DNA of 64,000 nt, taken from NCBI RefSeq assembly GCF_037023745.1, contig NZ_CP146101.1:1426001-1490000 (forward strand), given 5' to 3'. This DNA is from Streptomyces sp. SCSIO 30461 (GTDB lineage Bacteria > Actinomycetota > Actinomycetes > Streptomycetales > Streptomycetaceae). Under the pieces are notes generated by a model. The model saw only the letters and a list, made by a program, of their open reading frames with translations, ran no database searches and had not been told where the DNA came from. Positions 1-64,000 of the stretch are shown in pieces (positions within the stretch are counted from its first letter, which is position 1; each line of letters opens with the position of its first letter). Position numbers and translations under genes: made by a program.

Positions 1-399
1 CTCGGGGGCGACGAGGCCGACGGCGCCGAAGACGGAGTAGATCGCGTCGAACTGCTCGTCTGAGGCGTGCAGGTAGTGCAGGGCGTGGCCGGCGACGAAG
101 GTGAGGTTGTTCAGCCGTCCGTAGTGGGAGCGTGCGCGGCGGACCTGGAGGCCGACCAGGTCGACGCCGGTGATATGGGCTCCGTGGCGGGTGGCGAGGT
201 GGGCGGCGTTGTGGCCGGGGCCGCAGCCGAGTTCCAGGAGTCGCTTGCCGCGCAGGTCGGGGCCGAGGACGTCGGCTCCAGGGCCTTGGCCGGGTCTCGT
301 GGTCCACTCCATCCGGGCGGGTACGGAAAGGGGTTCGGCGAGTCCGGCGGCGGTGCGCTGGAGGGCGTGGACGTGCCAGGGGGATGCCTGGGCGAGCAC
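1..399 (-). CDS. Class I SAM-dependent methyltransferase (3' end beyond window)
   Basis: Read on the minus strand from a GTG at 399, the frame gives a class I methyltransferase. The SAM-binding glycine loop is LLELGCGPGHNAAHLA, followed by an acidic strand end ITGVDLVGLQVRRAR and a motif II-like stretch FDAIYSVFGAVGLV. The C-terminal part lies outside the window, so substrate and length are unknown. The start overlaps the end of an upstream micro-ORF (TGA at 401-403), suggesting translational coupling. Fold assignment is firm; role is not inferable. Confidence 0.85.
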   Translation of the reverse strand, partial: MLAQASPWHVHALQRTAAGLAEPLSVPARMEWTTRPGQGPGADVLGPDLRGKRLLELGCGPGHNAAHLATRHGAHITGVDLVGLQVRRARSHYGRLNNLTFVAGHALHYLHASDEQFDAIYSVFGAVGLVAPE

Positions 400-400
400 G

Positions 401-506
401 TCAGATCTCCAGGAGGTGGAGGACGTCGGTGAGGTGGCGGCGGACGGCCTTGATGTAGGCGGGGTCGGTGGCCGGGTCGTTAGGCCGTGGTGTCGATGGT
501 GGTCAC
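401..506 (-). pseudogene. Frameshifted micro-ORF just upstream of the methyltransferase
   Basis: A GTG at 506 is preceded by a GGAGA-like ribosome site and reads VTTIDTTA before a TAA at 480-482. Removing one T (480 or 481) lets the frame run on as NDPATDPAYIKAVRRHLTDVLHLLEI to the TGA at 401-403, one base from the methyltransferase GTG. The intact version would be a peptide of about 34 residues with an amphipathic C-terminal helix, coupled to the methyltransferase. I do not recognise a family. The one-base lesion could be a true mutation or a sequence error. Confidence 0.45.
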
Positions 507-730
507 CGTGTCTCCGTCTCTGATCGGGCCGGGTCCGGGCACAGGAATGCCCGAGCCCGGTGTGGGCGTACGGAACTTCGGGGTGCCGCCCGGACCAAGG
601 GGGAGCCTGGATCACGGTCACGCCGTTCCGGGCGGCTGCTGATAAGTGAACCGGTGGTCACGCTCAGTGGGTACGGTGGAAGGCAGTCGAAGCGGTATAC
701 GCGGTTTACAGCTCCGAAGCGGAGGCGGTC
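507..730. promoter_or_regulatory. Divergent intergenic region
   Basis: About 220 bases separate the minus-strand micro-ORF/methyltransferase pair from the plus-strand HTH gene, so both promoters should lie here. The stretch 690-705 (gcggtatacgcggttt) is the only locally AT-richer patch near the plus-strand start and may hold a -10 element. No clear operator was found. Confidence 0.3.
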
Positions 731-1304
731 GTGGCGGCGCAGAGAGTCCCCAACTCCCGTCTGCGCGACGTCATCGACGCGGTCGGCTGCACCTACGAGG
801 CCCTCGCCCGAGACGTGCGGCGCATCGCCGCCGAGAACGGCGAGATCCTCCAGACCAACAAGTCGGCCATCTCGCACTGGGTGAACGGCACCCGTGCCCC
901 GTCGGGCCGAGTAGGCCAGTACCTCGCCGAAGCGCTGTCCCGCCGAGCGGGGCGCACGGTCACACGATTGGGACATCCCCGGCACAGCCTTCATCGACCC
1001 CGGGGAGAACTGGTGCGGTGTTCGGTGCCCCGTATGCAGCTCCGACATCGAAGACTGGTGGGGCAACGCGATGGACACGGCAGCCCTTCCAGACGGCTAC
1101 TTCGACTCACTTGCTGTGACTATGCCCTGTTGCTCTGCCCCGATGGACTTGAACGCCCTCGACTACGTCGAGGCTGCGGGTTTCGCCAGGTACAGCCTCG
1201 TAGCCACAGACCCAGAATGCGAGCTACCGCTACCGGCAGTTAGCGTCCAGGCGCTGGAGGATCTCCTGGGCACGGACCTGCGGCAGGTCGTCGCCCGGTA
1301 CTGA
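731..1304 (+). pseudogene. Broken gene: HTH regulator head joined out of frame to a Cys-rich tail
   Basis: A GTG at 731 with GGAGG six bases upstream opens an HTH protein head of a type common in Streptomyces (LRDVIDAVGCTYEALARDV, then TNKSAISHWVNGTRAPSGR and YLAEALSRRAGRTVT). After about residue 77 this frame loses sense. From about 966 another frame is clearly coding: DWDIPGTAFIDPGENWC, a CPVC knuckle, then DIEDWWGNAMD and FDSLAVTMPCCS, ending at 1304 with DLLGTDLRQVVARY. The tail looks like the C-terminal part of a separate zinc-ribbon protein. A deletion that fused two genes, or a frameshift, around 950-966 would explain it. Neither part should yield a normal product. Confidence 0.6.
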
Positions 1305-1322
1305 CGTCAAGTGCTGGCTTCG

Positions 1323-1869
1323 CTATGCGGGGCCGCTCGGAAACAGAAGCTCGTACGGCAGGTAATCGTCGTCCGGTACGCGCGGCACGTAGTCCGGGGC
1401 CGTGCGCGCGGCCACAGCCAGCAGGCGAGCGGCAGCCTCCTCCTCGGAGAGAGGCAAGCCCGAGGGCGCGCAGAAGGCGGTCGCGCTCGGCGTCGAAGTC
1501 CGGGTGGTCGGCCCGAAGGTCCGAGCCGAACTCGCTGATCGCGAAGCCCTTCGCCAGGTCGCGCCAGAAGGGCAGTACGGCGATGAGTGTGATGGCCTCG
1601 ACGAGGTCGGCGCCGATCAACGTGGCCTGGCCCTCGGAATCGGCATACAGGACATGCCGCTCCTCGGCCCCGGCTTCCCCGCAGAGGAAGTACGTGCCGC
1701 CGGCGCCGCATCCGGCTACCGGGTGCAGCGGCCTGCCAGAGGGAAGTACAAGATCCTCGATAGGATCCCGGCGATCTATGTCGAAGTCACCTGGCCAGGC
1801 CAGCGCGGCAGCCAGCGACGAGTCTTGCTCAAGGCCCTTGAAATTCGCACACGGGCGGGGGCTGCGCAC
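1323..1869 (-). pseudogene. Frameshifted small protein gene of unknown function
   Basis: From a GTG at 1869 the minus strand reads sensible protein (NFKGLEQDSSLAAALAWPGD, SGRPLHPVAGCGAGGTYFLC, ADSEGQATLIGADLVEAITL) up to LLRALGL. One extra base at about 1458 then shifts the frame. The continuation, SEEEAAARLLAVAARTAPDY followed by VPRVPDDDYLPYELLFPSGP, ends at a TAG at 1323. Restored, it would be about 180 residues. The true start is uncertain. It resembles small cytosolic proteins of SUKH-like or immunity type only in general composition, so I make no functional call. Confidence 0.5.
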
Positions 1870-1878
1870 GCACGCACG

Positions 1879-3624
1879 TCAGAGGAGGTTGTTGTAGCCC
1901 TTCCCGCTGGTGGCGATCTTCGTGCGCGTGGCGAGTGGGGCTGAGGACCGGCCGGTGCCTTTGTAGAGCCAGAGGGCGCCCGAGCCGTCGCGGGCGATGA
2001 GGTCGGCTTTGCCGTTGTCGGTCAGGTCGCCGACGACGGACAGTGCGTCGTAGGTCTGCCAGCCGCCGCCGACCCTGACTCGGGTGGCGAAGGGGGCCGA
2101 CGGCTTGCCGGTGCCCTTGTAGAGCCAGAGCACGCCGGTCTTGTCCCGGGCGAGGAGGTCGGGGTGCGTGTCGCCGGTGAGGTCGGCCGAACCGGCCAGC
2201 CGGTTGTACGCCTGCCAGCCGCCGCCGACCCTGACTCGGGTGGCGAAGGGGGCCGACGGTTTGCCGGTGCCCTTGTAGAGCCAGAGCACGCCGGTCTTGT
2301 CCCGGGCGAGGAGGTCGGACCGCTTGTCCCCGTTCACGTCGCCGGCCCCGGTGAGGGTGTCGTACGCGTTCCACCCGGTGCCGACCTTGACACGGGCCTT
2401 GAAGGTTTCCTTCGCCTTGAAGGTGAACTGGCGCTGGTAGTACCAGAGCGTGCCCTTCGCGTCCCGGGCGACGAGGTCCCCGTGCCCGTGCTGCGCACCG
2501 GCCGGGACTCCCTTCAGGTAGCGGAGGTCTTCACTGACGGGGTCCAGCTTGGTGATCTGGTTGTAGGTCTGCCAGCCGGTGCCGATCAGGCTGCGTGTGG
2601 AGAGCGGTGTGGTGGGCTTTCCGGTCCCGGCGAACCGGTACAGGCTGCCGGAGGTGTCCCGGGCCAGGAGTTGATGGCGCAGGTGCAGCGTTCCGGTGCC
2701 GGCGGTGAAGGTGGAGGTGCGGTCGAGTGCGCTGCCGTAGGGGGCGAGCTGGTAGATGTCGTGCACCACGTGGGTGGCGATCCGCCAGGTGTCCATGCCC
2801 GGGGGTGCGGTCAGGGTGTACTCGATGGTGTGGTCGCCTGAGCTCGCCTCGCAGGCGAGGTTGTTCCCGCCTCCGAAGATCAGGCGGGTCTGGCGTGCAC
2901 ACGAGATACCGGGGCTGGTGGTGACATCGGTGATGGCCACCTCGTCGCGGCGCCAGTTCGGCTGCCCGTCGGAAGGCAGGTAGTAGGTGTATATCTTCCC
3001 GGGGTCGGTGGCGTGGACGCGTAGTTTGTGGCGCACGGAGCGTCCTGCCGGTACGGCCGGTGTGTCGAAGGCGACGGTGTTGCGGGCGGCGGACGTGGCG
3101 GGGGTGACGACCTTGAGGAGGGCGTGGCCGTGAGTGGCGCCTTCGGGGGAGCTCTCCGACTTCTGCACGGACTGCACGGCCGCCGAGACGTCCCCACCGG
3201 TCGGCACCCAGGCGTAACCGAAGTGCACCGTCACATTGCGGGTGCTGTCGTCGAGGTGGAAGAAGAGCTTCCTGTACCCCTTGGAGAGAGGGCCTCGCTC
3301 GCAGGTGTAGACGCCGTGGGTGCCCGGGGGCGTCTTGCAGTCGTTGTCCTGCAGGATGAACGTGTCGGGGAGGACCGCGTCCGCCGCGATGGTCCCGGTC
3401 AGAGCCTCGGTGGAGAGGGCGAAGACCATGGTGCCGCTGCGGTAGGGGCCGGATGCTTGCCAGGGTTCGGCCAGCCAGGAGGCACCCGGCGCCGCGACCT
3501 GGTCGTCCGCGGCCAGGACGAGCGGCTCGCTGTCGGCGGCCGCGGCAGGTGCGAGGACCAGTGGTCCGCTGATGCACGCGGCCGCGGTGGCTATCGCCGC
3601 CGCGCGCCGCAATCTCGTACGCAA
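1879..3624 (-). CDS. Secreted FG-GAP/VCBS repeat protein
   Basis: A 581-residue exported protein. The N-terminus (Arg-rich, then AAAIATAAACISGPLVLAPA with a cut near AAA-DS) is a Sec signal. Residues 40-290 form an all-beta region without a recognised fold. From about 310 to the end there are repeated blades of the pattern DLLARD..G.LWLYKGTGK..APFATRVRVG.GWQAYN, the calcium-binding FG-GAP repeat that builds a beta-propeller. Two neighbouring blades are almost identical in DNA. Similar Streptomyces proteins are extracellular and of unknown function; binding to carbohydrate or cell wall is a guess. A hairpin at 3641-3670 lies just upstream. Confidence 0.85.
   Translation of the reverse strand: MRTRLRRAAAIATAAACISGPLVLAPAAAADSEPLVLAADDQVAAPGASWLAEPWQASGPYRSGTMVFALSTEALTGTIAADAVLPDTFILQDNDCKTPPGTHGVYTCERGPLSKGYRKLFFHLDDSTRNVTVHFGYAWVPTGGDVSAAVQSVQKSESSPEGATHGHALLKVVTPATSAARNTVAFDTPAVPAGRSVRHKLRVHATDPGKIYTYYLPSDGQPNWRRDEVAITDVTTSPGISCARQTRLIFGGGNNLACEASSGDHTIEYTLTAPPGMDTWRIATHVVHDIYQLAPYGSALDRTSTFTAGTGTLHLRHQLLARDTSGSLYRFAGTGKPTTPLSTRSLIGTGWQTYNQITKLDPVSEDLRYLKGVPAGAQHGHGDLVARDAKGTLWYYQRQFTFKAKETFKARVKVGTGWNAYDTLTGAGDVNGDKRSDLLARDKTGVLWLYKGTGKPSAPFATRVRVGGGWQAYNRLAGSADLTGDTHPDLLARDKTGVLWLYKGTGKPSAPFATRVRVGGGWQTYDALSVVGDLTDNGKADLIARDGSGALWLYKGTGRSSAPLATRTKIATSGKGYNNLL
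2057..2162 (-). repeat. 106-bp direct repeat, copy A (FG-GAP blade)
   Basis: This stretch matches 2213-2318 with one mismatch seen by eye (c/t in acggcttgcc versus acggtttgcc). The period is 156 bases, exactly 52 codons, one propeller blade. Near identity at synonymous sites points to recent blade duplication or conversion. Confidence 0.85.
2213..2318 (-). repeat. 106-bp direct repeat, copy B (FG-GAP blade)
   Basis: Partner of the repeat at 2057-2162. The copies are separated by 50 bases that differ. Confidence 0.85.
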
Positions 3625-3640
3625 GAAAGGCTCCTACTCG

Positions 3641-3670
3641 GATGTCCCCGGCCCGCGGGCCGGGGACATC
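3641..3670 (-). terminator. Perfect 30-base palindrome, likely terminator of the FG-GAP remnant
   Basis: Fifteen bases of GATGTCCCCGGCCCG are followed directly by their reverse complement, giving a very stable GC hairpin. It sits 21 bases past the stop of the minus-strand remnant and just upstream of the next minus-strand gene, so it should separate the two transcripts. There is no clear U-run, which is usual for Streptomyces hairpin terminators. Confidence 0.7.
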
Positions 3671-3691
3671 GTGGTGCGAGAGACAGGCAGT

Positions 3692-4696
3692 TCAGAAGAT
3701 CCCGGTGATGGTCTTGGACCAGTATCCGGTTCCGACCAGTCGGGGGGAGCGGTGGGTTGTCGTACCGCCCGGATAGAAGAGCAGGCACCCGGTGGGGCAG
3801 GTGGTGCTGTCGGCGGCCCCGCTGCTCGTGACGTAGTCGATCACCAGGTCGGGGTCCGCGGGAGTGGTGGCCCACAGGTCGCCGGCACTCTCCCCGGTGG
3901 TGGGGACGAAGCTGCGGTACTGGGTGGGTGCGCCGTCGAGCGAGTCGGTGAAGGTCCTGACGACGCCCTGTGCGTTGCCGGCGGAGGCCAGAAGGGGCCT
4001 GTTTCCCTTGTTCCAGCCGCCGCTGCCGTAGATCGCCTTGTGGTCGAAGTCGATACTGTACGTGCCGCTGGCGCTCTTCTCTCCGGGGAAGATGATGAGT
4101 TGGCGGGTCGTCTCATCTCGTGCGAGAAGGTCCTTGATGCCGTCGCCGTCCTGGTCGCCGATCGCGAGGATCGTGCGGTTCAGCCACAGCGAGCCGTTGC
4201 CGATGCGCTTCGGCTTCCCGAGGTCGAAGGGGTCCGCCTGGTTCGCGGCACCGTCCCCAGCTGTCTTCCCGGAGTAGAGATAGAGGTCGGCGTCGGCGTC
4301 GGTGCAGGGATCTGCCTTGCACTGGATGGTGACCAGGTCGTTCCCACCCTTGTAGCCGCTGTCGGTTCGTCCGTCGATGTCACCTGGGGTGATCATCTGC
4401 AGGACGCTCTTCCAGCCGCCGACCTTTGCGGAGCTGGAGGGTGCGGCGAGCTCGCGTCGGGTGGCGTATTCGGGCTCGCCGAGGCCGTTGCCGGCGTAGA
4501 GGTAGGTCTTGTTGTCTTTGAGTCGTACGAGGATGTCCTCGTAGCCGTCGGGTGCGGCGGTGGGGCTGGTGAGGTTGGCGAAGCCACCGCCGTGCGCGAT
4601 GAGGGCTCCGCTCCAGCCGCCGCTTCCCACGATCACGGACGGAGCGAGCTTGCCCGTGCCGTCGCCGCCGTAGAGGTGCGGGCGGTTCAGGCGGCT
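3692..4696 (-). pseudogene. 5'-truncated FG-GAP repeat protein gene
   Basis: The minus-strand frame ending at 3692 is full of FG-GAP blades (HLYGGDGTGKLAPSVIVGSG, DILVRLKDNKTYLYAGN, GDQDGDGIKDLLARD, DPDLVIDYVTSSG). It is cut off upstream by an in-frame TGA at 4697-4699, before any signal peptide or start. The first blades read SRLNRPHLYGG straight after that stop. An ATG further upstream at 4748 in another frame (MAEQGDRLAAYHRV) looks like the head of an unrelated gene, so a deletion junction near 4700 is the simplest account. About 335 codons remain. It could be translated from an internal ATG at 4636 but would lack export signals. Confidence 0.65.
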
Positions 4697-4699
4697 TCA

Positions 4700-4947
4700 C
4701 CCCGCAGACGCGGTGGTAGGCCGCCAGTCGGTCCCCCTGCTCGGCCATTCACCAATATCGGAAATTTATCCCATTTCCACTACTATGGTGGTGGTCACGG
4801 CTCTGCGGCAGTCGGGAGCTGCCTCTTCGCTGTCGTGACGCGCCCGTCCGGCCTCCATGAGCCACCGGGTGGCACCACGCATCCCGCGGATCCGAACACG
4901 GGTTGCCGGACCACACCTCAGTCCGGGGAACGCGAAAGAAGCTTCTC
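4700..4947 (+). promoter_or_regulatory. Leader region of the molybdenum hydroxylase operon
   Basis: This region of about 250 bases contains an unusually AT-rich patch (4747-4795, around aatatcggaaatttatccc) in otherwise GC-rich DNA, next to an imperfect inverted repeat ccacta/tggtgg. It is the best candidate for promoter and operator of the downstream operon. No binding protein can be assigned. Confidence 0.35.
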
Positions 4948-5568
4948 ATGGCCCTACCGACGTCCAGTGTCATCACCCTGAAGATCAACGGCGAGAACTA
5001 CACACTGCCCGTCGACCACCGCACCACCCTGCTGGACGCCTTGCGTGAGCGCCTCGGCCTGACCGGCTCCAAGAAGGGCTGCGACCAGGGGCAATGTGGC
5101 GCTTGTACCGTCCTGCTGGACGGCCGCCGCAGCGTCGCCTGCCTGCAACTGGCCGTAGCGGCCGAAGGACGCGTGATCACCACCATCGAGGGACTCGCCG
5201 ACGGCGAGCGGCTGCACCCTGTGCAGCAGGCCTTCCTCGAACTGGACGGGTTCCAATGCGGCTACTGCACCCCCGGCCAGATCTGTTCCGTGATCGGGGT
5301 GATCCAGGAGCACGCGGCCGGCTGGCCGAGTGCCGTCACGGACGACGTCCGGCCCGATGCGGCAGCGGTACCCCTGACCGCGGAGGAGATCCGCGAGCGG
5401 ATGAGCGGCAACCTGTGCCGCTGCGGTGCCTACGTCTCGATCATCGAGGCGGTGGCCCGTGCGGCCGGTGCCGCCGCCGGACCCGCCGATCCCTCCGGAA
5501 CGCATGCCGACTTGGGCGCGTCGGCGGACGGCAGTCCCGAGAGCAGCGCAAAAAGGGCCGTGACATGA
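4948..5568 (+). CDS. paoA: Molybdenum hydroxylase, 2Fe-2S subunit (PaoA/YagT type)
   Basis: Small electron-transfer subunit of a xanthine oxidase-family enzyme, 206 residues. An N-terminal plant-type ferredoxin domain has Cys45, Cys50, Cys53 (GCDQGQCGAC) and Cys65. The helical domain carries Cys104, Cys107 (FQCGYCTPGQ), Cys157 and Cys159 (GNLCRCG) for the second cluster near the cofactor. All eight ligands are present. No Tat signal is seen with the ATG at 4948 or with the upstream ATG at 4903, so the enzyme is probably cytoplasmic. The end overlaps the next ATG (ATGA), typical of a tightly coupled operon. Substrate is unknown; PaoABC homologues oxidise aromatic aldehydes. Confidence 0.9.
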   Translation: MALPTSSVITLKINGENYTLPVDHRTTLLDALRERLGLTGSKKGCDQGQCGACTVLLDGRRSVACLQLAVAAEGRVITTIEGLADGERLHPVQQAFLELDGFQCGYCTPGQICSVIGVIQEHAAGWPSAVTDDVRPDAAAVPLTAEEIRERMSGNLCRCGAYVSIIEAVARAAGAAAGPADPSGTHADLGASADGSPESSAKRAVT

Positions 5569-6557
5569 GGGAGTTCGGATACCAGAGGGTCACCGACGTG
5601 GCGCACGCCGTCGCGGTGCTGGACGCCGATCCAAGGGCACGCTTCCTCGGCGGTGGCACCAACCTCGTCGACCTCATGAAGACCGGCGTGGAACGCCCCG
5701 CCCGGCTCGTCGACATCCGAGGACTCCCGCTCGACGAGATCGCAACGACCCCCCGGGGCGGTCTGTGCATCGGCGCCACCGTCACCAACTCCGACCTCGC
5801 CGCCCATCCCGAGGTCCGGCTACGGTACCCGGCACTGACGCAGGCTGTCCTGGCCGGCGCGTCCGGTCAGCTGCGCAACATGGCGACGGTCGGTGGAAAC
5901 CTGCTGCAGCGCACCCGCTGCGGCTATTTCACCGACGTCTCTCGCCCCTGTAACAAGCGCGTCCCCGGCAGCGGCTGCCCGGCGGTCGAGGGCGAACACC
6001 ACAACCATGCGATCCTGGGCGCGTCCGACCATTGCGTGGCGGTGCACCCGTCCGACATGGGCGTCGCACTGGCTGCCTTCGACGCTGTCGTGCACTTCGA
6101 AACCGCCGACGGGCCGGGCGAGTTGCCCCTGGAGGAGTTCTACCTTCCGGTGGGCGACACTCCGCACCGCGAAACCGCCTTGCCGGCGGGCGCGCTGATC
6201 ACCGGCGTCACTCTGCCGCCCCTCCCGGTCGCCGCCCACTCCCGCTACCGCAAGGTGCGTGAGCGTGCTTCGTTCGCGTTCGCCATCGGTTCGCTCGCCC
6301 TCGCGCTCGACGTCCGGGACGGTGTCGTGCGGGACGCGCGTCTCGCCCTCGGAGCGGTCGCCTCCAGGCCGTGGCGGGCCCGCGCGGCCGAACGCGTCCT
6401 GATCGGTGCGCTCGCCGACGCCGAGACCTACGCCGCGGCGGCCACGGCCGAACTCGCGGCAGCACGGCCGCTGCCGCACAACGGATACAAGGTGACCCTG
6501 ATGCACAATCTCGTGGTGGCCGAGCTGACCGCACTCGCCGAGAAGACCGCCCGATGA
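5565..6557 (+). CDS. paoB: Molybdenum hydroxylase, FAD subunit with extra Fe-S cluster (PaoB/YagS type)
   Basis: A 330-residue FAD-binding subunit that passes electrons between the 2Fe-2S centres and acceptor. FAD contacts are visible at 27-34 (FLGGGTNL) and 108-113 (TVGGNL). The loop after the second contact contains Cys119, Cys129 and Cys138 (RCGYFTDVSRPCNKR, GSGCPA) and Cys157. This spacing matches the unusual 4Fe-4S cluster known from E. coli PaoB and from 4-hydroxybenzoyl-CoA reductase-like enzymes, and is absent from ordinary xanthine dehydrogenase. It overlaps paoA by four bases and paoC by four bases, so the three are translated together. Confidence 0.9.
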   Translation: MREFGYQRVTDVAHAVAVLDADPRARFLGGGTNLVDLMKTGVERPARLVDIRGLPLDEIATTPRGGLCIGATVTNSDLAAHPEVRLRYPALTQAVLAGASGQLRNMATVGGNLLQRTRCGYFTDVSRPCNKRVPGSGCPAVEGEHHNHAILGASDHCVAVHPSDMGVALAAFDAVVHFETADGPGELPLEEFYLPVGDTPHRETALPAGALITGVTLPPLPVAAHSRYRKVRERASFAFAIGSLALALDVRDGVVRDARLALGAVASRPWRARAAERVLIGALADAETYAAAATAELAAARPLPHNGYKVTLMHNLVVAELTALAEKTAR

Positions 6558-8719
6558 CCACCGCCACGACCGGCGCAACCGCTCGGCCGAGTTCCGTCGG
6601 AACCGCGCGCACCCGCGTCGAGGGCCGGGACAAGGTCACCGGCGCGGCCCGCTACGCGGGAGAGATCTCCTTCGCCGACCTCGCGCACGGCTGGTTCGTG
6701 CTCTCCACGATCGCCCGCGGCCGCGTGAAGGCCGTCGACTCCGCCCCCGTCCTCGCCATGCCTGGCGTCCTCGCCGTACTGGACCACAGCAACTCCCCCC
6801 GTGTCGAGACCGACTACATCGGCCTGATGGGGTCGAAGCCCGATCCGACGTGCGCCGTCTTCCAGCACGACCGGGTGCCGCACCTGGGCTGGCCTGTGGC
6901 ACTGGTCGTCGCCGAGACCTCCGAGCAGGCCCGCGAAGCCGCCGACACCCTGGTCGTGCACTACGAACAGGAGCCCCACGATGTCGACTTCGCCGCTGAA
7001 CGCCCCGATGCCTACCCGCTGGACGGTCATGCGCCGCCGGCCGTGACCGAGAAGGGCGACCTCGACGCCGAGCTCGCGGCCTCAGCCGTCGTGGTGGACG
7101 CCGAGTACACCACCCCCGAAGAGCACCACAACCCGATGGAACCGCATGCTGCCACCGCCCGTTGGGAGGACGGCCGACTGGAGGTCGTCGACTCCAACCA
7201 GGGCACCACCTGGGTGGCGGGGGAACTCGCGAACCTGTTCCAGCTCGACCCCTCATCGGTGCACGTGCGCTCCGAGCACGTCGGCGGGGGTTTCGGCTGT
7301 AAGGGCATCCTCGCCCACCAGGTGGCCGCCGTCATGGCCGCGACCGTCCTGCAGCGCCCCGTACGGGTCGTCCTGACCCGCCGTCAGATGTTCTCGCTGG
7401 CCGGCTACCGCAGCCCCACCGCTCAGCGCGTTCGTCTCGGCGCCGACTCCGACGGGAGGCTGCGCGCGCTGGAGCACCGCTCGCAGAGCGTCACTTCCAC
7501 GGTGCACGAGTTCATCGAACCGAGCGCGGATGTGGCCCGCGTGATGTACGACGCCGACGCCCACCACACGGCGAACAGGGTCGTACGGCTCGACGTACCC
7601 ACCCCGACCTGGATGCGTGCCCCGGGTGAGGCGCCCGGCTCGTTCGCTCTGGAGGCGGCGCTCGACGAACTCGCCGAGGAGTGCGGAATCGACCCGATCG
7701 AGCTGCGCATGCGCAACGAACCCGACAGGGGACCGGTCTCGGGGCTGCCGTTCGCCGGCCGCAGCCTCCCCGCCTGCTACCAGGAGGGGGCCCGGAGGTT
7801 CGGTTGGGCGGATCGCGACCCGCGTCCGGGCCTGCGCCGCGAGGGCCGCTGGCTGCTGGGCACCGGCATGGCGGCGGCTTCGTTCTTCGTCGGCGCGGCA
7901 CCCTCCACGGCCGCGCTGACCGCTCACGTGGACGGCACCTTCACCGTGCGGATCGCGGCGGCCGACATCGGCACCGGGGCCCGCACGGCGCTGACCATGG
8001 TCGCCGCGGACGCCCTGGGTGTGCCGCCGGAGCGGATCGAGGTCCGCATCGGCGACAGCGACTTCGGACCGGCGATGATCGCCGGTGGGTCCATGGGCAC
8101 CCGCTCGTGGGCCTGGGCGGTCACAATCTCGGCCGAAGAACTGCGCGACCGGCTGGCCCTGAGCGGTGACATCCCGCCGGAGGGCATCACCGTGCGCTCG
8201 GACACGGCCGGGGCCGTCGGAGCCCTCGCTCCCGCCGAACGTCACTCCTACGGAGCTCAGTTCGCGGAAGTAGCCGTCGACGTCACCACGGGCGAGGTGC
8301 GCGTGCGCAGGATGCTTGGCATCTTCGCGGCGGGCCGGATCGTCAACCCGCTCACCGCACGCGGCCAGTTCACGGGCGGCATGATCTGGGGCATCTCCAT
8401 GGCCCTGCACGAGGAGGCCGTACGGGACCGTGCCTCGGGGGGCAACATCGGCGCCGACCTGGCCGGCTACCACGTGGCCACACACGCCGACGTGCCCCGT
8501 GTCGAGGCCGACTGGATCGACGACGTGGACCCGGACGATCCAGTCGGCATCAAGGGCATCGGCGAGATCGGGATCGTGGGCGCCGCGGCCGCCGTCGCCA
8601 ACGCGGTCTGGCACGCCACCGGCGTACGTCACCGGAGCCTGCCCATCAGGCCGGACCGGGTCATCCGTGCGGGGGCCCCGCACGCTTGCCGTCGCCGGGG
8701 AACCGCTCGGCCGGGCTGA
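6554..8719 (+). CDS. paoC: Molybdenum hydroxylase, catalytic molybdopterin subunit (PaoC/YagR type)
   Basis: Large subunit, 721 residues, that binds the molybdopterin (probably cytosine dinucleotide) cofactor. Visible landmarks are the N-terminal RVEGRDKVTGAARYAGEI, the cofactor loop HVGGGFGCKG, and the C-terminal GIKGIGEIGIVGAAAAVANA. In the last, Glu671 is the conserved base that activates the Mo-bound hydroxyl. The start overlaps paoB (ATGA). The last 15 or so residues (GAPHACRRRGTARPG) do not look like the family, whose members usually end near PDRVIRA. The reading frame runs into the presumed start of an xdhC gene and stops 24 bases before an insertion element. Confidence 0.9.
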   Translation: MTTATTGATARPSSVGTARTRVEGRDKVTGAARYAGEISFADLAHGWFVLSTIARGRVKAVDSAPVLAMPGVLAVLDHSNSPRVETDYIGLMGSKPDPTCAVFQHDRVPHLGWPVALVVAETSEQAREAADTLVVHYEQEPHDVDFAAERPDAYPLDGHAPPAVTEKGDLDAELAASAVVVDAEYTTPEEHHNPMEPHAATARWEDGRLEVVDSNQGTTWVAGELANLFQLDPSSVHVRSEHVGGGFGCKGILAHQVAAVMAATVLQRPVRVVLTRRQMFSLAGYRSPTAQRVRLGADSDGRLRALEHRSQSVTSTVHEFIEPSADVARVMYDADAHHTANRVVRLDVPTPTWMRAPGEAPGSFALEAALDELAEECGIDPIELRMRNEPDRGPVSGLPFAGRSLPACYQEGARRFGWADRDPRPGLRREGRWLLGTGMAAASFFVGAAPSTAALTAHVDGTFTVRIAAADIGTGARTALTMVAADALGVPPERIEVRIGDSDFGPAMIAGGSMGTRSWAWAVTISAEELRDRLALSGDIPPEGITVRSDTAGAVGALAPAERHSYGAQFAEVAVDVTTGEVRVRRMLGIFAAGRIVNPLTARGQFTGGMIWGISMALHEEAVRDRASGGNIGADLAGYHVATHADVPRVEADWIDDVDPDDPVGIKGIGEIGIVGAAAAVANAVWHATGVRHRSLPIRPDRVIRAGAPHACRRRGTARPG

Positions 8720-8744
8720 GGAGGGCCGTACCTCTGCAGTCACC
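8667..8744 (+). pseudogene. xdhC: xdhC-type maturation factor, 5' fragment
   Basis: From a GTG at 8667, overlapping the end of paoC in another frame, the sequence reads RTLAVAGEPLGRAEEGRTSAVT and is then cut by a CTAG at 8744-8747, the left edge of an insertion element. An N-terminal helix followed by EGRxxAxxTVV matches the start of XdhC/CoxI proteins, which insert sulfurated cofactor into molybdenum hydroxylases. The continuation is found beyond three mobile elements at 12495. The fragment is short, so this call rests on context and on the fit with the second fragment. Confidence 0.6.
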
Positions 8745-10456
8745 TAGAAGATCACTGAAAATCTCGGGTTTGGGCCCCGCGGGTGGCCCCGCGGGGCCAG
8801 ACTGCTGTGTGTGCAGGGGGAATGGGCCGGGGAGACGGTCGGGCCGGATGTGTGGGAGACCTGCCGGGAGCTGATCCCGGCAGGGAGTGTGTTCGCGTTC
8901 CTGGCCGAGCACCGCGAGCGGCTGCTGCCGCCGGAGATGTTCGCGGACATGTACCCCTCGGCCAACGGGCGGCCGAGCCTGCCGCCGCAGGTGCTGGCGA
9001 CGGCGGTGGTGCTGCAGAGCCTGTTCGGGACCTCGGATGTGGAGACCGTGCTGGAGCTGCGGTGCGACCTGCGGTGGAAGGCGGCGTGCGGACTGGGGCT
9101 GAACGACACGGCGTTCGACCCGTCGCTGCTGACCTACTTCCGGCGCCGCCTGCAGCGGTCCTCGGATCCGGGGCGGATCTTCACCCGGGTCAAGGAGGTC
9201 GTGGCCGCCACCGGCATCCTGCGCGGGAAGCGGCGCCGCGCGCTGGACTCCACGGTGTTCGACGACGCGGTGGCCACCCAGGACACGGTCACCCAGCTGA
9301 TCTCGGCGATCCGCCGGGTGATCCGCGAGGTCCCCGGCGCCGGCCGCGTCGCCGCCGGGCATTGCACCGCTCACGACTACACCGACCCGGGCAAGCCGAA
9401 GATCGCCTGGGACGACGAGCAGGCCCGCGCCGGGTTGGTGGACGCGCTGGTCACGGACGCGCTCAACCTGTTGGGCCGCCTGCCCGAGCAGGAGCTGGGC
9501 GAGCGGGCCGCGAACGCGGTCGGCCTGCTGGCGCTGGTCGCGGGCCAGGATGTGGAGCCCGCCGAGGGCTCCGACGGGCGCGACGGGCGCTGGCGCATCA
9601 CCCAGGGGACCGTCCGCGACCGCGTGGTGTCCACCGTCGATCCCGAGGCCAGGCACATCCACAAGAACCGCACCCGCCACCAGGAAGGCTTCAAGGGCCA
9701 CGTCGCCGTCGAGCCGGAGACCGGCTTATTCACCGAGGTCGCCCTCGCCGCGGGCTGCGGCCCCGAGAACCACGAGGCGAAGATCGCCGAGGACCTCCTC
9801 GCCGCCGAGGACGAGCCGTGCGAGGTGCTCGGCGACTCCGCCTACGGCACCGCCGACCTGCGCGACCACCTCGAACAGCAGGGCCACGACGCCGTCCTCA
9901 AACCACCCCCGCTTCGCGCGGCCGTGCCCGGCGGCTTCACCAGCGACGACTTCCACATCGACACCGAGAACGGCCAGGTCACCTGCCCTGCCGGGCACAT
10001 CGTCCCCCTCGGCAAGCCCCGGAAGACCGGCTTGCGGCAGGCTCAGTTCAAGAAGCTGTGTGCCGGCTGCCCGCTGCGCGAACGCTGCACCACCTCCAAG
10101 ACCGGCCGCGTCCTGCAAGTCCACCCCCAGCACCAGCGCCTGGCCGACGCCCGTGCCCAGGCCACCGACCCCGCCTGGAAAGACACCTACCGCCGCTGGC
10201 GGCCACCCGTCGAACGCGGCATCGCCTGGCTGACCACCAAAGGCAACCGCAGACTGCGCTACCTCGGCACCCTCAAGAACGACACCTGGCTCCGCAACCG
10301 AGCCGCCGCCCTCAACCTCCGACGGCTCGTCAACCTCGGCCTCGAAGTGGCCGCCGACGGCACCTGGACCCTGACCCCGGCCACACCGTGAAGCACGGAG
10401 GGCGGCCCCGCCACCGGCGGACCGCCCCCACAACAAGATTTTCAGCAGCCTTCTAG
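8744..10456 (+). mobile_element. IS1182-family insertion sequence A
   Basis: A complete element of about 1.7 kb bounded by CTAG at both ends. The inner ends are imperfect inverted repeats: left CTAGAAGATCACTGAAAATC and right, on the other strand, CTAGAAGGCTGCTGAAAATC. They share the first seven bases and the CTGAAAATCT core. A GC palindrome lies inside the left end (8773-8798). It carries one intact transposase gene. The flanks read GTCAC-CTAG on the left and CTAG-GTGAC on the right, so the element sits in the middle of a perfect palindrome, a typical IS1182 target. Confidence 0.85.
8811..10391 (+). CDS. IS1182-family transposase (element A)
   Basis: An intact 526-residue DDE transposase starting at a GTG. 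The N-terminal DUF772-type region (FLAEHRERLLPPEMFADMY, then LRCDLRWKAACGL) and the DDE catalytic part (RALDSTVFDDAVATQDTV, HIHKNRTRHQEGFKGHVAVE, VLGDSAYGTADLRDHL) are in the family order. A Cys cluster (CAGCPLRERCTTS) near residue 420 is also typical. No frameshift is seen, so it may be active. Confidence 0.92.
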   Translation: MQGEWAGETVGPDVWETCRELIPAGSVFAFLAEHRERLLPPEMFADMYPSANGRPSLPPQVLATAVVLQSLFGTSDVETVLELRCDLRWKAACGLGLNDTAFDPSLLTYFRRRLQRSSDPGRIFTRVKEVVAATGILRGKRRRALDSTVFDDAVATQDTVTQLISAIRRVIREVPGAGRVAAGHCTAHDYTDPGKPKIAWDDEQARAGLVDALVTDALNLLGRLPEQELGERAANAVGLLALVAGQDVEPAEGSDGRDGRWRITQGTVRDRVVSTVDPEARHIHKNRTRHQEGFKGHVAVEPETGLFTEVALAAGCGPENHEAKIAEDLLAAEDEPCEVLGDSAYGTADLRDHLEQQGHDAVLKPPPLRAAVPGGFTSDDFHIDTENGQVTCPAGHIVPLGKPRKTGLRQAQFKKLCAGCPLRERCTTSKTGRVLQVHPQHQRLADARAQATDPAWKDTYRRWRPPVERGIAWLTTKGNRRLRYLGTLKNDTWLRNRAAALNLRRLVNLGLEVAADGTWTLTPATP

Positions 10457-12319
10457 GTGACTGGTGTTAAGCGGGTCGTCCTGGGCGTGCGGTGTCGCCG
10501 TTGGGGGTGTCAGGGTCGTGGTTGCTGGCTGGTGGTCGGGCGGCGTGTGGGTGGTTCGTGGCCGTCGTGGGGGCTGTTGGGGGCTTGGCACGGCCGCGTG
10601 CGGGTCGTTTGCATGGTCCAGGGCGCCCTCGGGACGGTCAGCCGGCGGCGACCGCCCACTTGTCACTGCCTGTGGACATGATTCCGAGCACGCCGAGCCG
10701 CGCGACGTTGACGGCGGCGGCCAGCAAGGAGAAGTCGGCGGCGATCTTGGCCCGGCCCCGCACCCGGGCGCGGCGTCCGCCGTGTCGCCGCCGCATCAGG
10801 TGGGCGATCTTGCGTTCGACCTTGGGGCGGGTGGCCCGGTAGGCGGCCAGCCAGACGGGGTCCGCACTGCGAGCCCGGCCCCGGGCCAGGTGTTCTTCGT
10901 GAGGGCCGATGGTGATGACGCGTCCGTTCCTGGCGGTAGTGCACTGCGCCGCAAGGGGGCAGGCGGCGCAGGCGGTCTTGAAGCAGGCCGCCCCACCGCC
11001 ATCAGACTTCGGGCGGATCGCGGCGGTCACCTGGTTCGGGCAGGTGACCTGCCCTGCCTCCAGATCGATGGTGAAGGCGTCCTTGGAGAACCGCCCACCG
11101 GGCGCGTTGGCCGCCTGCACCTTGACCATCACCCGGGCGCCCGCGTCGTCCAGCTCGGCCAGCAGCGGCCCGGTCCCGTAAGCGGCGTCGCCGTAGACTT
11201 CGGCCCGCGCCTGGTCTGCCTGCTCGGCGGCAGGTGGTTGGAGAACGTCGGCGAGCAGGTCGGCGGCGGGCTCGGCATCGCCGGCGTTGCCCGCCGTGAC
11301 CTCGGTCGCGGTGATGACCTCGCTGTCGGGTTCCTCGGCCACATGACCCTTGTAACCGTCGAAGGACCGGCGGACGGTCTTGTGGCCGTGCCGGGCCTCG
11401 GGATCAACCGTGGAGATGACCCGGTCCGCGGCCACCTTGCGGGCGATCTTGAAGACGCCCCCGTCCTGCTCCAGGTCCTGGCCCAGCACGGTGGCCAGCA
11501 ACCGCGCGGCCTGGCCCACATCCCCGGGCACGGCCCGGCCGTCCAGCACGGTCAGCAGCGCGAACCCGTCACGGGCCCGCGAATCGATGAGGGCTTCCCG
11601 CTCGGCCGCGTCCGTCCAGTCGATGACCGGCTTGTCCGTGCTGGTGTAGGCGTCCCCGCTGGAGATCACCGCCCGCAGCTCGGCCCGCAGCACGTGATCG
11701 GCCGCCCGCAGCAGGCCGCGGATGGCCGAACGGATCAGCGTGATGGTGTCCTGCGTGGCCACCGCGTCATAGATCGGTGCCGAGTCCAGCACCCTCCTGC
11801 GGCCGACCAGTCCGGCCTGTGCAGCAACCTCTACCGTCCGCTCGAAGATCCGGTTCGGCCGGGCGGAAGCGGCAAGCCTCGCCCGCATGTCGACCAGCAC
11901 GGTGTGCACGAACCCCGGATGGTCGAAGTCCAGCCCGCCGGCGGCGTACTTCCAGCGCACATCGAACGCGAACCGCTCGACCGCCTCGCGATCGGACAAA
12001 CCCTCCAGACGCTGCAGGACCATCACGACCGCCACGATCATCGGCGGCACCGACCTGCGGCCGTCCTCGGCGAACAGATCGGCGAACATCTCATCGGGGA
12101 ACAACGCCCGGCACTCGCGGTGCAGCACCGCGTAGATCGAGTTCGGCGCCAGCCGACCCTCGCAGAAACCCACTGTGGAGGAGAGCAACCCCGGCTGCAT
12201 CGGAGTCCGGCCCACTGCCATCGCTCAACCTCTCCCCACACCCAGCGACCAACACCCCGCAGCCTGACACAGGACGAAGACCCAGCGCGAGCTCACACGA
12301 TTAACACCAGTCACCTAGG
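10453..12319 (-). mobile_element. IS1182-family insertion sequence B
   Basis: A second element of about 1.87 kb, in opposite orientation. Its ends are perfect inverted repeats of 18 bases, CTAGGTGACTGGTGTTAA, including the CTAG. Its left CTAG is the same four bases as the right CTAG of element A, so the two are directly abutted. The 180 bases at 10457-10637 after the transposase stop are non-coding element sequence. The transposase differs clearly from that of element A, so they are separate IS types. Confidence 0.85.
10638..12221 (-). CDS. IS1182-family transposase (element B)
   Basis: An intact 527-residue transposase of the IS1182 family on the minus strand. The N-terminal region (CRALFPDEMFADLFAEDGRR, FDVRWKYAAGGLDFDHPGF) and DDE signatures (RRVLDSAPIYDAVATQDTIT, RHGHKTVRRSFDGYKGHVAE, VYGDAAYGTGPLLAEL) are present. 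The zinc-like cluster CAACPLAAQCTTA lies near residue 435. It shares family order but only moderate identity with element A's enzyme. No lesion is visible. Confidence 0.92.
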   Translation of the reverse strand: MAVGRTPMQPGLLSSTVGFCEGRLAPNSIYAVLHRECRALFPDEMFADLFAEDGRRSVPPMIVAVVMVLQRLEGLSDREAVERFAFDVRWKYAAGGLDFDHPGFVHTVLVDMRARLAASARPNRIFERTVEVAAQAGLVGRRRVLDSAPIYDAVATQDTITLIRSAIRGLLRAADHVLRAELRAVISSGDAYTSTDKPVIDWTDAAEREALIDSRARDGFALLTVLDGRAVPGDVGQAARLLATVLGQDLEQDGGVFKIARKVAADRVISTVDPEARHGHKTVRRSFDGYKGHVAEEPDSEVITATEVTAGNAGDAEPAADLLADVLQPPAAEQADQARAEVYGDAAYGTGPLLAELDDAGARVMVKVQAANAPGGRFSKDAFTIDLEAGQVTCPNQVTAAIRPKSDGGGAACFKTACAACPLAAQCTTARNGRVITIGPHEEHLARGRARSADPVWLAAYRATRPKVERKIAHLMRRRHGGRRARVRGRAKIAADFSLLAAAVNVARLGVLGIMSTGSDKWAVAAG

Positions 12320-12495
12320 GCGTGTTGCGAAAGTCCCTCCTGACCCGCGACGCCTGGCACGCACGCTCGCCGCGTTGTCGGAGTCATCCAAGTACGTCCG
12401 GTACGAGGATGATCCTCCGCCTTGCGATCGCACGCACCAGACGCCGCAGGCCCCGCCCTGCGGGCGGACGGAGCTACTTTCGCAACACGCCCTAG
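12316..12495. mobile_element. 180-bp MITE with 20-base perfect terminal repeats
   Basis: The first 20 bases, CTAGGGCGTGTTGCGAAAGT, are exactly the reverse complement of the last 20 (12476-12495). The inside has no open frame worth calling. It is bounded by CTAG on both sides and shares its left CTAG with IS element B. This is the structure of a non-autonomous miniature element. Neither neighbouring transposase carries the same ends, so it must be moved by another family. Confidence 0.85.
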
Positions 12496-12656
12496 TGCAG
12501 GCGGTGGGTGGCAGCGCGCCGCGCGGTCCCGGCGCGGCCCTCGCCGTGGCCGGCGAGGGCCCCGTCATCGGTTCTGTCTCCGGCGGCTGCGGTGGGCGCG
12601 GTGTACGGAGATGCGCCGGCAGGCACTGGAGGCGGGTCGGAGCGTCACCGAGCAAC
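12495..12656 (+). pseudogene. xdhC: xdhC-type maturation factor, internal fragment with frameshifts
   Basis: Directly after the MITE the frame reads VQAVGGSAPRGPGAALAVAG then GPVIGSVSGGC, the signature of XdhC proteins (GSAPR.PGA, VGSVSGGCVEGAVY). After SGGC one extra G shifts the frame to VGAVY, and a second extra G (about 12610) shifts it again to EMRRQALEAGRSVTEQ. The similarity fades after about 12656 and the remaining two thirds of the gene are missing. With the fragment at 8667 this is one gene, split by the mobile stack and decayed. Confidence 0.75.
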
Positions 12657-12701
12657 TTCACCGCAGCGCGCTGTCGACGCTCTGGAAGGTGCGCTCGGAG
12701 G

Positions 12702-13094
12702 TCAGACGGTGCGGATGACGGGAGCGGGCTTGATGTCTTGGGCGTCGACGAGAGCACGGATGTCGTCTGGGTCGGAGGTCCAGATGATGGCGCCGAGGCT
12801 GGCGGCCATGACGACGACGGTGGCATCGACGATGTCGGCGGTGCCGGCTCTGCCGCAGAGGATGCCTGCGGCCTTGGCGGTGTCGAGGCCCACGGGCGCG
12901 ACGTGGCAGCCGGCGAGGAACTTGCCGAGCCTGACCTGGCGGCGGGAGTCCCGCCAGGCCTGGCCGACGACGACGGAGGGGACGTGGATGTCCCGGCCGT
13001 CGTCGAGAGCCAGGCTGTGGCGGGCCCACATACGCCTGTCGTCGTTGTCGATGGCGATCAGCGCACCGGCGTCGTACAGGTAAGGGATGTTCAT
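12702..13094 (-). CDS. PIN-domain ribonuclease toxin (VapC-like)
   Basis: A 130-residue PIN-domain protein, the RNase half of a VapBC-type toxin-antitoxin pair. It begins MNIPYLYDAGALIAIDNDD, with the first acidic residue Asp8. Further acidic positions are in GTADIVDATVVVMAA and TSDPDDIRALV, the usual Mg-binding set. Its ATG overlaps the stop of the antitoxin gene by one base pair step (ATGA), the classic antitoxin-first coupling. It lies right beside the mobile stack and pseudogenes. Confidence 0.85.
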   Translation of the reverse strand: MNIPYLYDAGALIAIDNDDRRMWARHSLALDDGRDIHVPSVVVGQAWRDSRRQVRLGKFLAGCHVAPVGLDTAKAAGILCGRAGTADIVDATVVVMAASLGAIIWTSDPDDIRALVDAQDIKPAPVIRTV

Positions 13095-13357
13095 GCGGCC
13101 GATGCCCCCGTGCTGCTGAGATATTCGGCGTCGGCGTCGGCCATGTCGGCTCGGGCGGCGGCGAGCTCCTCCGGGGTGAAGGTACCCTGCTCCGCCTGCC
13201 ACTCCTGGATCACGGCCCGGCCGGCCCGCAGCCGCAGTTCTCGCTCGGCTGCTCCGGCGACGAGCCGGGAAAGCGGGATGCCTTCCTCCTCGGCGGCACT
13301 GGCCAGGGCCTCGAACAGGGATTCATCGAGAGTAATGGTTACCTTCTTGCTCGCCAT
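13091..13357 (-). CDS. Ribbon-helix-helix antitoxin (VapB-like)
   Basis: An 88-residue protein whose N-terminus MASKKVTITLDESLFEALA is a ribbon-helix-helix DNA-binding strand and helix. It is followed by an acidic helical tail that would wrap the toxin. I chose the ATG at 13357 because the RHH strand begins there; a longer frame from 13390 adds only 11 unlikely residues. Such antitoxins bind the toxin and repress their own promoter. The sequence ATACCGCGCTATGGTGTTCGTAT-like region just upstream (13358-13385) holds partial palindromes that could be the operator. Confidence 0.8.
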   Translation of the reverse strand: MASKKVTITLDESLFEALASAAEEEGIPLSRLVAGAAERELRLRAGRAVIQEWQAEQGTFTPEELAAARADMADADAEYLSSTGASAA

Positions 13358-13398
13358 ACGAACACCATAGCGCGGTATGGCGTAGAGCACTTACGGGT

Positions 13399-13801
13399 TT
13401 GGGGGATGTCCTCGACGTCCCGGACGAGCGGCCGAGCCCCGCCGCCCCCTGCGCGTGTGCCAGGCGCAGCGCCGGCATCAGACACTCCAGGACGGTTGTC
13501 CTCGTACGCGTGCAGTGTTCTCGTGATCGCGTCGCGCAGGGCGCCGTCGGCCGCTTCTGGGAGCCGCGCCAGGGGCACGCTCAGGTTCTCCAGCCGGGCC
13601 GTCGGCGGCACGCAGCACTCCGTAGACTCCGGGCAGCGTGCCGCCGGCCCACTCGGACAGGTCGGTCCGCTGGTGGTACTCCGGCCCGAACCAGCCGCCG
13701 ACGACGCTCCGCACCCAGTCCTCGCCGTACAGCCCGGCCACGGCCACCAGCGCGTCCGCGTGTTCCGGTGTGAGCTGCCCGGCGTGGAACGGCTCCAGCA
13801 T
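13399..13801 (-). pseudogene. Degraded gene, oxygenase-like alpha-helical region
   Basis: From 13801 downward the minus strand reads good protein (MLEPFHAGQLTPEHADALVA, YGEDWVRSVVGGWFGPEYHQ, DLSEWAGGTLPGVYGVLRA). The sense then moves to other frames (NLSVPLARLPEAADGALRDA, then LECLMPALRLAHAQGAAG), with at least one shift near 13600. The helical pattern recalls the C-terminal part of certain large Streptomyces 2OG-Fe(II) oxygenase-like proteins, but no iron ligands are seen in what is left. Both ends look truncated. Confidence 0.4.
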
Positions 13802-14356
13802 CAGTCCTGGATGTACCGGACGGTGACGCGCATGTGGGTGCCCCGCTCCGTCTCCCAGCTCACCTCATCCCCTACCTCTCGCCACATCAGCGCCTTCCCC
13901 AGTGGGGTGTCGGGGCTCAACCGCTCGGCCTCGTCACCCGCAAGCATCGCGATCTCGTACGTCATGATGCCGGGCTCGTCCGGATCCTCAACGCCGACGA
14001 GGCATCCAGGGACGACCATCGCCCCGCCCGTCAGGGAGAAAGTCAGGGACCGCTTGGTCGAGTAGGGCACGCAGGTGGCTGCGCCGCTCTTGCAGGGCTT
14101 GGCGCCGCCGGTCGTGGTCGGCCAGCTGGGCCTTCCTGGAGGACGAGTCCACGGCCACGATCTCCGGAAGTGGCTGGTCCAGCGCGTCCTGCACGCGCTG
14201 GAGCTCGCGCTGCACCCGTCGATGGGCGGCGACGCTGAGCCGGTCGACGGGGAGACGGAGGGAGGACCCGGCACCGCTGGGCACCGGGGATCCCGTGACG
14301 GCGGCGGGTTCGGCACCGTGGGTCGGCTGCCGTGGCACGGCCGGAAGCGTTTTCAC
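13801..14356 (-). pseudogene. Frameshifted GreA/GreB-family gene
   Basis: The 3' part (GGAMVVPGCLVGVEDPDEPG, AGDEAERLSPDTPLGKALMW, REVGDEVSWETE) is the C-terminal FKBP-like domain of transcription elongation factors of the GreA/GreB family, ending at 13801. The coiled-coil half is in another frame: RLSVAAHRRVQRELQRVQDA, then RKAQLADHDRRRQALQERRS. The break is near 14045-14070. The probable start is a GTG at 14356. It is a Streptomyces side paralogue rather than the housekeeping greA. Confidence 0.65.
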
Positions 14357-14491
14357 GGGGGTCCGTCCTGCCGCTGGTCGTGCACGCAGCAGTTCCGTTG
14401 TGCGGCCGTCGGAAGCGCCGGCGTGGTGCCGGCGCCCGGCGGCGCGCCGTGAGGCGGTCGCGGTCGTGTCACCGCTCGGCGTCCCCACCGC

Positions 14492-15907
14492 TCACCGTCC
14501 GGTCACCGGGTGCGGGCAGTCCGGCAGCGACGGCTGGTCCCTGGTGCGTACGGCGGGGAGCCAGGCCGTGGGCGGAAGCGAGCCGGACGGCAGTCGGATC
14601 AGGTACCAGTCGGTGGAACGCGCGTTCTCCTCGTCGATGATGGGCTCGCCGCCGCCGAACCGGCAGTGTGCGACCAGGACGTCGCCGTGCCAGACCCGAG
14701 TCGCCACGACGTTGTCCGCGGTGTACGGCCGCGCGGGATCGACGGCGAGGCCCAGGCTGCACAGCCGGTCCCGGTCGGCACGCTCCTGGCAGCCGCGCTC
14801 CGCGTTGAACACCCGTACCGTGCCCGCCGTCGTACCCGCACGGCCACTCCCCGACGCGGTGGAGCCCTGCCGTACCGCGTCCGAGGACAGGGTCGTGCCG
14901 GCGATCCCGCACAGCGCGGTGGCCAGGACGGCGGCGCGGGCCCGGTGCCGCAGCCTCCGCCCCGCCACCGGCCCCGGCGGCCGCTGCCGGGCGGTGACAC
15001 GGGCGAGCAGGCTCTCGGCGGTGTGCGGGGCGCGGGCCTCGTGGTTCGGGGCGAGGCAGTCGGAGGCGAGGGCGCGCCAGAACGGCGGGAGCTCGTGGCC
15101 CAGGCGCAGCGGGGCACGCCCCTGGCCGTATGCCTGGACCGAGGCGCCCCGCGCCATGGGGGTGGCACCGGGGAACGGCGAGCCGCTCGACGTGAACACC
15201 TCGTGAACGATGATGCCCAGGGCCCAGATGTCGGCGGTCGGCCTGACCCGTATGCCGAGCTCGCCGAGTGGCGCGCGCCAGCGCTCGGGCGGGAGGTAGT
15301 CCAGGGTGCCCATGGGCGGGGCGTACCCGTGGGTGCCGGTCAGTTCGGTGGCGAGGCCGAAGTCGGAGAGCTTCACGGAGCCGTCCCTGCCCAGCAGGAT
15401 GTTCTCCGGCTTGAGATCGGCGTGGACCCAGCCCGAGCGGTGCAGATGGGCGAGCCCCTGGCAGATCCCGGCGATCAGTCGGCCGCGATCGGCCTCGGGC
15501 ACCCCCGCGTCCAGGAGCTCCCGCAGACTGCCGGCGGCCCGCTCCATGACGAGCACGATCGCGCCCTCCAGGGCGGGGTGGTCGGGCGCGGCGAGCGCGA
15601 ACGATTCCAGGAGTCCGATCAGCCGGGGATGTCCGGCCCTTCGCCCGAGTTCGACCTCACGGCGGGCGGACTCCACGATCCTGCGTGTCTGCAACGGGGC
15701 GAGGCCGGCGGTCGGCATGATCTTGAGCGCGGCGTCGGCGGGACGGTCGCCGGCCCCGTCTTCGGCCGGTCTCGCCGCGTAGACCGTGGACCAGCCGCCG
15801 GCGCCGATCAGTTCGGTCACAACCCAGTCGCCCACCTGGAAGCCGGGCGGGAGCTGATCCGCGCGGTCGTACTCCGCCGTGTCTCCCGGACCGTGCGTCC
15901 GGGTCAT
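14492..15907 (-). CDS. Membrane-anchored Ser/Thr protein kinase
   Basis: A 471-residue Hanks-type kinase. The catalytic domain (about 25-305) has the glycine loop IGAGGWSTVYAA, Lys62 in ALKIM, the catalytic loop VHADLKPEN with Asp164, and Asp182 in SDFGLA. The usual HRD is HAD, as in some kinases that do not need activation-loop phosphorylation. A transmembrane helix near 324-340 (AAVLATALCGIAGTTL) leads to an outer domain with three cysteines that could sense a ligand. Its start overlaps the FHA gene stop (ATGA), so the two are co-translated. The FHA protein is the likely phospho-partner (inference). Confidence 0.88.
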   Translation of the reverse strand: MTRTHGPGDTAEYDRADQLPPGFQVGDWVVTELIGAGGWSTVYAARPAEDGAGDRPADAALKIMPTAGLAPLQTRRIVESARREVELGRRAGHPRLIGLLESFALAAPDHPALEGAIVLVMERAAGSLRELLDAGVPEADRGRLIAGICQGLAHLHRSGWVHADLKPENILLGRDGSVKLSDFGLATELTGTHGYAPPMGTLDYLPPERWRAPLGELGIRVRPTADIWALGIIVHEVFTSSGSPFPGATPMARGASVQAYGQGRAPLRLGHELPPFWRALASDCLAPNHEARAPHTAESLLARVTARQRPPGPVAGRRLRHRARAAVLATALCGIAGTTLSSDAVRQGSTASGSGRAGTTAGTVRVFNAERGCQERADRDRLCSLGLAVDPARPYTADNVVATRVWHGDVLVAHCRFGGGEPIIDEENARSTDWYLIRLPSGSLPPTAWLPAVRTRDQPSLPDCPHPVTGR

Positions 15908-16716
15908 CGCGCGGCCTGCCGCCCCCGCCCGCCACCAGCCGCCGTCAGGGGTGGCAGCAGCGCGAGGTGTTCCTCACGTACGAGGCCGAAGCGGAGCGCG
16001 AGCCCGACGATCTCCTCCCGCTTGCCGTTGCGACGGTCGGCCTTGCCCGGTTCGTGGGCGGCCTGGCCGCTGATGCGCAGCTTCTCCTCGGCGAGGTAGT
16101 CGATGTGCGAGCTGACCGCCCGCGCGGTCAGCGCCCCGCAGGCGGCATGCCCCTTCAGCCGCTCGACGATCTGGGGGGTCGTGGGGACCGCGACCCGGGA
16201 CTGGTCGCGCAGCCGCGGTTCGCAGAGGGCGACGAGGACCAGGAAGTACGTGGCCGTCTCGTCCAGCGAGTACGCGGTGACCGTGCTGGTCCCCCAGGGC
16301 AGTCCCATGACCTCCGGGTCGAGGTACAGGTGGTCGGGCGCGAACACCTGGAAGGAGACCGCGACGTCACCCCGAGTGGGCAGCACCACGCGGGAGAACT
16401 CGAAGGGGATGGGCGCCCCGACCCTGCGCGGCGGAACTCGCAGGTACTCGCCCGCTCCCTCCGGGTTCTCCACCAGATAGCTGTGGCTCGTGCTGTGATT
16501 CGTCAGTTGCCAGTGGTCGTCGGTCACCCGGATCTCCCCGGCGAGCCGCGAGATCGCCGGGTCGTCGAGGCACAGCTCCACGGGCACCCGGGGGGAGCCC
16601 CGTCCGAAGCGGGCGACCTCGCCCGCACGGAGCCGCAACGTCACACCGTCACCGTGCGGTGCGGAGCCGTCGGCGCTCCCGCTTCCCCGCGGCAGATGGA
16701 CGACTACGCCACTCAC
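15904..16716 (-). CDS. FHA-domain protein with C-terminal winged-helix-like region
   Basis: A 270-residue cytoplasmic protein. The N-terminal FHA domain (about 10-125) shows RFGRGSPRVPVELCLDDPAI and the loop TNHSTSHSYLV, giving the phosphothreonine pocket. The C-terminal half (QIVERLKGHAACGALTARAV, SSHIDYLAEEKLRI) resembles the FHA-linked winged helix seen in other Streptomyces proteins. It is first in a two-gene operon with the kinase. A role as a phospho-dependent adaptor or regulator is likely but not proven. Confidence 0.8.
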   Translation of the reverse strand: MSGVVVHLPRGSGSADGSAPHGDGVTLRLRAGEVARFGRGSPRVPVELCLDDPAISRLAGEIRVTDDHWQLTNHSTSHSYLVENPEGAGEYLRVPPRRVGAPIPFEFSRVVLPTRGDVAVSFQVFAPDHLYLDPEVMGLPWGTSTVTAYSLDETATYFLVLVALCEPRLRDQSRVAVPTTPQIVERLKGHAACGALTARAVSSHIDYLAEEKLRISGQAAHEPGKADRRNGKREEIVGLALRFGLVREEHLALLPPLTAAGGGRGRQAAR

Positions 16717-17009
16717 CGCTTCCCCCGTTCCCCCGCGTCACTTGTCGGACGGGCGGAACGATACTCATCTCCCGGGGAGTTCACCGCCGTACTTCGGCCG
16801 GATCGCCGAAACCGGTCCCGGGCGGCGGACCGTTCGTGACCGGTGCGGAGCGAGGCGTTCCGGCCGGTGGGTCCACGCCGGGGGCGTGGGGCGAAGGGAG
16901 GGAGCCGAGGACGGGCGGGGCGCGGGTGCCCCCTCGGGCTGTTCGAACGCGAGCCCGACGGCTCGGTCCAGTTGGCGCGATCCGCACCCTCGGCGCGCTC
17001 CGCTGCCGC
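16717..17009. other. Intergenic region between FHA operon and GH43-like gene
   Basis: About 290 bases lie between the FHA gene start and the stop of the next minus-strand gene. It must hold the FHA/kinase promoter and the end of the upstream transcript. The only hairpin noted is short (GAGCC-gtcg-GGCTC on the minus strand, near 16955). No clear promoter match. Confidence 0.3.
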
Positions 17010-19037
17010 TCAGAGTGTGAGGCTGCCCGAGACCAGCGGTGCGACCGCCCGCTGTCCGAAGGCCGTCCATGGCCGCCAACCGCCACTCGGCCGCTCTTGG
17101 ACCCGGGTCCGTACCCCGCCCGCGACGGTGACGGCGAATACGTGCTGCCGCCCGGTGGAGTCGAGCGCGGACGTCGGCGTCGCCGCGAGACGGAGACCCG
17201 GCTCGCCGAACTCCCCGCCCGGCGCCCAGTCCCCGCCCGGAGCGACCTGCCAGCGGTGGTCGAGCCGCGCGCCGCCGGGCGACAGCGAGAACGCCTCCAG
17301 GCGGCCGTCGGCGTTGGCGGCGAACGCCGGGGCGGCGGCGCTCCAGCCGAACAGCGGCAGCCACTCGGCCCAGCCGCCGCTCGCCACGGCCTGCCGCCGG
17401 GCGAAGGTGCCCACGCCGGACGGCCCGATCGCGGCGACCGTGAGTCGGCCGCTGCCGTCCCGGGCGACCCGGGGTGCGGCACCTGCGGCGGTGCCGTACG
17501 GGTGCCAGCCCGGGGTCCAGGCGCCGCCGGGGGTCTCCTGCCAACGGTGGCGGATGCCCGCGCCGCCGGGGGAGAGGACGAACACCTCCAGCCGGCCGTC
17601 GGCGTTGGCAGCGACCACCGGGGGTGCGCCCGCCGCCCCGCCGAAGCCGATCTCCCACGCGTCCCAGGCCAGTGCCCCCGCCGACCGCTGCCGCCGCCGC
17701 GCGACGGAGCCGCCGCCGGGGCTCAGCGCGAACACCTCCAAGCGGCCGTCGGCATCGTGGGCGACGGCCGGTGCGGCGCCCGCCGGGCCGCCGAACTCCT
17801 CCCACGGGTGCCAGCCGCCGTCCGGCCGCTGCACCCGGTGGTGCAGGTTCACCCCGCCGGGGGCGAGCGAGAACACCTCCAGCCTGCCGTCGGTGTTGCG
17901 GCCGAGGGTGGGCACCGCGCCGGCCGGCCCGCCGAACGGCTCCCACTCCGACCAGCTGTCGGTGTACGGGTCGGTTTGGACGCGCCGCAGCATCGACCGG
18001 TCGGCGGCGTCGAGCGCGAACACCGTGAGGCGGCCGAGCGTGTCGAGGCCGACCACCGGGTTGTCGGCGCTCTGCCACGGCGGCGGGGCGTCCCGCCAGT
18101 GCAGCTGCGCCACGTACAGCCCGTGCCGGAACCAGCCCGCCGCACTGGCGTGCCACGCGTCCCCGTCGCGGACCACCTCGACGGCGTGACCGGCGACATG
18201 GCCCGCGTATCCGGCAAGTCCGAAGTGGAAGGGGTCCCGGGACGCCAGGACGTCGGTCCCCTCGTAGCCGCCTCTGGGACCGATGAACAGGTAGTACCAG
18301 CCGTCCCGTTCGACGACGCACGGCGACTCGGTGACCGAGACGGTCGCGTCCGTGCTCGCGTCGGTGAACGCGACGCCCGGCTCGCTCCAGTTCAGCAGGT
18401 TGGCAGAGCGCCGGTACGCCACGACATGGTGGCCGCCCGGGCCCGACAGCTCGGTGTAGTACATGACCCATTCGGCGCCGATCCGCAGCACCATCGGGTC
18501 GCGCGCCGCGAGCCCCCGGAAGAGCGGTCCCGACGGTTCGCGGGTCCAGGTGAACAGATCGGTCGAGGTGGCGAGGTTGATGGCGGCTCCGGTCGCGCCG
18601 CCCGCGGCGTAGAACATCCAGTACCGGCCGTCGGCCTCGACGACGTGCGGGGCCCACAGATGTTCCTCGCCGTGGTACGACGGGTCGACGCTGAGCGCGG
18701 CGGCGTGGCTGGTCCACGGCCCGACCGGGCTCGGCGCGGAGGCGTGAGCGAAGGCGATCTCCTCGGCGCTGTTCGGTGATTCACCCCGCGGAGCGCTGTC
18801 CCCGACGATGCCGAACAGGTGCCAGCGCCCCTGGGCCTTCACCAGCGTGTGGTCGTTGAGATAGCGCGGGCCGGTGGAGGTGGAGGGGTCGTGGACGTAT
18901 GTGAAGGGTCCGGCGCTCACCCACCGAGGGGGCGGTACGTCCCCGGATGCCGCGGCGCCTTTCGCGCCCAGGAACGGGAGCGTGGCCGCGCCGGCGGCCG
19001 CACCGCGCAAGAGACGCCGTCTGCTGATCGGGATCAT
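17010..19037 (-). CDS. Tat-exported GH43-like protein with PLL-type beta-propeller
   Basis: A 675-residue exported protein. The ATG at 19037 follows GGAGGACCC, and residues 4-30 (ISRRRLLRGAAAGAATLPFL) are a Tat signal. Residues 45-345 form a five-bladed propeller of glycoside hydrolase family 43/62/117 type (YLNDHTLVKAQGRWHLFGIV, EEHLWAPHVVEADGRYWMFY, ARDPMVLRIGAEWVMYYTEL, VTESPCVVERDGWYYLF). From 350 on, repeats of the form NADGRLEVFxLSPGG...HRWQ...GGW form a second propeller of PLL/tectonin type, probably lectin-like. Catalytic residues were not confirmed, so it could be a binding protein. It is followed by two related PLL proteins in the same direction. Confidence 0.75.
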   Translation of the reverse strand: MIPISRRRLLRGAAAGAATLPFLGAKGAAASGDVPPPRWVSAGPFTYVHDPSTSTGPRYLNDHTLVKAQGRWHLFGIVGDSAPRGESPNSAEEIAFAHASAPSPVGPWTSHAAALSVDPSYHGEEHLWAPHVVEADGRYWMFYAAGGATGAAINLATSTDLFTWTREPSGPLFRGLAARDPMVLRIGAEWVMYYTELSGPGGHHVVAYRRSANLLNWSEPGVAFTDASTDATVSVTESPCVVERDGWYYLFIGPRGGYEGTDVLASRDPFHFGLAGYAGHVAGHAVEVVRDGDAWHASAAGWFRHGLYVAQLHWRDAPPPWQSADNPVVGLDTLGRLTVFALDAADRSMLRRVQTDPYTDSWSEWEPFGGPAGAVPTLGRNTDGRLEVFSLAPGGVNLHHRVQRPDGGWHPWEEFGGPAGAAPAVAHDADGRLEVFALSPGGGSVARRRQRSAGALAWDAWEIGFGGAAGAPPVVAANADGRLEVFVLSPGGAGIRHRWQETPGGAWTPGWHPYGTAAGAAPRVARDGSGRLTVAAIGPSGVGTFARRQAVASGGWAEWLPLFGWSAAAPAFAANADGRLEAFSLSPGGARLDHRWQVAPGGDWAPGGEFGEPGLRLAATPTSALDSTGRQHVFAVTVAGGVRTRVQERPSGGWRPWTAFGQRAVAPLVSGSLTL

Positions 19038-19099
19038 GGGTCCTCCGGACGTACCGCGTGGCCGGCCGTGGCGCCGGGGCACGGCCGACCACGGGTGGG

Positions 19100-20653
19100 T
19101 CAGTCGAGGGCGGGGCCGGCGGTGTCGTTGACCCAGACCCAGTCGGACCAGGAGCTGAAGCCGGTCTGCCAGGTGTGGAAGGTGCCGACGGCGTTGGTGC
19201 CGAAGACCTCGATGCGCCCGTCGGCGTTGGAGGCGGCGGTGACCTCGGTGCCGCCGGTACCGAACGTGGCCCACTGGCTGTAGGGGGCGTTGAGACCGGT
19301 CTGCCAGATGTGCATGGCGGAGGTGCCGTTCAGCGCGAAGACCTCGACGCGGCCGTCGGGGGTGCGTTCGCTGGTGAGCTGCGCGTTCACGGGTCCACCG
19401 CCGGTGCCTTCCCAGCCAGACCAACTCGTCGGAGTGGTCTGGTACTTGTGGAACACGCCGGTCGGACCCGAGGCGAAGACCTCCAGACGACCGTCGGCGT
19501 TGTGGTCGACGGTCAGGTCGTGGCCGCCGCTCTCACCGAAGGTCGCCCAGTCGGACCAGCCGCCGTTGGGGGAGGTCTGGTACTTGTGCTCGAAGGTGCT
19601 GCCGTTGAGGGCGAAGACCTCCAGGCGTCCGTCGGGCGCCTTTCCCATTTCCACCCGGCTGTCGGCCGGTCCGCCGCCCGTGGGCTCCCACCCCGACCAG
19701 CCGCCGTTCGGGGCGAGTTGGTACCGGTGGAAGAGCCCGATCGGGCCCGACGCGTACACCTCGATCCGGCCGTCGGCATTGACACCGGCCGCGGCGTCAC
19801 GGCCGCCCTCGCCGAAATTCTCCCAGTTCGACCAGCCGCCGGACGGGTTCAGCTGCCAACGGTGCTGGAAGATGACGCCGTTGAGGGCGAGGAGCTCCAG
19901 GCGGCCGTCGGCGTTGGGTGCGATGGCGAGCTGGGCGTTTCCGGGGCCGCCGAGGAACTCCCAGGACGACCAGTCGCCGTTGACCCGCTGCTGCCAGGCG
20001 TGGTGGATGCCGTCGGCTCCGGCGGCGAACACCTCCAGGCGCCCGTCCGCCGAACGCGCGGACACGACCCGGCCCGACTCCGCCGGGTAGACCGGCGGCT
20101 TGGGCCGCGGGCCGGGGCCCGGTGTGCAGGGCAGTACGATGTCCCGCTCCGCGAGGTGGACCTCGGGGTCGATGCCGTACGACGTGGACGGGTCGCCCCA
20201 GATCCGCAGATGGAGGTGGGGACCGGTGGAGTTCCCCTCGGAGCCCATCAGGGCGATCTGCTGCCCGGCCACGACCCGGTCGCCTTCGAAGACGTCCCGC
20301 CGGGACATGTGCCCGTACTCGGAGATCCTGCCGTCGGGGTGCTGGACCCGGATCCACTGGCCATAGCCGGACTCGTACCCGGAGATGGTCACCACGCCGT
20401 CACCGATGGCGTAGATCGGTGTGCCGACGGCATTGGCGATGTCCACGCCGTTGTGGCGGCTGTGGTAGTGCTGGGTCACGGTGCCGGCCGTCGGGCAGGA
20501 CGCCCCGGCGGCGGCGGACGCGGCGACGGCCGCGCGGGACGGGGCGGCGGCAGTGGCGGGGGCTGCGGCCGTGACCGGCGTCGCCGACAGCAGCAGTGCA
20601 GCGGCCGTGGCGAGAAGACAGGTCAGAACGCTTCGGGGGCGTCTACGGAACAT
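19100..20653 (-). CDS. Secreted M23 (LytM-type) endopeptidase with PLL propeller
   Basis: A 517-residue secreted protein. An N-terminal Sec signal with Ala-rich linker (1-50) leads to an M23 metallopeptidase domain (54-175). The zinc ligands His67 and Asp71 (HNGVDIA) and the HLH motif (His146, His148) are all present, so it should cleave peptidoglycan cross-bridges. From 190 on, seven or so repeats (SADGRLEVFAAGADGIHHAW, NADGRIEVYASGPIGLFHRY) form a PLL-type propeller, likely for wall or glycan binding. Its ATG is seven bases beyond the esterase stop, suggesting one operon. Confidence 0.88.
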   Translation of the reverse strand: MFRRRPRSVLTCLLATAAALLLSATPVTAAAPATAAAPSRAAVAASAAAGASCPTAGTVTQHYHSRHNGVDIANAVGTPIYAIGDGVVTISGYESGYGQWIRVQHPDGRISEYGHMSRRDVFEGDRVVAGQQIALMGSEGNSTGPHLHLRIWGDPSTSYGIDPEVHLAERDIVLPCTPGPGPRPKPPVYPAESGRVVSARSADGRLEVFAAGADGIHHAWQQRVNGDWSSWEFLGGPGNAQLAIAPNADGRLELLALNGVIFQHRWQLNPSGGWSNWENFGEGGRDAAAGVNADGRIEVYASGPIGLFHRYQLAPNGGWSGWEPTGGGPADSRVEMGKAPDGRLEVFALNGSTFEHKYQTSPNGGWSDWATFGESGGHDLTVDHNADGRLEVFASGPTGVFHKYQTTPTSWSGWEGTGGGPVNAQLTSERTPDGRVEVFALNGTSAMHIWQTGLNAPYSQWATFGTGGTEVTAASNADGRIEVFGTNAVGTFHTWQTGFSSWSDWVWVNDTAGPALD

Positions 20654-20660
20654 GAGGCGC

Positions 20661-21650
20661 TCACGCCTTGCGCAGCCGGGCGATGACACCGTCGATATCG
20701 CGCACCAGCATGTCGTGGCGGACGAAGTGGCCGCCGGGCAACTCGTGCCACTCGTGCGGGATGCCCGCGCTGCCGAGGGCGGCCCGGAACTCCCGCTGGC
20801 CCGCGAGAACCTGGGTCTCGTTGGCCGTGTCGAACCAGGAGACCGGGTCCGGGCTGGTGCCGGCTACCAGGAAGACCCGCTTGTGGCGGTAGCTCTCGAT
20901 CCGCTGCATCGGGTTGTCGGCGTTCACCCGGGCCTCGTCCCAGAACGGCGCGCCGTAGACCGTGCCGCCTGCCAGGTCCAGCGTCCCCGAGGTGGCGTTG
21001 GCCCAGTGGACCACGAGACCGCTGTCCCGGCGCAGGCTGGCGGGGCCGGAGTGGGAGCTGACCGAGGCGAAGTGCCCCCAGTACTTGGCCGCGTACTTCA
21101 GCGCGCCGAAGCCGCCCATCGAGAAACCGGACACGGCACGGCCGTCGTACTCCGCGAACGTGCGGAAGTTCGCGTCGATCCACGGGATCAGCTGCTCGAT
21201 GTGGAACGTCTCCCAGTTGCGCGGGCCGACGTTGGAGCTCACCGGGTTGGAGTACCAGCCGGCGCGGCCGCCGTCGGGCATGACGACGATGAGCCGCTTG
21301 CCCGCGGTCCAGTCGCGGATGCGCTCGCGGTCGAAGGTGATGAAGTCCTGGCCGTTGCCGCCCCCGTGGAAGAGATAGAGCACGGGGTAGGTGCGCCCGC
21401 TCCAGTGGTAGTCGTCCGGCAGGAGCACGTTGACGGCGGGGTTCCAGCCGATCGCGCTCGTCTGGAAGCGGTAGTACCACATACGGGGGTCGGCCTCGCC
21501 GCGCTCCACGATGCGCAGGCCGAAGCCGTCACCGACGGCGGCTGCGGAGGTCGCGCCGGCGAGGACGCCTCCGGCGCCGAGGGCCAGAGCGGCCGAAAGG
21601 CCGCCGGCGGACTTCAGGATGCTCCTACGGGTGGGCTGCTGCGCGCTCAA
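20661..21650 (-). CDS. Secreted alpha/beta-hydrolase of esterase D/Ag85 type
   Basis: A 329-residue exported hydrolase. I chose the TTG at 21650 because AGGAGGA lies six bases upstream and the signal (RRSILKSAGGLSAALALGAG, Tat-like) begins there. Strand and oxyanion parts are YPVLYLFHGGGNGQDF, the nucleophile elbow is GFSMGGFG with Ser177, and His is in GGHFVRHD. This fold includes mycolyltransferases, S-formylglutathione hydrolase and feruloyl esterases. A paralogue lies at 24390. Substrate unknown. Confidence 0.85.
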   Translation of the reverse strand: MSAQQPTRRSILKSAGGLSAALALGAGGVLAGATSAAAVGDGFGLRIVERGEADPRMWYYRFQTSAIGWNPAVNVLLPDDYHWSGRTYPVLYLFHGGGNGQDFITFDRERIRDWTAGKRLIVVMPDGGRAGWYSNPVSSNVGPRNWETFHIEQLIPWIDANFRTFAEYDGRAVSGFSMGGFGALKYAAKYWGHFASVSSHSGPASLRRDSGLVVHWANATSGTLDLAGGTVYGAPFWDEARVNADNPMQRIESYRHKRVFLVAGTSPDPVSWFDTANETQVLAGQREFRAALGSAGIPHEWHELPGGHFVRHDMLVRDIDGVIARLRKA

Positions 21651-21869
21651 CGTGTCCTCCTGGTCGGGAGTTATGGCTCGTGTGTGACGGCGAGGTGTCC
21701 GACGCGGCGGAAAGCGGCCGCGGCCGTGCGAACGGGCGTCCGGAACGTAGCAGCGCGAGACGGCCGGGGGACTCCGGAAGATTACGGAGGGACAGCCGAC
21801 GGGCGCGTCGGCTATCCCTGGCCTGTCCGCGTTCGGACCAGGACCCGTACCCCAGGGAAGGACGGCTCG
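21651..21869. promoter_or_regulatory. Divergent promoter region, esterase and acylase
   Basis: About 220 bases separate two divergently transcribed secreted-enzyme genes. Promoters for both must be here. The sequence ggaagattacggagggac (21775-21793) is a possible leader. No repeat pair that would mark a shared operator was recognised. Confidence 0.3.
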
Positions 21870-24335
21870 ATGGCACGGAGGAGACACAGGGTGCGGCTGC
21901 CGATGGCCGTCCTGGCCGCGGCGGCGGTGATGAGCACGGTGGCGGCCACCGGATTGACAGCCGCGGCACCGGCCGCCGGCGGGCAGGGGCCGGCGCCGGA
22001 GAAGCCGACGATCCGCTACACCGAGTACGGAATCCCGCACATCGTCGCCTCGGACTGGGCGGGTCTCGGCACGGGCTACGGATACGCGGCGGCCAAGGAC
22101 AACATCTGCACCCTGGCCGACACCTATCTGATGGTCAACGCCCAGAGGTCCCGCCATCTGGGGCCCGAGGGCAAGGCGAGCCCCGGCCAGAACCAGAACA
22201 CCACCACCAACCTCAACAGCGACCTGTACTTCCAGAGGATCAAGGACAACCGGGTGGTGGAGCGGCTGCTCGCCGAGCCGGCCCCCAACGGCCCCGCGCC
22301 GGAGGTCACGGAGGCCATCCGCGGCTACGTCCAGGGCTACAACCGGTACCTGGCCGAGACGGGCGTGGACAACCTCTCCGACCCCGCCTGCCGCGGTGCG
22401 GACTGGGTGCGGCCGATCACCGAGATGGACGTCTACCGGCACGCCCATGCCGAGATCATCATGGGTAGCGCCGACGCGCTGCTGGACGGGCTGGTCAACG
22501 CAGCGCCTCCCGGAGCCACCGCAGCCTCGACGACGGCAGACCCGCCTGCCAAGACCGCCGAGAAGATCCGCGACGCGATGGCCGCGAGCCGTGAACAGAG
22601 CATGGGCAGCAACGCGTTGGCGGTCGGTTCGCAGGGTGTGTCCGGCGGCACGAGCATGCTGCTGGCCAACCCGCACTTCCCGTGGCAGGGCAAGAACCGC
22701 ATGTGGCAGAGCCAGCTGACGATCCCGGGCAGGATCAATGTCTCCGGGGCCAGCCTGTTGGGCCTCCCCGCGATCAACATCGGCTACAACGAGAACGTCG
22801 CCTGGAGCCACACGGTCGCCACCGTCGCGCCGTTCGGCCTCTTCGACGTCCAGGTGGATCCGCTGAACCCCACCAAGTACCTGGTGGACGGCGCCTGGGA
22901 GCAGATGACCTCGCAGCAGGTCGCGGTCGACGTACGGAACGCGGACGGCACCCTCTCCCAGGTCACCAGGACCCTGTGGTCCACCCGCTACGGCCCGATC
23001 ACCACCTCCGTGCAGGGCGTGCCCCTGCCCTGGGTGGTCAGCGCGCACGCGGTGCGCGACGCGAACCTCGACAACCTGCGCGCACTGAACACCTGGTTCC
23101 GACTCGACCAGGCCAAGGACGTCCACGACGTCGTCGACGCCCTGGAGAGCACTCAGGGAGTGCCCTTCTTCAACACCGTCGCCTCCGACCGCAAGGGCAA
23201 CGCCCTGTACGCGGACATCCAGGCCACCCCGAACATCACCGACGAACACGCCCGGTCGTGTCTCACCGAGACGGGCAAGCTGCTGTTCAACCAGACGCTC
23301 CGGCTGCCGAACGTCCCGCCGATCTCCGTGTTCGACGGCAAGCGCAGCGCGTGCGACTGGCCCGACGACCCGAACGCGGCCGCGCCGGGCCTGCTGGACC
23401 CGAGGAAGCAGCCGCGCTTGATCCGTACCGACTTCGTGGGCAATGCCAACGACAGCCCCTGGCTGGCCAACCCCGAGCAGCCGTTGACCTTCCCCAGGGT
23501 GATGGGCGACAGCGCGGCGCCCCGCTCGCTGCGTACCCAGGAGCTCATCCTGACCGCGCAGAAGCGGATCGACGGCACCGACGGACTGCCGGGCAGGGGC
23601 TTCACCCCGGAGACCATGGGGCGGCTGCTCTTCGCCGACAACAGCCGGGCGGCCGACCTGGCCCTCAACACCACGGTGTCGATGTGCCGGAGCGTCCCCT
23701 TCGGGCTGGTTCTGGTGGACGGCAACCTGGTGAACGTGAGCGAGGCGTGCCCGATCTTGGCCGCTTGGAAGAGCCATGACTACACGTCGGACAGCAGCGG
23801 CTCCTGGCTGTTCGCGCACTACTGGTCCTTCATTCTCGGAGGACAGGGGATCGAGAAGCTGCCGTGGCGGGTGCCCTTCGACCCCAAGGACCCCGTGCAC
23901 ACGCCGAATTCGCTGGACTCCGGCAGCTCTGTCCTCCGTGACGCCCTCGGCCGGGCCGTTCTCGCGCTGCGCAGGGCGGGCATCCCGCTGAACGCCCGGC
24001 TGTCGGACGTCCAGAAGATCACCCGTGGGGGAGATCAGATCCCGATCCACGGCTCGATCGGCCAACTGGGGGTGCTGAACGTGGTCACGCCCGGTCAGGT
24101 TGACGGAAAGTTCGACATCGTCTACGGATCGAGCTTCATCCAGCAGGTCCTGTTCACCGCCGACGGGCCGCCGCAGGCGCTCTCCGTCCTGGCTTACTCC
24201 CAGTCGGCCGACCCCACCTCACCGCACCACATCGACCAGACGAAGTTGTTCTCGGCCGGACAGTGGGTGACTGAGCGCTTCACCGAGGAACAGATCGCGG
24301 CTTCACCGGAACTGCGGATCAAGGTCCTGAGCTGA
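21870..24335 (+). CDS. Secreted penicillin acylase-family (AHL/echinocandin-type) acylase
   Basis: An 821-residue Ntn hydrolase precursor with a Sec signal (MARRRHRVRLPMAVLAAAAV). The alpha-subunit region (50-240) has IRYTEYGIPHIVASDWAGLG and GYGYAAAKDNICTLAD. The spacer ends at EQSMG, and Ser247 in GSNALAVG would become the N-terminal nucleophile of the beta-subunit after self-cleavage. The beta part shows ANPHFPWQG and NIGYNENVAWSHTVA. This matches the branch with Streptomyces AhlM, aculeacin A acylase and Pseudomonas PvdQ, which remove acyl chains from lactones or lipopeptides. Which substrate applies here cannot be told. Confidence 0.88.
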   Translation: MARRRHRVRLPMAVLAAAAVMSTVAATGLTAAAPAAGGQGPAPEKPTIRYTEYGIPHIVASDWAGLGTGYGYAAAKDNICTLADTYLMVNAQRSRHLGPEGKASPGQNQNTTTNLNSDLYFQRIKDNRVVERLLAEPAPNGPAPEVTEAIRGYVQGYNRYLAETGVDNLSDPACRGADWVRPITEMDVYRHAHAEIIMGSADALLDGLVNAAPPGATAASTTADPPAKTAEKIRDAMAASREQSMGSNALAVGSQGVSGGTSMLLANPHFPWQGKNRMWQSQLTIPGRINVSGASLLGLPAINIGYNENVAWSHTVATVAPFGLFDVQVDPLNPTKYLVDGAWEQMTSQQVAVDVRNADGTLSQVTRTLWSTRYGPITTSVQGVPLPWVVSAHAVRDANLDNLRALNTWFRLDQAKDVHDVVDALESTQGVPFFNTVASDRKGNALYADIQATPNITDEHARSCLTETGKLLFNQTLRLPNVPPISVFDGKRSACDWPDDPNAAAPGLLDPRKQPRLIRTDFVGNANDSPWLANPEQPLTFPRVMGDSAAPRSLRTQELILTAQKRIDGTDGLPGRGFTPETMGRLLFADNSRAADLALNTTVSMCRSVPFGLVLVDGNLVNVSEACPILAAWKSHDYTSDSSGSWLFAHYWSFILGGQGIEKLPWRVPFDPKDPVHTPNSLDSGSSVLRDALGRAVLALRRAGIPLNARLSDVQKITRGGDQIPIHGSIGQLGVLNVVTPGQVDGKFDIVYGSSFIQQVLFTADGPPQALSVLAYSQSADPTSPHHIDQTKLFSAGQWVTERFTEEQIAASPELRIKVLS

Positions 24336-24389
24336 CGTGCACCTGAGCTGACGTGCACCCATGACCGACACCTCATGAGGGAGAACGTT

Positions 24390-25475
24390 GTGACGAGACG
24401 AGCGAACTGGTGGCGACTGGGGGCGGCGTGGATGCTCGCCGCCGCGGCCATGGTCGCGCCGGCGGGTTCGGTCCAGGCCGCCGACGGCGGCACTGTGCCG
24501 CCGCCGATGCCGAACGGCTTCGGCCTGACCCAGGTCGACACGGCGAAGGGCAGCGCCACGAACTTCTACCTGACGGTGACCACGCCCGAGGTCGCCGGCG
24601 AGCAGCACATCAAGATCATTCTTCCGAGCGGATATCACGACGACCACTCCCGGCGCTACCCGGTGGTGTACTTCCTGCACGGCTCGCCGGACGACCCGAT
24701 CCATCAGGACTATCCGGCGCTCTCCATGTCGGACTCCATGATCACCGTCATTCCGGACGGCGGCGCCCGAGGCTGGTACGCGAACTGGCTCAACCAGAAG
24801 ACCGCGGCCGGTGCCCAGAACTGGGAGAACTTCCACCTCAAGCAGGTGATCCCGTACATCGACGCGAACCTGAGGACCATCCCCACCAAGAAGGCGCGGG
24901 CCGTCGTCGGCGTCTCCATGGGCGGCTTCGGCGCCTTCCGCTACGCCCAGGCGCGCCCGGACCTGTTCAGTCAGACCGCGTCCCTGTCGGGCGACATCGA
25001 CCTGTCGGTCAGGTCCATGGACCTGAGGCTCGCCGTCGTCGCCTCGCTGATCGACGCACAGGGCGCCATCTGCGGCTCGGCGTCCGGTGCCTGCGACCCG
25101 AAGGACTCCCCGTACAAGCCAGGCGTGGACAGCGACGCCGCGTTCGGCTCTCCGTACCCGGTGTTCAACGCCGACCGGCGGTGGAACGAGGTCGACCCCT
25201 CGCAGCACATGGACAGGCTCAAGACGGGCGGCGTCGGCGTCTCCCTCTACGTCGGCAACGGCGGCGGCTCGCCCACCGACATCGAGTTCTGGCTCGAAGG
25301 AGCGGCCAAGCACGTCAAGAACGCGATGGACGCCCTCGGTATGTCGTACCACTACGTCAACTACGGCGACGGTTCCGGCTGGGGCACGCTGTGCGACGGG
25401 GGCCACAACGGCGGCTGTTGGGAAGAGTCCCTCCGGGACCTGATCCCCAGGCTGGAGAGGTCCTTCACCTCCTGA
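24390..25475 (+). CDS. Secreted esterase D/Ag85-type hydrolase
   Basis: A 361-residue exported hydrolase. The GTG at 24390 has GAGGGAGA upstream; an ATG at 24375 lacks a ribosome site. The signal ends near VQAADGG. YPVVYFLHGSPDDP gives the oxyanion strand and GVSMGGFG holds the nucleophile Ser176. Four cysteines (AICGSASGACDP, TLCDGGHNGGCW) probably form disulfides. It follows the acylase gene by 55 bases in the same direction and may share its transcript. It is a diverged paralogue of the protein at 20661. Confidence 0.85.
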   Translation: MTRRANWWRLGAAWMLAAAAMVAPAGSVQAADGGTVPPPMPNGFGLTQVDTAKGSATNFYLTVTTPEVAGEQHIKIILPSGYHDDHSRRYPVVYFLHGSPDDPIHQDYPALSMSDSMITVIPDGGARGWYANWLNQKTAAGAQNWENFHLKQVIPYIDANLRTIPTKKARAVVGVSMGGFGAFRYAQARPDLFSQTASLSGDIDLSVRSMDLRLAVVASLIDAQGAICGSASGACDPKDSPYKPGVDSDAAFGSPYPVFNADRRWNEVDPSQHMDRLKTGGVGVSLYVGNGGGSPTDIEFWLEGAAKHVKNAMDALGMSYHYVNYGDGSGWGTLCDGGHNGGCWEESLRDLIPRLERSFTS

Positions 25476-25481
25476 AGCGGA

Positions 25482-25540
25482 CCCGGCCCGCACGGGACGA
25501 CGGCCAACGCGACGCCGGTCGTCGTCCCGTGCGGGCCGGG
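25482..25540. terminator. Bidirectional terminator between convergent genes
   Basis: The arms CCCGGCCCGCACGGGACGAC and its reverse complement (about 21 pairs) enclose a short loop. The hairpin lies between the plus-strand esterase stop and the minus-strand gene ending at 25587, and can serve both. Confidence 0.75.
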
Positions 25541-25586
25541 CGGGAGCCGCACACTCCCTCGACCTCATCCGGTCCTGCTGGATCGG

Positions 25587-27260
25587 CTAATCCATCACCG
25601 GCCCGCGGTCGTTCAGCCAGCCCCACCCGGACCACGAGGCGAAGCCGGTCTGCCAGCGGTGGTAGACGCCGGCGTGGCTGGTGCCGAAGACCTCGATGCG
25701 GCCGTCGGCGTTGTTGCTCGCGCCGATCGCCGTGCCGCCGCCGCCGAACGACTCCCACTGCGCGTACGCCGCGTTCGGGGCGGTCTGCCAGGCGTGGCCG
25801 GCGGTGGTGGCGTTGATCGCGAACACCTCGACCCGGCCGTCCACCGACCGCGAGGTGGCCAGCTCGGCGTCGGCGGGCCCGCCGCCGGTCCCCGTCCACG
25901 CCGACCAGGAGGTCGGGCTGGTCTGCCAGCGGTGGAACACGCCGTCGGGGTTGGACGCGAACACCTCGATACGGCCGTCCTGGTTGTGGCTGACGGCGAC
26001 CGACTTGCCGCCGGTGCCGAAGTCCTCCCAGGCGGACCAGCCGCCGTTCACGCCGGTCTGGTACAGATGCTGGAAAGTCGCGTCGGACAGCGCGAACACC
26101 TCGAGCCGGCCGTCTGGCGCGTTCTCCATGGCGAGGCGCGCGTTCGCCGGGCCGCCGCCGGTGCCGTCCCAGGCGGCCCAGCCGCCGCCGGGCGCCGTCT
26201 GCCATCGGTGGAACACGCCGTCGGGGTTGGAGGCGAACACCTCGATACGGCCGTCGGCGTTGGTGCCCGCCGCAACCCGGTACCCGCCCGTGCCGAAGTT
26301 CGCCCAGCCGGACCATCCCGCGCTGGGCGCGGTCTGCCACATATGGTCGAAGGTCGCGTCGGACAGCGCGAACAGCTCCAGCCGACCGTCCGCGTTGGTC
26401 GCTACCGCCAGCTGCGCGTTGCGCGGGCCGCCCGCGAAACGCCACGGCGACCAGTTGCCGTTCACTTGGGTCTGCCATGCGTGATACACCCCGTCGGCAC
26501 CGGCGGCGAAAGCCTCCAGGCGCCCGTCCGCGGACCGGCCGGAGACCACCCGGCCCGAACCGTACGGGCGCTTGGGCCCGCCGCTCGTCCCGGCCCACAG
26601 CGCGTTGGCTACGAGCGCGGCGTCGCCGGCCTCAAGGCCGTACAGGTGACGCAGGTCCTCACGGGGCCGCTGCACGTTCCAGGCGACGTAACCGATCTCC
26701 TGGTTGTTCCAGGAGCCGCCGGGGAACTGCTGCTCCATGGCGTCGAGGAAGGCGTTGGTGGCGTACGCCGGGTTCAGTCGCTGCTCGCGGGTGCCCCACC
26801 AGTCCTGCTGCTGGAACAGGCCGAGGCTGGTGTGGTCGACGGCCTGGGAGTAGTTGTTCATGCTGGCCTCGACGATGATCGTGGCGATGGCGATGGTCGC
26901 GGCCTTCGGGTTGAGCCCGCGGTCCTTCACCGCCTGCGTGACCATCCGGGCGCAGGACATCTTGTACGCGTCGAGATAGCCGGCCATCTTCGCGCCGAGC
27001 TGAGGGTTGAGCTGATCGGCCATGACGCCGTCGGTGGCCGACGGTCCGACGGGATCACAGGGGACGGTGGGAATGGCCTTCCCCTCGACCACCCCCTCCG
27101 GCCCCAGGAAGTACCGGGAGACCCCGTTCCGGTCGCCCCCGGGGCCGGGCGGCACGGGACGGGCGACGCCGACCGAGGCGGTCATGCCGATGACCAGGGC
27201 CCAGAGGACGGTGACGACGGCGAATCGGGAGAGCATGCGGGATAAGCCGGTTCTTGCCAT
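25587..27260 (-). CDS. Secreted transglycosylase-like protein with PLL propeller
   Basis: A 557-residue exported protein with a Sec signal (FAVVTVLWALVIGMTASVGV). Residues 100-235 resemble the peptidoglycan hydrolase-like domain found in actinomycetes (TIAIATIIVEASMNNYSQAV, SLGLFQQQDWWGTREQRLNP), in which Glu of IVEAS may be catalytic. From 250 on, seven repeats (NADGRIEVFASNPDGVFHRW) form a PLL-type propeller. It matches the propeller of the M23 protein at 19100 closely, from GSGRVVSGRSADGRLEAFAA to the C-terminal SGWGWLNDRGPVMD. The pair looks like two cell-wall enzymes given the same binding module. Confidence 0.82.
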   Translation of the reverse strand: MARTGLSRMLSRFAVVTVLWALVIGMTASVGVARPVPPGPGGDRNGVSRYFLGPEGVVEGKAIPTVPCDPVGPSATDGVMADQLNPQLGAKMAGYLDAYKMSCARMVTQAVKDRGLNPKAATIAIATIIVEASMNNYSQAVDHTSLGLFQQQDWWGTREQRLNPAYATNAFLDAMEQQFPGGSWNNQEIGYVAWNVQRPREDLRHLYGLEAGDAALVANALWAGTSGGPKRPYGSGRVVSGRSADGRLEAFAAGADGVYHAWQTQVNGNWSPWRFAGGPRNAQLAVATNADGRLELFALSDATFDHMWQTAPSAGWSGWANFGTGGYRVAAGTNADGRIEVFASNPDGVFHRWQTAPGGGWAAWDGTGGGPANARLAMENAPDGRLEVFALSDATFQHLYQTGVNGGWSAWEDFGTGGKSVAVSHNQDGRIEVFASNPDGVFHRWQTSPTSWSAWTGTGGGPADAELATSRSVDGRVEVFAINATTAGHAWQTAPNAAYAQWESFGGGGTAIGASNNADGRIEVFGTSHAGVYHRWQTGFASWSGWGWLNDRGPVMD

Positions 27261-27496
27261 GGAGTGCCTCTCTGTCTGTCGTACGGGCCGTGCCGGTTGC
27301 CCGAGCAGGGGACGCCGTCGACAAACTAGGGGGGCCGCGCGCGGCAAGGCATCCGGAACGATCCGGAGTGACACGGACAGGAGCCGACGTCGGGGGAGTG
27401 GCGGTGGAAGCCCATACGGCGCGCCCACGCTTGGCCGCTGTGGTGCGATCAGGCCTCAGGTGTGTGGTTCGTCCTGAGGCGGCGGCGCGGGCTCGG

Positions 27497-28609
27497 CTAC
27501 ACCGTCGCCGCGAGGCCCGACTTCAGCCCCGCACCGCACAGCGGCAGTACCGCGGTCCGCCCGTCCAGGCCGTGGGAGCGAGCCGCGGCCCAGCAGGCGG
27601 CGGCAGTGGACTCGACGTAGAGGCCGCGGGCGGCGAGGTCCAGTTGGGCGGTGCGGAGCTGGTCCTCCGTCACGGTGAGGAAGGTGCCGCCGGTGGCGCG
27701 TACCGCCGTGAGGATCTGACGGGCGCGCGGCGGATGCGGAATCGCGATGCCCTCGGCGAGGGTGCGGGTGGTGGCGGCCGGGGCGAGCACGTCGTCCGCG
27801 CCTTCGCGGAACGCGACGGCGAGCGGGGCGACCGCCGCCGCCTGGACGCCGAGCAGGGCGGGCTTCCGAGTGATCAGGCCGTGGGCGTGGAGTTCGCCTA
27901 TCGCGAGCGCCGCACCCAGCAGGAGGGTTCCGTTGCCCACCGGTAGCACGAGGGCCTCCGGCAGTCGGCCGCCGAACTCCTCCCAGATCTCGTAGACGTA
28001 GGTCTTGGTGCCGTGCAGGAAGTACGGGTTGAAGACATGCGAGGCGTAGAAGACGCCCTCTTCGTCGGCGACCGCGCGGGCCGCCCGCGCCGAGGCCTCG
28101 CGGTCGCCGGGCACGAGTTCCGTACGCGCGCCGTGGGCGCCGATCTGTTCGAGTTTCTTGGGTGAGGTCCCGGCGGGTACGAACACGGTGCAGTCGAGCC
28201 CCGCGCGGGCGCAGTACGCGGCGATCGACGTGCCCGCGTTCCCGCTGCTGTCGGCGATCACCCGGTGCGGCTTCAGCCGGCGCGCCAGTTCGGCGAGCAG
28301 CACCGCACCGCGGTCCTTGAAGGACAAGGTGGGCATGAGGAAGTCGAGCTTGGCGGTGATGGCGTCCGTGAGCGGTACGAGCGGGGTGCGGCCCTCGCCC
28401 AGGGAGACCGTGGCGCGTGCCGGGGCGGCGGGCAGTGGCAGCGCCTCCTCGTAGCGCCAGAGCGAGTTGACGCGCGACGGCAGCGAGGCGAGCGGCACCG
28501 GGGACGGGGCGAAGGCGAGGTCCCACGGGCCGCGGCACTCGGGACAGCACCAGGCGGCTGTCTCCACCGGGCAATGAACCCCGCACATCGAACATTGATA
28601 CGCCGTCAT
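27497..28609 (-). CDS. PLP-dependent threonine synthase-like enzyme
   Basis: A 370-residue fold-type II PLP enzyme. An N-terminal zinc knuckle (CSMCGVHCP, CCPECRGPWD) precedes the catalytic domain. Lys98 in TLSFKDRGA should hold PLP; the SSGNAGTS loop binds the substrate carboxylate and LPVGNGTLL the cofactor phosphate. This arrangement is that of threonine synthase and close relatives. It stands alone, without homoserine genes nearby, so it may be a paralogue with another beta/gamma-replacement or dehydratase role. Confidence 0.8.
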   Translation of the reverse strand: MTAYQCSMCGVHCPVETAAWCCPECRGPWDLAFAPSPVPLASLPSRVNSLWRYEEALPLPAAPARATVSLGEGRTPLVPLTDAITAKLDFLMPTLSFKDRGAVLLAELARRLKPHRVIADSSGNAGTSIAAYCARAGLDCTVFVPAGTSPKKLEQIGAHGARTELVPGDREASARAARAVADEEGVFYASHVFNPYFLHGTKTYVYEIWEEFGGRLPEALVLPVGNGTLLLGAALAIGELHAHGLITRKPALLGVQAAAVAPLAVAFREGADDVLAPAATTRTLAEGIAIPHPPRARQILTAVRATGGTFLTVTEDQLRTAQLDLAARGLYVESTAAACWAAARSHGLDGRTAVLPLCGAGLKSGLAATV

Positions 28610-28821
28610 GTGTTTCAGGATGGCACTTGTGTGTCGTGTGTGTTAATCCGCTGCCGAACCTCTTGTGGGAGCCTTGAAGATCAGTCAACCTTTCGGTCGG
28701 CAGTCACCGCGTGTAGACAGAACGATCCCCGCTCGTCTCAAACCCCAATTTGTCATGAGCATGTCCTATTTGCGGTGTCCGCCTCCCCCACGTAGCAGGA
28801 CCGATGAGGAGGACCCCCACC
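28610..28821. promoter_or_regulatory. Divergent promoter region before the subtilase gene
   Basis: About 210 bases, locally AT-richer (aaaccccaatttgtcatgagcatgtcctattt at 28739-28770), separate the PLP enzyme gene from the subtilase gene. Promoters for both should lie here. The strong ribosome site AGGAGGA at 28807 belongs to the subtilase. Confidence 0.35.
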
Positions 28822-30399
28822 ATGCATGCGATGCGAGATGCCCGGCGAAGACTGTCCGCGGCCAGTGCCATAGTCGTCGCCGCCCTCGCGCTCGGCACCG
28901 CGTCAGCCTCCCAGGCGACCGCGGTCGAGCCGGCGCCGGAAGGCGTCATCCAGAACGCGGGTGCGCCCGGCGCCATCGCCGGCAGCTACATCGTCACTCT
29001 CGACGGTTCCGCCGCCGACGCCGGTTCCAAGGCGGGCAAGGCCCTTGCCGCGGAGTACGGAGCGAAGATCAAGAGGACCTTCCGCGCCGCGCTGAACGGC
29101 TACTCCGTACAGCTCACCGAGGCGCAGGCGAAGAAGTTCGCCGCGGACCCGGACGTCAAGTCCGTGGTGCAGAACCGTGTCTTCAAGACCAACGACACCC
29201 AGACCAACCCGCCGTCCTGGGGTCTGGACCGCATCGACCAGCAGTCCCTGCCGGTCAACTCGAGTTACACCTACCCGGCGTCGGCCGGTGGCGGCGTCAC
29301 GGCATACATCATCGACACCGGTGTCCGTATCACCCACAGCGACTTCGGTGGCCGCGCCTCCTACGGCTACGACGCCATCGACAACGACTACACCGCCCAG
29401 GACGGCAACGGCCACGGCACGCATGTCGCCGCGACGGTCGCCGGCAGCTCCTACGGTGTCGCCAAGAAGGCCAAGATCGTGGGTGTCCGGGTGCTCGACG
29501 ACGAGGGCTCCGGCACCACCGAGCAGGTCGTCGCGGGCATCGACTGGGTGACCCGTAACGCCGTGAAGCCGGCCGTCGTCAACATGAGCCTCGGTGGTGG
29601 CGCCGACACCGCGATCGACACCGCGGTGGGCAACTCCATCGCGGCAGGCATCACCTACGTGGTCGCTGCGGGCAACGACGGCGCCAACGCGTCCAACTAC
29701 TCCCCGGCCCGGGTGGCCGCGGCGATCACCGTCGGCTCGACCACGAGCTCCGACGCGCGCTCCGGCTTCTCCAACTACGGCAGCTCGCTGGACATCTTCG
29801 CGCCCGGCTCGTCCATCACCTCCGCCTGGAACACCGGCGACAGCGCCACCAGCACCATCTCCGGGACGTCCATGGCCTCACCGCACGTCGCGGGCGCCGC
29901 CGCCGTCTATCTCGCGGACAACCAGTCGGCCACTCCGGCCCAGGTCTCCACGGCCCTGACGACGGCCGCCACCCAGAACAAGGTCACCAGCGCGGGCACG
30001 GGCTCCCCGAACCGTCTGCTGTACGTCGGCGGCGGCACGACCACCCCGCCCGGCACCACGAAGTTCGAGAACACGGCGGACCACACCATCAGTGACAACG
30101 CCACTGTGGAGTCGTCCATCACCGTCAGCGGGGTCTCGGGCAACGCCCCGAGTTCGCTCCAGGTGCCCGTCAGCATCGTGCACACCTACATCGGCGACCT
30201 CCAGGTCCAGCTGATCGCCCCGGACGGCACCGCGTACACGCTGAAGTCGTACGGCACCGGCGGCAGCGCGGACAACATCAGCACCACGTACACGGTGAAC
30301 GCCTCGTCCGAGGCCGCGAACGGCACGTGGAAGCTGAGGGTCAGCGACAACGCGAGCTACGACACCGGGAAGATCGACTCCTGGGGTCTCCAGTTCTGA
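28822..30399 (+). CDS. Secreted subtilisin-like protease with P-domain
   Basis: A 525-residue preproprotease. The ATG at 28822 is preferred over 28804 because AGGAGGA sits nine bases upstream. After the signal ([20 protein letters not shown]) comes an I9 propeptide (GSYIVTLDG, about 54-125). The S8 domain has Asp165 (YIIDTG), His198 (GNGHGTHVA) and Ser350 ([12 protein letters not shown]). A C-terminal P-domain (about 410-525, [40 protein letters not shown]) is like that of proprotein convertases. It should be an extracellular alkaline protease. A hairpin at 30420 closes the transcript. Confidence 0.93.
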
Positions 30400-30419
30400 C
30401 ATGAACGGATGAGCACTGA

Positions 30420-30446
30420 GGGGTGGCCGCGCCGAGCGGCCACCCC
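30420..30446 (+). terminator. Hairpin terminator of the subtilase gene
   Basis: GGGGTGGCCGC, a five-base loop, then GCGGCCACCCC and a short T-rich tail (ttct), 20 bases past the stop. Confidence 0.75.
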
Positions 30447-30611
30447 TTCTGCCGCAGGCCCGTTCAGCCCGCGGTCCACCGGTGGTCTACCGGCGGTAAA
30501 TCTCCGGCTGAAGAGGCGGCATTGCTTCCAGTGACGCTCTGGCCCATGCTTGCGGGGGCCAACCGTCGGTTGCCACGCTGTTGCTGTCTGTCAACCCGTT
30601 GGGAGTGGCCA

Positions 30612-31364
30612 GTGACATTCGGTGAGCAGCCCGCCTATCTGCGTGTCGCGGGCGATCTCCGACGGAAGATCGCCAACGGTTCGCTGCCGCCGCGTACCCG
30701 GCTCCCCTCCCAGGCCCGCATCCGCGAGGAGTACGGGGTGTCGGACACCGTGGCACTCGAAGCCCGCAAGGTGCTGATGGCCGAGGGGCTCGTCGAGGGC
30801 CGTTCGGGATCGGGCACCTATGTACGTGAGCGGCCGGTGCCCCGCCGTATCGCCCGCTCCGGCTTCCGGCTGGCGTCCGGCGGCAGTCCGTTCCGTCAGG
30901 AGCAGGCGGCGGACGGCGTCCGGGGTACGTGGGAGTCGAGCAGTGAGCAGGTGGACGCAGGCACGGCCGTTTCCGCCCGGCTGGGCATCGGTGCGGACGA
31001 GCGGGTGATGCGTACGCGCTATGTGTTCCGGGACGCGGGCGAGGCCATGATGCTGTCCACCTCCTGGGAGCCGCTCGCGATCACCGGGCGCACACCGGTG
31101 ATGCTGCCCGAGGAGGGGCCGCTCGGCGGTTGCGGTGTGGTCGAACGGATGGGTGCCATCGACATCGTCGTGGACAACGTGGCGGAGGAGGTCAGCGCAC
31201 GCCCGGGGCTGGCGGAGGAGCTCCAGGCGCTCGGCGGTGTCCCCGGCCATGTGGTGATGGTCATCCAGCGGACGTACTACGCATCCGGCCGGGCGGTGGA
31301 GACGGCGGACGTGGTCGTCCCAGCCGATCGCTACCGGATCTCGTACCACCTGCCGGTGCGCTGA
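30612..31364 (+). CDS. GntR-family regulator with UTRA domain
   Basis: A 250-residue one-component regulator. The GTG at 30612 follows GGGAGTGG. The winged helix (1-75) reads QPAYLRVAGDLRRKIANGSL, LPSQARIREEYGVSDTVAL, and GLVEGRSGSGTYV. The C-terminal UTRA domain (about 95-245) binds an effector, as in HutC-type regulators. The site and ligand are unknown. It stands alone between hairpins at 30420 and 31402. Confidence 0.88.
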   Translation: MTFGEQPAYLRVAGDLRRKIANGSLPPRTRLPSQARIREEYGVSDTVALEARKVLMAEGLVEGRSGSGTYVRERPVPRRIARSGFRLASGGSPFRQEQAADGVRGTWESSSEQVDAGTAVSARLGIGADERVMRTRYVFRDAGEAMMLSTSWEPLAITGRTPVMLPEEGPLGGCGVVERMGAIDIVVDNVAEEVSARPGLAEELQALGGVPGHVVMVIQRTYYASGRAVETADVVVPADRYRISYHLPVR

Positions 31365-31641
31365 GCCATGGGTCCGGGTCGGCGGGCGATCGGTGGGTCG
31401 GGGCGCTCCGCGAAGGGCGGGGAGCGCCGGGCAGGGCCGCTCGGGAAGGGTTCGAAGGGTTCGGGAGGGGCGCACTCGGCCATGTGCGCTCCCGTATTCC
31501 GGCCCGGCCCTGGCCGGATCCGTATCTCTTTGTGAGAACACATGACCGCTGAGTAAATGCCAGGCGTAAGGTCGGGCATATGCAGAGTGCGGTTTCCCGG
31601 GGGTCGATGAAGGTGTGCAGGCAGGCGGCGGGAGGGTCGCG
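31365..31641. other. Intergenic region with hairpin
   Basis: GGCGCTCC at 31402-31409 and GGAGCGCC at 31421-31428 form a short hairpin that may end the GntR transcript. The stretch 31525-31585 (gtatctctttgtgagaacacatgaccgctgag) is AT-richer and may hold the promoter of the next gene. Nothing else was recognised. Confidence 0.4.
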
Positions 31642-31839
31642 ATGAGCGAGGACAGCGCGGTGCTGCTTCCGTGGCTGGTGATCCGTCAGGACGACAACGG
31701 CAACCGCTATCGCGTCGGCAGGTACGCCACCGAGGTCGAGGCGCGGGAGATCGCGGACAGTCTCGACTCCCGCGGTCACAAGCAGCTCTACTGGGTGGAG
31801 CGCTTTGGGTCGGCGACGCCGTCCCCGGACCTGGCTTAG
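31642..31839 (+). CDS. Small SPOR-like protein
   Basis: A 65-residue protein ([40 protein letters not shown]) with the beta-alpha-beta pattern of a single SPOR-like repeat. The ATG follows GGGAGGG. There is no signal or membrane segment, so a peptidoglycan role as in classical SPOR proteins is doubtful. Similar short proteins are common in streptomycetes. Confidence 0.7.
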
Positions 31840-31937
31840 ACCCAGACCCGCCCGCATCCCGCACACCCTTGTCGGGGGTGGGGGTTCCCTGCCCGCGCAC
31901 ACGGCGTGGGGTGCCTCGGCGCGTTACGCTCCGGCGC

Positions 31938-32339
31938 ATGACGGATCGTGTGACAGCCCGCGTCGTGGTGGCGGCAGCGGTGTGCGAGCGAGGACGGCTG
32001 CTCGCCGCGCGCCGGAGCGCGCCGCCTGAGCTCGCCGGTCGCTGGGAGCTGCCCGGCGGCAAGCTGGAGCCGGGTGAGACCTCCGAGCAGGCGCTCGTGC
32101 GTGAGCTGCGCGAGGAGCTGGGCGTCGAGGCGGAACCGATCGAACGGGTCCCCGGCGAATGGCCGCTCGGGCCCGGCTATGTGCTCCAGGTGTGGACCGC
32201 CCGGCTGCTGCGGGGCGAACCCGAGCCGCTGGAAGACCACGACGAGCTGCGCTGGCTCTCGCCCGATGAGCTGGACACCGTGGACTGGCTGCCCCAGGAC
32301 CGCCCCGCGGTCGACGCCGCGGTGCTGCGGCTTCCCTGA
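31938..32339 (+). CDS. Nudix hydrolase (MutT-like)
   Basis: A 133-residue Nudix protein. The full Nudix box is present from [18 protein letters not shown] through REELGVE, the metal-binding catalytic helix. The opening [19 protein letters not shown] and short length match MutT-type (8-oxo-dGTP or CTP pyrophosphohydrolase) enzymes. The ATG at 31938 is the only good start at the domain edge. Confidence 0.88.
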
Positions 32340-32543
32340 TCGGGCGGGACGCTTCCGCCTCGTGGGATGAGGCTTTTCGCTGCCGTTGACCGCTGTTTGA
32401 GCAGCACTCGGCCGCTGTCCGCCATTCGCGTCACCATACGCCCAGCGCTGCGGTAGTTGTTCCGAATATCGGGTATGGGGTGATTGACGCTCCGGAATCA
32501 GACGTGGTCCAGTCACCATGTTCGGCCGTGGGAAGTGATCGGT

Positions 32544-33020
32544 GTGAGCGACACCCTTGGCGACGTCGCCGAGTGGACCTTCCCTGGCGCGCCCGGTGCC
32601 GTTCGCGCCGCACGCCACGCGGTCCGCGACACGTTGCGCAGCTGGGACCTGGACGGCCTCAGCGATGTGACCGAACTGCTGGTCAGCGAGCTTGTGACCA
32701 ATTCCCTTCGGTACGCGTCCGGCCCGATCGGCGTCCGCCTCGCCCGGCTCAGAGTGGACGGGGTCAGCAGGGACGGGGTCAGCAGGGACGGGGTCAGCAG
32801 GGACGGGGCCCGCCCGGGCGGCGGCGCCCCGGCATCCCGCTCGGCGCTCCTGGTGGAAGTCAGCGACCCGCTCCCCGATCCGCCCCTGGAGCGCCCGGCA
32901 GGACCCGATGACGAAGGCGGGCGCGGAATCAAGCTCGTGGCCTGCACCGCCAGGCGGTGGGGCACACGTCGCGGAAGGGCGGGCAAGACGGTGTGGTTCG
33001 AGCTGCCTCTGCCTGGTTAG
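32544..33020 (+). CDS. Anti-sigma-factor-like HATPase with VSRDG repeats
   Basis: A 158-residue GHKL ATPase-fold protein like RsbW/SpoIIAB. N-box ELLVSELVTNSLRYASG and G1 box DDEGGRGIKLV are present, then KTVWFELPLPG at the end. The GTG at 32544 was chosen as the start near the domain edge. Between the N-box and G1 box sits an insertion of VSRDG units (about residues 70-90) encoded by a perfect 15-base tandem repeat. It lies directly upstream of a PAS-GAF-PP2C-HATPase gene whose own C-terminal HATPase is similar, so the two may act in one partner-switching circuit (inference). Confidence 0.8.
   Translation: MSDTLGDVAEWTFPGAPGAVRAARHAVRDTLRSWDLDGLSDVTELLVSELVTNSLRYASGPIGVRLARLRVDGVSRDGVSRDGVSRDGARPGGGAPASRSALLVEVSDPLPDPPLERPAGPDDEGGRGIKLVACTARRWGTRRGRAGKTVWFELPLPG
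32756..32808 (+). repeat. 15-bp tandem repeat inside the HATPase gene
   Basis: The unit GGACGGGGTCAGCAG occurs three times in perfect tandem (32756, 32771, 32786), followed by eight bases of a fourth. It is in frame and encodes DGVSR. Copy number could vary by slippage without breaking the gene. Confidence 0.92.
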
Positions 33021-33168
33021 AAGTCTGTTGGGACATCGATCATCGCGTTTTCGGCTCAAAGTGAACGAGACCGCTCTGTGATCGTGAACGCCGTGCCGTC
33101 GAAGGCCGTAGTGCTGAATACTGCCAGGCATGGCCGGTCCGGTGCGGTGAGCTGGAGGGGACGGTCGC

Positions 33169-35868
33169 GTGAGCGAGATACCTGAGACGGCGAGCGGCGT
33201 GGTGTGGCAGAGCAGTCCGCCCGGCTCGATCTACGACTACATCAAGGTCGCGTCATTCTCGATAGGCCCGGACGGGCTGGTCGACCAGTGGAGTCGGCGT
33301 GCCACCGAGCAGTTCGGTATCGAAGCCGCGGAAGTCATGGGCAAGGATCCGATCGAGGTGTTCATGCCCGTGGAGCTGCGTCCACGCGGCTACCGGAAGA
33401 TGGCCGAGATCCTCGACGGCAGGGAGTGGACCGGCCTCGTCCCCTTCCGCACGCCGGGCGGAGAACACCCGCACGGCCTGGCAGAGGTCTATGTCATGCC
33501 GAGCGAGACCGAGGGCGGCCGGCACGCCGCGCTCTGTATCGTGGTCGATGTGCGGGCGCTGCGCGGCATAGAGACCGACCTCGCCGCCTCGCAGGCCATT
33601 TTCGGCCAATCTCCATTTGGCTTCCTGCTGTTCGGTCCCGACCTCACCGTCGTACAGGCCAACCGGCGCTTCGCGGCCGTGTTCGGCGGTGCTCCGTCGG
33701 AACACCGCGGGCGTACCGTCCACGACTACCTCTCCAGGCCGGAGGCCGAGCGGATGACCGCTGCCCTCAAGCGGGTCCTGGACACCGGCGACTCCGTCAC
33801 CGACCTTCAGGTCGTCGGCAACGTGCCCGGCGGCAACGAGCGCCGCCACTGGTCGGTCAACCTCTACCGGGTGCACAGCGGTACAGGGCGCCCCGTCGGC
33901 GTCGCCGGACTCGGTATCGACGTCACGCGCCGTCACATCGCCGCCCGTGAGGCCGCCAGCGCCCGGCGCAACCTCGCCATCCTCAACGAGGCGAGCGCCC
34001 GGATCGGCAACTCGCTGGACCTGGAGACCACTGCCCGCGAACTCCTCGGGGTCGCCGTGCCCGGCTTCTGCGACCTCGCGTCCGTCGACCTGTACCAGGG
34101 GCTGCTCACCGGAGACGAGGCACCGCCCGGACACTGGGGTTCCGGCCACCCCGAGGGGTACGGCGGCACCAGCGCCGAACTGCGCCGGGTCGCCTTCGCC
34201 AGCGCGGTCTCAGGCGCGTTGCCATCCGACCGCCCGGACACCGCCCCAGGCGATCGGACGGGTCGGGACGGGGGCTCGGACGCAACCGGGGGCGTCGCCG
34301 CGTCCACCCCGGGGGCGCCGAGTGTCGGGGCCCTGCACCACTTCCCGTTCAGCTCGCCGTCGGCAACCGCTCTGCGCACCGCCCGGGTGCAGGCCATCCC
34401 GGGTGAGGAAGGCAGTCTCGTCCAGTCGACCCTCGCCGTCCCGATGGTCGCGCACGACGCGGTCATCGGGCTGGTGCAGTTCTCCCGGGCCAAGGGCAGC
34501 GAACCCTTCGGCGAACGGGACCGCGCCCTCGCGGTCGAACTCGCCGCGCGCGCCGCCGTCTGCATGGACAACGCCCGGCTCTACCGCCGAGAGCACGAAC
34601 GAGCCCTGATCCTCCAACGCAGCCTGCTCCCCCCGGGCGACCCCGAGGCCGCCGGACTCGACATCGCCTGCCGCTATCTGCCGGGCAACACCGCGACCGA
34701 GGTCGGCGGCGACTGGTTCGACGTCATCGAACTGCCCGGTCATCGCACCGCACTCGTCGTGGGTGACGTCATGGGCCGTGGACTGCGCGCCGCCGTGGCC
34801 ATGGGCGAACTGCGCACCGCCGTAAGGACGCTGGCGCTGCTCGACCTGGAACCCGCGGAGGTGCTGTCCGCGCTGGACGAGATCGCCCGCGGGCTCGGCA
34901 GCCCCAGCGGTGCCCAGCAGGCGTCCCGCGTGGCGCACAAGAACCGCGGCCCGGAGCTTTCCGAGGTCTATCTGGCGACCTGTGTCTACGCCGTGTACGA
35001 CCCGGTGACCAGGCGCTGCACCTTCGCCAACGCCGGGCATCTGCCACCCGTCCTCGTGGAGCCGGGCGAGGAGGCCCTGCTGCTCGACGTGCCCCCCGGC
35101 ATGCCACTGGGGGTCGGCGGGGAGCCCTTTGAGGAGGTCCAGGTCGAGCTTCCGGAAGGCGCCCTGCTCGCGCTCTACACGGACGGTCTCGTGGAGTCCA
35201 GGCACCATCCGCTGGACGAGGGGCTAGGCGCGTTCCGGGCAGCGCTCACCGATCCCTCCCGGCCGTTGGCGGGCCGCACACTCCCGCCGCAGGCGACCGG
35301 GCACAGGGCACCGGCGCCCGTGCCCGCCCCGGGAGCGGGTTCCTCTTCGCTGGAGGACATCTGCGACCACGTCCTGAACACTCTGGACACCCGCCACGGC
35401 GAGGACGACATCGCCCTCCTCATGGCCCGTGTCCAGGGCATGCCGACCGAGGCCGTGGGCGACTGGCGGCTGCCCCGCGAGCCACGCTCGGTGGGCAGGG
35501 CCCGCGAACTCACCAGGGCACAGCTGGTCGCCTGGGACCTCGAACCACTCGTGGACACCGTCGAACTGCTCGTCAGCGAACTGGTCACCAACGCCCTGCG
35601 CTACGGAGAGGGCGAGATACGGCTGCGCCTGCTCCGCGACCGCACCCTGGTCTGCGAGGTCTGGGACGCGGGCCTCGTACAGCCTCGGCGCAGGCGAGCC
35701 AAGGACACCGACGAAGGCGGCCGTGGCCTGCAACTGGTCGGGCTGCTGAGCGCCGCATGGGGCTCCCGCCGCACTCCGCAGGGCAAGACGGTGTGGTTCG
35801 AACTGGCCCTCCCGGACGGCGACTCGTCGCCCGAGCCCAGCGTGGAGCAACTACTCAGCATGTTCTGA
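33169..35868 (+). CDS. PAS-PAS-GAF-PP2C-HATPase regulatory phosphatase
   Basis: An 899-residue cytoplasmic regulator. The GTG at 33169 follows GGAGGGG. Two PAS-like domains (about 20-130 and 138-265) precede a GAF domain (about 275-475) that contains a low-complexity loop rich in Gly, Asp and Pro (around 360-385). A SpoIIE/RsbU-type PP2C domain (about 490-730) has VGGDWFDVIELPGHRTALVV and GDVMGRG metal ligands and LYTDGLVESR. A C-terminal HATPase (about 765-890) has ELLVSELVTNALRYGEGE and DEGGRGLQLV. Such proteins combine anti-sigma kinase and phosphatase activities and control stress sigma factors. Ligands are unknown. Confidence 0.92.
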   Translation: MSEIPETASGVVWQSSPPGSIYDYIKVASFSIGPDGLVDQWSRRATEQFGIEAAEVMGKDPIEVFMPVELRPRGYRKMAEILDGREWTGLVPFRTPGGEHPHGLAEVYVMPSETEGGRHAALCIVVDVRALRGIETDLAASQAIFGQSPFGFLLFGPDLTVVQANRRFAAVFGGAPSEHRGRTVHDYLSRPEAERMTAALKRVLDTGDSVTDLQVVGNVPGGNERRHWSVNLYRVHSGTGRPVGVAGLGIDVTRRHIAAREAASARRNLAILNEASARIGNSLDLETTARELLGVAVPGFCDLASVDLYQGLLTGDEAPPGHWGSGHPEGYGGTSAELRRVAFASAVSGALPSDRPDTAPGDRTGRDGGSDATGGVAASTPGAPSVGALHHFPFSSPSATALRTARVQAIPGEEGSLVQSTLAVPMVAHDAVIGLVQFSRAKGSEPFGERDRALAVELAARAAVCMDNARLYRREHERALILQRSLLPPGDPEAAGLDIACRYLPGNTATEVGGDWFDVIELPGHRTALVVGDVMGRGLRAAVAMGELRTAVRTLALLDLEPAEVLSALDEIARGLGSPSGAQQASRVAHKNRGPELSEVYLATCVYAVYDPVTRRCTFANAGHLPPVLVEPGEEALLLDVPPGMPLGVGGEPFEEVQVELPEGALLALYTDGLVESRHHPLDEGLGAFRAALTDPSRPLAGRTLPPQATGHRAPAPVPAPGAGSSSLEDICDHVLNTLDTRHGEDDIALLMARVQGMPTEAVGDWRLPREPRSVGRARELTRAQLVAWDLEPLVDTVELLVSELVTNALRYGEGEIRLRLLRDRTLVCEVWDAGLVQPRRRRAKDTDEGGRGLQLVGLLSAAWGSRRTPQGKTVWFELALPDGDSSPEPSVEQLLSMF

Positions 35869-35914
35869 ATGTTCCGGGCCCATCGCATCGAGGCCGACCG
35901 GATTCTCCGCGCAG

Positions 35915-36556
35915 ATGTGGACGGAGGGCTGGTCGGCATTCGCGGGCCTGTCCACACAGCCGGTGACCGGCACACCGAAGGAGTGCGAGTCCAGAGCCGC
36001 TTCGCACGTGGCCTGGCTCGACTGGAAGTCCGGCACGGGACTGTTCGTCACGTCCGTCGACCGCACGACGCACGAGCAGAAGCGGACCGTCGTGGGATCA
36101 CGCGCCAACCCGCACGATTACACCGACAACGGTTCCACCGACGTCCTCGTGCGGGACGCGTCCGGTGTGCTGTGGCGCGACGACCTACGGGACCGGCCGG
36201 CGAACGGTCAGATCAAGCCCGCCCTGCGCACCCGGGTCGGCGCGGGCTGGCAGACGTACAAGCAGATCGAGGCCGTCGGTGACCTCGCGGGCAACAAGGC
36301 CGGCGTCCTCTGGCTCTACCAGGGCAACGGCCGCGGCAACTTCGCCACCCGGGTACGGATCGGCGGCGGCTGGGGAGCCTTCACCCAGCTCGTCGGCGCC
36401 GGTGATGTCGACGACGACGGACGTCCGGACCTGATCGCGTACGGGGCGGGCGGCACGTACGTCTACCGCTCGACGGGCTCCACGACCGCCCCCTTCAGCC
36501 GTCAGTCGACGTCGCTGTACGCGGGCGAGGGCTCCGAGTTCAACAGCATCGCGTAG
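35915..36556 (+). pseudogene. FG-GAP repeat protein remnant
   Basis: A 213-codon frame with FG-GAP blades (NGSTDVLVRDASGVLWRDDL, GVLWLYQGNGRGNFATRVRI, GAGDVDDDGRPDLIAYGAGG) but no signal peptide. The third blade has lost its middle (VGDLAGNKAGVLWLY; relatives have a longer DLLARD insert here). It resembles the protein at 1879 and is probably a 5'-truncated copy. It is still an open frame from an ATG at 35915, so translation of a cytosolic fragment cannot be excluded. Confidence 0.55.
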
Positions 36557-36605
36557 CAAGCGGCACCACGGCGCGCACTGCAACGCCCGGCGCCGCGCCA
36601 CCTCG

Positions 36606-36666
36606 GGCTCGCCACCCGGTGCCTGCGGTCACCATCGAGGTGACCGCAGGCACCGGGTGGCGAGCC
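36606..36666. terminator. 28-bp perfect hairpin between convergent genes
   Basis: GGCTCGCCACCCGGTGCCTG begins a 28-base arm (36606-36633) that pairs perfectly with 36639-36666 around an ATCGA loop. It lies between the FG-GAP remnant (plus) and the PHP gene (minus) and can end both transcripts. Confidence 0.8.
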
Positions 36667-36783
36667 GTCGTCGGTCCCGTGCGGTGATCACCGGTCGATC
36701 GGCGTCGGACATCCCATGACCGGCGTCTCGGAACCGACATCCCGGAGCCGGGTCCCGACGTGGAAGTGCCGCCGGCCGACGCT

Positions 36784-38283
36784 TCAGCGAACGTCCACGA
36801 AGACCGGGTTCGAGTAGAACCACAGGTCGTCCCAAGGGCTCTCCAGCCCGTCGGCGAGCGGCTCCACCTCATCGGTGTTCGTGCCGCGCACCCGGGCGTA
36901 GAGGTCGCTTTCCACGCCACGCAGGGTGTGCCGGATGACGAACCCACCCCCCTCCCTGCGCCAGTCACCGGGACCGAATCGCGCCACCACCCTGGTGGTC
37001 GGGTCGGTGTCGGTGTCGAGGTTGGCGCTCGGGCCGGTGACCTGGCCCACGATCAGGTCCACGCGACGGACCTGCGGCCGGTCGCCGTTGCCGTTCGTGC
37101 CCTCCAGCGGCCGGAACCTGATCTCCAACTCGACGTCGGTGCGGTGTCGGCGGCTGACGGTGAGCGTCTCGCCCATCCCGGCGTCGCAGCCGCGGTTGCT
37201 CGCCGTCAGGTCGAGGGTCGTGATGAGATCCCCGGTGCCCACCCAGACCCGGCCGTTGCGGAGCCCGTCCATGACATCGGCGTAGTCCTGCCTGGCAAGC
37301 ACATGGGTCTTGCTGTACTCACCCGGCCAGAAGTCGGCTCCGCCGCGTGTCCAGTGCACATGCGAGTCCGAGGTCGCGGTGATCCACCAGCGACGCCCCT
37401 CGCCGAGCAGCGAGTCCCAGAGCCCGCCGACGCGTGCGGTCATCTGGTCGAAGCCGCCATGGGTCGGGTATTTGCCGTAGCCTCCGCGTGCCTTGCCGAT
37501 GAGCGGACCGGCCTGATGGCCCGGAGCGCCCTCGAAGCCCACGTAGACGTCGGGGGCGGCGTTGTTGCCGTTGCGGAACTCCCGGGGCGTGTCCTGCCCG
37601 TAGACACCGAGCCCGGTCGCCGAGCGGGAGGCGTGGTGGGCGATCACCAGGGGTTTGCGTCTCATGTCCTTCGCGGTCTTCAGGAACTCGACCATCCTGG
37701 CCTCGGTGTCACGGCCGGGATCGGCGGGGAAGGCGTCGTGCTTGGCGAACCGGCTCTCCAACGCGTAGAGCTGCTGGGCCTCGTCGGTGTGGTGGGGAAT
37801 CATCAGCGTGTGGTGGTCCAGGGCCGGCGCATCGAACTCCATGCCCCAGAACTGGAGGACCTCCGGTACGAGCGCTCGTGAGCGCAGCAGGTCCGGGTAG
37901 GCCAGTTCGAGGTTCACCTTCGAGTGCGTCGGGCCACCGTGGTCGGTGCACATCATCCAGCTGAGACCGAAGTGCTTCCCCATGATCGCGTTGGTGACGA
38001 TGGGGTACACGGCGTCGGCACCCTTCTGGAACGTCGGGGGGGTCGTCGACGTGTCGAAGTCGCCGCTGTACTCCGAGTGCACATGGTGGTCACCGGCCCG
38101 CCAGGACCTCCGGTGGTCGTCCCGCTTCCCATGCCTGTCCCCGTCCCGGCTGTCGGCCACTGCCGTGCCACCCGCGACCAGCGGGGTCGCCGCCGCCAGC
38201 GTCGCCCCGACACCGGCGAACTTGACCAGACGGCGGCGTGAGATCGCCGAGTTCTCGGGGCCCTCGAAGTTCTTGTCCTTCAC
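36784..38283 (-). CDS. Tat-exported PHP-domain phosphoesterase
   Basis: A 499-residue exported protein starting at a GTG. Residues 12-45 (SAISRRRLVKFAGVGATLAA) are a Tat signal. The PHP fold shows the first metal motif DHHVHSEYS, then MMCTDHGGPTHSK, PHHTDEA, IAHHASRSATG and TATSDSHVHW, a complete set of His/Asp ligands for a trinuclear metal centre. The C-terminal 130 residues form a beta-rich domain. Tat export fits a protein that folds with metals inside the cell. A phosphoesterase role outside the cell is likely; substrate unknown. Confidence 0.82.
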   Translation of the reverse strand: MKDKNFEGPENSAISRRRLVKFAGVGATLAAATPLVAGGTAVADSRDGDRHGKRDDHRRSWRAGDHHVHSEYSGDFDTSTTPPTFQKGADAVYPIVTNAIMGKHFGLSWMMCTDHGGPTHSKVNLELAYPDLLRSRALVPEVLQFWGMEFDAPALDHHTLMIPHHTDEAQQLYALESRFAKHDAFPADPGRDTEARMVEFLKTAKDMRRKPLVIAHHASRSATGLGVYGQDTPREFRNGNNAAPDVYVGFEGAPGHQAGPLIGKARGGYGKYPTHGGFDQMTARVGGLWDSLLGEGRRWWITATSDSHVHWTRGGADFWPGEYSKTHVLARQDYADVMDGLRNGRVWVGTGDLITTLDLTASNRGCDAGMGETLTVSRRHRTDVELEIRFRPLEGTNGNGDRPQVRRVDLIVGQVTGPSANLDTDTDPTTRVVARFGPGDWRREGGGFVIRHTLRGVESDLYARVRGTNTDEVEPLADGLESPWDDLWFYSNPVFVDVR

Positions 38284-38618
38284 CGGGAAGCCTCTCGTTC
38301 GACTGGTGTGGGGGGCGACGAGTGAGTCTCGAAGCACCAGTCGAACGCGGAGTGAACAGCGGTCGGACGCCGGACGACAATGAACTCCCGCTTGGAGATG
38401 GTGTGTTCGACCTGCGATGGCGGTCATCCAGGCCGTGGGAATGACGGTGGCACCACCCGAGCGGTCCGCGAACGCCGTCCTTGTCACCGTTCCACGGGAG
38501 GTCGGGCTTCAGGTCCCGCCGCCCCGCCTTGCCTCCTCCCCCTTCCCCCGCCCTGCCTCTACCTTCGCACCGCACCGCACCTCGCCGGAACGCGATGCGG
38601 TGCGGTGTGATTGTTCCG
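38284..38618. other. Intergenic region upstream of the PHP gene
   Basis: About 335 bases hold the promoter of the minus-strand PHP gene. The sequence contains low-complexity C-rich DNA (38520-38580) and no credible gene in either strand. Confidence 0.35.
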
Positions 38619-38680
38619 CCGAAGCCATGGGGCAACCCCGAGGCGTCTCGTACGCCTCGGGGTTGCCCCATGGCTTCGGA
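38618..38680. terminator. 27-28 bp near-perfect hairpin after pspA
   Basis: The arm CCGAAGCCATGGGGCAACCC (start of 38619-38645) pairs with 38653-38679 around a loop of five to seven bases (tctcgta). It lies 20 bases past the stop of pspA and should end the TPM-pspA transcript. Confidence 0.85.
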
Positions 38681-38698
38681 GCCCCGGAGGGCAGGGGC

Positions 38699-39409
38699 TT
38701 AAGCGGCCTTCAGCGCCGCCAGCCGAGCCTCGATCTCCGCGCCGTCCCCGAGCGCGTCCAACTGCTCGAACTGCGCGTCCAGTGACGACGCGGCGAGCTC
38801 CTGCTTGCCCAGGGCCTTGGCCTCTTCCCTGCGCACCTTGTCCTCGAAGCGGCTCAGCTCGCTGGTGGGATCCAGTACGTCGATGTTCTTGACCGCGTCC
38901 ATCATCTGGTTCTGCGCCTGGGCGGACTTGGACCTGGCCACCAACTCGTCCCGCTTCGCCTTGAGCTCACCGAGCTTGGCCCGCATCTGTTCGAGGCCCT
39001 TCTTGAGCTGGTCCACGACCTCCGTCTGCGCGGCGATCGTCGGCTCGGCGGTCTTCGCCTCCCGCTCGGACTGCAACTGCCGCTGCAGCGCGACCTTGGC
39101 GAGGTTGTCGAAGGTGTCCGCTTCCGCGCCCTGGCCCGACGTCCGCAGCTCGTCGGCCTTCCTGCTCGCCGCCAGAGCCTTTCCGCCCCACTCCTCGGCC
39201 GCCTCCGCGTCCTCGCGGTGGTCCTGCTCCATCAGCCGCAGATTGCCGATGGTGCCGGCGACCGCCTGCTCGGCCTCGGCGATGTTGTTGGTGTAGTCCC
39301 GGATCAGCTGGTCGAGCATCTTCTGCGGGTCCTCGGCCTGATCCAGGAGCGCGTTGATGTTGGCCTTCGCGAGCTGGGCGACCCGGCCGAGGATGGTCTG
39401 CTTCGTCAT
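38699..39409 (-). CDS. pspA: PspA/IM30-family membrane stress protein
   Basis: A 236-residue coiled-coil protein of the PspA/IM30/Vipp1 family. The N-terminal amphipathic helix (MTKQTILGRVAQLAKANINA) inserts in membranes. The long helical hairpin follows (DQAEDPQKMLDQLIRDYTNN to LGELKAKRDELVARSKSAQA). In Streptomyces PspA protects the envelope under stress. It lies 33 bases downstream of a TPM-domain gene in the same direction and ends at a strong hairpin, so the two form an operon. Confidence 0.93.
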   Translation of the reverse strand: MTKQTILGRVAQLAKANINALLDQAEDPQKMLDQLIRDYTNNIAEAEQAVAGTIGNLRLMEQDHREDAEAAEEWGGKALAASRKADELRTSGQGAEADTFDNLAKVALQRQLQSEREAKTAEPTIAAQTEVVDQLKKGLEQMRAKLGELKAKRDELVARSKSAQAQNQMMDAVKNIDVLDPTSELSRFEDKVRREEAKALGKQELAASSLDAQFEQLDALGDGAEIEARLAALKAA

Positions 39410-39442
39410 GGCGCCTCTCCTTGCGCGGAATGCGGAATGCGA

Positions 39443-41566
39443 TCAGAAACGGCCGCCGCCTCCCATTCGGCCGCGTGTGCCACCCCCGCCGAAACTGCCG
39501 GGACGCCCGCCGAAGCCGCCGCCCACGCCCCCGCCGAGCCCGCCTACGCCACGGTGACCGCCACCGCCCAGCAGCCCGCCGAGGATGATCCCGCCGAGCA
39601 CTGCGCCATTGAGCCCGCCACCGCTTCCGCCCATCCGCCCGGCGCCCCCGCCAGGCCCGAACGGGTCTCCGTACGATCGCACGTCCTGCTCGGCGAGCCC
39701 CTGCGCCTGCCGGGCGAGCGCGCCCGCCTGCTGGGCCTCGGGCAGCGCGCCCTGGGGGTCCACGCTCGCCAGCTCCTCCGCCCGTTCCAGCCTGCGGTGC
39801 GCCTCCGTGAGCCGCGTACGGGCCTGGGCGCCGACAGCCCCGCGGTGCGTCGTGATGAAGTCCGTGGCCGCCGTGACCGTCGAGCGCGCGGTGAGCGTCG
39901 CCTGGTCGAGCAGCGCCCGGGCGCGGCGTGCCGCCTGTTCGCTCTCCCGGGCGCCCGCGAGCGCCTCGTCCAGCATCGCGTCCGCCTCCTCCACCCTGCG
40001 CAACGCGTCGATCGGGTCGTAAGGGCCGCTCTGTACGGCGTGCCGCACCTCGGCGACGACCGCTTCCGCGCGGCCGATACGGCCCTGGAGGTCGGCCGTG
40101 GAGATACCCGCCGCCGTGCCCTCCAGCAGGCCGCGAGCGTCGGCCAGGTCGGCGTCCGTCTCGCTGAGCGCCCCCGGGAGCTTGCCTGCGGCCTCCGCCA
40201 GGTCCTGGGCACGCCGGTCGACCGCGTCGATGAGCCGGGTGGCCTGGTCGACCGCGCCTTCGGCCGCCCTGATCTGGACGGCAGCGGCGGCATTGTCGCC
40301 CTGCTCCAGGGCACGGCGCGCCTCACCGAGGGTGGCGGACGCGAACAGCAGTCGCTGCCTGGCCTGTTCGACGTCCCCGGCCACGGGAGCCGCGGCGGAC
40401 TCGGCGTATCTCCGTCCCATCACGGTCAGCGTGGCCTGCGCGGTGTCCGTCCGGCCGGTCAGCTCGCGATAGGCGGCGTCGGCGGTGGCGAGGGCGTGCG
40501 GCGCGTTCTCCTCCAGGGCCCGCAGCCGGTCGAATCCGTCGGTCTCCGCGTCCAGTCTCCGGTCGGCCTCCGCGCAGCGGGAGATGATCTCGTCCAGCAT
40601 CAGGCGCCTGGTCGCGTCGTCCTCCGGATACGCGTCGTCGAGTGCCTGTCGCAGCCGGAACGCGGCCGTCAGCTCGCCTTGGGCGTACTCCAGCGCCTCG
40701 GTGAACGGCTTGGTCGCCTCCTCGCCGAACTGCGCGGTGGCGAATCCGAGTTCCTCCCGGCTGGTGCGGATGGCGTCGTCCGTCTCGACCAGGGTCTGCT
40801 TGGCCCGGGCGTCGAGCTCCGGTAGCTCAGGCAGCGGAGTCGGCGACCCAGCGCCGGTTCCTCCTCCCGGGTGGCCCCAGCCCTTCTCGTGCGTCGCGCC
40901 ACCGGGCGTGGTGCGTTCCGCGGCCCTGCGCCTGCGGCGGGTGTACGCGTACACGGCGAGTGCGCTCGCCCCGCCCGCCACGGCGATCGGCACGATCAGA
41001 TCCGTGTCGGACGCCCCACGTGCGTCGCCGCCTGCCGGATCGGCGGGTCCCGGGGTGATGGAGGGGACGGGTACGGACCGCCCGGAAAGGACGGCGGCGT
41101 AGCCGTTCGCGGCGCCGATCGCGGCGCCGGCCCAGTCGTTCTGCCGCAGTGCCGGTTCGATCGCCGTACGGGCCACGTCGTCCATCTGCTGCTGGGAGAG
41201 GGGCGCGTCGGTGTCCGCCGAATAGGCGTACTGCCGGTCGCGCGTGGCCACCGCCATCAGGATGTCGTCCCGCCCGAGGCCGTTCTTCGTGGCGGTCTCG
41301 TCGGCCCAAGCCTGCGCGGAGCGCCCGGAGAAGTCGCGTACGTAGACCACGAAAAGCTGCACGCCGTGCGTGTCGTAGAGGCGGTCCTGAGCCGCTTCCA
41401 CCTGCCCGTCCAGATCGCCCAGTGCGCCCACGGGATCGGTGATCTGGCCCTGTCCCGACAGTCGCACCGGGTCTTCGGCGCGTGCTTCGCACTGAGCGGC
41501 GGGCACGAGGAGCCACCACGCCGCCACCAGCAGGGCGGTCAGGGCCCGGGTGGCTATTCGTGTCAC
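39443..41566 (-). CDS. TPM-domain membrane protein with coiled coil and Gly-rich tail
   Basis: About 707 residues. A signal/anchor (ATRALTALLVAAWWLLVPAA) precedes a TPM domain (about 45-180, DRLYDTHGVQLFVVYVRDFS), then a transmembrane helix (VPIAVAGGASALAVYAY) near 220. A long cytoplasmic alpha-helical region with many Ala, Glu and Arg follows. The C-terminus is a Gly-rich segment with a hydrophobic core (GAVLGGIILGGLLGGGG) ending in GRMGGGGRF. I chose the GTG at 41566 because the signal begins there; a longer frame from 41662 adds 32 unlikely residues. Such proteins are found next to pspA in actinomycetes and are thought to help membrane repair. Confidence 0.8.
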   Translation of the reverse strand: MTRIATRALTALLVAAWWLLVPAAQCEARAEDPVRLSGQGQITDPVGALGDLDGQVEAAQDRLYDTHGVQLFVVYVRDFSGRSAQAWADETATKNGLGRDDILMAVATRDRQYAYSADTDAPLSQQQMDDVARTAIEPALRQNDWAGAAIGAANGYAAVLSGRSVPVPSITPGPADPAGGDARGASDTDLIVPIAVAGGASALAVYAYTRRRRRAAERTTPGGATHEKGWGHPGGGTGAGSPTPLPELPELDARAKQTLVETDDAIRTSREELGFATAQFGEEATKPFTEALEYAQGELTAAFRLRQALDDAYPEDDATRRLMLDEIISRCAEADRRLDAETDGFDRLRALEENAPHALATADAAYRELTGRTDTAQATLTVMGRRYAESAAAPVAGDVEQARQRLLFASATLGEARRALEQGDNAAAAVQIRAAEGAVDQATRLIDAVDRRAQDLAEAAGKLPGALSETDADLADARGLLEGTAAGISTADLQGRIGRAEAVVAEVRHAVQSGPYDPIDALRRVEEADAMLDEALAGARESEQAARRARALLDQATLTARSTVTAATDFITTHRGAVGAQARTRLTEAHRRLERAEELASVDPQGALPEAQQAGALARQAQGLAEQDVRSYGDPFGPGGGAGRMGGSGGGLNGAVLGGIILGGLLGGGGHRGVGGLGGGVGGGFGGRPGSFGGGGTRGRMGGGGRF

Positions 41567-41904
41567 GTTTTGGAGGTTAAGTCCGCCCACAGAGGCGCGC
41601 GACCGGAGAGTGAACCGCACTCGGTCCTGCCGGGCGGATCGCGCACGCTGAGTGACCGTCACTGCCAGTGGTGGATTCTAGGGTGGGCACGTAGGCATCA
41701 CTGCCGCACACGGCACTGCTGACGGGGGCTTCTGTTGAACGCACCACTGTTGAAGGCACGACCGCTGAAGGCGCGGGCGAGCGCCTCGATGCTGCGTGTC
41801 CGGTCCAGGCCTGGCTCGGGGACCTGCTGGCGGGCGAGTCGTCGGAAGGACTGAGGCTGTCCGACACGGCGAGCCGGGCGGCGGTCGTCCGGCCCGCCGG
41901 CCAG

Positions 41905-42204
41905 GTGCTCGATGCCGGCTTCGACGGAGCGCGCTTCGACCTGGAACACCTGCGCTCGGGCGTCCGAGACTACCTGTCACTCGAAGTCGCGCCCGAGAGC
42001 ACCGATGTGCTCATGGGGCTGCCCTTCTTCCACGAGGACGACATCGGGCACTGGGAGAACGCCGAGACGGTGGCCGCCGCCATCCGCGGTGTGCGTCTCG
42101 GCCCCGGACGCACGGATCCCGCTCGGGAGCGCTTCGGCGTCGCTGTACGTGGACGTCGCGGCGGAGGAGGGGACTGGGCGGCGTACCGCGAGGGCTGGCA
42201 CTGA
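41905..42204 (+). CDS. Hypothetical protein, true start uncertain
   Basis: From the GTG at 41905 the frame gives 99 residues (LDAGFDGARFDLEHLRSGVR, LEVAPESTDVLMGLPFFHED, IGHWENAETVAAAIRGVRL). The same frame stays open and keeps typical codon bias back to 41695 (VQAWLGDLLAGESSEGLRLS, TASRAAVVRPAGQ), but it contains no ATG, GTG or TTG there. So either a CTG near 41719 is used, or a start was lost by frameshift. The family is unknown to me. No signal or membrane segment. Confidence 0.5.
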   Translation: MLDAGFDGARFDLEHLRSGVRDYLSLEVAPESTDVLMGLPFFHEDDIGHWENAETVAAAIRGVRLGPGRTDPARERFGVAVRGRRGGGGDWAAYREGWH

Positions 42205-42356
42205 CGGATGCCGAGTACGCCGCGGCGGCGGCTCGATGCTGACCATCGCGCCCGATCGATGACGGCTGCCCTGTTCCTCCTCCTGGATGGAGCGGGGACG
42301 GCGTCCCGGCGCGCGTGTATCCCCCGTCTCTCCGGACCCCGGGGCTCCTCCTCGGT

Positions 42357-42412
42357 CACGCCCCAGGGGCTCCGCCACCGACAGACGTCGGTGGCGGAGC
42401 CCCTGGGGCGTG
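42357..42412. terminator. 26-bp perfect hairpin
   Basis: The arm CACGCCCCAGGGGCTCCGCC (42357 on) pairs perfectly with 42387-42412 around AGAC. It lies between the plus-strand hypothetical gene and the minus-strand hydrophobic peptide gene, serving both. Confidence 0.82.
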
Positions 42413-42428
42413 CGCTGACGGACTCAGG

Positions 42429-42599
42429 TCACCATCGATACCAGCGGCCACGGCCGCCGCCCGCGTTGGTGGAGCGCATGACGAAGCCGAGCAACCACAG
42501 CACCAGAACGGCGAGGGCCACCCACCACAGCACCTTCACAGCGAATCCGGCACCGAAGAGAATCACGGCGAGAAGCAGAACGAGTAGCAGGGGAACCAT
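42429..42599 (-). CDS. Small hydrophobic membrane protein
   Basis: A 56-residue protein made almost wholly of two transmembrane helices (VPLLLVLLLAVILFGAGFAV and VLWWVALAVLVLWLLGFVM) with a short basic Gly-rich tail. The ATG has GGAGG nine bases upstream. Such peptides are common in Streptomyces and often lie near CsbD-like stress genes, as here. Function unknown. Confidence 0.8.
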   Translation of the reverse strand: MVPLLLVLLLAVILFGAGFAVKVLWWVALAVLVLWLLGFVMRSTNAGGGRGRWYRW

Positions 42600-42736
42600 A
42601 GTTAACGACCTCCTGGGCTCCGTATGCCCTGCCTTTCCAGCCTCATTCCTTGAAGAATTCTTGTTTGTGCAGGGGTGACTGGGGCACGAGGTGCTACTGA
42701 AACCACGGCTTCGTAGCTTCGAGGAGGCGCGTTCCC

Positions 42737-42910
42737 ATGACTGCCGGCGAGAAGGCAAAGGCGAAGATCGAGCAGGCCGAGGGCAAGGGCAAGGAATTCC
42801 TGGGCAATGCCGTCGGCAACGACCGAATGGCAGCCGAGGGGCGGGCGGAAAAGAGCTTGGGCGATGCCCGACAGAGCAAGGAGAAGGCGAAGGACGCCTT
42901 CAAGCGCTGA
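42737..42910 (+). CDS. CsbD-like stress response protein
   Basis: A 57-residue, highly charged protein (GEKAKAKIEQAEGKGKEFLG, GDARQSKEKAKDAFKR) of the CsbD family. The ATG has GAGGAGG upstream. In Bacillus, CsbD is under general stress sigma-B; homologues in actinomycetes are also stress-induced. It is divergent from the small hydrophobic protein gene and shares the 137-bp region between them. Confidence 0.88.
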   Translation: MTAGEKAKAKIEQAEGKGKEFLGNAVGNDRMAAEGRAEKSLGDARQSKEKAKDAFKR

Positions 42911-42927
42911 CAATCCGGCGCCCCCCT

Positions 42928-42974
42928 CGGATGGGGTCCTCCCTTCAGGAAACTGTCGGGAAGGGCCCCATCCG
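42928..42974. terminator. Imperfect hairpin between CsbD-like gene and sdhB
   Basis: CGGATGGGG...CCCTTC pairs with GGAAGGG-CCCCATCCG around a 12-base loop. It lies between convergent genes. Confidence 0.65.
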
Positions 42975-43112
42975 GCATTCGCTTCTGTTCGAGCCGCCCG
43001 GATGCGGTGAGCCGGCGACGGCATTCGAGCCCGATTGCGGGACAGCCCCCGGGAGCCGGCCGACGCTTGCTCCAGCCGCCGCCGTCCGTCCGGCCCGGGA
43101 ACCGCGCGAGCG

Positions 43113-43883
43113 TCACTGCGTCCGGCGGCGGATCCTGCTGCCGAGCCAGACCAGCGGGTCGTACTTGCGGTCCACCGCGCGCTCCTTCAGCGGGATCAGG
43201 GCGTTGTCGGTGATCTTGATGCCCTCGGGGCACACCTCCGTGCAGCACTTGGTGATGTTGCAGTAGCCCAGACCGTGCTCGTCCTGGGCGGCGCGTTTGC
43301 GGTCGAGCCCGGACTCGGCGGCGGCGTCCAGGGGGTGCATGTCCAGCTCCGCGACACGCATCAGGAAGCGGGGGCCGGCGAAGACCGGCTTGTTCTCCTC
43401 GTGGTCGCGCACCACATGGCAGGTGTCCTGACACAGGAAGCACTCGATGCACTTGCGGAACTCCTGGGAGCGGTCCACGTCGGACTGCTGCATGCGGTAC
43501 TCGCCCGGGGCAAGCCCGGCGGGCGGGACGAACGAAGGCACCTCGCGGGCCTTGGTGTAGTTGAAGGAGACATCGGTGACCAGGTCGCGCAGCACAGGGA
43601 AGGCCCGCAGGGGGGTCACCGTGATGGTCTCCTCCTGCGAGAAGACCGACATCCGGGTCATGCACATCAGCCGGGGGCGCCCGTTGACCTCAGCGCTGCA
43701 CGAACCGCACTTGCCCGCCTTGCAGTTCCAGCGCACCGCCAGATCGGGTGCCTGGGTGGCCTGGAGCCGGTGGATGATGTCCAGTACGACCTCGCCGTCG
43801 TGGACCTCGACGGTGAAGTCCGTGAGCTCGCCGCCTTCCTGGTCGCCCCGCCACACCCTGAACCGGGCGTCGTACGTGCTCAT
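43113..43883 (-). CDS. sdhB: Succinate dehydrogenase/fumarate reductase iron-sulfur subunit
   Basis: A 256-residue subunit. The 2Fe-2S domain has Cys54, Cys59, Cys62 and Cys74 (NCKAGKCGSCSAEVNG, RLMC). The C-terminal domain has CIECFLCQDTCH and CNITKCCTEVCPEG for the 4Fe-4S and 3Fe-4S clusters. Its ATG overlaps the stop of sdhA (ATGA). It carries electrons from the flavoprotein to menaquinone. Confidence 0.93.
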   Translation of the reverse strand: MSTYDARFRVWRGDQEGGELTDFTVEVHDGEVVLDIIHRLQATQAPDLAVRWNCKAGKCGSCSAEVNGRPRLMCMTRMSVFSQEETITVTPLRAFPVLRDLVTDVSFNYTKAREVPSFVPPAGLAPGEYRMQQSDVDRSQEFRKCIECFLCQDTCHVVRDHEENKPVFAGPRFLMRVAELDMHPLDAAAESGLDRKRAAQDEHGLGYCNITKCCTEVCPEGIKITDNALIPLKERAVDRKYDPLVWLGSRIRRRTQ

Positions 43884-45811
43884 GCGTACAGCTCCTCTTC
43901 GGCGAGGTACTTGACCAGTTCCTCTTTCTCGAACAGGGCGAGCAGGTCGTTGCGGATCGGCTCGGTGGTCCTGCGGACGAGTGTGATCTGGCCGCGCTCC
44001 GGGTCGGTGGCGGCCGACCCGCCCGTGGGGTCCGCCAGTCGGCACAGCAGATTGACCGCCCGCCACTCGCGGTCCATCCCGGGGAAGTCCTCACGGGTGT
44101 GGCCGCCGCGGCTCTCGGTGCGTTCCAGCGCCGCGCGGGCGACGCACTCGCTGACCAGCAGCATGTTGCGCAGGTCAAGGGCGAGGTGCCAGCCCGGGTT
44201 GAACTGGCGGTGCCCCTCGACCCCTGCGCACCGGGCACGGACCCGGAGCTCGGCCAGTTTCGCGAGCGCTTGCGTCATCTCGGGCTCACGCCTGATGATG
44301 CCGACGAGGTCGTTCATGGACTGCTGGAGTTCCTGGTGGAGGGTGTACGGGTTCTCGGGTACCGCGCCGGGCTCCGGCTTCGCCGCGCTGAACGGGCGCA
44401 GTGCCTCCGCCGCGGCCGCCTCGATACGGCCCGGATCGGCGACCGGCCTGGCTCCGGCGGATTCCGCCGCGTAGCGGGCGGCGTGCAGCCCCGCCCGGCG
44501 GCCGAACACCAGCAGGTCGGAGAGCGAGTTGCCGCCGAGCCGGTTGGAGCCGTGCATCCCGCCCGCGACCTCGCCCGCAGCGTAGAGCCCGGGAACACCG
44601 ACCGCGGCGGCCGTGTCGGAGTCGACCGCGACACCGCCCATCACGTAGTGGCAGGTCGGTCCGACCTCCATCGCCTCCGCCGTGATGTCCACATCCGCCA
44701 GCTCCTTGAACTGGTGGTACATGGACGGCAGTCGGCGTCTGATCGCCTCGGCGGGCATCCGGGTCGACACGTCGAGGAAAACGCCGCCGTGCGGGGAGCC
44801 GCGGCCCGCCTTCACCTCGGCGTTGATGGCACGGGCCACCTCGTCGCGGGGGAGCAGCTCCGGCGGGCGCCGGTTGTTGTCCGGGTCCTCGTACCAGCGG
44901 TCGCCCTCTTCCTCGGATTCCGCGTACTTCTCCTTGAAGACATCCGGGACGTAGTCGAACATGAACCGCTTGCCGTCGCTGTTGCGCAGTACGCCTCCGT
45001 CGCCACGCACCGACTCGGTGACGAGGATGCCCTTCACCGACGGCGGCCAGACCATTCCGGTCGGGTGGAACTGCACGAACTCCATGTTGACCAGCGGAGC
45101 CCCGGCGAGCAGCGCCAGCGCGTGCCCGTCGCCTGTGTACTCCCAGGAGTTCGACGTCACCTTGAAGGACTTGCCGATGCCGCCGGTGGCCAGTACCACC
45201 GATGGTGCTTCCAGCACGAGGAAGCGGCCTGACTCGCGCTCGTAGCAGAAGACCCCCGACACTCGGGCGCCGTCCTTCAGGACCCGCGTCACCGTGCATT
45301 CCTGGAAGACCTTCAGCCGGGCCTCGTAATCGCCGAACTCGGCCTTGTCCTCCTGCTGGAGGGAGACGATCTTCTGCTGGAGGGTGCGGATCAGTTCCAG
45401 CCCGGTACGGTCGCCGACGTGGGCGAGGCGCGGATACTCATGGCCGCCGAAGTTGCGCTGGGAGATCCTCCCGTCCTTCGTGCGGTCGAACAGCGCGCCC
45501 CAGGTCTCCAGTTCCCAGACCCGCTCGGGCGCCTCCTGGGCGTGCAGCTCGGCCATCCGCCACTGGTTGAGGAACTTGCCTCCGCGCATGGTGTCGCGGA
45601 AGTGGACCTGCCAGTTGTCATGGGGGTTCGCATTGGCCATGGAGGCGGCGATCCCGCCTTCCGCCATGACCGTGTGCGCCTTCCCGAAGAGCGACTTGCA
45701 GATCACGGCGGTGCGGGCGCCCTGCTCGCGAGCCTCGATGGCTGCCCGCAAGCCCGCGCCTCCCGCGCCCACCACGACGACGTCCCACTCCTGGCGTTCC
45801 GGCTCGGTCAT
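43880..45811 (-). CDS. sdhA: Succinate dehydrogenase/fumarate reductase flavoprotein subunit
   Basis: A 643-residue flavoprotein. The FAD dinucleotide motif is VVVVGAGGAGLRAAIEA. KSLFGKAHTVMAEGGIAASM covers the region of covalent FAD attachment in the family. Substrate residues are in the HPTGMVWPPS and GSNRLGGNSLSDLLVFG regions. It is the middle gene of a membrane anchor-SdhA-SdhB operon. It belongs to the kind of Sdh with one large heme anchor rather than SdhCD. Confidence 0.93.
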   Translation of the reverse strand: MTEPERQEWDVVVVGAGGAGLRAAIEAREQGARTAVICKSLFGKAHTVMAEGGIAASMANANPHDNWQVHFRDTMRGGKFLNQWRMAELHAQEAPERVWELETWGALFDRTKDGRISQRNFGGHEYPRLAHVGDRTGLELIRTLQQKIVSLQQEDKAEFGDYEARLKVFQECTVTRVLKDGARVSGVFCYERESGRFLVLEAPSVVLATGGIGKSFKVTSNSWEYTGDGHALALLAGAPLVNMEFVQFHPTGMVWPPSVKGILVTESVRGDGGVLRNSDGKRFMFDYVPDVFKEKYAESEEEGDRWYEDPDNNRRPPELLPRDEVARAINAEVKAGRGSPHGGVFLDVSTRMPAEAIRRRLPSMYHQFKELADVDITAEAMEVGPTCHYVMGGVAVDSDTAAAVGVPGLYAAGEVAGGMHGSNRLGGNSLSDLLVFGRRAGLHAARYAAESAGARPVADPGRIEAAAAEALRPFSAAKPEPGAVPENPYTLHQELQQSMNDLVGIIRREPEMTQALAKLAELRVRARCAGVEGHRQFNPGWHLALDLRNMLLVSECVARAALERTESRGGHTREDFPGMDREWRAVNLLCRLADPTGGSAATDPERGQITLVRRTTEPIRNDLLALFEKEELVKYLAEEELYA

Positions 45812-45866
45812 CGATGAGCACCTTTCCTGGCACGTGAGAAGAGGAGCATCTGGAAGAGGGGGCCGT

Positions 45867-46694
45867 CTAGAAGAAGCGCGGATCGGCGAAGGCGCCGCTC
45901 GCGAGCAGATACACATAGAAGTCGGCGAGCGCCACACTGGCCAGAGAGGTCCAGGCGAGCAGCATGTGATGCTCGTTCAGCCTGCTGACCAGTCCCCACA
46001 TCCGGTAGCGCACCGGGTGCCTGGAGAAGTGCTTGAGGCGCCCGCCGATGATGTGCCGGCAGGAGTGGCAGGACAGGGTGTACGCCCAGATCAGCACGAT
46101 GTTGACGAGGAAGACCAGGGTGCCGAGCCCCATATGCCCCCAGGCGTAGTGTTCGTCGCGGAACGCCAGCACGGTGTCGTAGGTGAGAATCCCCGCGACC
46201 GGCAGTGCCAGGTAGAAGAAGTACCGGTGGGCGTTCTGGAGGATCAGCGGGAAGCGGGTCTCGCCCGTGTACTTCCGATGCGGCTCGGCCACCGCGCAGG
46301 CGGGCGGTGAGGCCCAGAAGCCCCGGTAGTAGGCCTTGCGGTAGTAGTAGCAGGTCAGCCGGAAGCCGAGCGGGAAGACCAGGATCAGCAGTGCGGGGGA
46401 GAGGGTCCACCAGCTGCCGAAGATCTCCCAGTTGGGTCCGCCGGGCATGGTCTCGCAGTTCTCGGCGAGGCAGGGCGAGTAGAACGGTGAGACGTAGGGC
46501 GCGGCGTGGTAGTCGCTGTTGGCGAAGGCCCGCCAGGTCGAGTAGACGATGAAGGCGAGCAGACCGGCCGCGGTGGCGGCGGGCGCCAGCCACCAGCGAT
46601 CGGTCCGGAGCTGGCGGGGGGAGATGGCGGCGCGTGTCGCGCCGTGTACGCCTGTCCCGCTGTGGGCGCTGTGAGGTTGGGTGCCTGTGGCCAA
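45867..46694 (-). CDS. Succinate dehydrogenase membrane anchor (cytochrome b-type)
   Basis: A 275-residue membrane protein with about five helices (WLAPAATAAGLLAFIVYSTW, LSPALLILVFPLGFRLTCYY, FFYLALPVAGILTYDTVLA, GLGTLVFLVNIVLIWAYTLS, LLAWTSLASVALADFYVYLL). Conserved His residues (AHRYFF, CHSCRHII) can hold heme. I take the TTG at 46694 as start because AGGAGA lies eight bases upstream. It is the first gene of the sdh operon, 55 bases before sdhA. Confidence 0.85.
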   Translation of the reverse strand: MATGTQPHSAHSGTGVHGATRAAISPRQLRTDRWWLAPAATAAGLLAFIVYSTWRAFANSDYHAAPYVSPFYSPCLAENCETMPGGPNWEIFGSWWTLSPALLILVFPLGFRLTCYYYRKAYYRGFWASPPACAVAEPHRKYTGETRFPLILQNAHRYFFYLALPVAGILTYDTVLAFRDEHYAWGHMGLGTLVFLVNIVLIWAYTLSCHSCRHIIGGRLKHFSRHPVRYRMWGLVSRLNEHHMLLAWTSLASVALADFYVYLLASGAFADPRFF

Positions 46695-46786
46695 CGAGGT
46701 CTCCTAGGACATGGCTTTCGGGAGCGACGGCGTACGGGGTACGCGGCACGCGAGCCTTGCGAGGTCCGGAGGAACGTTTTCGGCCA

Positions 46787-47011
46787 CTACGGGGCGTGTC
46801 GGTCGCGCGCGCCCAAGCCTTCGTCGTCCGAGTCCGTCCACAGGGTGCTGTCGTATGGGGTGTCAGGGATGCTGACCAGGTGCTCGGGTCGCTGGGCCGG
46901 CTGGGCGCGCGAGGCGTCCTCGCGCTGCAGGCTCTGCTCCAGCCGGTGGACCGTACGGGTCAGGTCGTCGAGGCAGCGCTTGACCGCCGTCAAATCGTCC
47001 TGAACGGACAT
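46787..47011 (-). CDS. Small coiled-coil protein
   Basis: A 74-residue protein. Residues 1-35 (SVQDDLTAVKRCLDDLTRTV, HRLEQSLQRED) form a likely coiled coil; the rest is polar and perhaps disordered. The ATG has GTGAGGG upstream. It lies upstream of the sdh operon in the same direction, 92 bases from the anchor start. Its link to Sdh is uncertain. Confidence 0.65.
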   Translation of the reverse strand: MSVQDDLTAVKRCLDDLTRTVHRLEQSLQREDASRAQPAQRPEHLVSIPDTPYDSTLWTDSDDEGLGARDRHAP

Positions 47012-47314
47012 GTGTTGCCCTCACTTCCGCGGTCGCGGGTGGCATGCGGGTGTCTGGGGTCGCTCCCCAGAGGGCTCTTCGTGCGCCTGCGAGTGTCGCG
47101 CGTCACGTCCCCTGTTGTGAAGGCGTGTGCACGGATTCCCGCGCGCGCCACCCGGAGGAGGGCATCCCTGGTGGGCCGCATGGGTGGGATTGCGGGCCGG
47201 ACCGCCGTGTCGGCGGCACGCCCCTACCCACCGTGCTTTTCAGTGTAGGCGGAATAGGTGTGATCATCGCTAAATTCTCGGACCATCTCATACCAGGACG
47301 AAGAGGTACAGGTC
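47012..47314. promoter_or_regulatory. Divergent intergenic region before the binding lipoprotein
   Basis: About 300 bases between a minus-strand small gene and the plus-strand lipoprotein gene. The part at 47235-47285 (tgctttt...taggcggaataggtgtgatcatcgctaaattct) is AT-richer and the probable promoter region for the lipoprotein. No gene was seen. Confidence 0.4.
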
Positions 47315-49936
47315 ATGCCCGACGTCGTCGCCACGCGCCGGTTGCGCCGCAGGACCCTGCGCTCCGCTCTCGCCCTCCTCACCAGCGGAGTGATCGCGGT
47401 GCCCGCGCTGACGGGCTGCACCGCGGTGCAGCCCGGAGGGCGCGAGAAGCAGGTGCCCATGGACATCGGCGCCGCGGCCCCCGACCGGCTTGACGACGGA
47501 GGCACCCTGCGCTGGGCCGTCGACGCCGTACCCGCGACCTTCAACGCCTTCCAGGCCGATGCCGACGCCGCGACCTCCCGGGTCACCGGGGCGGTGCTCC
47601 CCGCCCTGTTCCGGCTCGATGAGCACGGCCGCCCGCAGCGCAACGCGGACTACCTGGCATCGGCCGAGATCACCGATCGCGAACCCAAGCAGGTCGTCGT
47701 CTACAAACTCAGCGAGCGTGCGGTCTGGAGCAACGGCCGGGAGATCGGTGCTCCCGACTTCGTAGCCCAATGGCAGGCGCTCAGCGGCCGGAACACGGCG
47801 TTCTGGAGCGCGCGCAACGCCGGCTACGACCGGATCGAGAAGATCGAGCGCGGCAAGAACGACCTGGAGGTCCGGGTCACCTTCGCCAAGCCCTACACCG
47901 ACTGGCAGGCCCTGTTCACACCGCTCTACCCCAAGGAGGTCATGGGGGCTCCGGCGGCCTTCAACGAGGAGGCCCGCAACGCCCTGAAGGCATCCGCCGG
48001 CCCCTTCATGATCCAGGCCGCCGACCGTGACGCCGGGACACTGACCCTCGTCCGCAATCCGCGCTGGTGGGGCGAGCCCGCCAGGCTGGACTCGATCGTC
48101 CTGAAGGCCGTACCCCGCGACAAGCGCGCCGCGGCGCTGGCCGCGGGCACCGTCGACGTGGCGGAGGTCGACCGCAGCGCCGCCGATCGGATCGCCGCGG
48201 CCGCCCGCGACGGGAAGAACGGTCCCGGCGGGCGGTCCACCGTCTCCCCGGGGGCCGCGTCCTCGTCCACGCCGACCTCGCTGGCCCAGGCCAAGGCCTA
48301 CGGAGCGGACGAGGACGAGGCCGAGACCGCGCAGCTTGCCGGGGGACCGGGCGAGGCGGCGCTGGCGGCCTATCTGAAGGAGCAGACCGCCTTGCGCGAC
48401 TTCGTGGTCCGCAAGTCGCTGGAGCCCGCGTACACCCAGCTCGCGCTCAACGGCGAGTCCGGTCCGCTCGCGGACGAGCGGGTGCGCCGTGCCGTGGCCC
48501 GCGCACTCGACCGGAAAGCGCTCGCCGAGAGCGTGCTCGGGCCGCTGGGACTGCCCGCGACGCCGGTCGGCAGCCATGTCGCGCTCGTAGGGCAGCGGGC
48601 CTATGCCGACAGCAGCGGGGCACTCGGAGGTCATGACACCGAGGAGGCTCAGGCCCTGCTCGCCGACGCGGGCTGGACGCGGGAGGGCGCCCGCCAGAAG
48701 ACCGAGGACGGGACCAAGGCGGGCGCGGAAGCCGACACACCCCAGGGCACGGGCGGGAAGAGCTCCGCCGTACCGACTCCTGCCGCGCCGACTCCTGCCG
48801 TGCCGACTCCGGCTGCGAAGACCCCTGCCGCGCGGGGTTCCGGCTCCGGTGCGACGACCGGCGCCGCGCCGTCCGCAGGCGCGGCCGGAAGCGACCCGGG
48901 CACTCGGGATCAGGACGGGGCCGCCGACGGCGAGGGCTTCGAAGGTTCGGACGGTTTCGGGGCCGGATCCGATGGATCCGATGAGTCAGGCGAGCCCGAT
49001 GAGTCAGGCAAGCCCGAAGGGTCAGCCGAGCCGGAAGGGTCAGCCGAGGCCGATGAGGACGCCGACCTCGGCGACGGCAACGACGAGGCGGGCGTCACGG
49101 ACGACAAGCCGGGTGATGCGCTCCCCGGACGTGAGGCCGGCTGGAGCGTACTGGCCCCCGCGCCCAGTGCCTCCGTCCAGCGCGCGGCGCTGAGCCGTCA
49201 GGCGCGCGCCCTTGACCGCGACCGCGCCCCGGACGCGTACTTCGGTGACGGCACCCGCGACGACTCGGCCGCCGGGGACGCGGCGGACGGCTTCGGCCAC
49301 GGGGACGGCAAGCAGGGCGGCGGTATGGCTGGGGCCTACGCCCCGACCGGCACCCGTGCCCCCGCCCCGGCGGGCACGTCCGGGCACCCGGCCGGAGGCC
49401 CGCTCGGCAAGGACGGCAAGCCCCTGACCCTGAGGTTCGTTCTCCCCTCCGGACCCGGCTCGGGGACCCTGCGCACCGTCGGCAACCGGATCGCCCGGAT
49501 GCTGGACGAGGTCGGCATCCACACCGAGATCACCAAGGTCGCCGACGAGAGCTACTTCAAGGACCACATCGCGTCCGGCGAGTACGACCTCGCCCTCTAC
49601 TCCTGGCCGACCAGCGCGTTCCCCGCGACCGACGCCCGGCCGATCTTCGCGAAGCCCCGGCCGGCCGCCGACGGCTCCCTGCTGGTGGAGCAGAACTTCA
49701 CCCGGGTCGGCACGGACCGTATCGACCAGCTCTTCGAGCGGGCGCTCTCGGAGCTCGACGAGAAGGAAGCGGTCGAGCTGGTGAAGCAGGCGGACGCGCA
49801 CATCTGGGCAGCCGCCGGGTCCATCCCCCTCTACCAACGGCCTCAGCTCGTGGCGGTCAGGAACAGCCTGGCCAATGTCGGCGCCTTCGGCTATGCCTCG
49901 CCCCGCTACCAGGACATCGGCTTCAAGCAGAGGTGA
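47315..49936 (+). CDS. Peptide-binding ABC transporter lipoprotein with large disordered insert
   Basis: An 873-residue family 5 extracellular binding protein. The lipobox is ALTGC in a signal of about 36 residues. The first lobe (70-440) reads [40 protein letters not shown] and [21 protein letters not shown] low-complexity stretch of about 230 residues (about 470-700; [20 protein letters not shown], then Asp/Glu/Ser-rich repeats) interrupts the fold. The C-terminal lobe resumes at [20 protein letters not shown] and ends [12 protein letters not shown]. Family members normally lack such an insert. No permease genes are adjacent. Confidence 0.85.
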
Positions 49937-49988
49937 CAGCGGCCGCCCGTCGGGACGGGTGGTCGGGCTCCCCCGATACGCGGGGCAT

Positions 49989-50024
49989 CGGCGCCGCCGG
50001 ACGCGAGAGCGTCCGGCGGCGCCG
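49989..50024 (+). terminator. 16-bp hairpin after the lipoprotein gene
   Basis: CGGCGCCGCCGGACGC pairs with its reverse complement around GAGA, about 55 bases past the stop. It separates the lipoprotein transcript from typA. Confidence 0.8.
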
Positions 50025-50280
50025 CACTCCGTGCCGGTGCCGGAGCACCCTCCCCGGCCCCGGCGGGCGAACCGAGGCGGCGGAGCGGCAGCGGCTCCCG
50101 GGCTCGGCGCCATCCGACAAAGGCAGTCCGTCAAAGGCACTCCGTGCCACCGGACCCACGCCCGGGAAGCCCCTTCGGCGGCGGCCCCGTACCATGGACA
50201 CAGCCGTGGCGCGTCCGCCCGGCGGGCGGACGAGCACACAGACGCCGCATCCCACGATCCGAGAGAAGCGCAAGCCACTC
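50025..50280. promoter_or_regulatory. Leader region of typA
   Basis: About 255 bases between the hairpin and the typA ATG hold the typA promoter and leader. The ribosome site is GAGAAG about 13 bases upstream. No specific promoter hexamers could be settled. Confidence 0.35.
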
Positions 50281-52188
50281 ATGCCCACGCGCCACGACAT
50301 CCGTAACGTAGCCATCGTCGCCCACGTCGACCACGGCAAGACGACCATCGTCGACGCCATGCTGAAGCAGGCTGGTGCCTTCGCCGCGCACCAGCTCGAC
50401 TCCGTCGACGATCGCGTCATGGACTCGAACGACCTGGAGCGTGAGAAGGGCATCACGATCCTCGCCAAGAACACGGCGGTGAAGTACCACCCCAAGGACG
50501 GCGGGGCCCCGATCACGATCAACATCATCGACACCCCCGGCCACGCCGACTTCGGCGGTGAGGTCGAGCGCGGTCTGTCGATGGTCGACGGTGTCGTGCT
50601 CCTGGTGGACGCTTCCGAAGGCCCGCTCCCGCAGACCCGCTTCGTGTTGCGCAAGGCGCTTCAGCGGCGGATGCCCGTCATCCTCTGCATCAACAAGACG
50701 GACCGTCCGGACTCCCGTATCGACGAGGTCGTCAACGAGACCTACGACCTCTTCCTCGATCTGGACGCCGACGAGGACCAGATCGAGTTCCCGATCGTCT
50801 ACGCCTGCGGCCGGGACGGCGTCGCCTCGCTGACCAAGCCGGAGGACGGCACCGTCCCGGCCGACAGCGAGAACCTGGAGCCGTTCTTCTCCACGATCCT
50901 GGACCACATCCCGGCCCCCACCTATGACGACGAGGCGCCGCTCCAGGCCCACGTCACCAACCTCGACGCCGACAATTTCCTCGGTCGTATCGCCCTGCTC
51001 CGGGTCGAGCAGGGCGAGCTCCGCAAGGGCCAGACCGTCGCGTGGATCAAGCGGGACGGCTCGATCGCCAACGTCCGCATCTCCGAGCTGATGATGACCG
51101 AGGCGCTCACCCGCAAGCCGGCCGAGAAGGCCGGCCCCGGTGACATCTGTGCCGTGGCCGGTATCCCCGAGATCATGATCGGCGAGACGCTGGCCGACCC
51201 GGAGAACCCGGTGGCGCTTCCGCTGATCACGGTGGACGAGCCCGCGATCTCGATGACCATCGGCACCAACACCTCGCCGCTCGTCGGCCGTGGCGGTACC
51301 GGCAAGGGCGCGGACAACAAGGCCGCGGTCAAGGACCGCAAGGTCACCGCCCGCCAGGTCAAGGACCGCCTGGACCGCGAGCTCATCGGCAACGTGTCGC
51401 TGCGGGTCCTGGACACCGAGCGCCCGGACGCCTGGGAGGTGCAGGGCCGTGGCGAGCTGGCCCTGGCGATCCTGGTCGAGCAGATGCGCCGCGAGGGCTT
51501 CGAGCTGACCATCGGCAAGCCGCAGGTGGTCACGAAGGAGGTCGACGGCAAGGTCCACGAGCCGGTCGAGCGTATGACCATCGACGTGCCCGAGGAGCAC
51601 ATGGGCGCCGTCACCCAGCTCATGGGCGTCCGCAAGGGCCGGATGGACAACATGTCGAACCACGGTTCGGGCTGGGTCCGTATGGAGTTCGTGGTGCCGT
51701 CCCGCGGCCTGATCGGCTTCCGCACGGAGTTCCTGACCAACACCCGCGGCACCGGTATCGCGCACTCGATCCACGAGGGCCACGAGCCCTGGTTCGGCAC
51801 CCTGACGACCCGCAACAACGGTTCGCTGGTCGCGGACCGGTCCGGCTCGGTCACGGGCTTCGCGATGACGAACCTTCAGGAGCGCGGAGTCCTCTTCGTG
51901 GAGCCGGGCACCGAGGTGTACGAGGGCATGATCGTCGGTGAGAACTCCCGCTCCGACGACATGGACGTGAACATCACCAAGGAGAAGAAGCTCACCAACA
52001 TGCGCTCTTCCACGGCCGATGTGGCGGAGTCCATCGTGCCGCCGCGCAAGCTGTCGCTGGAGCAGTCCCTGGAGTTCTGCCGGGACGACGAGTGCGTCGA
52101 GGTGACCCCGGAGGCGGTGCGCATCCGCAAGGTGAACCTGGACGCCCGCGAGCGCGCCCGCGCCGCCTCGCGCGCCAAGCACGGCTGA
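50281..52188 (+). CDS. typA: TypA/BipA translational GTPase
   Basis: A 635-residue ribosome-binding GTPase. The G domain has [14 protein letters not shown] (P-loop), [20 protein letters not shown] (G3) and INKTD (G4). Domains II, III and V follow, with [20 protein letters not shown] and [20 protein letters not shown] near the C-terminal region specific to BipA. It acts in ribosome assembly and stress adaptation. Length and motifs are complete. A strong hairpin follows. Confidence 0.97.
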
Positions 52189-52240
52189 TCGGCAACCCTG
52201 CCGGGCGGCTGACCGTCGACTCCCGGCCAACCTGATCGGC

Positions 52241-52281
52241 AAGGGCCCGGCCATCCTGACACTCAGGATGGCCGGGCCCTT
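52241..52281 (+). terminator. typA terminator hairpin
   Basis: AAGGGCCCGGCCATCCTGA and its perfect reverse complement (19 pairs) enclose a three-base loop CAC. A T-rich stretch (tcttttt, with interruptions) follows. Confidence 0.9.
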
Positions 52282-52636
52282 CGTCAAATCTTTTTCCGCG
52301 CCTAACGTGACCGGTTGCATCCGTTTATCGAACGCACCGCTCCGGAACATGTGTTAACGGTCCGTTTCGCGGGTGTCTGTCTGTGATCGCTTTGTCCGGA
52401 TTTCGGGCAGCACGGGTCCGTCGATGTTGTCAAAACGAGACCCTTTAAGTGTGGTTTATAGCCCTCGGCTCCTTAATAGTTGGCTCCGTTGAGCTCGGGT
52501 CAATGGGTCACGCGCTGTGGGGAGCGCCGACTCACGAGCACACTCCGGGTACTTGACAAGCACGCTGTCAGGGGTGTCAGCGCGCGTAGATCGATGCCTG
52601 TCTTGTTGTGACTAGTGGACTCATGAGGAGGAACCC
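52282..52636 (+). promoter_or_regulatory. Long leader of the first oligopeptide transporter operon
   Basis: About 350 bases without a gene lie before the binding lipoprotein. The stretch 52300-52490 is unusually AT-rich for this genome (caaaacgagaccctttaag, gtggtttatagccctc, ccttaatagttgg) and TTGACA occurs at 52553. This suggests one or more strong promoters and a long 5' leader. The lipoprotein ribosome site is AGGAGG at 52625. No riboswitch fold was recognised. Confidence 0.5.
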
Positions 52637-54274
52637 ATGCGTGGTGCCAAGAGCGCCAAGTGGGTAGCGGGCGCGATCGTCGTCGCCCTGGCTGCGACCG
52701 CCTGTGGTGGTGGCAAGGACAGCGGTTCCGACGCCAAGGGCGAGGCGGACCCGAACGGGATCTTCTCGGTCGAGCTCGGTGAGCCGGAGAAGCTTCTGCA
52801 CACCGGCGACACGATGGAGTCCAACGGCTCCCTCGTCATGTCCGGCCTGTTCTCGACCCTGGTCGACTACAAGGCTGACGGCTCGCTGGAGATGATCAAC
52901 GCGGAGTCGCTCACCACTACCGACTCGAAGACCTGGACGGTGAAGCTCAAGCCGGGCTGGACCTTCCACGACGGCACCCCGGTGACCTCGAAGTCCTTCG
53001 TGGACGCGTGGAACTGGAACGCCAACGTCAACAACGCCATGGGCCTTGCCTCGTGGTTCTCCGACATCAAGGGCTTCGAGGCTCTGCACCCCGAGAAGGA
53101 AGGCGCCAAGCCGACCGGGGACAAGCTCGAGGGTCTGAAGATCGTCGACGAGAACACCTTCACCGTCGAGCTGAAGAGCCCGGTTCCGGCCTTCGGTCAC
53201 AAGCTCGCCTACATCCCCTTCGCGCCGCTCCCGGAGTCCTTCTACAAGGACCCCAAGGCCGCTGGTGAGAAGCCGGTCGGCAACGGTCCCTACAAGTTCG
53301 AGTCGTGGGACCACAAGAAGCAGATCAAGATCGTCCGCTACGACGCCTACAAGGGTCCGAACAAGGCGAAGAACGGCGGTGTGCTCTTCAAGAACTACAC
53401 CACCCTCGAGGCCGCCTACGAGGACCTGAAGTCCGACAACGTCGACGTTCTGCGTCAGGTCGGTCCGAAGGACCTCCCGGTCTACCACCAGGACCTCGGT
53501 GACCGCGCCGTGGACGCGGACCACTCCGCCATCCAGTCCATCGCGGTCGCGTTCTACGCGGACCAGTGGTCGAAGCCGAAGCCGGTCGACGTCAAGGTCA
53601 TCCAGGGCCTGTCCATGGCCATCGACCGTGCCACCATCACCAAGACGGTGCTGCAGGGTACGCGTGAGCCGGCGACCGGCTGGGTCGCCAAGGGTGTCCT
53701 GGGCTTCCAGGAGAACGCCGCGGGCGACGTCACCAAGTACGACCCGGCCAAGGCCAAGGAGCTCATCAAGGCCGGCGGTGGCGTTCCGAAGAACGCGATC
53801 ACCATCCAGTTCAACGCGGACGGCGGCCACAAGGAGTGGGTCGACGCGGTCTGCAACAGCATCACCCAGGCCACCGGCGTCAAGTGCACCGGCGACAGCA
53901 AGCCGGACTTCCAGGCCGACCTGGCCGCTCGCAAGAGCGAGCAGGTCAAGTCCATGTACCGCTCGGCCTGGTCTCTGGACTACCCGATCAACGGCAACTT
54001 CCTGAGCGACCTGTACCGCACGGGTGCGGCGGGCAACCAGGGTGGCTTCTCGAACAAGGACCTGGACGCCAAGCTCGCGGCAGCCGAGAGCGCCGCGACG
54101 CTCGACGAGTCCGTGAAGCTGTTCCAGGAGGCCGAGAAGTCCCTGGTCAACTACATGCCGTCGATCCCGCTCTGGTACTACAAGGTCAACGCGGGCTACT
54201 CGGAGAAGGTCTCGGGCGTCAAGTACGACCAGGCCGGTGACCCGATCCTGACGGGTATCGAGGTCAAGAAGTAA
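52637..54274 (+). CDS. Oligopeptide-binding lipoprotein, operon 1
   Basis: A 545-residue family 5 binding protein. The lipobox is LAATAC with Cys23 as the lipidated residue. Typical parts are NGIFSVELGEPEKLLHTGDT, WTVKLKPGWTFHDGTPVTSK and FVDAWNWNAN. It delivers peptides to the permeases that follow. Lys and Asp codons are strongly biased to AAG and GAC, as in highly expressed genes. A hairpin between this gene and the permeases would keep the binding protein in excess. Confidence 0.93.
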   Translation: MRGAKSAKWVAGAIVVALAATACGGGKDSGSDAKGEADPNGIFSVELGEPEKLLHTGDTMESNGSLVMSGLFSTLVDYKADGSLEMINAESLTTTDSKTWTVKLKPGWTFHDGTPVTSKSFVDAWNWNANVNNAMGLASWFSDIKGFEALHPEKEGAKPTGDKLEGLKIVDENTFTVELKSPVPAFGHKLAYIPFAPLPESFYKDPKAAGEKPVGNGPYKFESWDHKKQIKIVRYDAYKGPNKAKNGGVLFKNYTTLEAAYEDLKSDNVDVLRQVGPKDLPVYHQDLGDRAVDADHSAIQSIAVAFYADQWSKPKPVDVKVIQGLSMAIDRATITKTVLQGTREPATGWVAKGVLGFQENAAGDVTKYDPAKAKELIKAGGGVPKNAITIQFNADGGHKEWVDAVCNSITQATGVKCTGDSKPDFQADLAARKSEQVKSMYRSAWSLDYPINGNFLSDLYRTGAAGNQGGFSNKDLDAKLAAAESAATLDESVKLFQEAEKSLVNYMPSIPLWYYKVNAGYSEKVSGVKYDQAGDPILTGIEVKK

Positions 54275-54301
54275 CCATCCCAGCGTAGTCCGCATGCTGA
54301 T

Positions 54302-54328
54302 GCGGGGCTGACGGACCGTCAGCCCCGC
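54302..54328 (+). terminator. Hairpin between binding protein and permease genes
   Basis: GCGGGGCTGACG, a GAC loop, then CGTCAGCCCCGC. It lies 28 bases past the lipoprotein stop and about 115 bases before the permease start. A partial terminator or mRNA stabiliser at this place is usual in ABC importer operons. Confidence 0.75.
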
Positions 54329-54444
54329 TCCGGCACCCTACGCAGCGGCCGGGGGGCCCTTCCATGACAGCCACGTCCCACAGGGACACGGTTGTCGAGG
54401 GAGGGCCCGTCCGGCTGCCGCTGTGATATCTCAACGGAGGCATG

Positions 54445-55377
54445 ATGGGGCGCTATGTCGCACGACGACTGCTCCAGATGATCCCGGTCTTCCTCGGGAC
54501 AACCTTTCTGATCTTCTTCATGGTCTACAGCCTGCCCGGCGACCCTGTGCTGGGCCTGTTCGGCGACAAGGGCGCCGACCCGGCGACGCTGGCCGCGAAG
54601 AGACGTGAACTGGGACTGGATCTGCCACTCTGGCAGCAGTACTGGAACTACATGACCAATATCATCCTGCACTTCGACTTCGGCAATCAGATCCGCAATG
54701 GACGGCCGGTCACCGAAGTGCTGGGCGATGCGTTCCCCATCACCTTGCAGCTCGCGGCCCTGGCCTTTGTCTTCGAGCTCGTCTTCGGTATCGCCCTCGG
54801 CATCATCGGCGGCCTGCGGGCCGGCCGGCTCGCCGACAACGCGATCCTGATCTTCACCCTGATGATCATCGCGATCCCGGTCTTCGTGCTCGGCTTCATC
54901 ATCAAGGTGGTCTTCGCCTTCCAGTTGGGCTGGATGCAGCCCAATGTCAGCAACGACCAGTTGCTCTCCGAGATGATCGCCCCGGCCATTGTGCTGGGTG
55001 GCCTGTCGCTCGCCTATGTGGCCAGGCTCACGCGTACCTCCATGGCGGAGAACCTGCGCGCCGACTACATGCGTACGGCCGTCGCCAAGGGCCTGCCCAA
55101 GCGCCGCGTCATCGGTGTCCACCTGATGCGCAACTCGATGATCCCCGTCGTCACCTTCCTCGGAACCGACATCGGCGCCCTCATGGGCGGCGCGGTCGTC
55201 ACCGAGGGCATCTTCAACGTCAAGGGTGTCGGCGGTCTCATCTACGAGTCCATCACCCGCCGCGAGGGCACCACCCTGGTCGGCCTCGTCACCATCCTGG
55301 TGCTCGTCTACCTCGTCACCAGCCTGCTCATCGACCTGCTGTACGCGGTCCTGGACCCGAGGATCCGTTATGCCTGA
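54445..55377 (+). CDS. Oligopeptide ABC permease, OppB type, operon 1
   Basis: A 310-residue permease with six membrane helices, beginning MGRYVARRLLQMIPVFLGTT. The EAA loop (ENLRADYMRTAVAKGLPKRR) contacts the ATPases. Two ATGs are adjacent (54442 and 54445); I prefer the second because GGAGG is too close to the first. The stop overlaps the next gene's ATG by eight bases. Confidence 0.92.
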   Translation: MGRYVARRLLQMIPVFLGTTFLIFFMVYSLPGDPVLGLFGDKGADPATLAAKRRELGLDLPLWQQYWNYMTNIILHFDFGNQIRNGRPVTEVLGDAFPITLQLAALAFVFELVFGIALGIIGGLRAGRLADNAILIFTLMIIAIPVFVLGFIIKVVFAFQLGWMQPNVSNDQLLSEMIAPAIVLGGLSLAYVARLTRTSMAENLRADYMRTAVAKGLPKRRVIGVHLMRNSMIPVVTFLGTDIGALMGGAVVTEGIFNVKGVGGLIYESITRREGTTLVGLVTILVLVYLVTSLLIDLLYAVLDPRIRYA

Positions 55378-56320
55378 CGCGACCAAGACCGCCGCCGCGT
55401 CCACGGAGTCCGTGGACGTGGCAACCGCGGCGGAGACCGTGCCCGCGAAGCAGGAGAAGGCGCGCAGCCTCTGGGGAGACGCCTGGCGGGACCTGCGGCG
55501 CAACCCGTACTTCGTGGTGTCGTCCGTCCTGATCTTCTTCCTGCTGCTGATCGCGGCCTTCCCGACCTGGTTCACCAGCGCCTCGCCCACGGCCGGCGAC
55601 CTGGTGCACCACTACCTCGGCAAGCCCGAGCTGAGCAAGGTCGGCTCGGAGGGCTGGCTGGGCTGGGACGGCCAGGGCCGTTCCGTGTACGCCCGGCTGA
55701 TCCACGGCACCCGTGCCTCGATCATCGTCGGTGTCGCCGTCACCATGATCGTCACGGTCGTCGGTGGCACCCTCGGCATGATGGCCGGCTACTTCGGCGG
55801 CCTCATCGACGCGATGCTGTCCCGGCTCACCGACATCTTCTTCGGTATCCCGTTCCTGCTCGGTGCCATGGTCGTGCTCCAGTCCTTCACGGACCGCACC
55901 ATCTGGGTGGTCGTCTTCGCCCTGGCGTTCCTCGGCTGGACCCAGATCACCCGTGTCATGCGCGGTGCGGTGATCACCGTCAAGGAGGCCGACTACGTCC
56001 ACGCGGCCAAGGCCCTCGGCGCCGGCACGACGCGGATCCTGTTCCGGCACATCCTGCCCAACGCCATGGCCCCGGTGATCGTCGTCGCGACCATCGCGCT
56101 CGGTGCCTACATCTCGGCCGAGGCGACTCTGTCCTACCTGGGTCTGGGCCTTGCCTCGCCGATCGTCTCGTGGGGTGTCGACATCTCCGCAGGTGTCTCC
56201 CAGATCCGTACGGCGCAGCACATCCTGCTGTTCCCCTCGATCATGCTGAGCATCACCGTTCTGGCGTTCATCATGCTCGGCGAAGCCGTCCGCAACGCCC
56301 TTGACCCGAAGCTGCGCTGA
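55370..56320 (+). CDS. Oligopeptide ABC permease, OppC type, operon 1
   Basis: A 316-residue permease with an Ala-rich cytoplasmic head (1-30) and six helices. The EAA loop is VKEADYVHAAKALGAGTTRI. The end (TLSYLGLGLASPIVSWGVDI, GEAVRNALDPKLR) is characteristic of the OppC/DppC branch. It overlaps OppB upstream by eight bases and precedes OppD by 11. Confidence 0.92.
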   Translation: MPDATKTAAASTESVDVATAAETVPAKQEKARSLWGDAWRDLRRNPYFVVSSVLIFFLLLIAAFPTWFTSASPTAGDLVHHYLGKPELSKVGSEGWLGWDGQGRSVYARLIHGTRASIIVGVAVTMIVTVVGGTLGMMAGYFGGLIDAMLSRLTDIFFGIPFLLGAMVVLQSFTDRTIWVVVFALAFLGWTQITRVMRGAVITVKEADYVHAAKALGAGTTRILFRHILPNAMAPVIVVATIALGAYISAEATLSYLGLGLASPIVSWGVDISAGVSQIRTAQHILLFPSIMLSITVLAFIMLGEAVRNALDPKLR

Positions 56321-56331
56321 GGAGGGCGTAC

Positions 56332-57390
56332 GTGACCACCATCGACAAGAACGCGCCCGTCCCCGCCCAGCGGGGCGGCGAGGACCATGAAGACGCTCTG
56401 CTCGAAGTCCGTGACCTGCACGTGGAGTTCCATACCCGGGACGGTGTGGCCAAGGCAGTCAACGGCGTCAACTACTCGGTGAAGGCCGGGGAGACGCTCG
56501 CCGTGCTGGGTGAGTCCGGCTCAGGCAAGTCCGTCACCGCGCAGGCCGTCATGGGCATCCTCGACATGCCCCCCGGGAAGATCCCGCAGGGCGAGATCCT
56601 CTTCCGCGGCCAGGACATGCTCAAGATGTCCTTCGAGGAGCGCCGGCAGATTCGTGGCCAGAAGATCGCCATGATCTTCCAGGACGCGCTGTCATCGCTC
56701 AACCCCGTGCTGACCGTCGGCTACCAGCTCGGCGAGATGTTCCGGGTGCACCAGGGCCTCTCCAAGAAGGAGGCCAAGGCCAAGGCCGTCGAGCTGATGG
56801 ACAAGGTCAAGATCCCGGCAGCCGCCGCGCGTGTCGGCGACTACCCGCACCAGTTCTCGGGCGGTATGCGTCAGCGGATCATGATCGCCATGGCGCTGGC
56901 GCTCGAGCCGGACCTGATCATCGCGGACGAGCCGACCACCGCGCTCGACGTGACCGTGCAGGCCCAGGTGATGGACCTGCTCGCGGAGCTCCAGCGCGAG
57001 TACAACATGGGTCTGATCCTGATCACCCACGACCTCGGTGTCGTCGCCGATGTCGCGGACAAGATCGCGGTGATGTACGCGGGCCGGATCGTGGAGACCG
57101 CGCCCGTGCACGAGCTCTACAAGGCGCCCGCCCACCCGTACACCCGTGGCCTCCTCGACTCCATCCCGCGCCTGGACCAGAAGGGCCGGGAGCTGTACGC
57201 GATCAAGGGTCTGCCACCCAACCTGCTCCGCGTCCCGACCGGCTGCGCCTTCAACCCGCGCTGCCCGAAGGCCGAGGACATCTGCCGCACGGAGATTCCC
57301 GCTCTGCACCCGGTGAGCGAGCAGGACGGAACCGAGCTGCTCGGCCGCGGAAGCGCGTGCCACTTCTGGAAGGAGACGATCCATGGCTGA
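56332..57390 (+). CDS. Oligopeptide ABC ATPase, OppD type, operon 1
   Basis: A 352-residue ATPase starting at a GTG with GGAGGG upstream. Walker A is GESGSGKSV, the signature FSGGMRQRI, Walker [14 protein letters not shown], and the switch His is in LITHDLGV. The C-terminal Cys cluster ([16 protein letters not shown], with a Cys further on in SACHFW) is of the Fe-S type seen in peptide transporter ATPases. The tract 56772-57273 is almost identical to the second operon's gene. Confidence 0.94.
   Translation: MTTIDKNAPVPAQRGGEDHEDALLEVRDLHVEFHTRDGVAKAVNGVNYSVKAGETLAVLGESGSGKSVTAQAVMGILDMPPGKIPQGEILFRGQDMLKMSFEERRQIRGQKIAMIFQDALSSLNPVLTVGYQLGEMFRVHQGLSKKEAKAKAVELMDKVKIPAAAARVGDYPHQFSGGMRQRIMIAMALALEPDLIIADEPTTALDVTVQAQVMDLLAELQREYNMGLILITHDLGVVADVADKIAVMYAGRIVETAPVHELYKAPAHPYTRGLLDSIPRLDQKGRELYAIKGLPPNLLRVPTGCAFNPRCPKAEDICRTEIPALHPVSEQDGTELLGRGSACHFWKETIHG
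56772..57273 (+). repeat. 502-bp conversion tract, copy 1 (oppD-like genes)
   Basis: These bases match 62794-63295 at every position except 56810 (a versus g), as read by eye. The DNA on both sides is much more diverged. Offset between copies is 6022. Confidence 0.9.
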
Positions 57391-58531
57391 GACCAGCAAG
57401 AAGGATGAGGCCGTGGACGCGACCCCGAACGTCGCCGAGGCCGAGAAGGTCGGCACGGGCAGCGAGGCCGAGGCCGTGGCAGCCATCGAGGCCCCGGCCG
57501 GCCGGGGTGAGCCGATCCTCCAGGTGCGCAACCTGGTCAAGCACTTCCCGCTGACCCAGGGCATCCTCTTCAAGAAGCAGATCGGCGCGGTCAAGGCCGT
57601 GGACGGGGTCTCCTTCGACCTCTACCAGGGCGAGACCCTCGGCATCGTGGGCGAGTCCGGCTGCGGCAAGTCCACGGTCGCCAAGCTGCTGATGTCTCTG
57701 GAGAGGGCGACGGCCGGCGAGGTCTTCTACAAGGGCCAGGACATCACCCGGCTGTCGGGCCGTGCGCTGAAGGCGGTCCGCCGGAACATCCAGATGGTGT
57801 TCCAGGACCCGTACACCTCGCTCAACCCGCGTATGACGGTCGGCGACATCATCGGCGAGCCCTTCGACATCCACCCCGAGGTGGCCCCGAGGGGCGACCG
57901 GCGCCGCAAGGTGCAGGAGCTGCTCGACGTCGTCGGTCTGAACCCGGAGTACATCAACCGGTACCCGCACCAGTTCTCGGGCGGTCAGCGCCAGCGCATC
58001 GGCATCGCCCGCGGCCTGGCGCTCAACCCCGAGATCATCATCTGCGACGAGCCCGTCTCGGCGCTCGATGTCTCGGTGCAGGCGCAGGTCATCAACCTGA
58101 TGGAGAAGCTCCAGGACGAGTTCAACCTGTCCTACGTCTTCATCGCGCACGACCTGTCGATCGTCCGGCACATCTCCGACCGGGTCGGCGTGATGTACCT
58201 GGGCAAGATGGCCGAGATCGGCACCGACGTGCAGATCTACGACCACCCGACGCACCCCTACACCCAGGCGCTGCTGTCCGCCGTCCCGGTGCCCGACCCT
58301 CAGGCCCGCGAGGGACGCGAGCGCATCATCCTCGCCGGGGACGTCCCGTCCCCGGCGAACCCGCCGTCCGGCTGCCGCTTCCGCACCCGCTGCTGGAAGG
58401 CGCAGGACAAGTGCGCCACCGACGTGCCGCTGCTGGCGATCCCCGAGCGCTTCCAAGGCTCGGACTCGCACGCCGCGCACGAGTCGGCGTGCCACTTCGC
58501 CGAGGAGAAGGACGTGGTGCACGCCTCCTGA
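57383..58531 (+). CDS. Oligopeptide ABC ATPase, OppF type, operon 1
   Basis: A 382-residue ATPase. The first 45 residues are an Ala/Glu-rich extension not needed for the fold. Walker A is GESGCGKST, the signature [17 protein letters not shown], and Walker [14 protein letters not shown]. The Cys cluster (GCRFRTRCWKAQDKC, ESACHFAEE) closes the protein. It overlaps OppD by eight bases and ends the operon before the hairpin at 58551. Confidence 0.94.
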   Translation: MAETSKKDEAVDATPNVAEAEKVGTGSEAEAVAAIEAPAGRGEPILQVRNLVKHFPLTQGILFKKQIGAVKAVDGVSFDLYQGETLGIVGESGCGKSTVAKLLMSLERATAGEVFYKGQDITRLSGRALKAVRRNIQMVFQDPYTSLNPRMTVGDIIGEPFDIHPEVAPRGDRRRKVQELLDVVGLNPEYINRYPHQFSGGQRQRIGIARGLALNPEIIICDEPVSALDVSVQAQVINLMEKLQDEFNLSYVFIAHDLSIVRHISDRVGVMYLGKMAEIGTDVQIYDHPTHPYTQALLSAVPVPDPQAREGRERIILAGDVPSPANPPSGCRFRTRCWKAQDKCATDVPLLAIPERFQGSDSHAAHESACHFAEEKDVVHAS

Positions 58532-58550
58532 CGGTTGGTCGTGATACCTG

Positions 58551-58586
58551 AGGGCGCCCTGGCCGCAACGGCCGGGGCGCCCTTTT
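58551..58586 (+). terminator. Rho-independent terminator of oligopeptide operon 1
   Basis: AGGGCGCCCTGGCC, loop GCAAC, GGCCGGGGCGCCCT, followed by TTTTT. It is one of few hairpins here with a real U-run. Confidence 0.92.
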
Positions 58587-58778
58587 TCCTTCGCCGCCCC
58601 TCTTCCTTCGCCTTCCACTTCACCGGTCCGATGCGCGTTCCGGCGGAGTCACCGGACGGCACCGGAAGAAGCTGTCCCGGCGGCCGTACCGCTGTCCGAC
58701 ACCACCGATGTGTGTAATGTCAGGTTTTGAGGTGATATTGGGGTCTACTTGTCTTCCTGGACCCCGAGGAGGCATCCC
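58587..58778 (+). promoter_or_regulatory. Promoter region of oligopeptide operon 2
   Basis: About 190 bases separate the terminator of operon 1 from the ATG of the second lipoprotein. The AT-richer part 58705-58755 (gtgtgtaatgtcaggttttgaggtgatattggggtc) is a probable promoter. The ribosome site GAGGAGG lies at 58766. Confidence 0.45.
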
Positions 58779-60416
58779 ATGCGCCCAGTCGTGCAGGCCA
58801 CATCCGCCACGCGGGCCGCTGTCGCGCTCGCCCTCGCGCTCGCCGCGGTGGGCTGCGGCGGTGGGGGTGGCAGCGGCGGCGGCGCCGACGGGATCGTGAG
58901 TTCGTCGTGGGGTGATCCGCAGAATCCGCTGGAGCCGGCGAACACCAACGAGGTCCAGGGCGGCAAGGTCCTGGACCTGATCTTCCGAGGCCTCAAGCGC
59001 TACGACCCGAAGACCGGCGAGGCACAGGACATGCTCGCCGAGAAGATCGCCACCACGGACTCCACCACCTTCGCCATCACCGTCAAGGACGGCTGGACCT
59101 TCTCCAACGGAGAGCCCGTCACCGCGGAGTCCTTCGTGGACGCCTGGAACTATGGTGCCCATCTGCGGAACAACCAGCGCAACGCCTATTTCTTCGGCTA
59201 CATCCAGGGGTACGACCAGGTCCACCCCGAATCCGGTGAACCCACCGCCCGGACCCTTTCGGGGCTCAAGGTCACCGGCCCGCGGACCTTCACCGTGACG
59301 CTCAGCCAGAAGTTCTCCACCTGGCCCGAGACCCTCGGCTACGCCGCCTTCGCGCCGCTGCCGAAGAGCTTCTTCACCGACCATGACGCCTGGCTCGCCA
59401 AGCCCGTCGGAAACGGTCCGTACGCCGTCGACTCCTACGCCAAGGGCTCGCGCATGTCCCTGCGCCGCTGGGACGCCTATCCCGGCGACGACAAGGCCAT
59501 GAACGGCGGTGTCGACCTCGTGGTCTACACCGACAGCAACACCGCCTACACCGACCTGACGGCCGGGAACCTCGACCTCGCCGACGACATCCCCGCCTCC
59601 CAGCTCAAGCATGTGCAGTCCGACCTCAGCGACCGCTACATCAACACCCCCGCGGGCATCATCCAGACCCTGGCCTTCCCCTACTACGACCCGGCCTGGA
59701 ACAAGCCCGGCCAGGAGAAGGTGCGCCAGGGCCTTTCCATGGCGATCAACCGCCGGCAGATCACCGACAAGATCTTCATGAAGACCCGCACCCCCGCCAG
59801 GGACTGGACCTCCCCCGTGCTCGGGCCCGACGGGGGCTATGACGACGCGCTCTGCGGCACGTACTGCACCTACGACCCGAGGCGGGCGAAGCAGCTGATC
59901 GCCGAGGGCGGCGGTATTCCGGGCGGCCGGCTGACGATCACGTACAACGCGGACAGCGGCTCGCACAAGGAGTGGGTCGACGCAGTCTGCCACTCCATCA
60001 ACAACGCTCTCGACAACCACCGGGCCTGCACCAGCAGCCCGGTCGGCACCTTCGCCGACTACCGCAACCAGATCAGCCAGGCCAAGCTGGTCGGCCCCTT
60101 CCGGGCAGGCTGGCAGATGGACTACCCGCTCATCCAGAACTTCCTCCAGCCGCTCTACTACACCAACGCCTCGTCCAACGACGGCAAGTGGACGAACGAG
60201 GAGTTCGACCGGCTGGTCGACCAGGCCAACGCCGAGACCGACCCCGCCAAGGCCATCGACACCTTCAAGCGGGCCGAGACCGTCGTACGCGACCAGATGG
60301 CATCGATTCCGCTCTGGTACCAGAACGGCAGCGCCGGCTACTCGGACCGGATCAGCAATGTCCAGCTGAACCAGTTCAGCGTCCCCGTCTACAACGAGAT
60401 CAAGGTGTCCGGCTGA
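58779..60416 (+). CDS. Oligopeptide-binding lipoprotein, operon 2
   Basis: A 545-residue family 5 binding protein. Lipobox LAAVGC follows a signal of about 26 residues. The fold markers are similar to those of the first operon (WTFSNGEPVTAESFVDAWNY, KVRQGLSMAINRRQITDKIF), but overall identity is only partial, so the peptide range may differ. The ATG at 58779 has GAGGAGG upstream; an ATG at 58749 lacks one. Confidence 0.93.
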   Translation: MRPVVQATSATRAAVALALALAAVGCGGGGGSGGGADGIVSSSWGDPQNPLEPANTNEVQGGKVLDLIFRGLKRYDPKTGEAQDMLAEKIATTDSTTFAITVKDGWTFSNGEPVTAESFVDAWNYGAHLRNNQRNAYFFGYIQGYDQVHPESGEPTARTLSGLKVTGPRTFTVTLSQKFSTWPETLGYAAFAPLPKSFFTDHDAWLAKPVGNGPYAVDSYAKGSRMSLRRWDAYPGDDKAMNGGVDLVVYTDSNTAYTDLTAGNLDLADDIPASQLKHVQSDLSDRYINTPAGIIQTLAFPYYDPAWNKPGQEKVRQGLSMAINRRQITDKIFMKTRTPARDWTSPVLGPDGGYDDALCGTYCTYDPRRAKQLIAEGGGIPGGRLTITYNADSGSHKEWVDAVCHSINNALDNHRACTSSPVGTFADYRNQISQAKLVGPFRAGWQMDYPLIQNFLQPLYYTNASSNDGKWTNEEFDRLVDQANAETDPAKAIDTFKRAETVVRDQMASIPLWYQNGSAGYSDRISNVQLNQFSVPVYNEIKVSG

Positions 60417-60481
60417 CGCCCGAGCACTGAGGTGCGGCCACGCGGCCCCGCCCCGACCCGCACCACCCCAGGGAGCCCGTG

Positions 60482-61405
60482 ATGGGACGCTACGTGATCC
60501 GCCGCCTGCTCCAGATGATCCCCGTCTTCTTCGGCGCCACGCTGCTGATCTTCCTGATGGTGAACGTGATGGGCGACCCCATCGCCGGACTGTGCGGAGA
60601 GCGGCAGTGCGACCCGGCGACCGCCGCCCAGCTGCGCAAGGAATTCGGCCTCGACCAGCCTCTATGGCAGCAGTACGCGACCTACATGGGCAACGTCTTC
60701 ACCGGTGACTTCGGCACCGCCTTCAACGGACAGCCCGTCACCGAGCTGATGGGCACCGCCTTCCCGGTCACCATCAGGCTCACCCTCGTCGCGATCTTCT
60801 TCGAGATCGTCATCGGCGTCGGTCTGGGCGTGCTCACCGGACTGCGGCGCGGACGGCCCGTCGACACCTCCGTACTGCTGCTGACCCTGGTGGTCATCTC
60901 CGTCCCCACCTTCGTGACCGGCCTGCTGCTGCAACTGCTGCTCGGAGTCGAGTGGGGCTGGATCAAGCCCTCGGTCTCCTCCGATGCCCTGCTCGGCGAG
61001 CTGATCGTCCCCGGCCTGGTGCTCGCATCCGTCTCCCTCGCGTATGTCACCCGGCTCACCCGTACCTCCATCGCCGAGAACCGGCGCGCCGACTACGTCC
61101 GCACCGCCATCGCCAAGGGCCTCCCGCGCCGTAGGGTGATCGGCCGTCATCTGCTGCGCAACTCGCTGATCCCGGTCGTCACCTTCATCGGCGCGGACAT
61201 CGGGGCCCTGATGGGCGGGGCCATCGTCACCGAGCGCATCTTCAACATCCACGGCGTCGGCTACCAGCTCTACCAGGGCATCCTGCGCCAGAACATCCAG
61301 ACCGTCGTCGGCTTCGTCACGGTGCTGGTGCTGGTGTTCCTGCTGGTGAACCTGCTGGTCGACCTGCTCTATGCCGTACTCGACCCGAGGATCCGCTATG
61401 CCTGA
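60482..61405 (+). CDS. Oligopeptide ABC permease, OppB type, operon 2
   Basis: A 307-residue permease, MGRYVIRRLLQMIPVFFGAT at the start, six helices, and EAA loop ENRRADYVRTAIAKGLPRRR. The ATG at 60482 has AGGGAG upstream; a GTG three bases earlier is possible. It overlaps the next gene by eight bases, the same arrangement as in operon 1. Confidence 0.92.
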   Translation: MGRYVIRRLLQMIPVFFGATLLIFLMVNVMGDPIAGLCGERQCDPATAAQLRKEFGLDQPLWQQYATYMGNVFTGDFGTAFNGQPVTELMGTAFPVTIRLTLVAIFFEIVIGVGLGVLTGLRRGRPVDTSVLLLTLVVISVPTFVTGLLLQLLLGVEWGWIKPSVSSDALLGELIVPGLVLASVSLAYVTRLTRTSIAENRRADYVRTAIAKGLPRRRVIGRHLLRNSLIPVVTFIGADIGALMGGAIVTERIFNIHGVGYQLYQGILRQNIQTVVGFVTVLVLVFLLVNLLVDLLYAVLDPRIRYA

Positions 61406-62402
61406 GTCCCAGCCGTACGACAACGGAGGAGCCATCGCCCCCACCGGCGCCAGCGGTGCCATGGACCTCGCCACAAGCGAGGGCGTGACCCTGGAGGCAC
61501 GCCCCCGGGGTGGCCCGCAGGGCGGACCGGACGCGCCACTCGGCGGGCACATCGGCCGTCCCCGGAGCCTGCGGTCCGACGCCTGGAGCGATCTCCGCCG
61601 CAATCCCGTCTTCGTCAGCTCCGCCCTGGTCATCCTGTTCCTGGTGGTCATCTCCCTCTGGCCCTCGCTGATCGCCTCCGGAAACCCACTGGACTGCGAC
61701 CTCGCCAAGGCCCAGCAGGGCTCCCAGCCGGGGCACCCCTTCGGCTTCGACGGCCAAGGCTGCGATGTCTACACCCGGGTCGTCTACGGTGCCCGCACAT
61801 CGGTGGCCGTCGGCGTCTGTGCCACGCTGGGCGTCGCCCTGCTGGGGTCCGTACTCGGCGGGCTCGCCGGATACTTCGGCGGTCTCGCCGACTCCCTGCT
61901 CTCCCGGCTCACCGACGTCTTCTTCGCCATCCCCGTCGTCCTGGGCGGACTGGTGCTGCTCTCAGTCGTCACCAGTAACACCATCTGGCCGGTGATCGGC
62001 TTCATGGTGCTGCTCGGCTGGCCGCAGATCACCAGGATCGCCCGCGGCTCGGTGATCAGCGTCAGGCAGAACGACTACGTCCAGGCCGCCCGCGCGCTCG
62101 GCGCGTCCCCCAGGCGGCTGCTGGTCCGCCATATCGCGCCCAACGCGGTGGCCCCGGTCATCGTCGTGGCCACCATCGCCCTCGGAACGTATGTCGCGCT
62201 GGAGGCGACGCTCTCCTACCTCGGCGTCGGCTTGCGCCCGCCCACCGTTTCCTGGGGCATCGAGATCTCCGCCGCGTCCCCGTACATCCGCAACGCCCCG
62301 CACATGCTGCTATGGCCGGCCGGAGCGCTCGCGATCACCGTGCTGGCGTTCATCATGCTCGGCGACGCGGTACGGGACGCGCTCGACCCCCGACTGCGCT
62401 GA
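61398..62402 (+). CDS. Oligopeptide ABC permease, OppC type, operon 2
   Basis: A 334-residue permease with a longer cytoplasmic head (about 55 residues, Gly/Pro-rich). The EAA loop is VRQNDYVQAARALGASPRRL and the end GDAVRDALDPRLR. The outer loop has two cysteines (PLDCDLAKAQQ, FDGQGCDVYTR) that the operon 1 paralogue lacks. Confidence 0.92.
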   Translation: MPESQPYDNGGAIAPTGASGAMDLATSEGVTLEARPRGGPQGGPDAPLGGHIGRPRSLRSDAWSDLRRNPVFVSSALVILFLVVISLWPSLIASGNPLDCDLAKAQQGSQPGHPFGFDGQGCDVYTRVVYGARTSVAVGVCATLGVALLGSVLGGLAGYFGGLADSLLSRLTDVFFAIPVVLGGLVLLSVVTSNTIWPVIGFMVLLGWPQITRIARGSVISVRQNDYVQAARALGASPRRLLVRHIAPNAVAPVIVVATIALGTYVALEATLSYLGVGLRPPTVSWGIEISAASPYIRNAPHMLLWPAGALAITVLAFIMLGDAVRDALDPRLR

Positions 62403-62416
62403 GGAGCTCCGCCGAC

Positions 62417-63394
62417 ATGCTGCTCGAAGTACGCGACCTGCACGTGGAGTTCCGTACCAGGGACGGAGTCGCCAAGGCCGTCGACGGCGTCAGCTACGCC
62501 GTCGACGCGGGCGAGACCCTGGCCGTGCTGGGTGAGTCCGGCTCAGGGAAGTCCGTCACGGCCCAGGCCGTCATGGGCATCCTCGACGGCCCGCCGGGCC
62601 GGATCACCGCCGGTGAGGTGCTGTTCCAGGGCCGGGACCTGCTGAAGCTCCGTGAGGACGAGCGGCGCGCCGTCCGGGGTGCCCGGATGGCGATGATCTT
62701 CCAGGACGCGCTCTCCGCCCTCAACCCCGTGCTGACCGTCGGTGAACAACTGGGGGAGATGTTCACCGTGCACCGAGGCATGTCCAGGAAAGCGGCCAAG
62801 GCCAAGGCCGTCGAGCTGATGGACAAGGTCAGGATCCCGGCAGCCGCCGCGCGTGTCGGCGACTACCCGCACCAGTTCTCGGGCGGTATGCGTCAGCGGA
62901 TCATGATCGCCATGGCGCTGGCGCTCGAGCCGGACCTGATCATCGCGGACGAGCCGACCACCGCGCTCGACGTGACCGTGCAGGCCCAGGTGATGGACCT
63001 GCTCGCGGAGCTCCAGCGCGAGTACAACATGGGTCTGATCCTGATCACCCACGACCTCGGTGTCGTCGCCGATGTCGCGGACAAGATCGCGGTGATGTAC
63101 GCGGGCCGGATCGTGGAGACCGCGCCCGTGCACGAGCTCTACAAGGCGCCCGCCCACCCGTACACCCGTGGCCTCCTCGACTCCATCCCGCGCCTGGACC
63201 AGAAGGGCCGGGAGCTGTACGCGATCAAGGGTCTGCCACCCAACCTGCTCCGCGTCCCGACCGGCTGCGCCTTCAACCCGCGCTGCCCGAAGGCCAGGGA
63301 CGTGTGCCTGACGGACGAGCCGGAGCTGTTCGCCGTGGACCGGCCGGGCAGGTCGAGTGCCTGCTTCTTCTGGAGGGAGTGCCTCCATGGCTGA
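62417..63394 (+). CDS. Oligopeptide ABC ATPase, OppD type, operon 2
   Basis: A 325-residue ATPase. Walker A is GESGSGKSV, signature FSGGMRQRI, Walker [14 protein letters not shown]. It lacks the 27-residue extension of the first operon's protein. More than half of the gene (62794-63295) is the converted tract. The Cys cluster is [15 protein letters not shown] with SACFFW. Confidence 0.94.
62794..63295 (+). repeat. 502-bp conversion tract, copy 2 (oppD-like genes)
   Basis: Partner of 56772-57273; the single difference is at 62832 (g). Confidence 0.9.
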
Positions 63395-64000
63395 GCCGAT
63401 CATCGAGGTGCGCGGTCTGTACAAGCACTATCCGCTCACCCGGGGCGCGCTCTTTCGCAAGCACGTGGGCGAGGTGAAGGCCGTCGACGGGGTCGACGCC
63501 GACCTGTTCCCGGGCGAGACCCTCGGAATCGTCGGTGAGTCGGGCTGCGGCAAGTCCACCCTCGCCCGACTGCTGGTCCATCTGGAGCGGCCGACCAGCG
63601 GGCAGATCCGCTACAAGGGCGAGGACATCACCAGGTTGTCGGGACGGGCGCTCAAGGCCGTGCGCCGCCAGATCCAGATGGTGTTCCAGGACCCGTACAG
63701 CTCGCTCAACCCCCGGATGACGGTCGGCGACATCATCGGCGAGCCGTACGAGATCCACCCGGAGGCAGCGCCCAAGGGCGACCGGCGCCGCCGGGTCCAG
63801 GAGCTGCTGGACGTCGTGGGGCTCAACCCGGAGTACCTGAACCGCTATCCGCACCAGTTCTCGGGCGGTCAGCGCCAGCGCATCGGCATCGCCCGCGGGC
63901 TTGCGCTGCGGCCCGAGGTCATCGTGGCGGACGAACCCGTGTCGGCGCTCGACGTGTCCGTGCAGGCCCAGATCGTCAATCTGCTGGAGAAACTTCAGGA
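63387..64000 (+). CDS. Oligopeptide ABC ATPase, OppF type, operon 2 (3' end beyond window)
   Basis: The first 204 residues of an ATPase starting at the ATG at 63387, overlapping OppD by eight bases. Walker A is GESGCGKST, the signature [17 protein letters not shown], and Walker [14 protein letters not shown]. It lacks the Ala/Glu-rich head of the first paralogue. The gene runs off the right edge. Confidence 0.93.

Follow-up and report, generated by a model that had tools for sequence, protein, structure and literature searches.

The PLL/PHL lectins of Photorhabdus are seven-bladed beta-propellers that stand alone and are not known to carry a fused enzyme. The locus considered here encodes propellers that have the same repeat and are clearly homologous to these lectins (E 3.8e-67 for the muramidase protein), but each is joined to an enzyme domain, of GH43, M23 or muramidase type, and in the GH43 protein the pocket residues are, by eye, partly lost. 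As far as the available text of the original reports goes, fucose and galactose are sugars that PLL lectins bind (PMC5584973, PMC6943638).

Three other systems are also close to the locus. According to the accessible part of the report, the umbrella toxins of Streptomyces have UmbA beta-propellers whose ligand is a teichuronic-acid-like polymer in the wall of the target species, and many species have several such lectins (PMC13274773). The present proteins are likewise Streptomyces proteins, predicted to be exported, with diversified propeller lectins; however, the enzymes are fused directly to the module, whereas the umbrella cargo is, in that part of the report, the UmbC toxin particle, and the trypsin-like domain of UmbA was not detected by Pfam in the eight proteins of the window that were scanned. 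The bacterial members of the GH184 muramidases lack a wall-binding domain (PMC10394673), whereas the muramidase of the locus carries a fused propeller. In mycobacteria, a glycan cutter and an endopeptidase, RpfB and RipA, act jointly; in the available text they are joined by protein-protein interaction, possibly at the cell's own septum (PMC2262848), whereas the partners described here bear a matching module. Our literature search, which left most subscription papers outside its range, did not find this grouping described.

Composition of the locus

The window is the whole stretch of DNA that was analysed, 64,000 nucleotides of the genome of Streptomyces sp. SCSIO 30461. Profile and PDB matches assign the six genes at 17010..27260 to GH43-, M23- and muramidase-PLL fusions, two PF00756 esterases (EST1 and EST2) and a PvdQ-like acylase (ACY). 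The genes lie at the positions given in the initial annotation, with starts corrected here (Table 1). The island is wider than was noted there, in that a kinase gene and an FHA-like gene (14492-16716), which overlap by 4 bp, belong to the locus. Since EST1 ends 7 bp ahead of the M23 gene, EST1, M23-PLL and GH43-PLL probably form a single operon.

Table 1. Features of the locus in window coordinates.
Feature	Position	Strand	Description
Kinase	14492..15907	-	Ser/Thr kinase, PF00069 E 1.6e-35; recurrent island neighbour in relatives
FHA-like gene	15904..16716	-	Candidate regulator; weak PF16697 match, E 0.013
GH43-PLL gene	17010..19037	-	Corrected start
GH43-protein propeller	17010..18077	-	PLL-type, diverged; PDB PLL2 E 2.7e-46
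GH43 catalytic part	18078..19037	-	TAT-like signal (by eye) and PF04616, E 3.3e-11
M23-PLL gene	19100..20653	-	Corrected start
M23-protein propeller	19100..20077	-	PLL-type; 66% identity to muramidase propeller
M23 catalytic part	20078..20653	-	Signal peptide (by eye) and PF01551, E 4.7e-30
EST1	20661..21650	-	TTG start; PF00756 E 2.1e-47; TAT-like signal
Operator-like near-palindrome CTGTCCCTCCGTAATCTTCCGGAGTCC	21769..21795	-	Between EST1 and ACY; score 34.5
ACY	21870..24335	+	Penicillin amidase, PF01804 E 2.4e-123
EST2	24375..25475	+	PF00756 E 2.9e-29; paired with ACY
Muramidase-PLL gene	25587..27260	-	Corrected start
Muramidase-protein propeller	25587..26558	-	PLL-type; PDB PLL2 E 3.8e-67
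Muramidase catalytic part	26559..27260	-	Export signal (by eye) and GH184-like domain
Second operator-like site GTGTCACTCCGGATCGTTCCGGATGCC	27348..27374	-	Upstream of muramidase gene; score 25.7

Propellers and catalytic domains

The fusion of each of the three enzymes to a PLL-type propeller, read initially from the sequence, is confirmed by PDB matches to PLL2 and by the identities among the propellers. By their PDB matches, the muramidase and GH43 proteins have blades with the W motif that are homologous to those of PLL lectins of known structure; seven blade motifs can be counted in the muramidase propeller, and fewer are clear in that of the GH43 protein. The close kinship that had been noticed between the M23 and muramidase propellers is upheld by an identity of 66% and by the linker SGRVVS.RSADGRLE, present in both proteins. 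It covers two of the three propellers, because the GH43 propeller is only 37% and 38% identical to those of M23 and muramidase, respectively. Binding of fucose/galactose or of O-methylated glycans is expected of PLL-type lectins; the stacking aromatics of the pocket, judged by eye, are mostly retained in the propellers of the M23 and muramidase proteins, and the GH43 propeller has often lost them. Thus, of the suggestion that the whole set addresses one surface ligand, the part that concerns M23 and muramidase is plausible, whereas a ligand shared with the GH43 propeller is less so.

The third enzyme had been labelled transglycosylase-like. We replace this label, since the domain matches GH184 muramidases both in profile (8b2h, E 3.5e-13; 8b2e, E 1.6e-6) and in fold (8b2e, TM 0.80 by target length, rmsd 1.7). 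Its residues E131 and D142 are invariant across 29 aligned sequences and, by hand count on the alignment, correspond to Glu125 and Asp150 of TtGH184, so that sequence, fold and the catalytic Glu all agree with GH184, and muramidase activity is predicted. A phage or plasmid origin was considered and rejected, as no record in two collections covers 80% of the protein at one place.

The GH43 domain finds the endo-arabinanase 6b7k in the PDB (E 4.5e-8), and its catalytic acids were located by eye at YLND, ARDP and TESP on the basis of a D/D/E motif that we take to be that of GH43. Similarly, HxxxD and HxH, which we take as the M23 motifs, are seen by eye in the M23 domain, in keeping with an M23 endopeptidase.

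The descriptions of the remaining enzymes need some qualification. Ag85 is among the relatives of the esterases first called Ag85-type, as one of several: the closest solved relatives of EST1 are feruloyl esterases, followed by Cmt1 and Ag85, and EST2 matches Protein PS1 (E 1.6e-15) narrowly ahead of the esterase 8z91 (E 1.4e-14). The TAT signal of EST1 (PF10518, E 0.00098) is under the cut-off of that profile; EST2 is probably exported. The family of the supposed AHL/lipopeptide-type acylase stands, in that ACY matches 5c9i (E 4.3e-145) and also PvdQ, whereas its score of 602 bits misses the PvdQ equivalog cut-off of 950 bits; ACY is probably an exported, PvdQ-like acylase of the penicillin-amidase family. 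These three proteins are tied less tightly to the set than the PLL-fused enzymes. In particular, 29 of 150 genomes have relatives of EST1 with an identity of at least 70%, and in 19 of these they lie away from matches to PLL or to the FHA orthologue, and the ACY-EST2 pair is located elsewhere in genomes G071 and G134.

Recurrence in other genomes

The muramidase-PLL protein is matched at E <= 1e-20 in 22 of 150 same-genus genomes, in 20 via the propeller and in two (G031 and G120) through the muramidase domain, and syntenic blocks of the island are present in same-genus genomes. For a wider comparison, 78 named loci were kept, 53 of which were annotated (L109-L161) and 48 counted (L109-L156), L162-L186 being left out. 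In 39 of the 48, PLL-fused hydrolases of two or more types lie together; 22 loci have three or more such hydrolases, and 31 have at least two peptidoglycan-type PLL-fused enzymes when GH43 is not counted. Note that the muramidase-PLL protein served as the query with which the loci were retrieved, so that each locus has one such domain from the outset. The five further annotated loci (L157-L161) have no PLL-fused hydrolase and bring the proportion to 39/53, and several of the nine negative loci among the 48 stop at contig edges. The grouping extends beyond Streptomyces to Amycolatopsis (L135), Actinokineospora (L136) and Herbihabitans (L140).

Matching and exchange of modules

Neighbouring enzymes often carry nearly identical modules. 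For example, the modules of neighbouring NlpC/P60-like and glycan-cutter proteins are 99.1, 97.0 and 96.7% identical, and the M23 and SLT_3 propellers within four genomes are 100, 98, 93 and 93% identical and lie side by side in the tree. These four are the matching ones among seven M23/SLT_3 pairs, the other three being at 80-83% and not homogenised; M23/muramidase pairs of the window's type are not homogenised either, with 62-68% identity in 16 of 16. Such identity within a genome can arise in the absence of selection, when adjacent repeats undergo gene conversion.

The module can change while the catalytic domain stays. The NlpC-like regions of L064 and L089 are 83% identical, their modules have no similarity at E 1e-3, and each module is 97% identical to that of its own neighbour. 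Moreover, both main branches of the PLL propellers are represented among NlpC-like proteins (9 and 5 of 14), and at least two sets with different modules are present in four of the genomes examined (G074, G054, G060 and G078). Among 13 places with NlpC-like matches above 88 bits, ten have a same-module neighbour in the fetched region, two are on cut contigs and one has none; among seven lower-scoring regions sampled (L102-L108), one has such a neighbour (L104). The NlpC/P60-like label, which is based on the similarity of these proteins to one another and on a motif resembling DCSGFVSMAW, seen by eye, is weak in Pfam: of 11 partner enzymes scanned, PF00877 is passed by that of L104 (24.7 against 23 bits), is under the cut-off in L064, L056, L065, L095 and L101, and gives no match in L089, L100, L054, L097 and L151.

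Operator-like sites and candidate regulators

A single near-palindrome stands above background at only two sites in the window, one before EST1 and ACY and the other before the muramidase gene. The scores of CTGTCCCTCCGTAATCTTCCGGAGTCC and GTGTCACTCCGGATCGTTCCGGATGCC were obtained with a matrix trained without the window and compare with a null maximum of 19.3 over 100 resamples and a third-best window score of 7.4. The first matrix included one site common to a muramidase promoter; the scan was therefore repeated without that site, and the scores are those of the repeat.

The exact pattern occurs at 30 sites. These are spread over 17 of the 150 genomes, each of which is among the 20 that have an orthologue of the FHA-like protein at 73% identity or more (Fisher p 1.1e-19, kinship ignored). 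It was found at no site in the other 130 genomes, and the reversed-pattern control gave one site; three of the 20 genomes (G004, G143 and G091) have no exact site. Of 31 sites, that is, the 30 exact ones plus the second window site, 28 are at most 250 bp from the start of a system gene or catalytic domain reading away. The exceptions are L043:14826, L200:3262 and L201:6817, and a ricin-like ORF starts 140 bp from L200:3262. The pattern was taken from M23 and EST1 upstream regions of named relatives, and L109, L114, L128, L129 and L147 recur among the searched genomes, so there is some circularity in the sites that precede M23, EST1 and ACY; 17 of the 31 precede genes not used for the pattern (11 SARP, three ricin-type, two LGFP-tailed muramidase-like and the window muramidase). 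A site lies within 260 bp in only 8 of 27 muramidase upstream regions, and the exact-pattern search of the 150 genomes found none near FG-GAP- and tachylectin-type sets. The window's own genome has a third site (exact relaxed pattern), 28 bp before an NlpC/P60-family ORF without such a module, which would fit a regulon for the cell's own wall. The initial annotation stated that its reading would fall if related strains had the genes scattered and without joint regulation. To the extent that sequence can show it, the grouping recurs, its promoters have a common operator-like site, and the set is probably co-regulated.

The next match to the FHA-like protein below the 73% level is at 55%. Around the 20 orthologues, PLL hydrolases are adjacent in 15 and LGFP-tailed hydrolases in three more, with none recognised in two, whereas none of 20 control regions around remoter homologues lies beside such a set (one weak M23 match, 21 bits, L087). 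The FHA motif was placed by eye, and PF16697 presumably belongs to the FHA clan. The AlphaFold model of the protein (pLDDT 39.5) is too poor for use, so a DNA-binding role is one that we infer. The kinase has, by eye, one hydrophobic segment and a C-terminal region beyond the kinase domain, suggesting a membrane protein. Together, the two are the likeliest sensor and switch of the set.

In many relatives, a SARP-type regulator (LuxR HTH, winged helix, BTAD) adjoins the muramidase gene; with an identity threshold of 69%, it is found in 15 of the 150 genomes and not in the window's own. As regulator of the set it was rejected: of the 17 genomes with the operator pattern, 13 have it, whereas the FHA orthologue is present in all 17.

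Discussion

Domains, synteny, operator-like sites, matching modules and module exchange are all present in the data. Our main reading, to which we give a probability of roughly 0.55, is that the locus is a regulon of exported wall-lysing enzymes on PLL-type propellers, whose likeliest targets are the walls of other, probably Gram-positive, bacteria. A precedent is the binding of the UmbA propellers of umbrella toxins to a wall polymer of their target species (PMC13274773). Export, activity, binding, the identity of the regulator, the target and the benefit are here predicted. The M23 enzyme would cut peptide stems, the GH184-like muramidase glycan strands and the GH43 enzyme a polysaccharide, each being held by its propeller on a glycan of the target-cell surface, and cutting of strands and stems on one surface would give synergy. 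The esterases and acylase would be produced together with these enzymes, the common operator switching expression and the neighbouring kinase and FHA-like protein acting as sensor and switch. The sets would evolve as sets, in which neighbours keep matching modules and the type of module differs between species.

Attack on other bacteria is plausible; lysis of neighbours and quenching of their signals, as suggested initially, are putative roles. The main rival is remodelling of the cell's own wall, whether during growth or sporulation, in the lysis of old hyphae or under envelope stress, with a module that fits each species' own variable wall polymer. Pairs of a glycan cutter and an endopeptidase do serve self-remodelling, as in the synergy of RipA with RpfB described in the available part of that report (PMC2262848); kinase-type regulation would suit wall sensing, and the third operator site precedes a module-free ORF. 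We nevertheless consider this explanation less likely, since the distribution is patchy (propeller matches in 20 of 150 genomes) and some genomes have two or more sets of different modules, exceeding the need of one own polymer.

The use of polysaccharide and dead bacterial, fungal or plant cells as food, in which the propeller would be a carbohydrate-binding module of the usual kind, would account for a GH43 domain nearest endo-arabinanases and an EST1 nearest feruloyl esterases, two kinds of enzyme that act on plant polysaccharide, and would agree with the sugars bound by PLL lectins in the available text (PMC5584973, PMC6943638). It is rather improbable, however, given that the two or more peptidoglycan-type PLL-fused enzymes of 31 of the 48 loci would be superfluous for plant breakdown. 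Finally, exported enzymes might have piled up incidentally around one duplicated propeller, with no joint function: beta-propellers are continuously amplified from single blades, according to the available part of the report (PMC9218822), and adjacent repeats can convert each other. Recurrent synteny, an operator pattern confined to FHA-orthologue genomes and matching modules of several unrelated types make such an accident very improbable.

We tentatively suggest, at somewhat less than even odds, that Streptomyces and relatives have lysin sets in which a glycan cutter, a cutter of stem peptides and accessory hydrolases bear the same exchangeable surface-binding module, matched per genome and swapped as a set between species, by which the whole toolkit would be retargeted. 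One such set would form a regulon with an operator of its own, linked to the kinase and FHA-like protein, which may sense damage or competitors. If true, the system would stand beside the lectin-guided umbrella toxins as a counterpart made up of enzymes, bringing several wall-cutting activities to one surface via a shared exchangeable module. It would predict a common ligand, synergy and operator-dependent induction, and would supply natural matched pairs of glycan cutters and peptide cutters.

Gene content and layout of the island

All six genes that the initial annotation had claimed at 17010-27260 are present, with start codons corrected. Two PF00756 esterases (EST1 and EST2) and one PvdQ-like acylase (ACY) lie between three propeller proteins (table). 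By coordinates, the intergenic gaps are 7 bp from EST1 to M23 and 62 bp from M23 to GH43, and this spacing suggests that EST1, M23 and GH43 form one operon; ACY and EST2 appear to be divergent, and the muramidase gene separate. A PALP gene (27497) and a subtilase gene (28804) did not turn up in the 20 fetched regions of relatives and are not counted among the island genes. The subtilase, which has a P-domain (28804-30399), adjoins the island.

Features of the island and matching modules in loci of relatives
Feature	Position or locus	Observation
GH43-PLL	17010-19037	export signal by eye; PLL-type propeller fused
M23-PLL	19100-20653	export signal by eye; PLL-type propeller fused
Muramidase-PLL	25587-27260	export signal by eye; PLL-type propeller fused
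Operator-like site, EST1/ACY	21769-21795	matrix score 34.5
Operator-like site, muramidase gene	27348-27374	matrix score 25.7
NlpC/P60-like + Rpf-type transglycosylase	L100	modules 99.1% identical
NlpC/P60-like + Rpf-type transglycosylase	L089	modules 97.0% identical
NlpC/P60-like + GH184-like domain	L064	modules 96.7% identical
NlpC/P60-like + GH184-like domain	L054	modules 85.7% identical
Muramidase-like + M15-like protein (by eye)	L050	modules 95.7% identical
M23 + SLT_3	L046	modules 94.8% identical
GH43 + two M23 proteins, tectonin-type module	L068:7197-11770	modules 61-66% identical

The propellers of M23 and muramidase are close relatives (66% identical); that of GH43 is 37-38% identical to those two. 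The strain's own genome contains, at 7.36 Mb, a second, distant PLL-like propeller (L067:7676-10237; E 9.7e-6), in an ORF that, from a motif seen by eye, resembles a PIG-L-type deacetylase as well. At L052:8627-10456, a PLL-type propeller protein has an N-terminal part that by eye is matrixin-type metalloprotease-like.

Muramidase domain

The only Pfam match on muramidase-PLL is a repeat model within the propeller. A profile of the remaining domain, built from 29 sequences, retrieves two muramidases of known structure, 8b2h at E 3.5e-13 and 8b2e at E 1.6e-6, both of family GH184 (PMC10394673). The predicted structure has pLDDT of at least 90 at 125 of 233 residues, and its fold superposes on 8b2e with a TM of 0.80 (by target length) and an rmsd of 1.7. 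E131 and D142 are invariant and align with TtGH184 Glu125 and Asp150 (positions hand-counted on the alignment); Glu125 is the counterpart of the catalytic Glu41 of KsGH184 (PMC10394673). The domain, initially called transglycosylase-like, matches GH184 muramidases by profile and fold, a comparison that does not separate hydrolysis from transglycosylation. Gordonia and Rhodococcus phage proteins (H22-H29), several annotated as tail proteins, also match it in part.

Conservation and module matching in relatives

At a cut-off of E <= 1e-20, muramidase-PLL is matched in 22 of 150 same-genus genomes, in 20 of them via the propeller. In 20 fetched regions, the order kinase-FHA-GH43-M23-(EST1)-ACY-EST2-muramidase is found in several species, with variants; the muramidase is replaced or accompanied in some genomes by a lysozyme domain of the SLT_3 type (PF18896) or by an NlpC/P60-like domain. 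The grouping recurs in a scan of named genomes, which overlaps the 150 by five contigs of equal length and in which 78 loci were kept and 48 counted: 39 combine two or more PLL-fused hydrolases of distinct types, and 22 have at least three. Loci with the grouping include Pseudonocardiaceae.

Common modules on unrelated catalytic domains are recurrent among neighbouring hydrolases of relatives (table), where the NlpC/P60 label, weak in Pfam, is based on mutual similarity. Among 13 NlpC-like places above 88 bits, 10 have a same-module neighbour, two fall on cut contigs, and one has no such neighbour. The NlpC-like regions of L064 and L089 are 83% identical over 191 residues; their modules have no detectable similarity to each other, and each is 97% identical to its own neighbour's module. 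In a tree of 80 PLL modules, the M23 module groups with the SLT_3 module of its own genome in four of seven cases, with strong support in L144, L151 and L154 and weaker support in L142 (93, 100, 98 and 93% identity); the remaining three pairs (80-83%) and the 16 muramidase/M23 propeller pairs (62-68%) do not group in this way. The L068 proteins form a parallel set on a different propeller type.

FHA orthologue and operator-like sites

FHA orthologues (identity of at least 73%) occur in 20 of the 150 genomes. In 15 of these the orthologue adjoins PLL hydrolases; three have LGFP-tailed enzymes of muramidase-like or NlpC-like type beside it, and in two no neighbouring enzyme was recognised. Among 20 control regions with more distant FHA homologues, none adjoins such a hydrolase set.

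Upstream regions have a near-palindrome in common, a putative operator. With a matrix trained on 25 loci other than the window, the next-best window score after the two tabulated sites is 7.4, and the null maximum is 19.3 (100 resamples). A stricter pattern finds 30 sites in 17 of the 150 genomes. Each of these 17 belongs to the 20 that carry the FHA orthologue, and the remaining 130 genomes contain no site; as a control, the reversed pattern finds one. With the second window site included, 28 of 31 sites lie within 250 bp of a system gene reading away from the site. The genes of a SARP-type regulator and of a cutinase-like protein separate the site from the muramidase gene in many relatives (e.g. 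L035:6900-8648). In the own genome, SARP has no match at E <= 1e-60, and the second site lies 92 bp upstream of the muramidase gene. A relaxed pattern, applied to this genome of 8.05 Mb, gives three exact sites: the two in the window and L197:7690-7709, 28 bp upstream of an NlpC/P60-family ORF, a possible hint of a broader wall regulon.

Interpretation

We found no description of this kind of enzyme grouping in the literature searched. Judged from sequence, the island is best explained as a co-regulated set of exported enzymes whose propellers would bring them to one surface or to related ones. That surface may be the producer's own wall, which the set would remodel; this is a serious rival, in line with the self-remodelling pair RipA-RpfB (PMC2262848) and with the third operator-like site. 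We favour antagonism as the likelier role, because the distribution is patchy, some genomes have at least two sets with different modules, and umbrella toxins (PMC13274773) offer a precedent.
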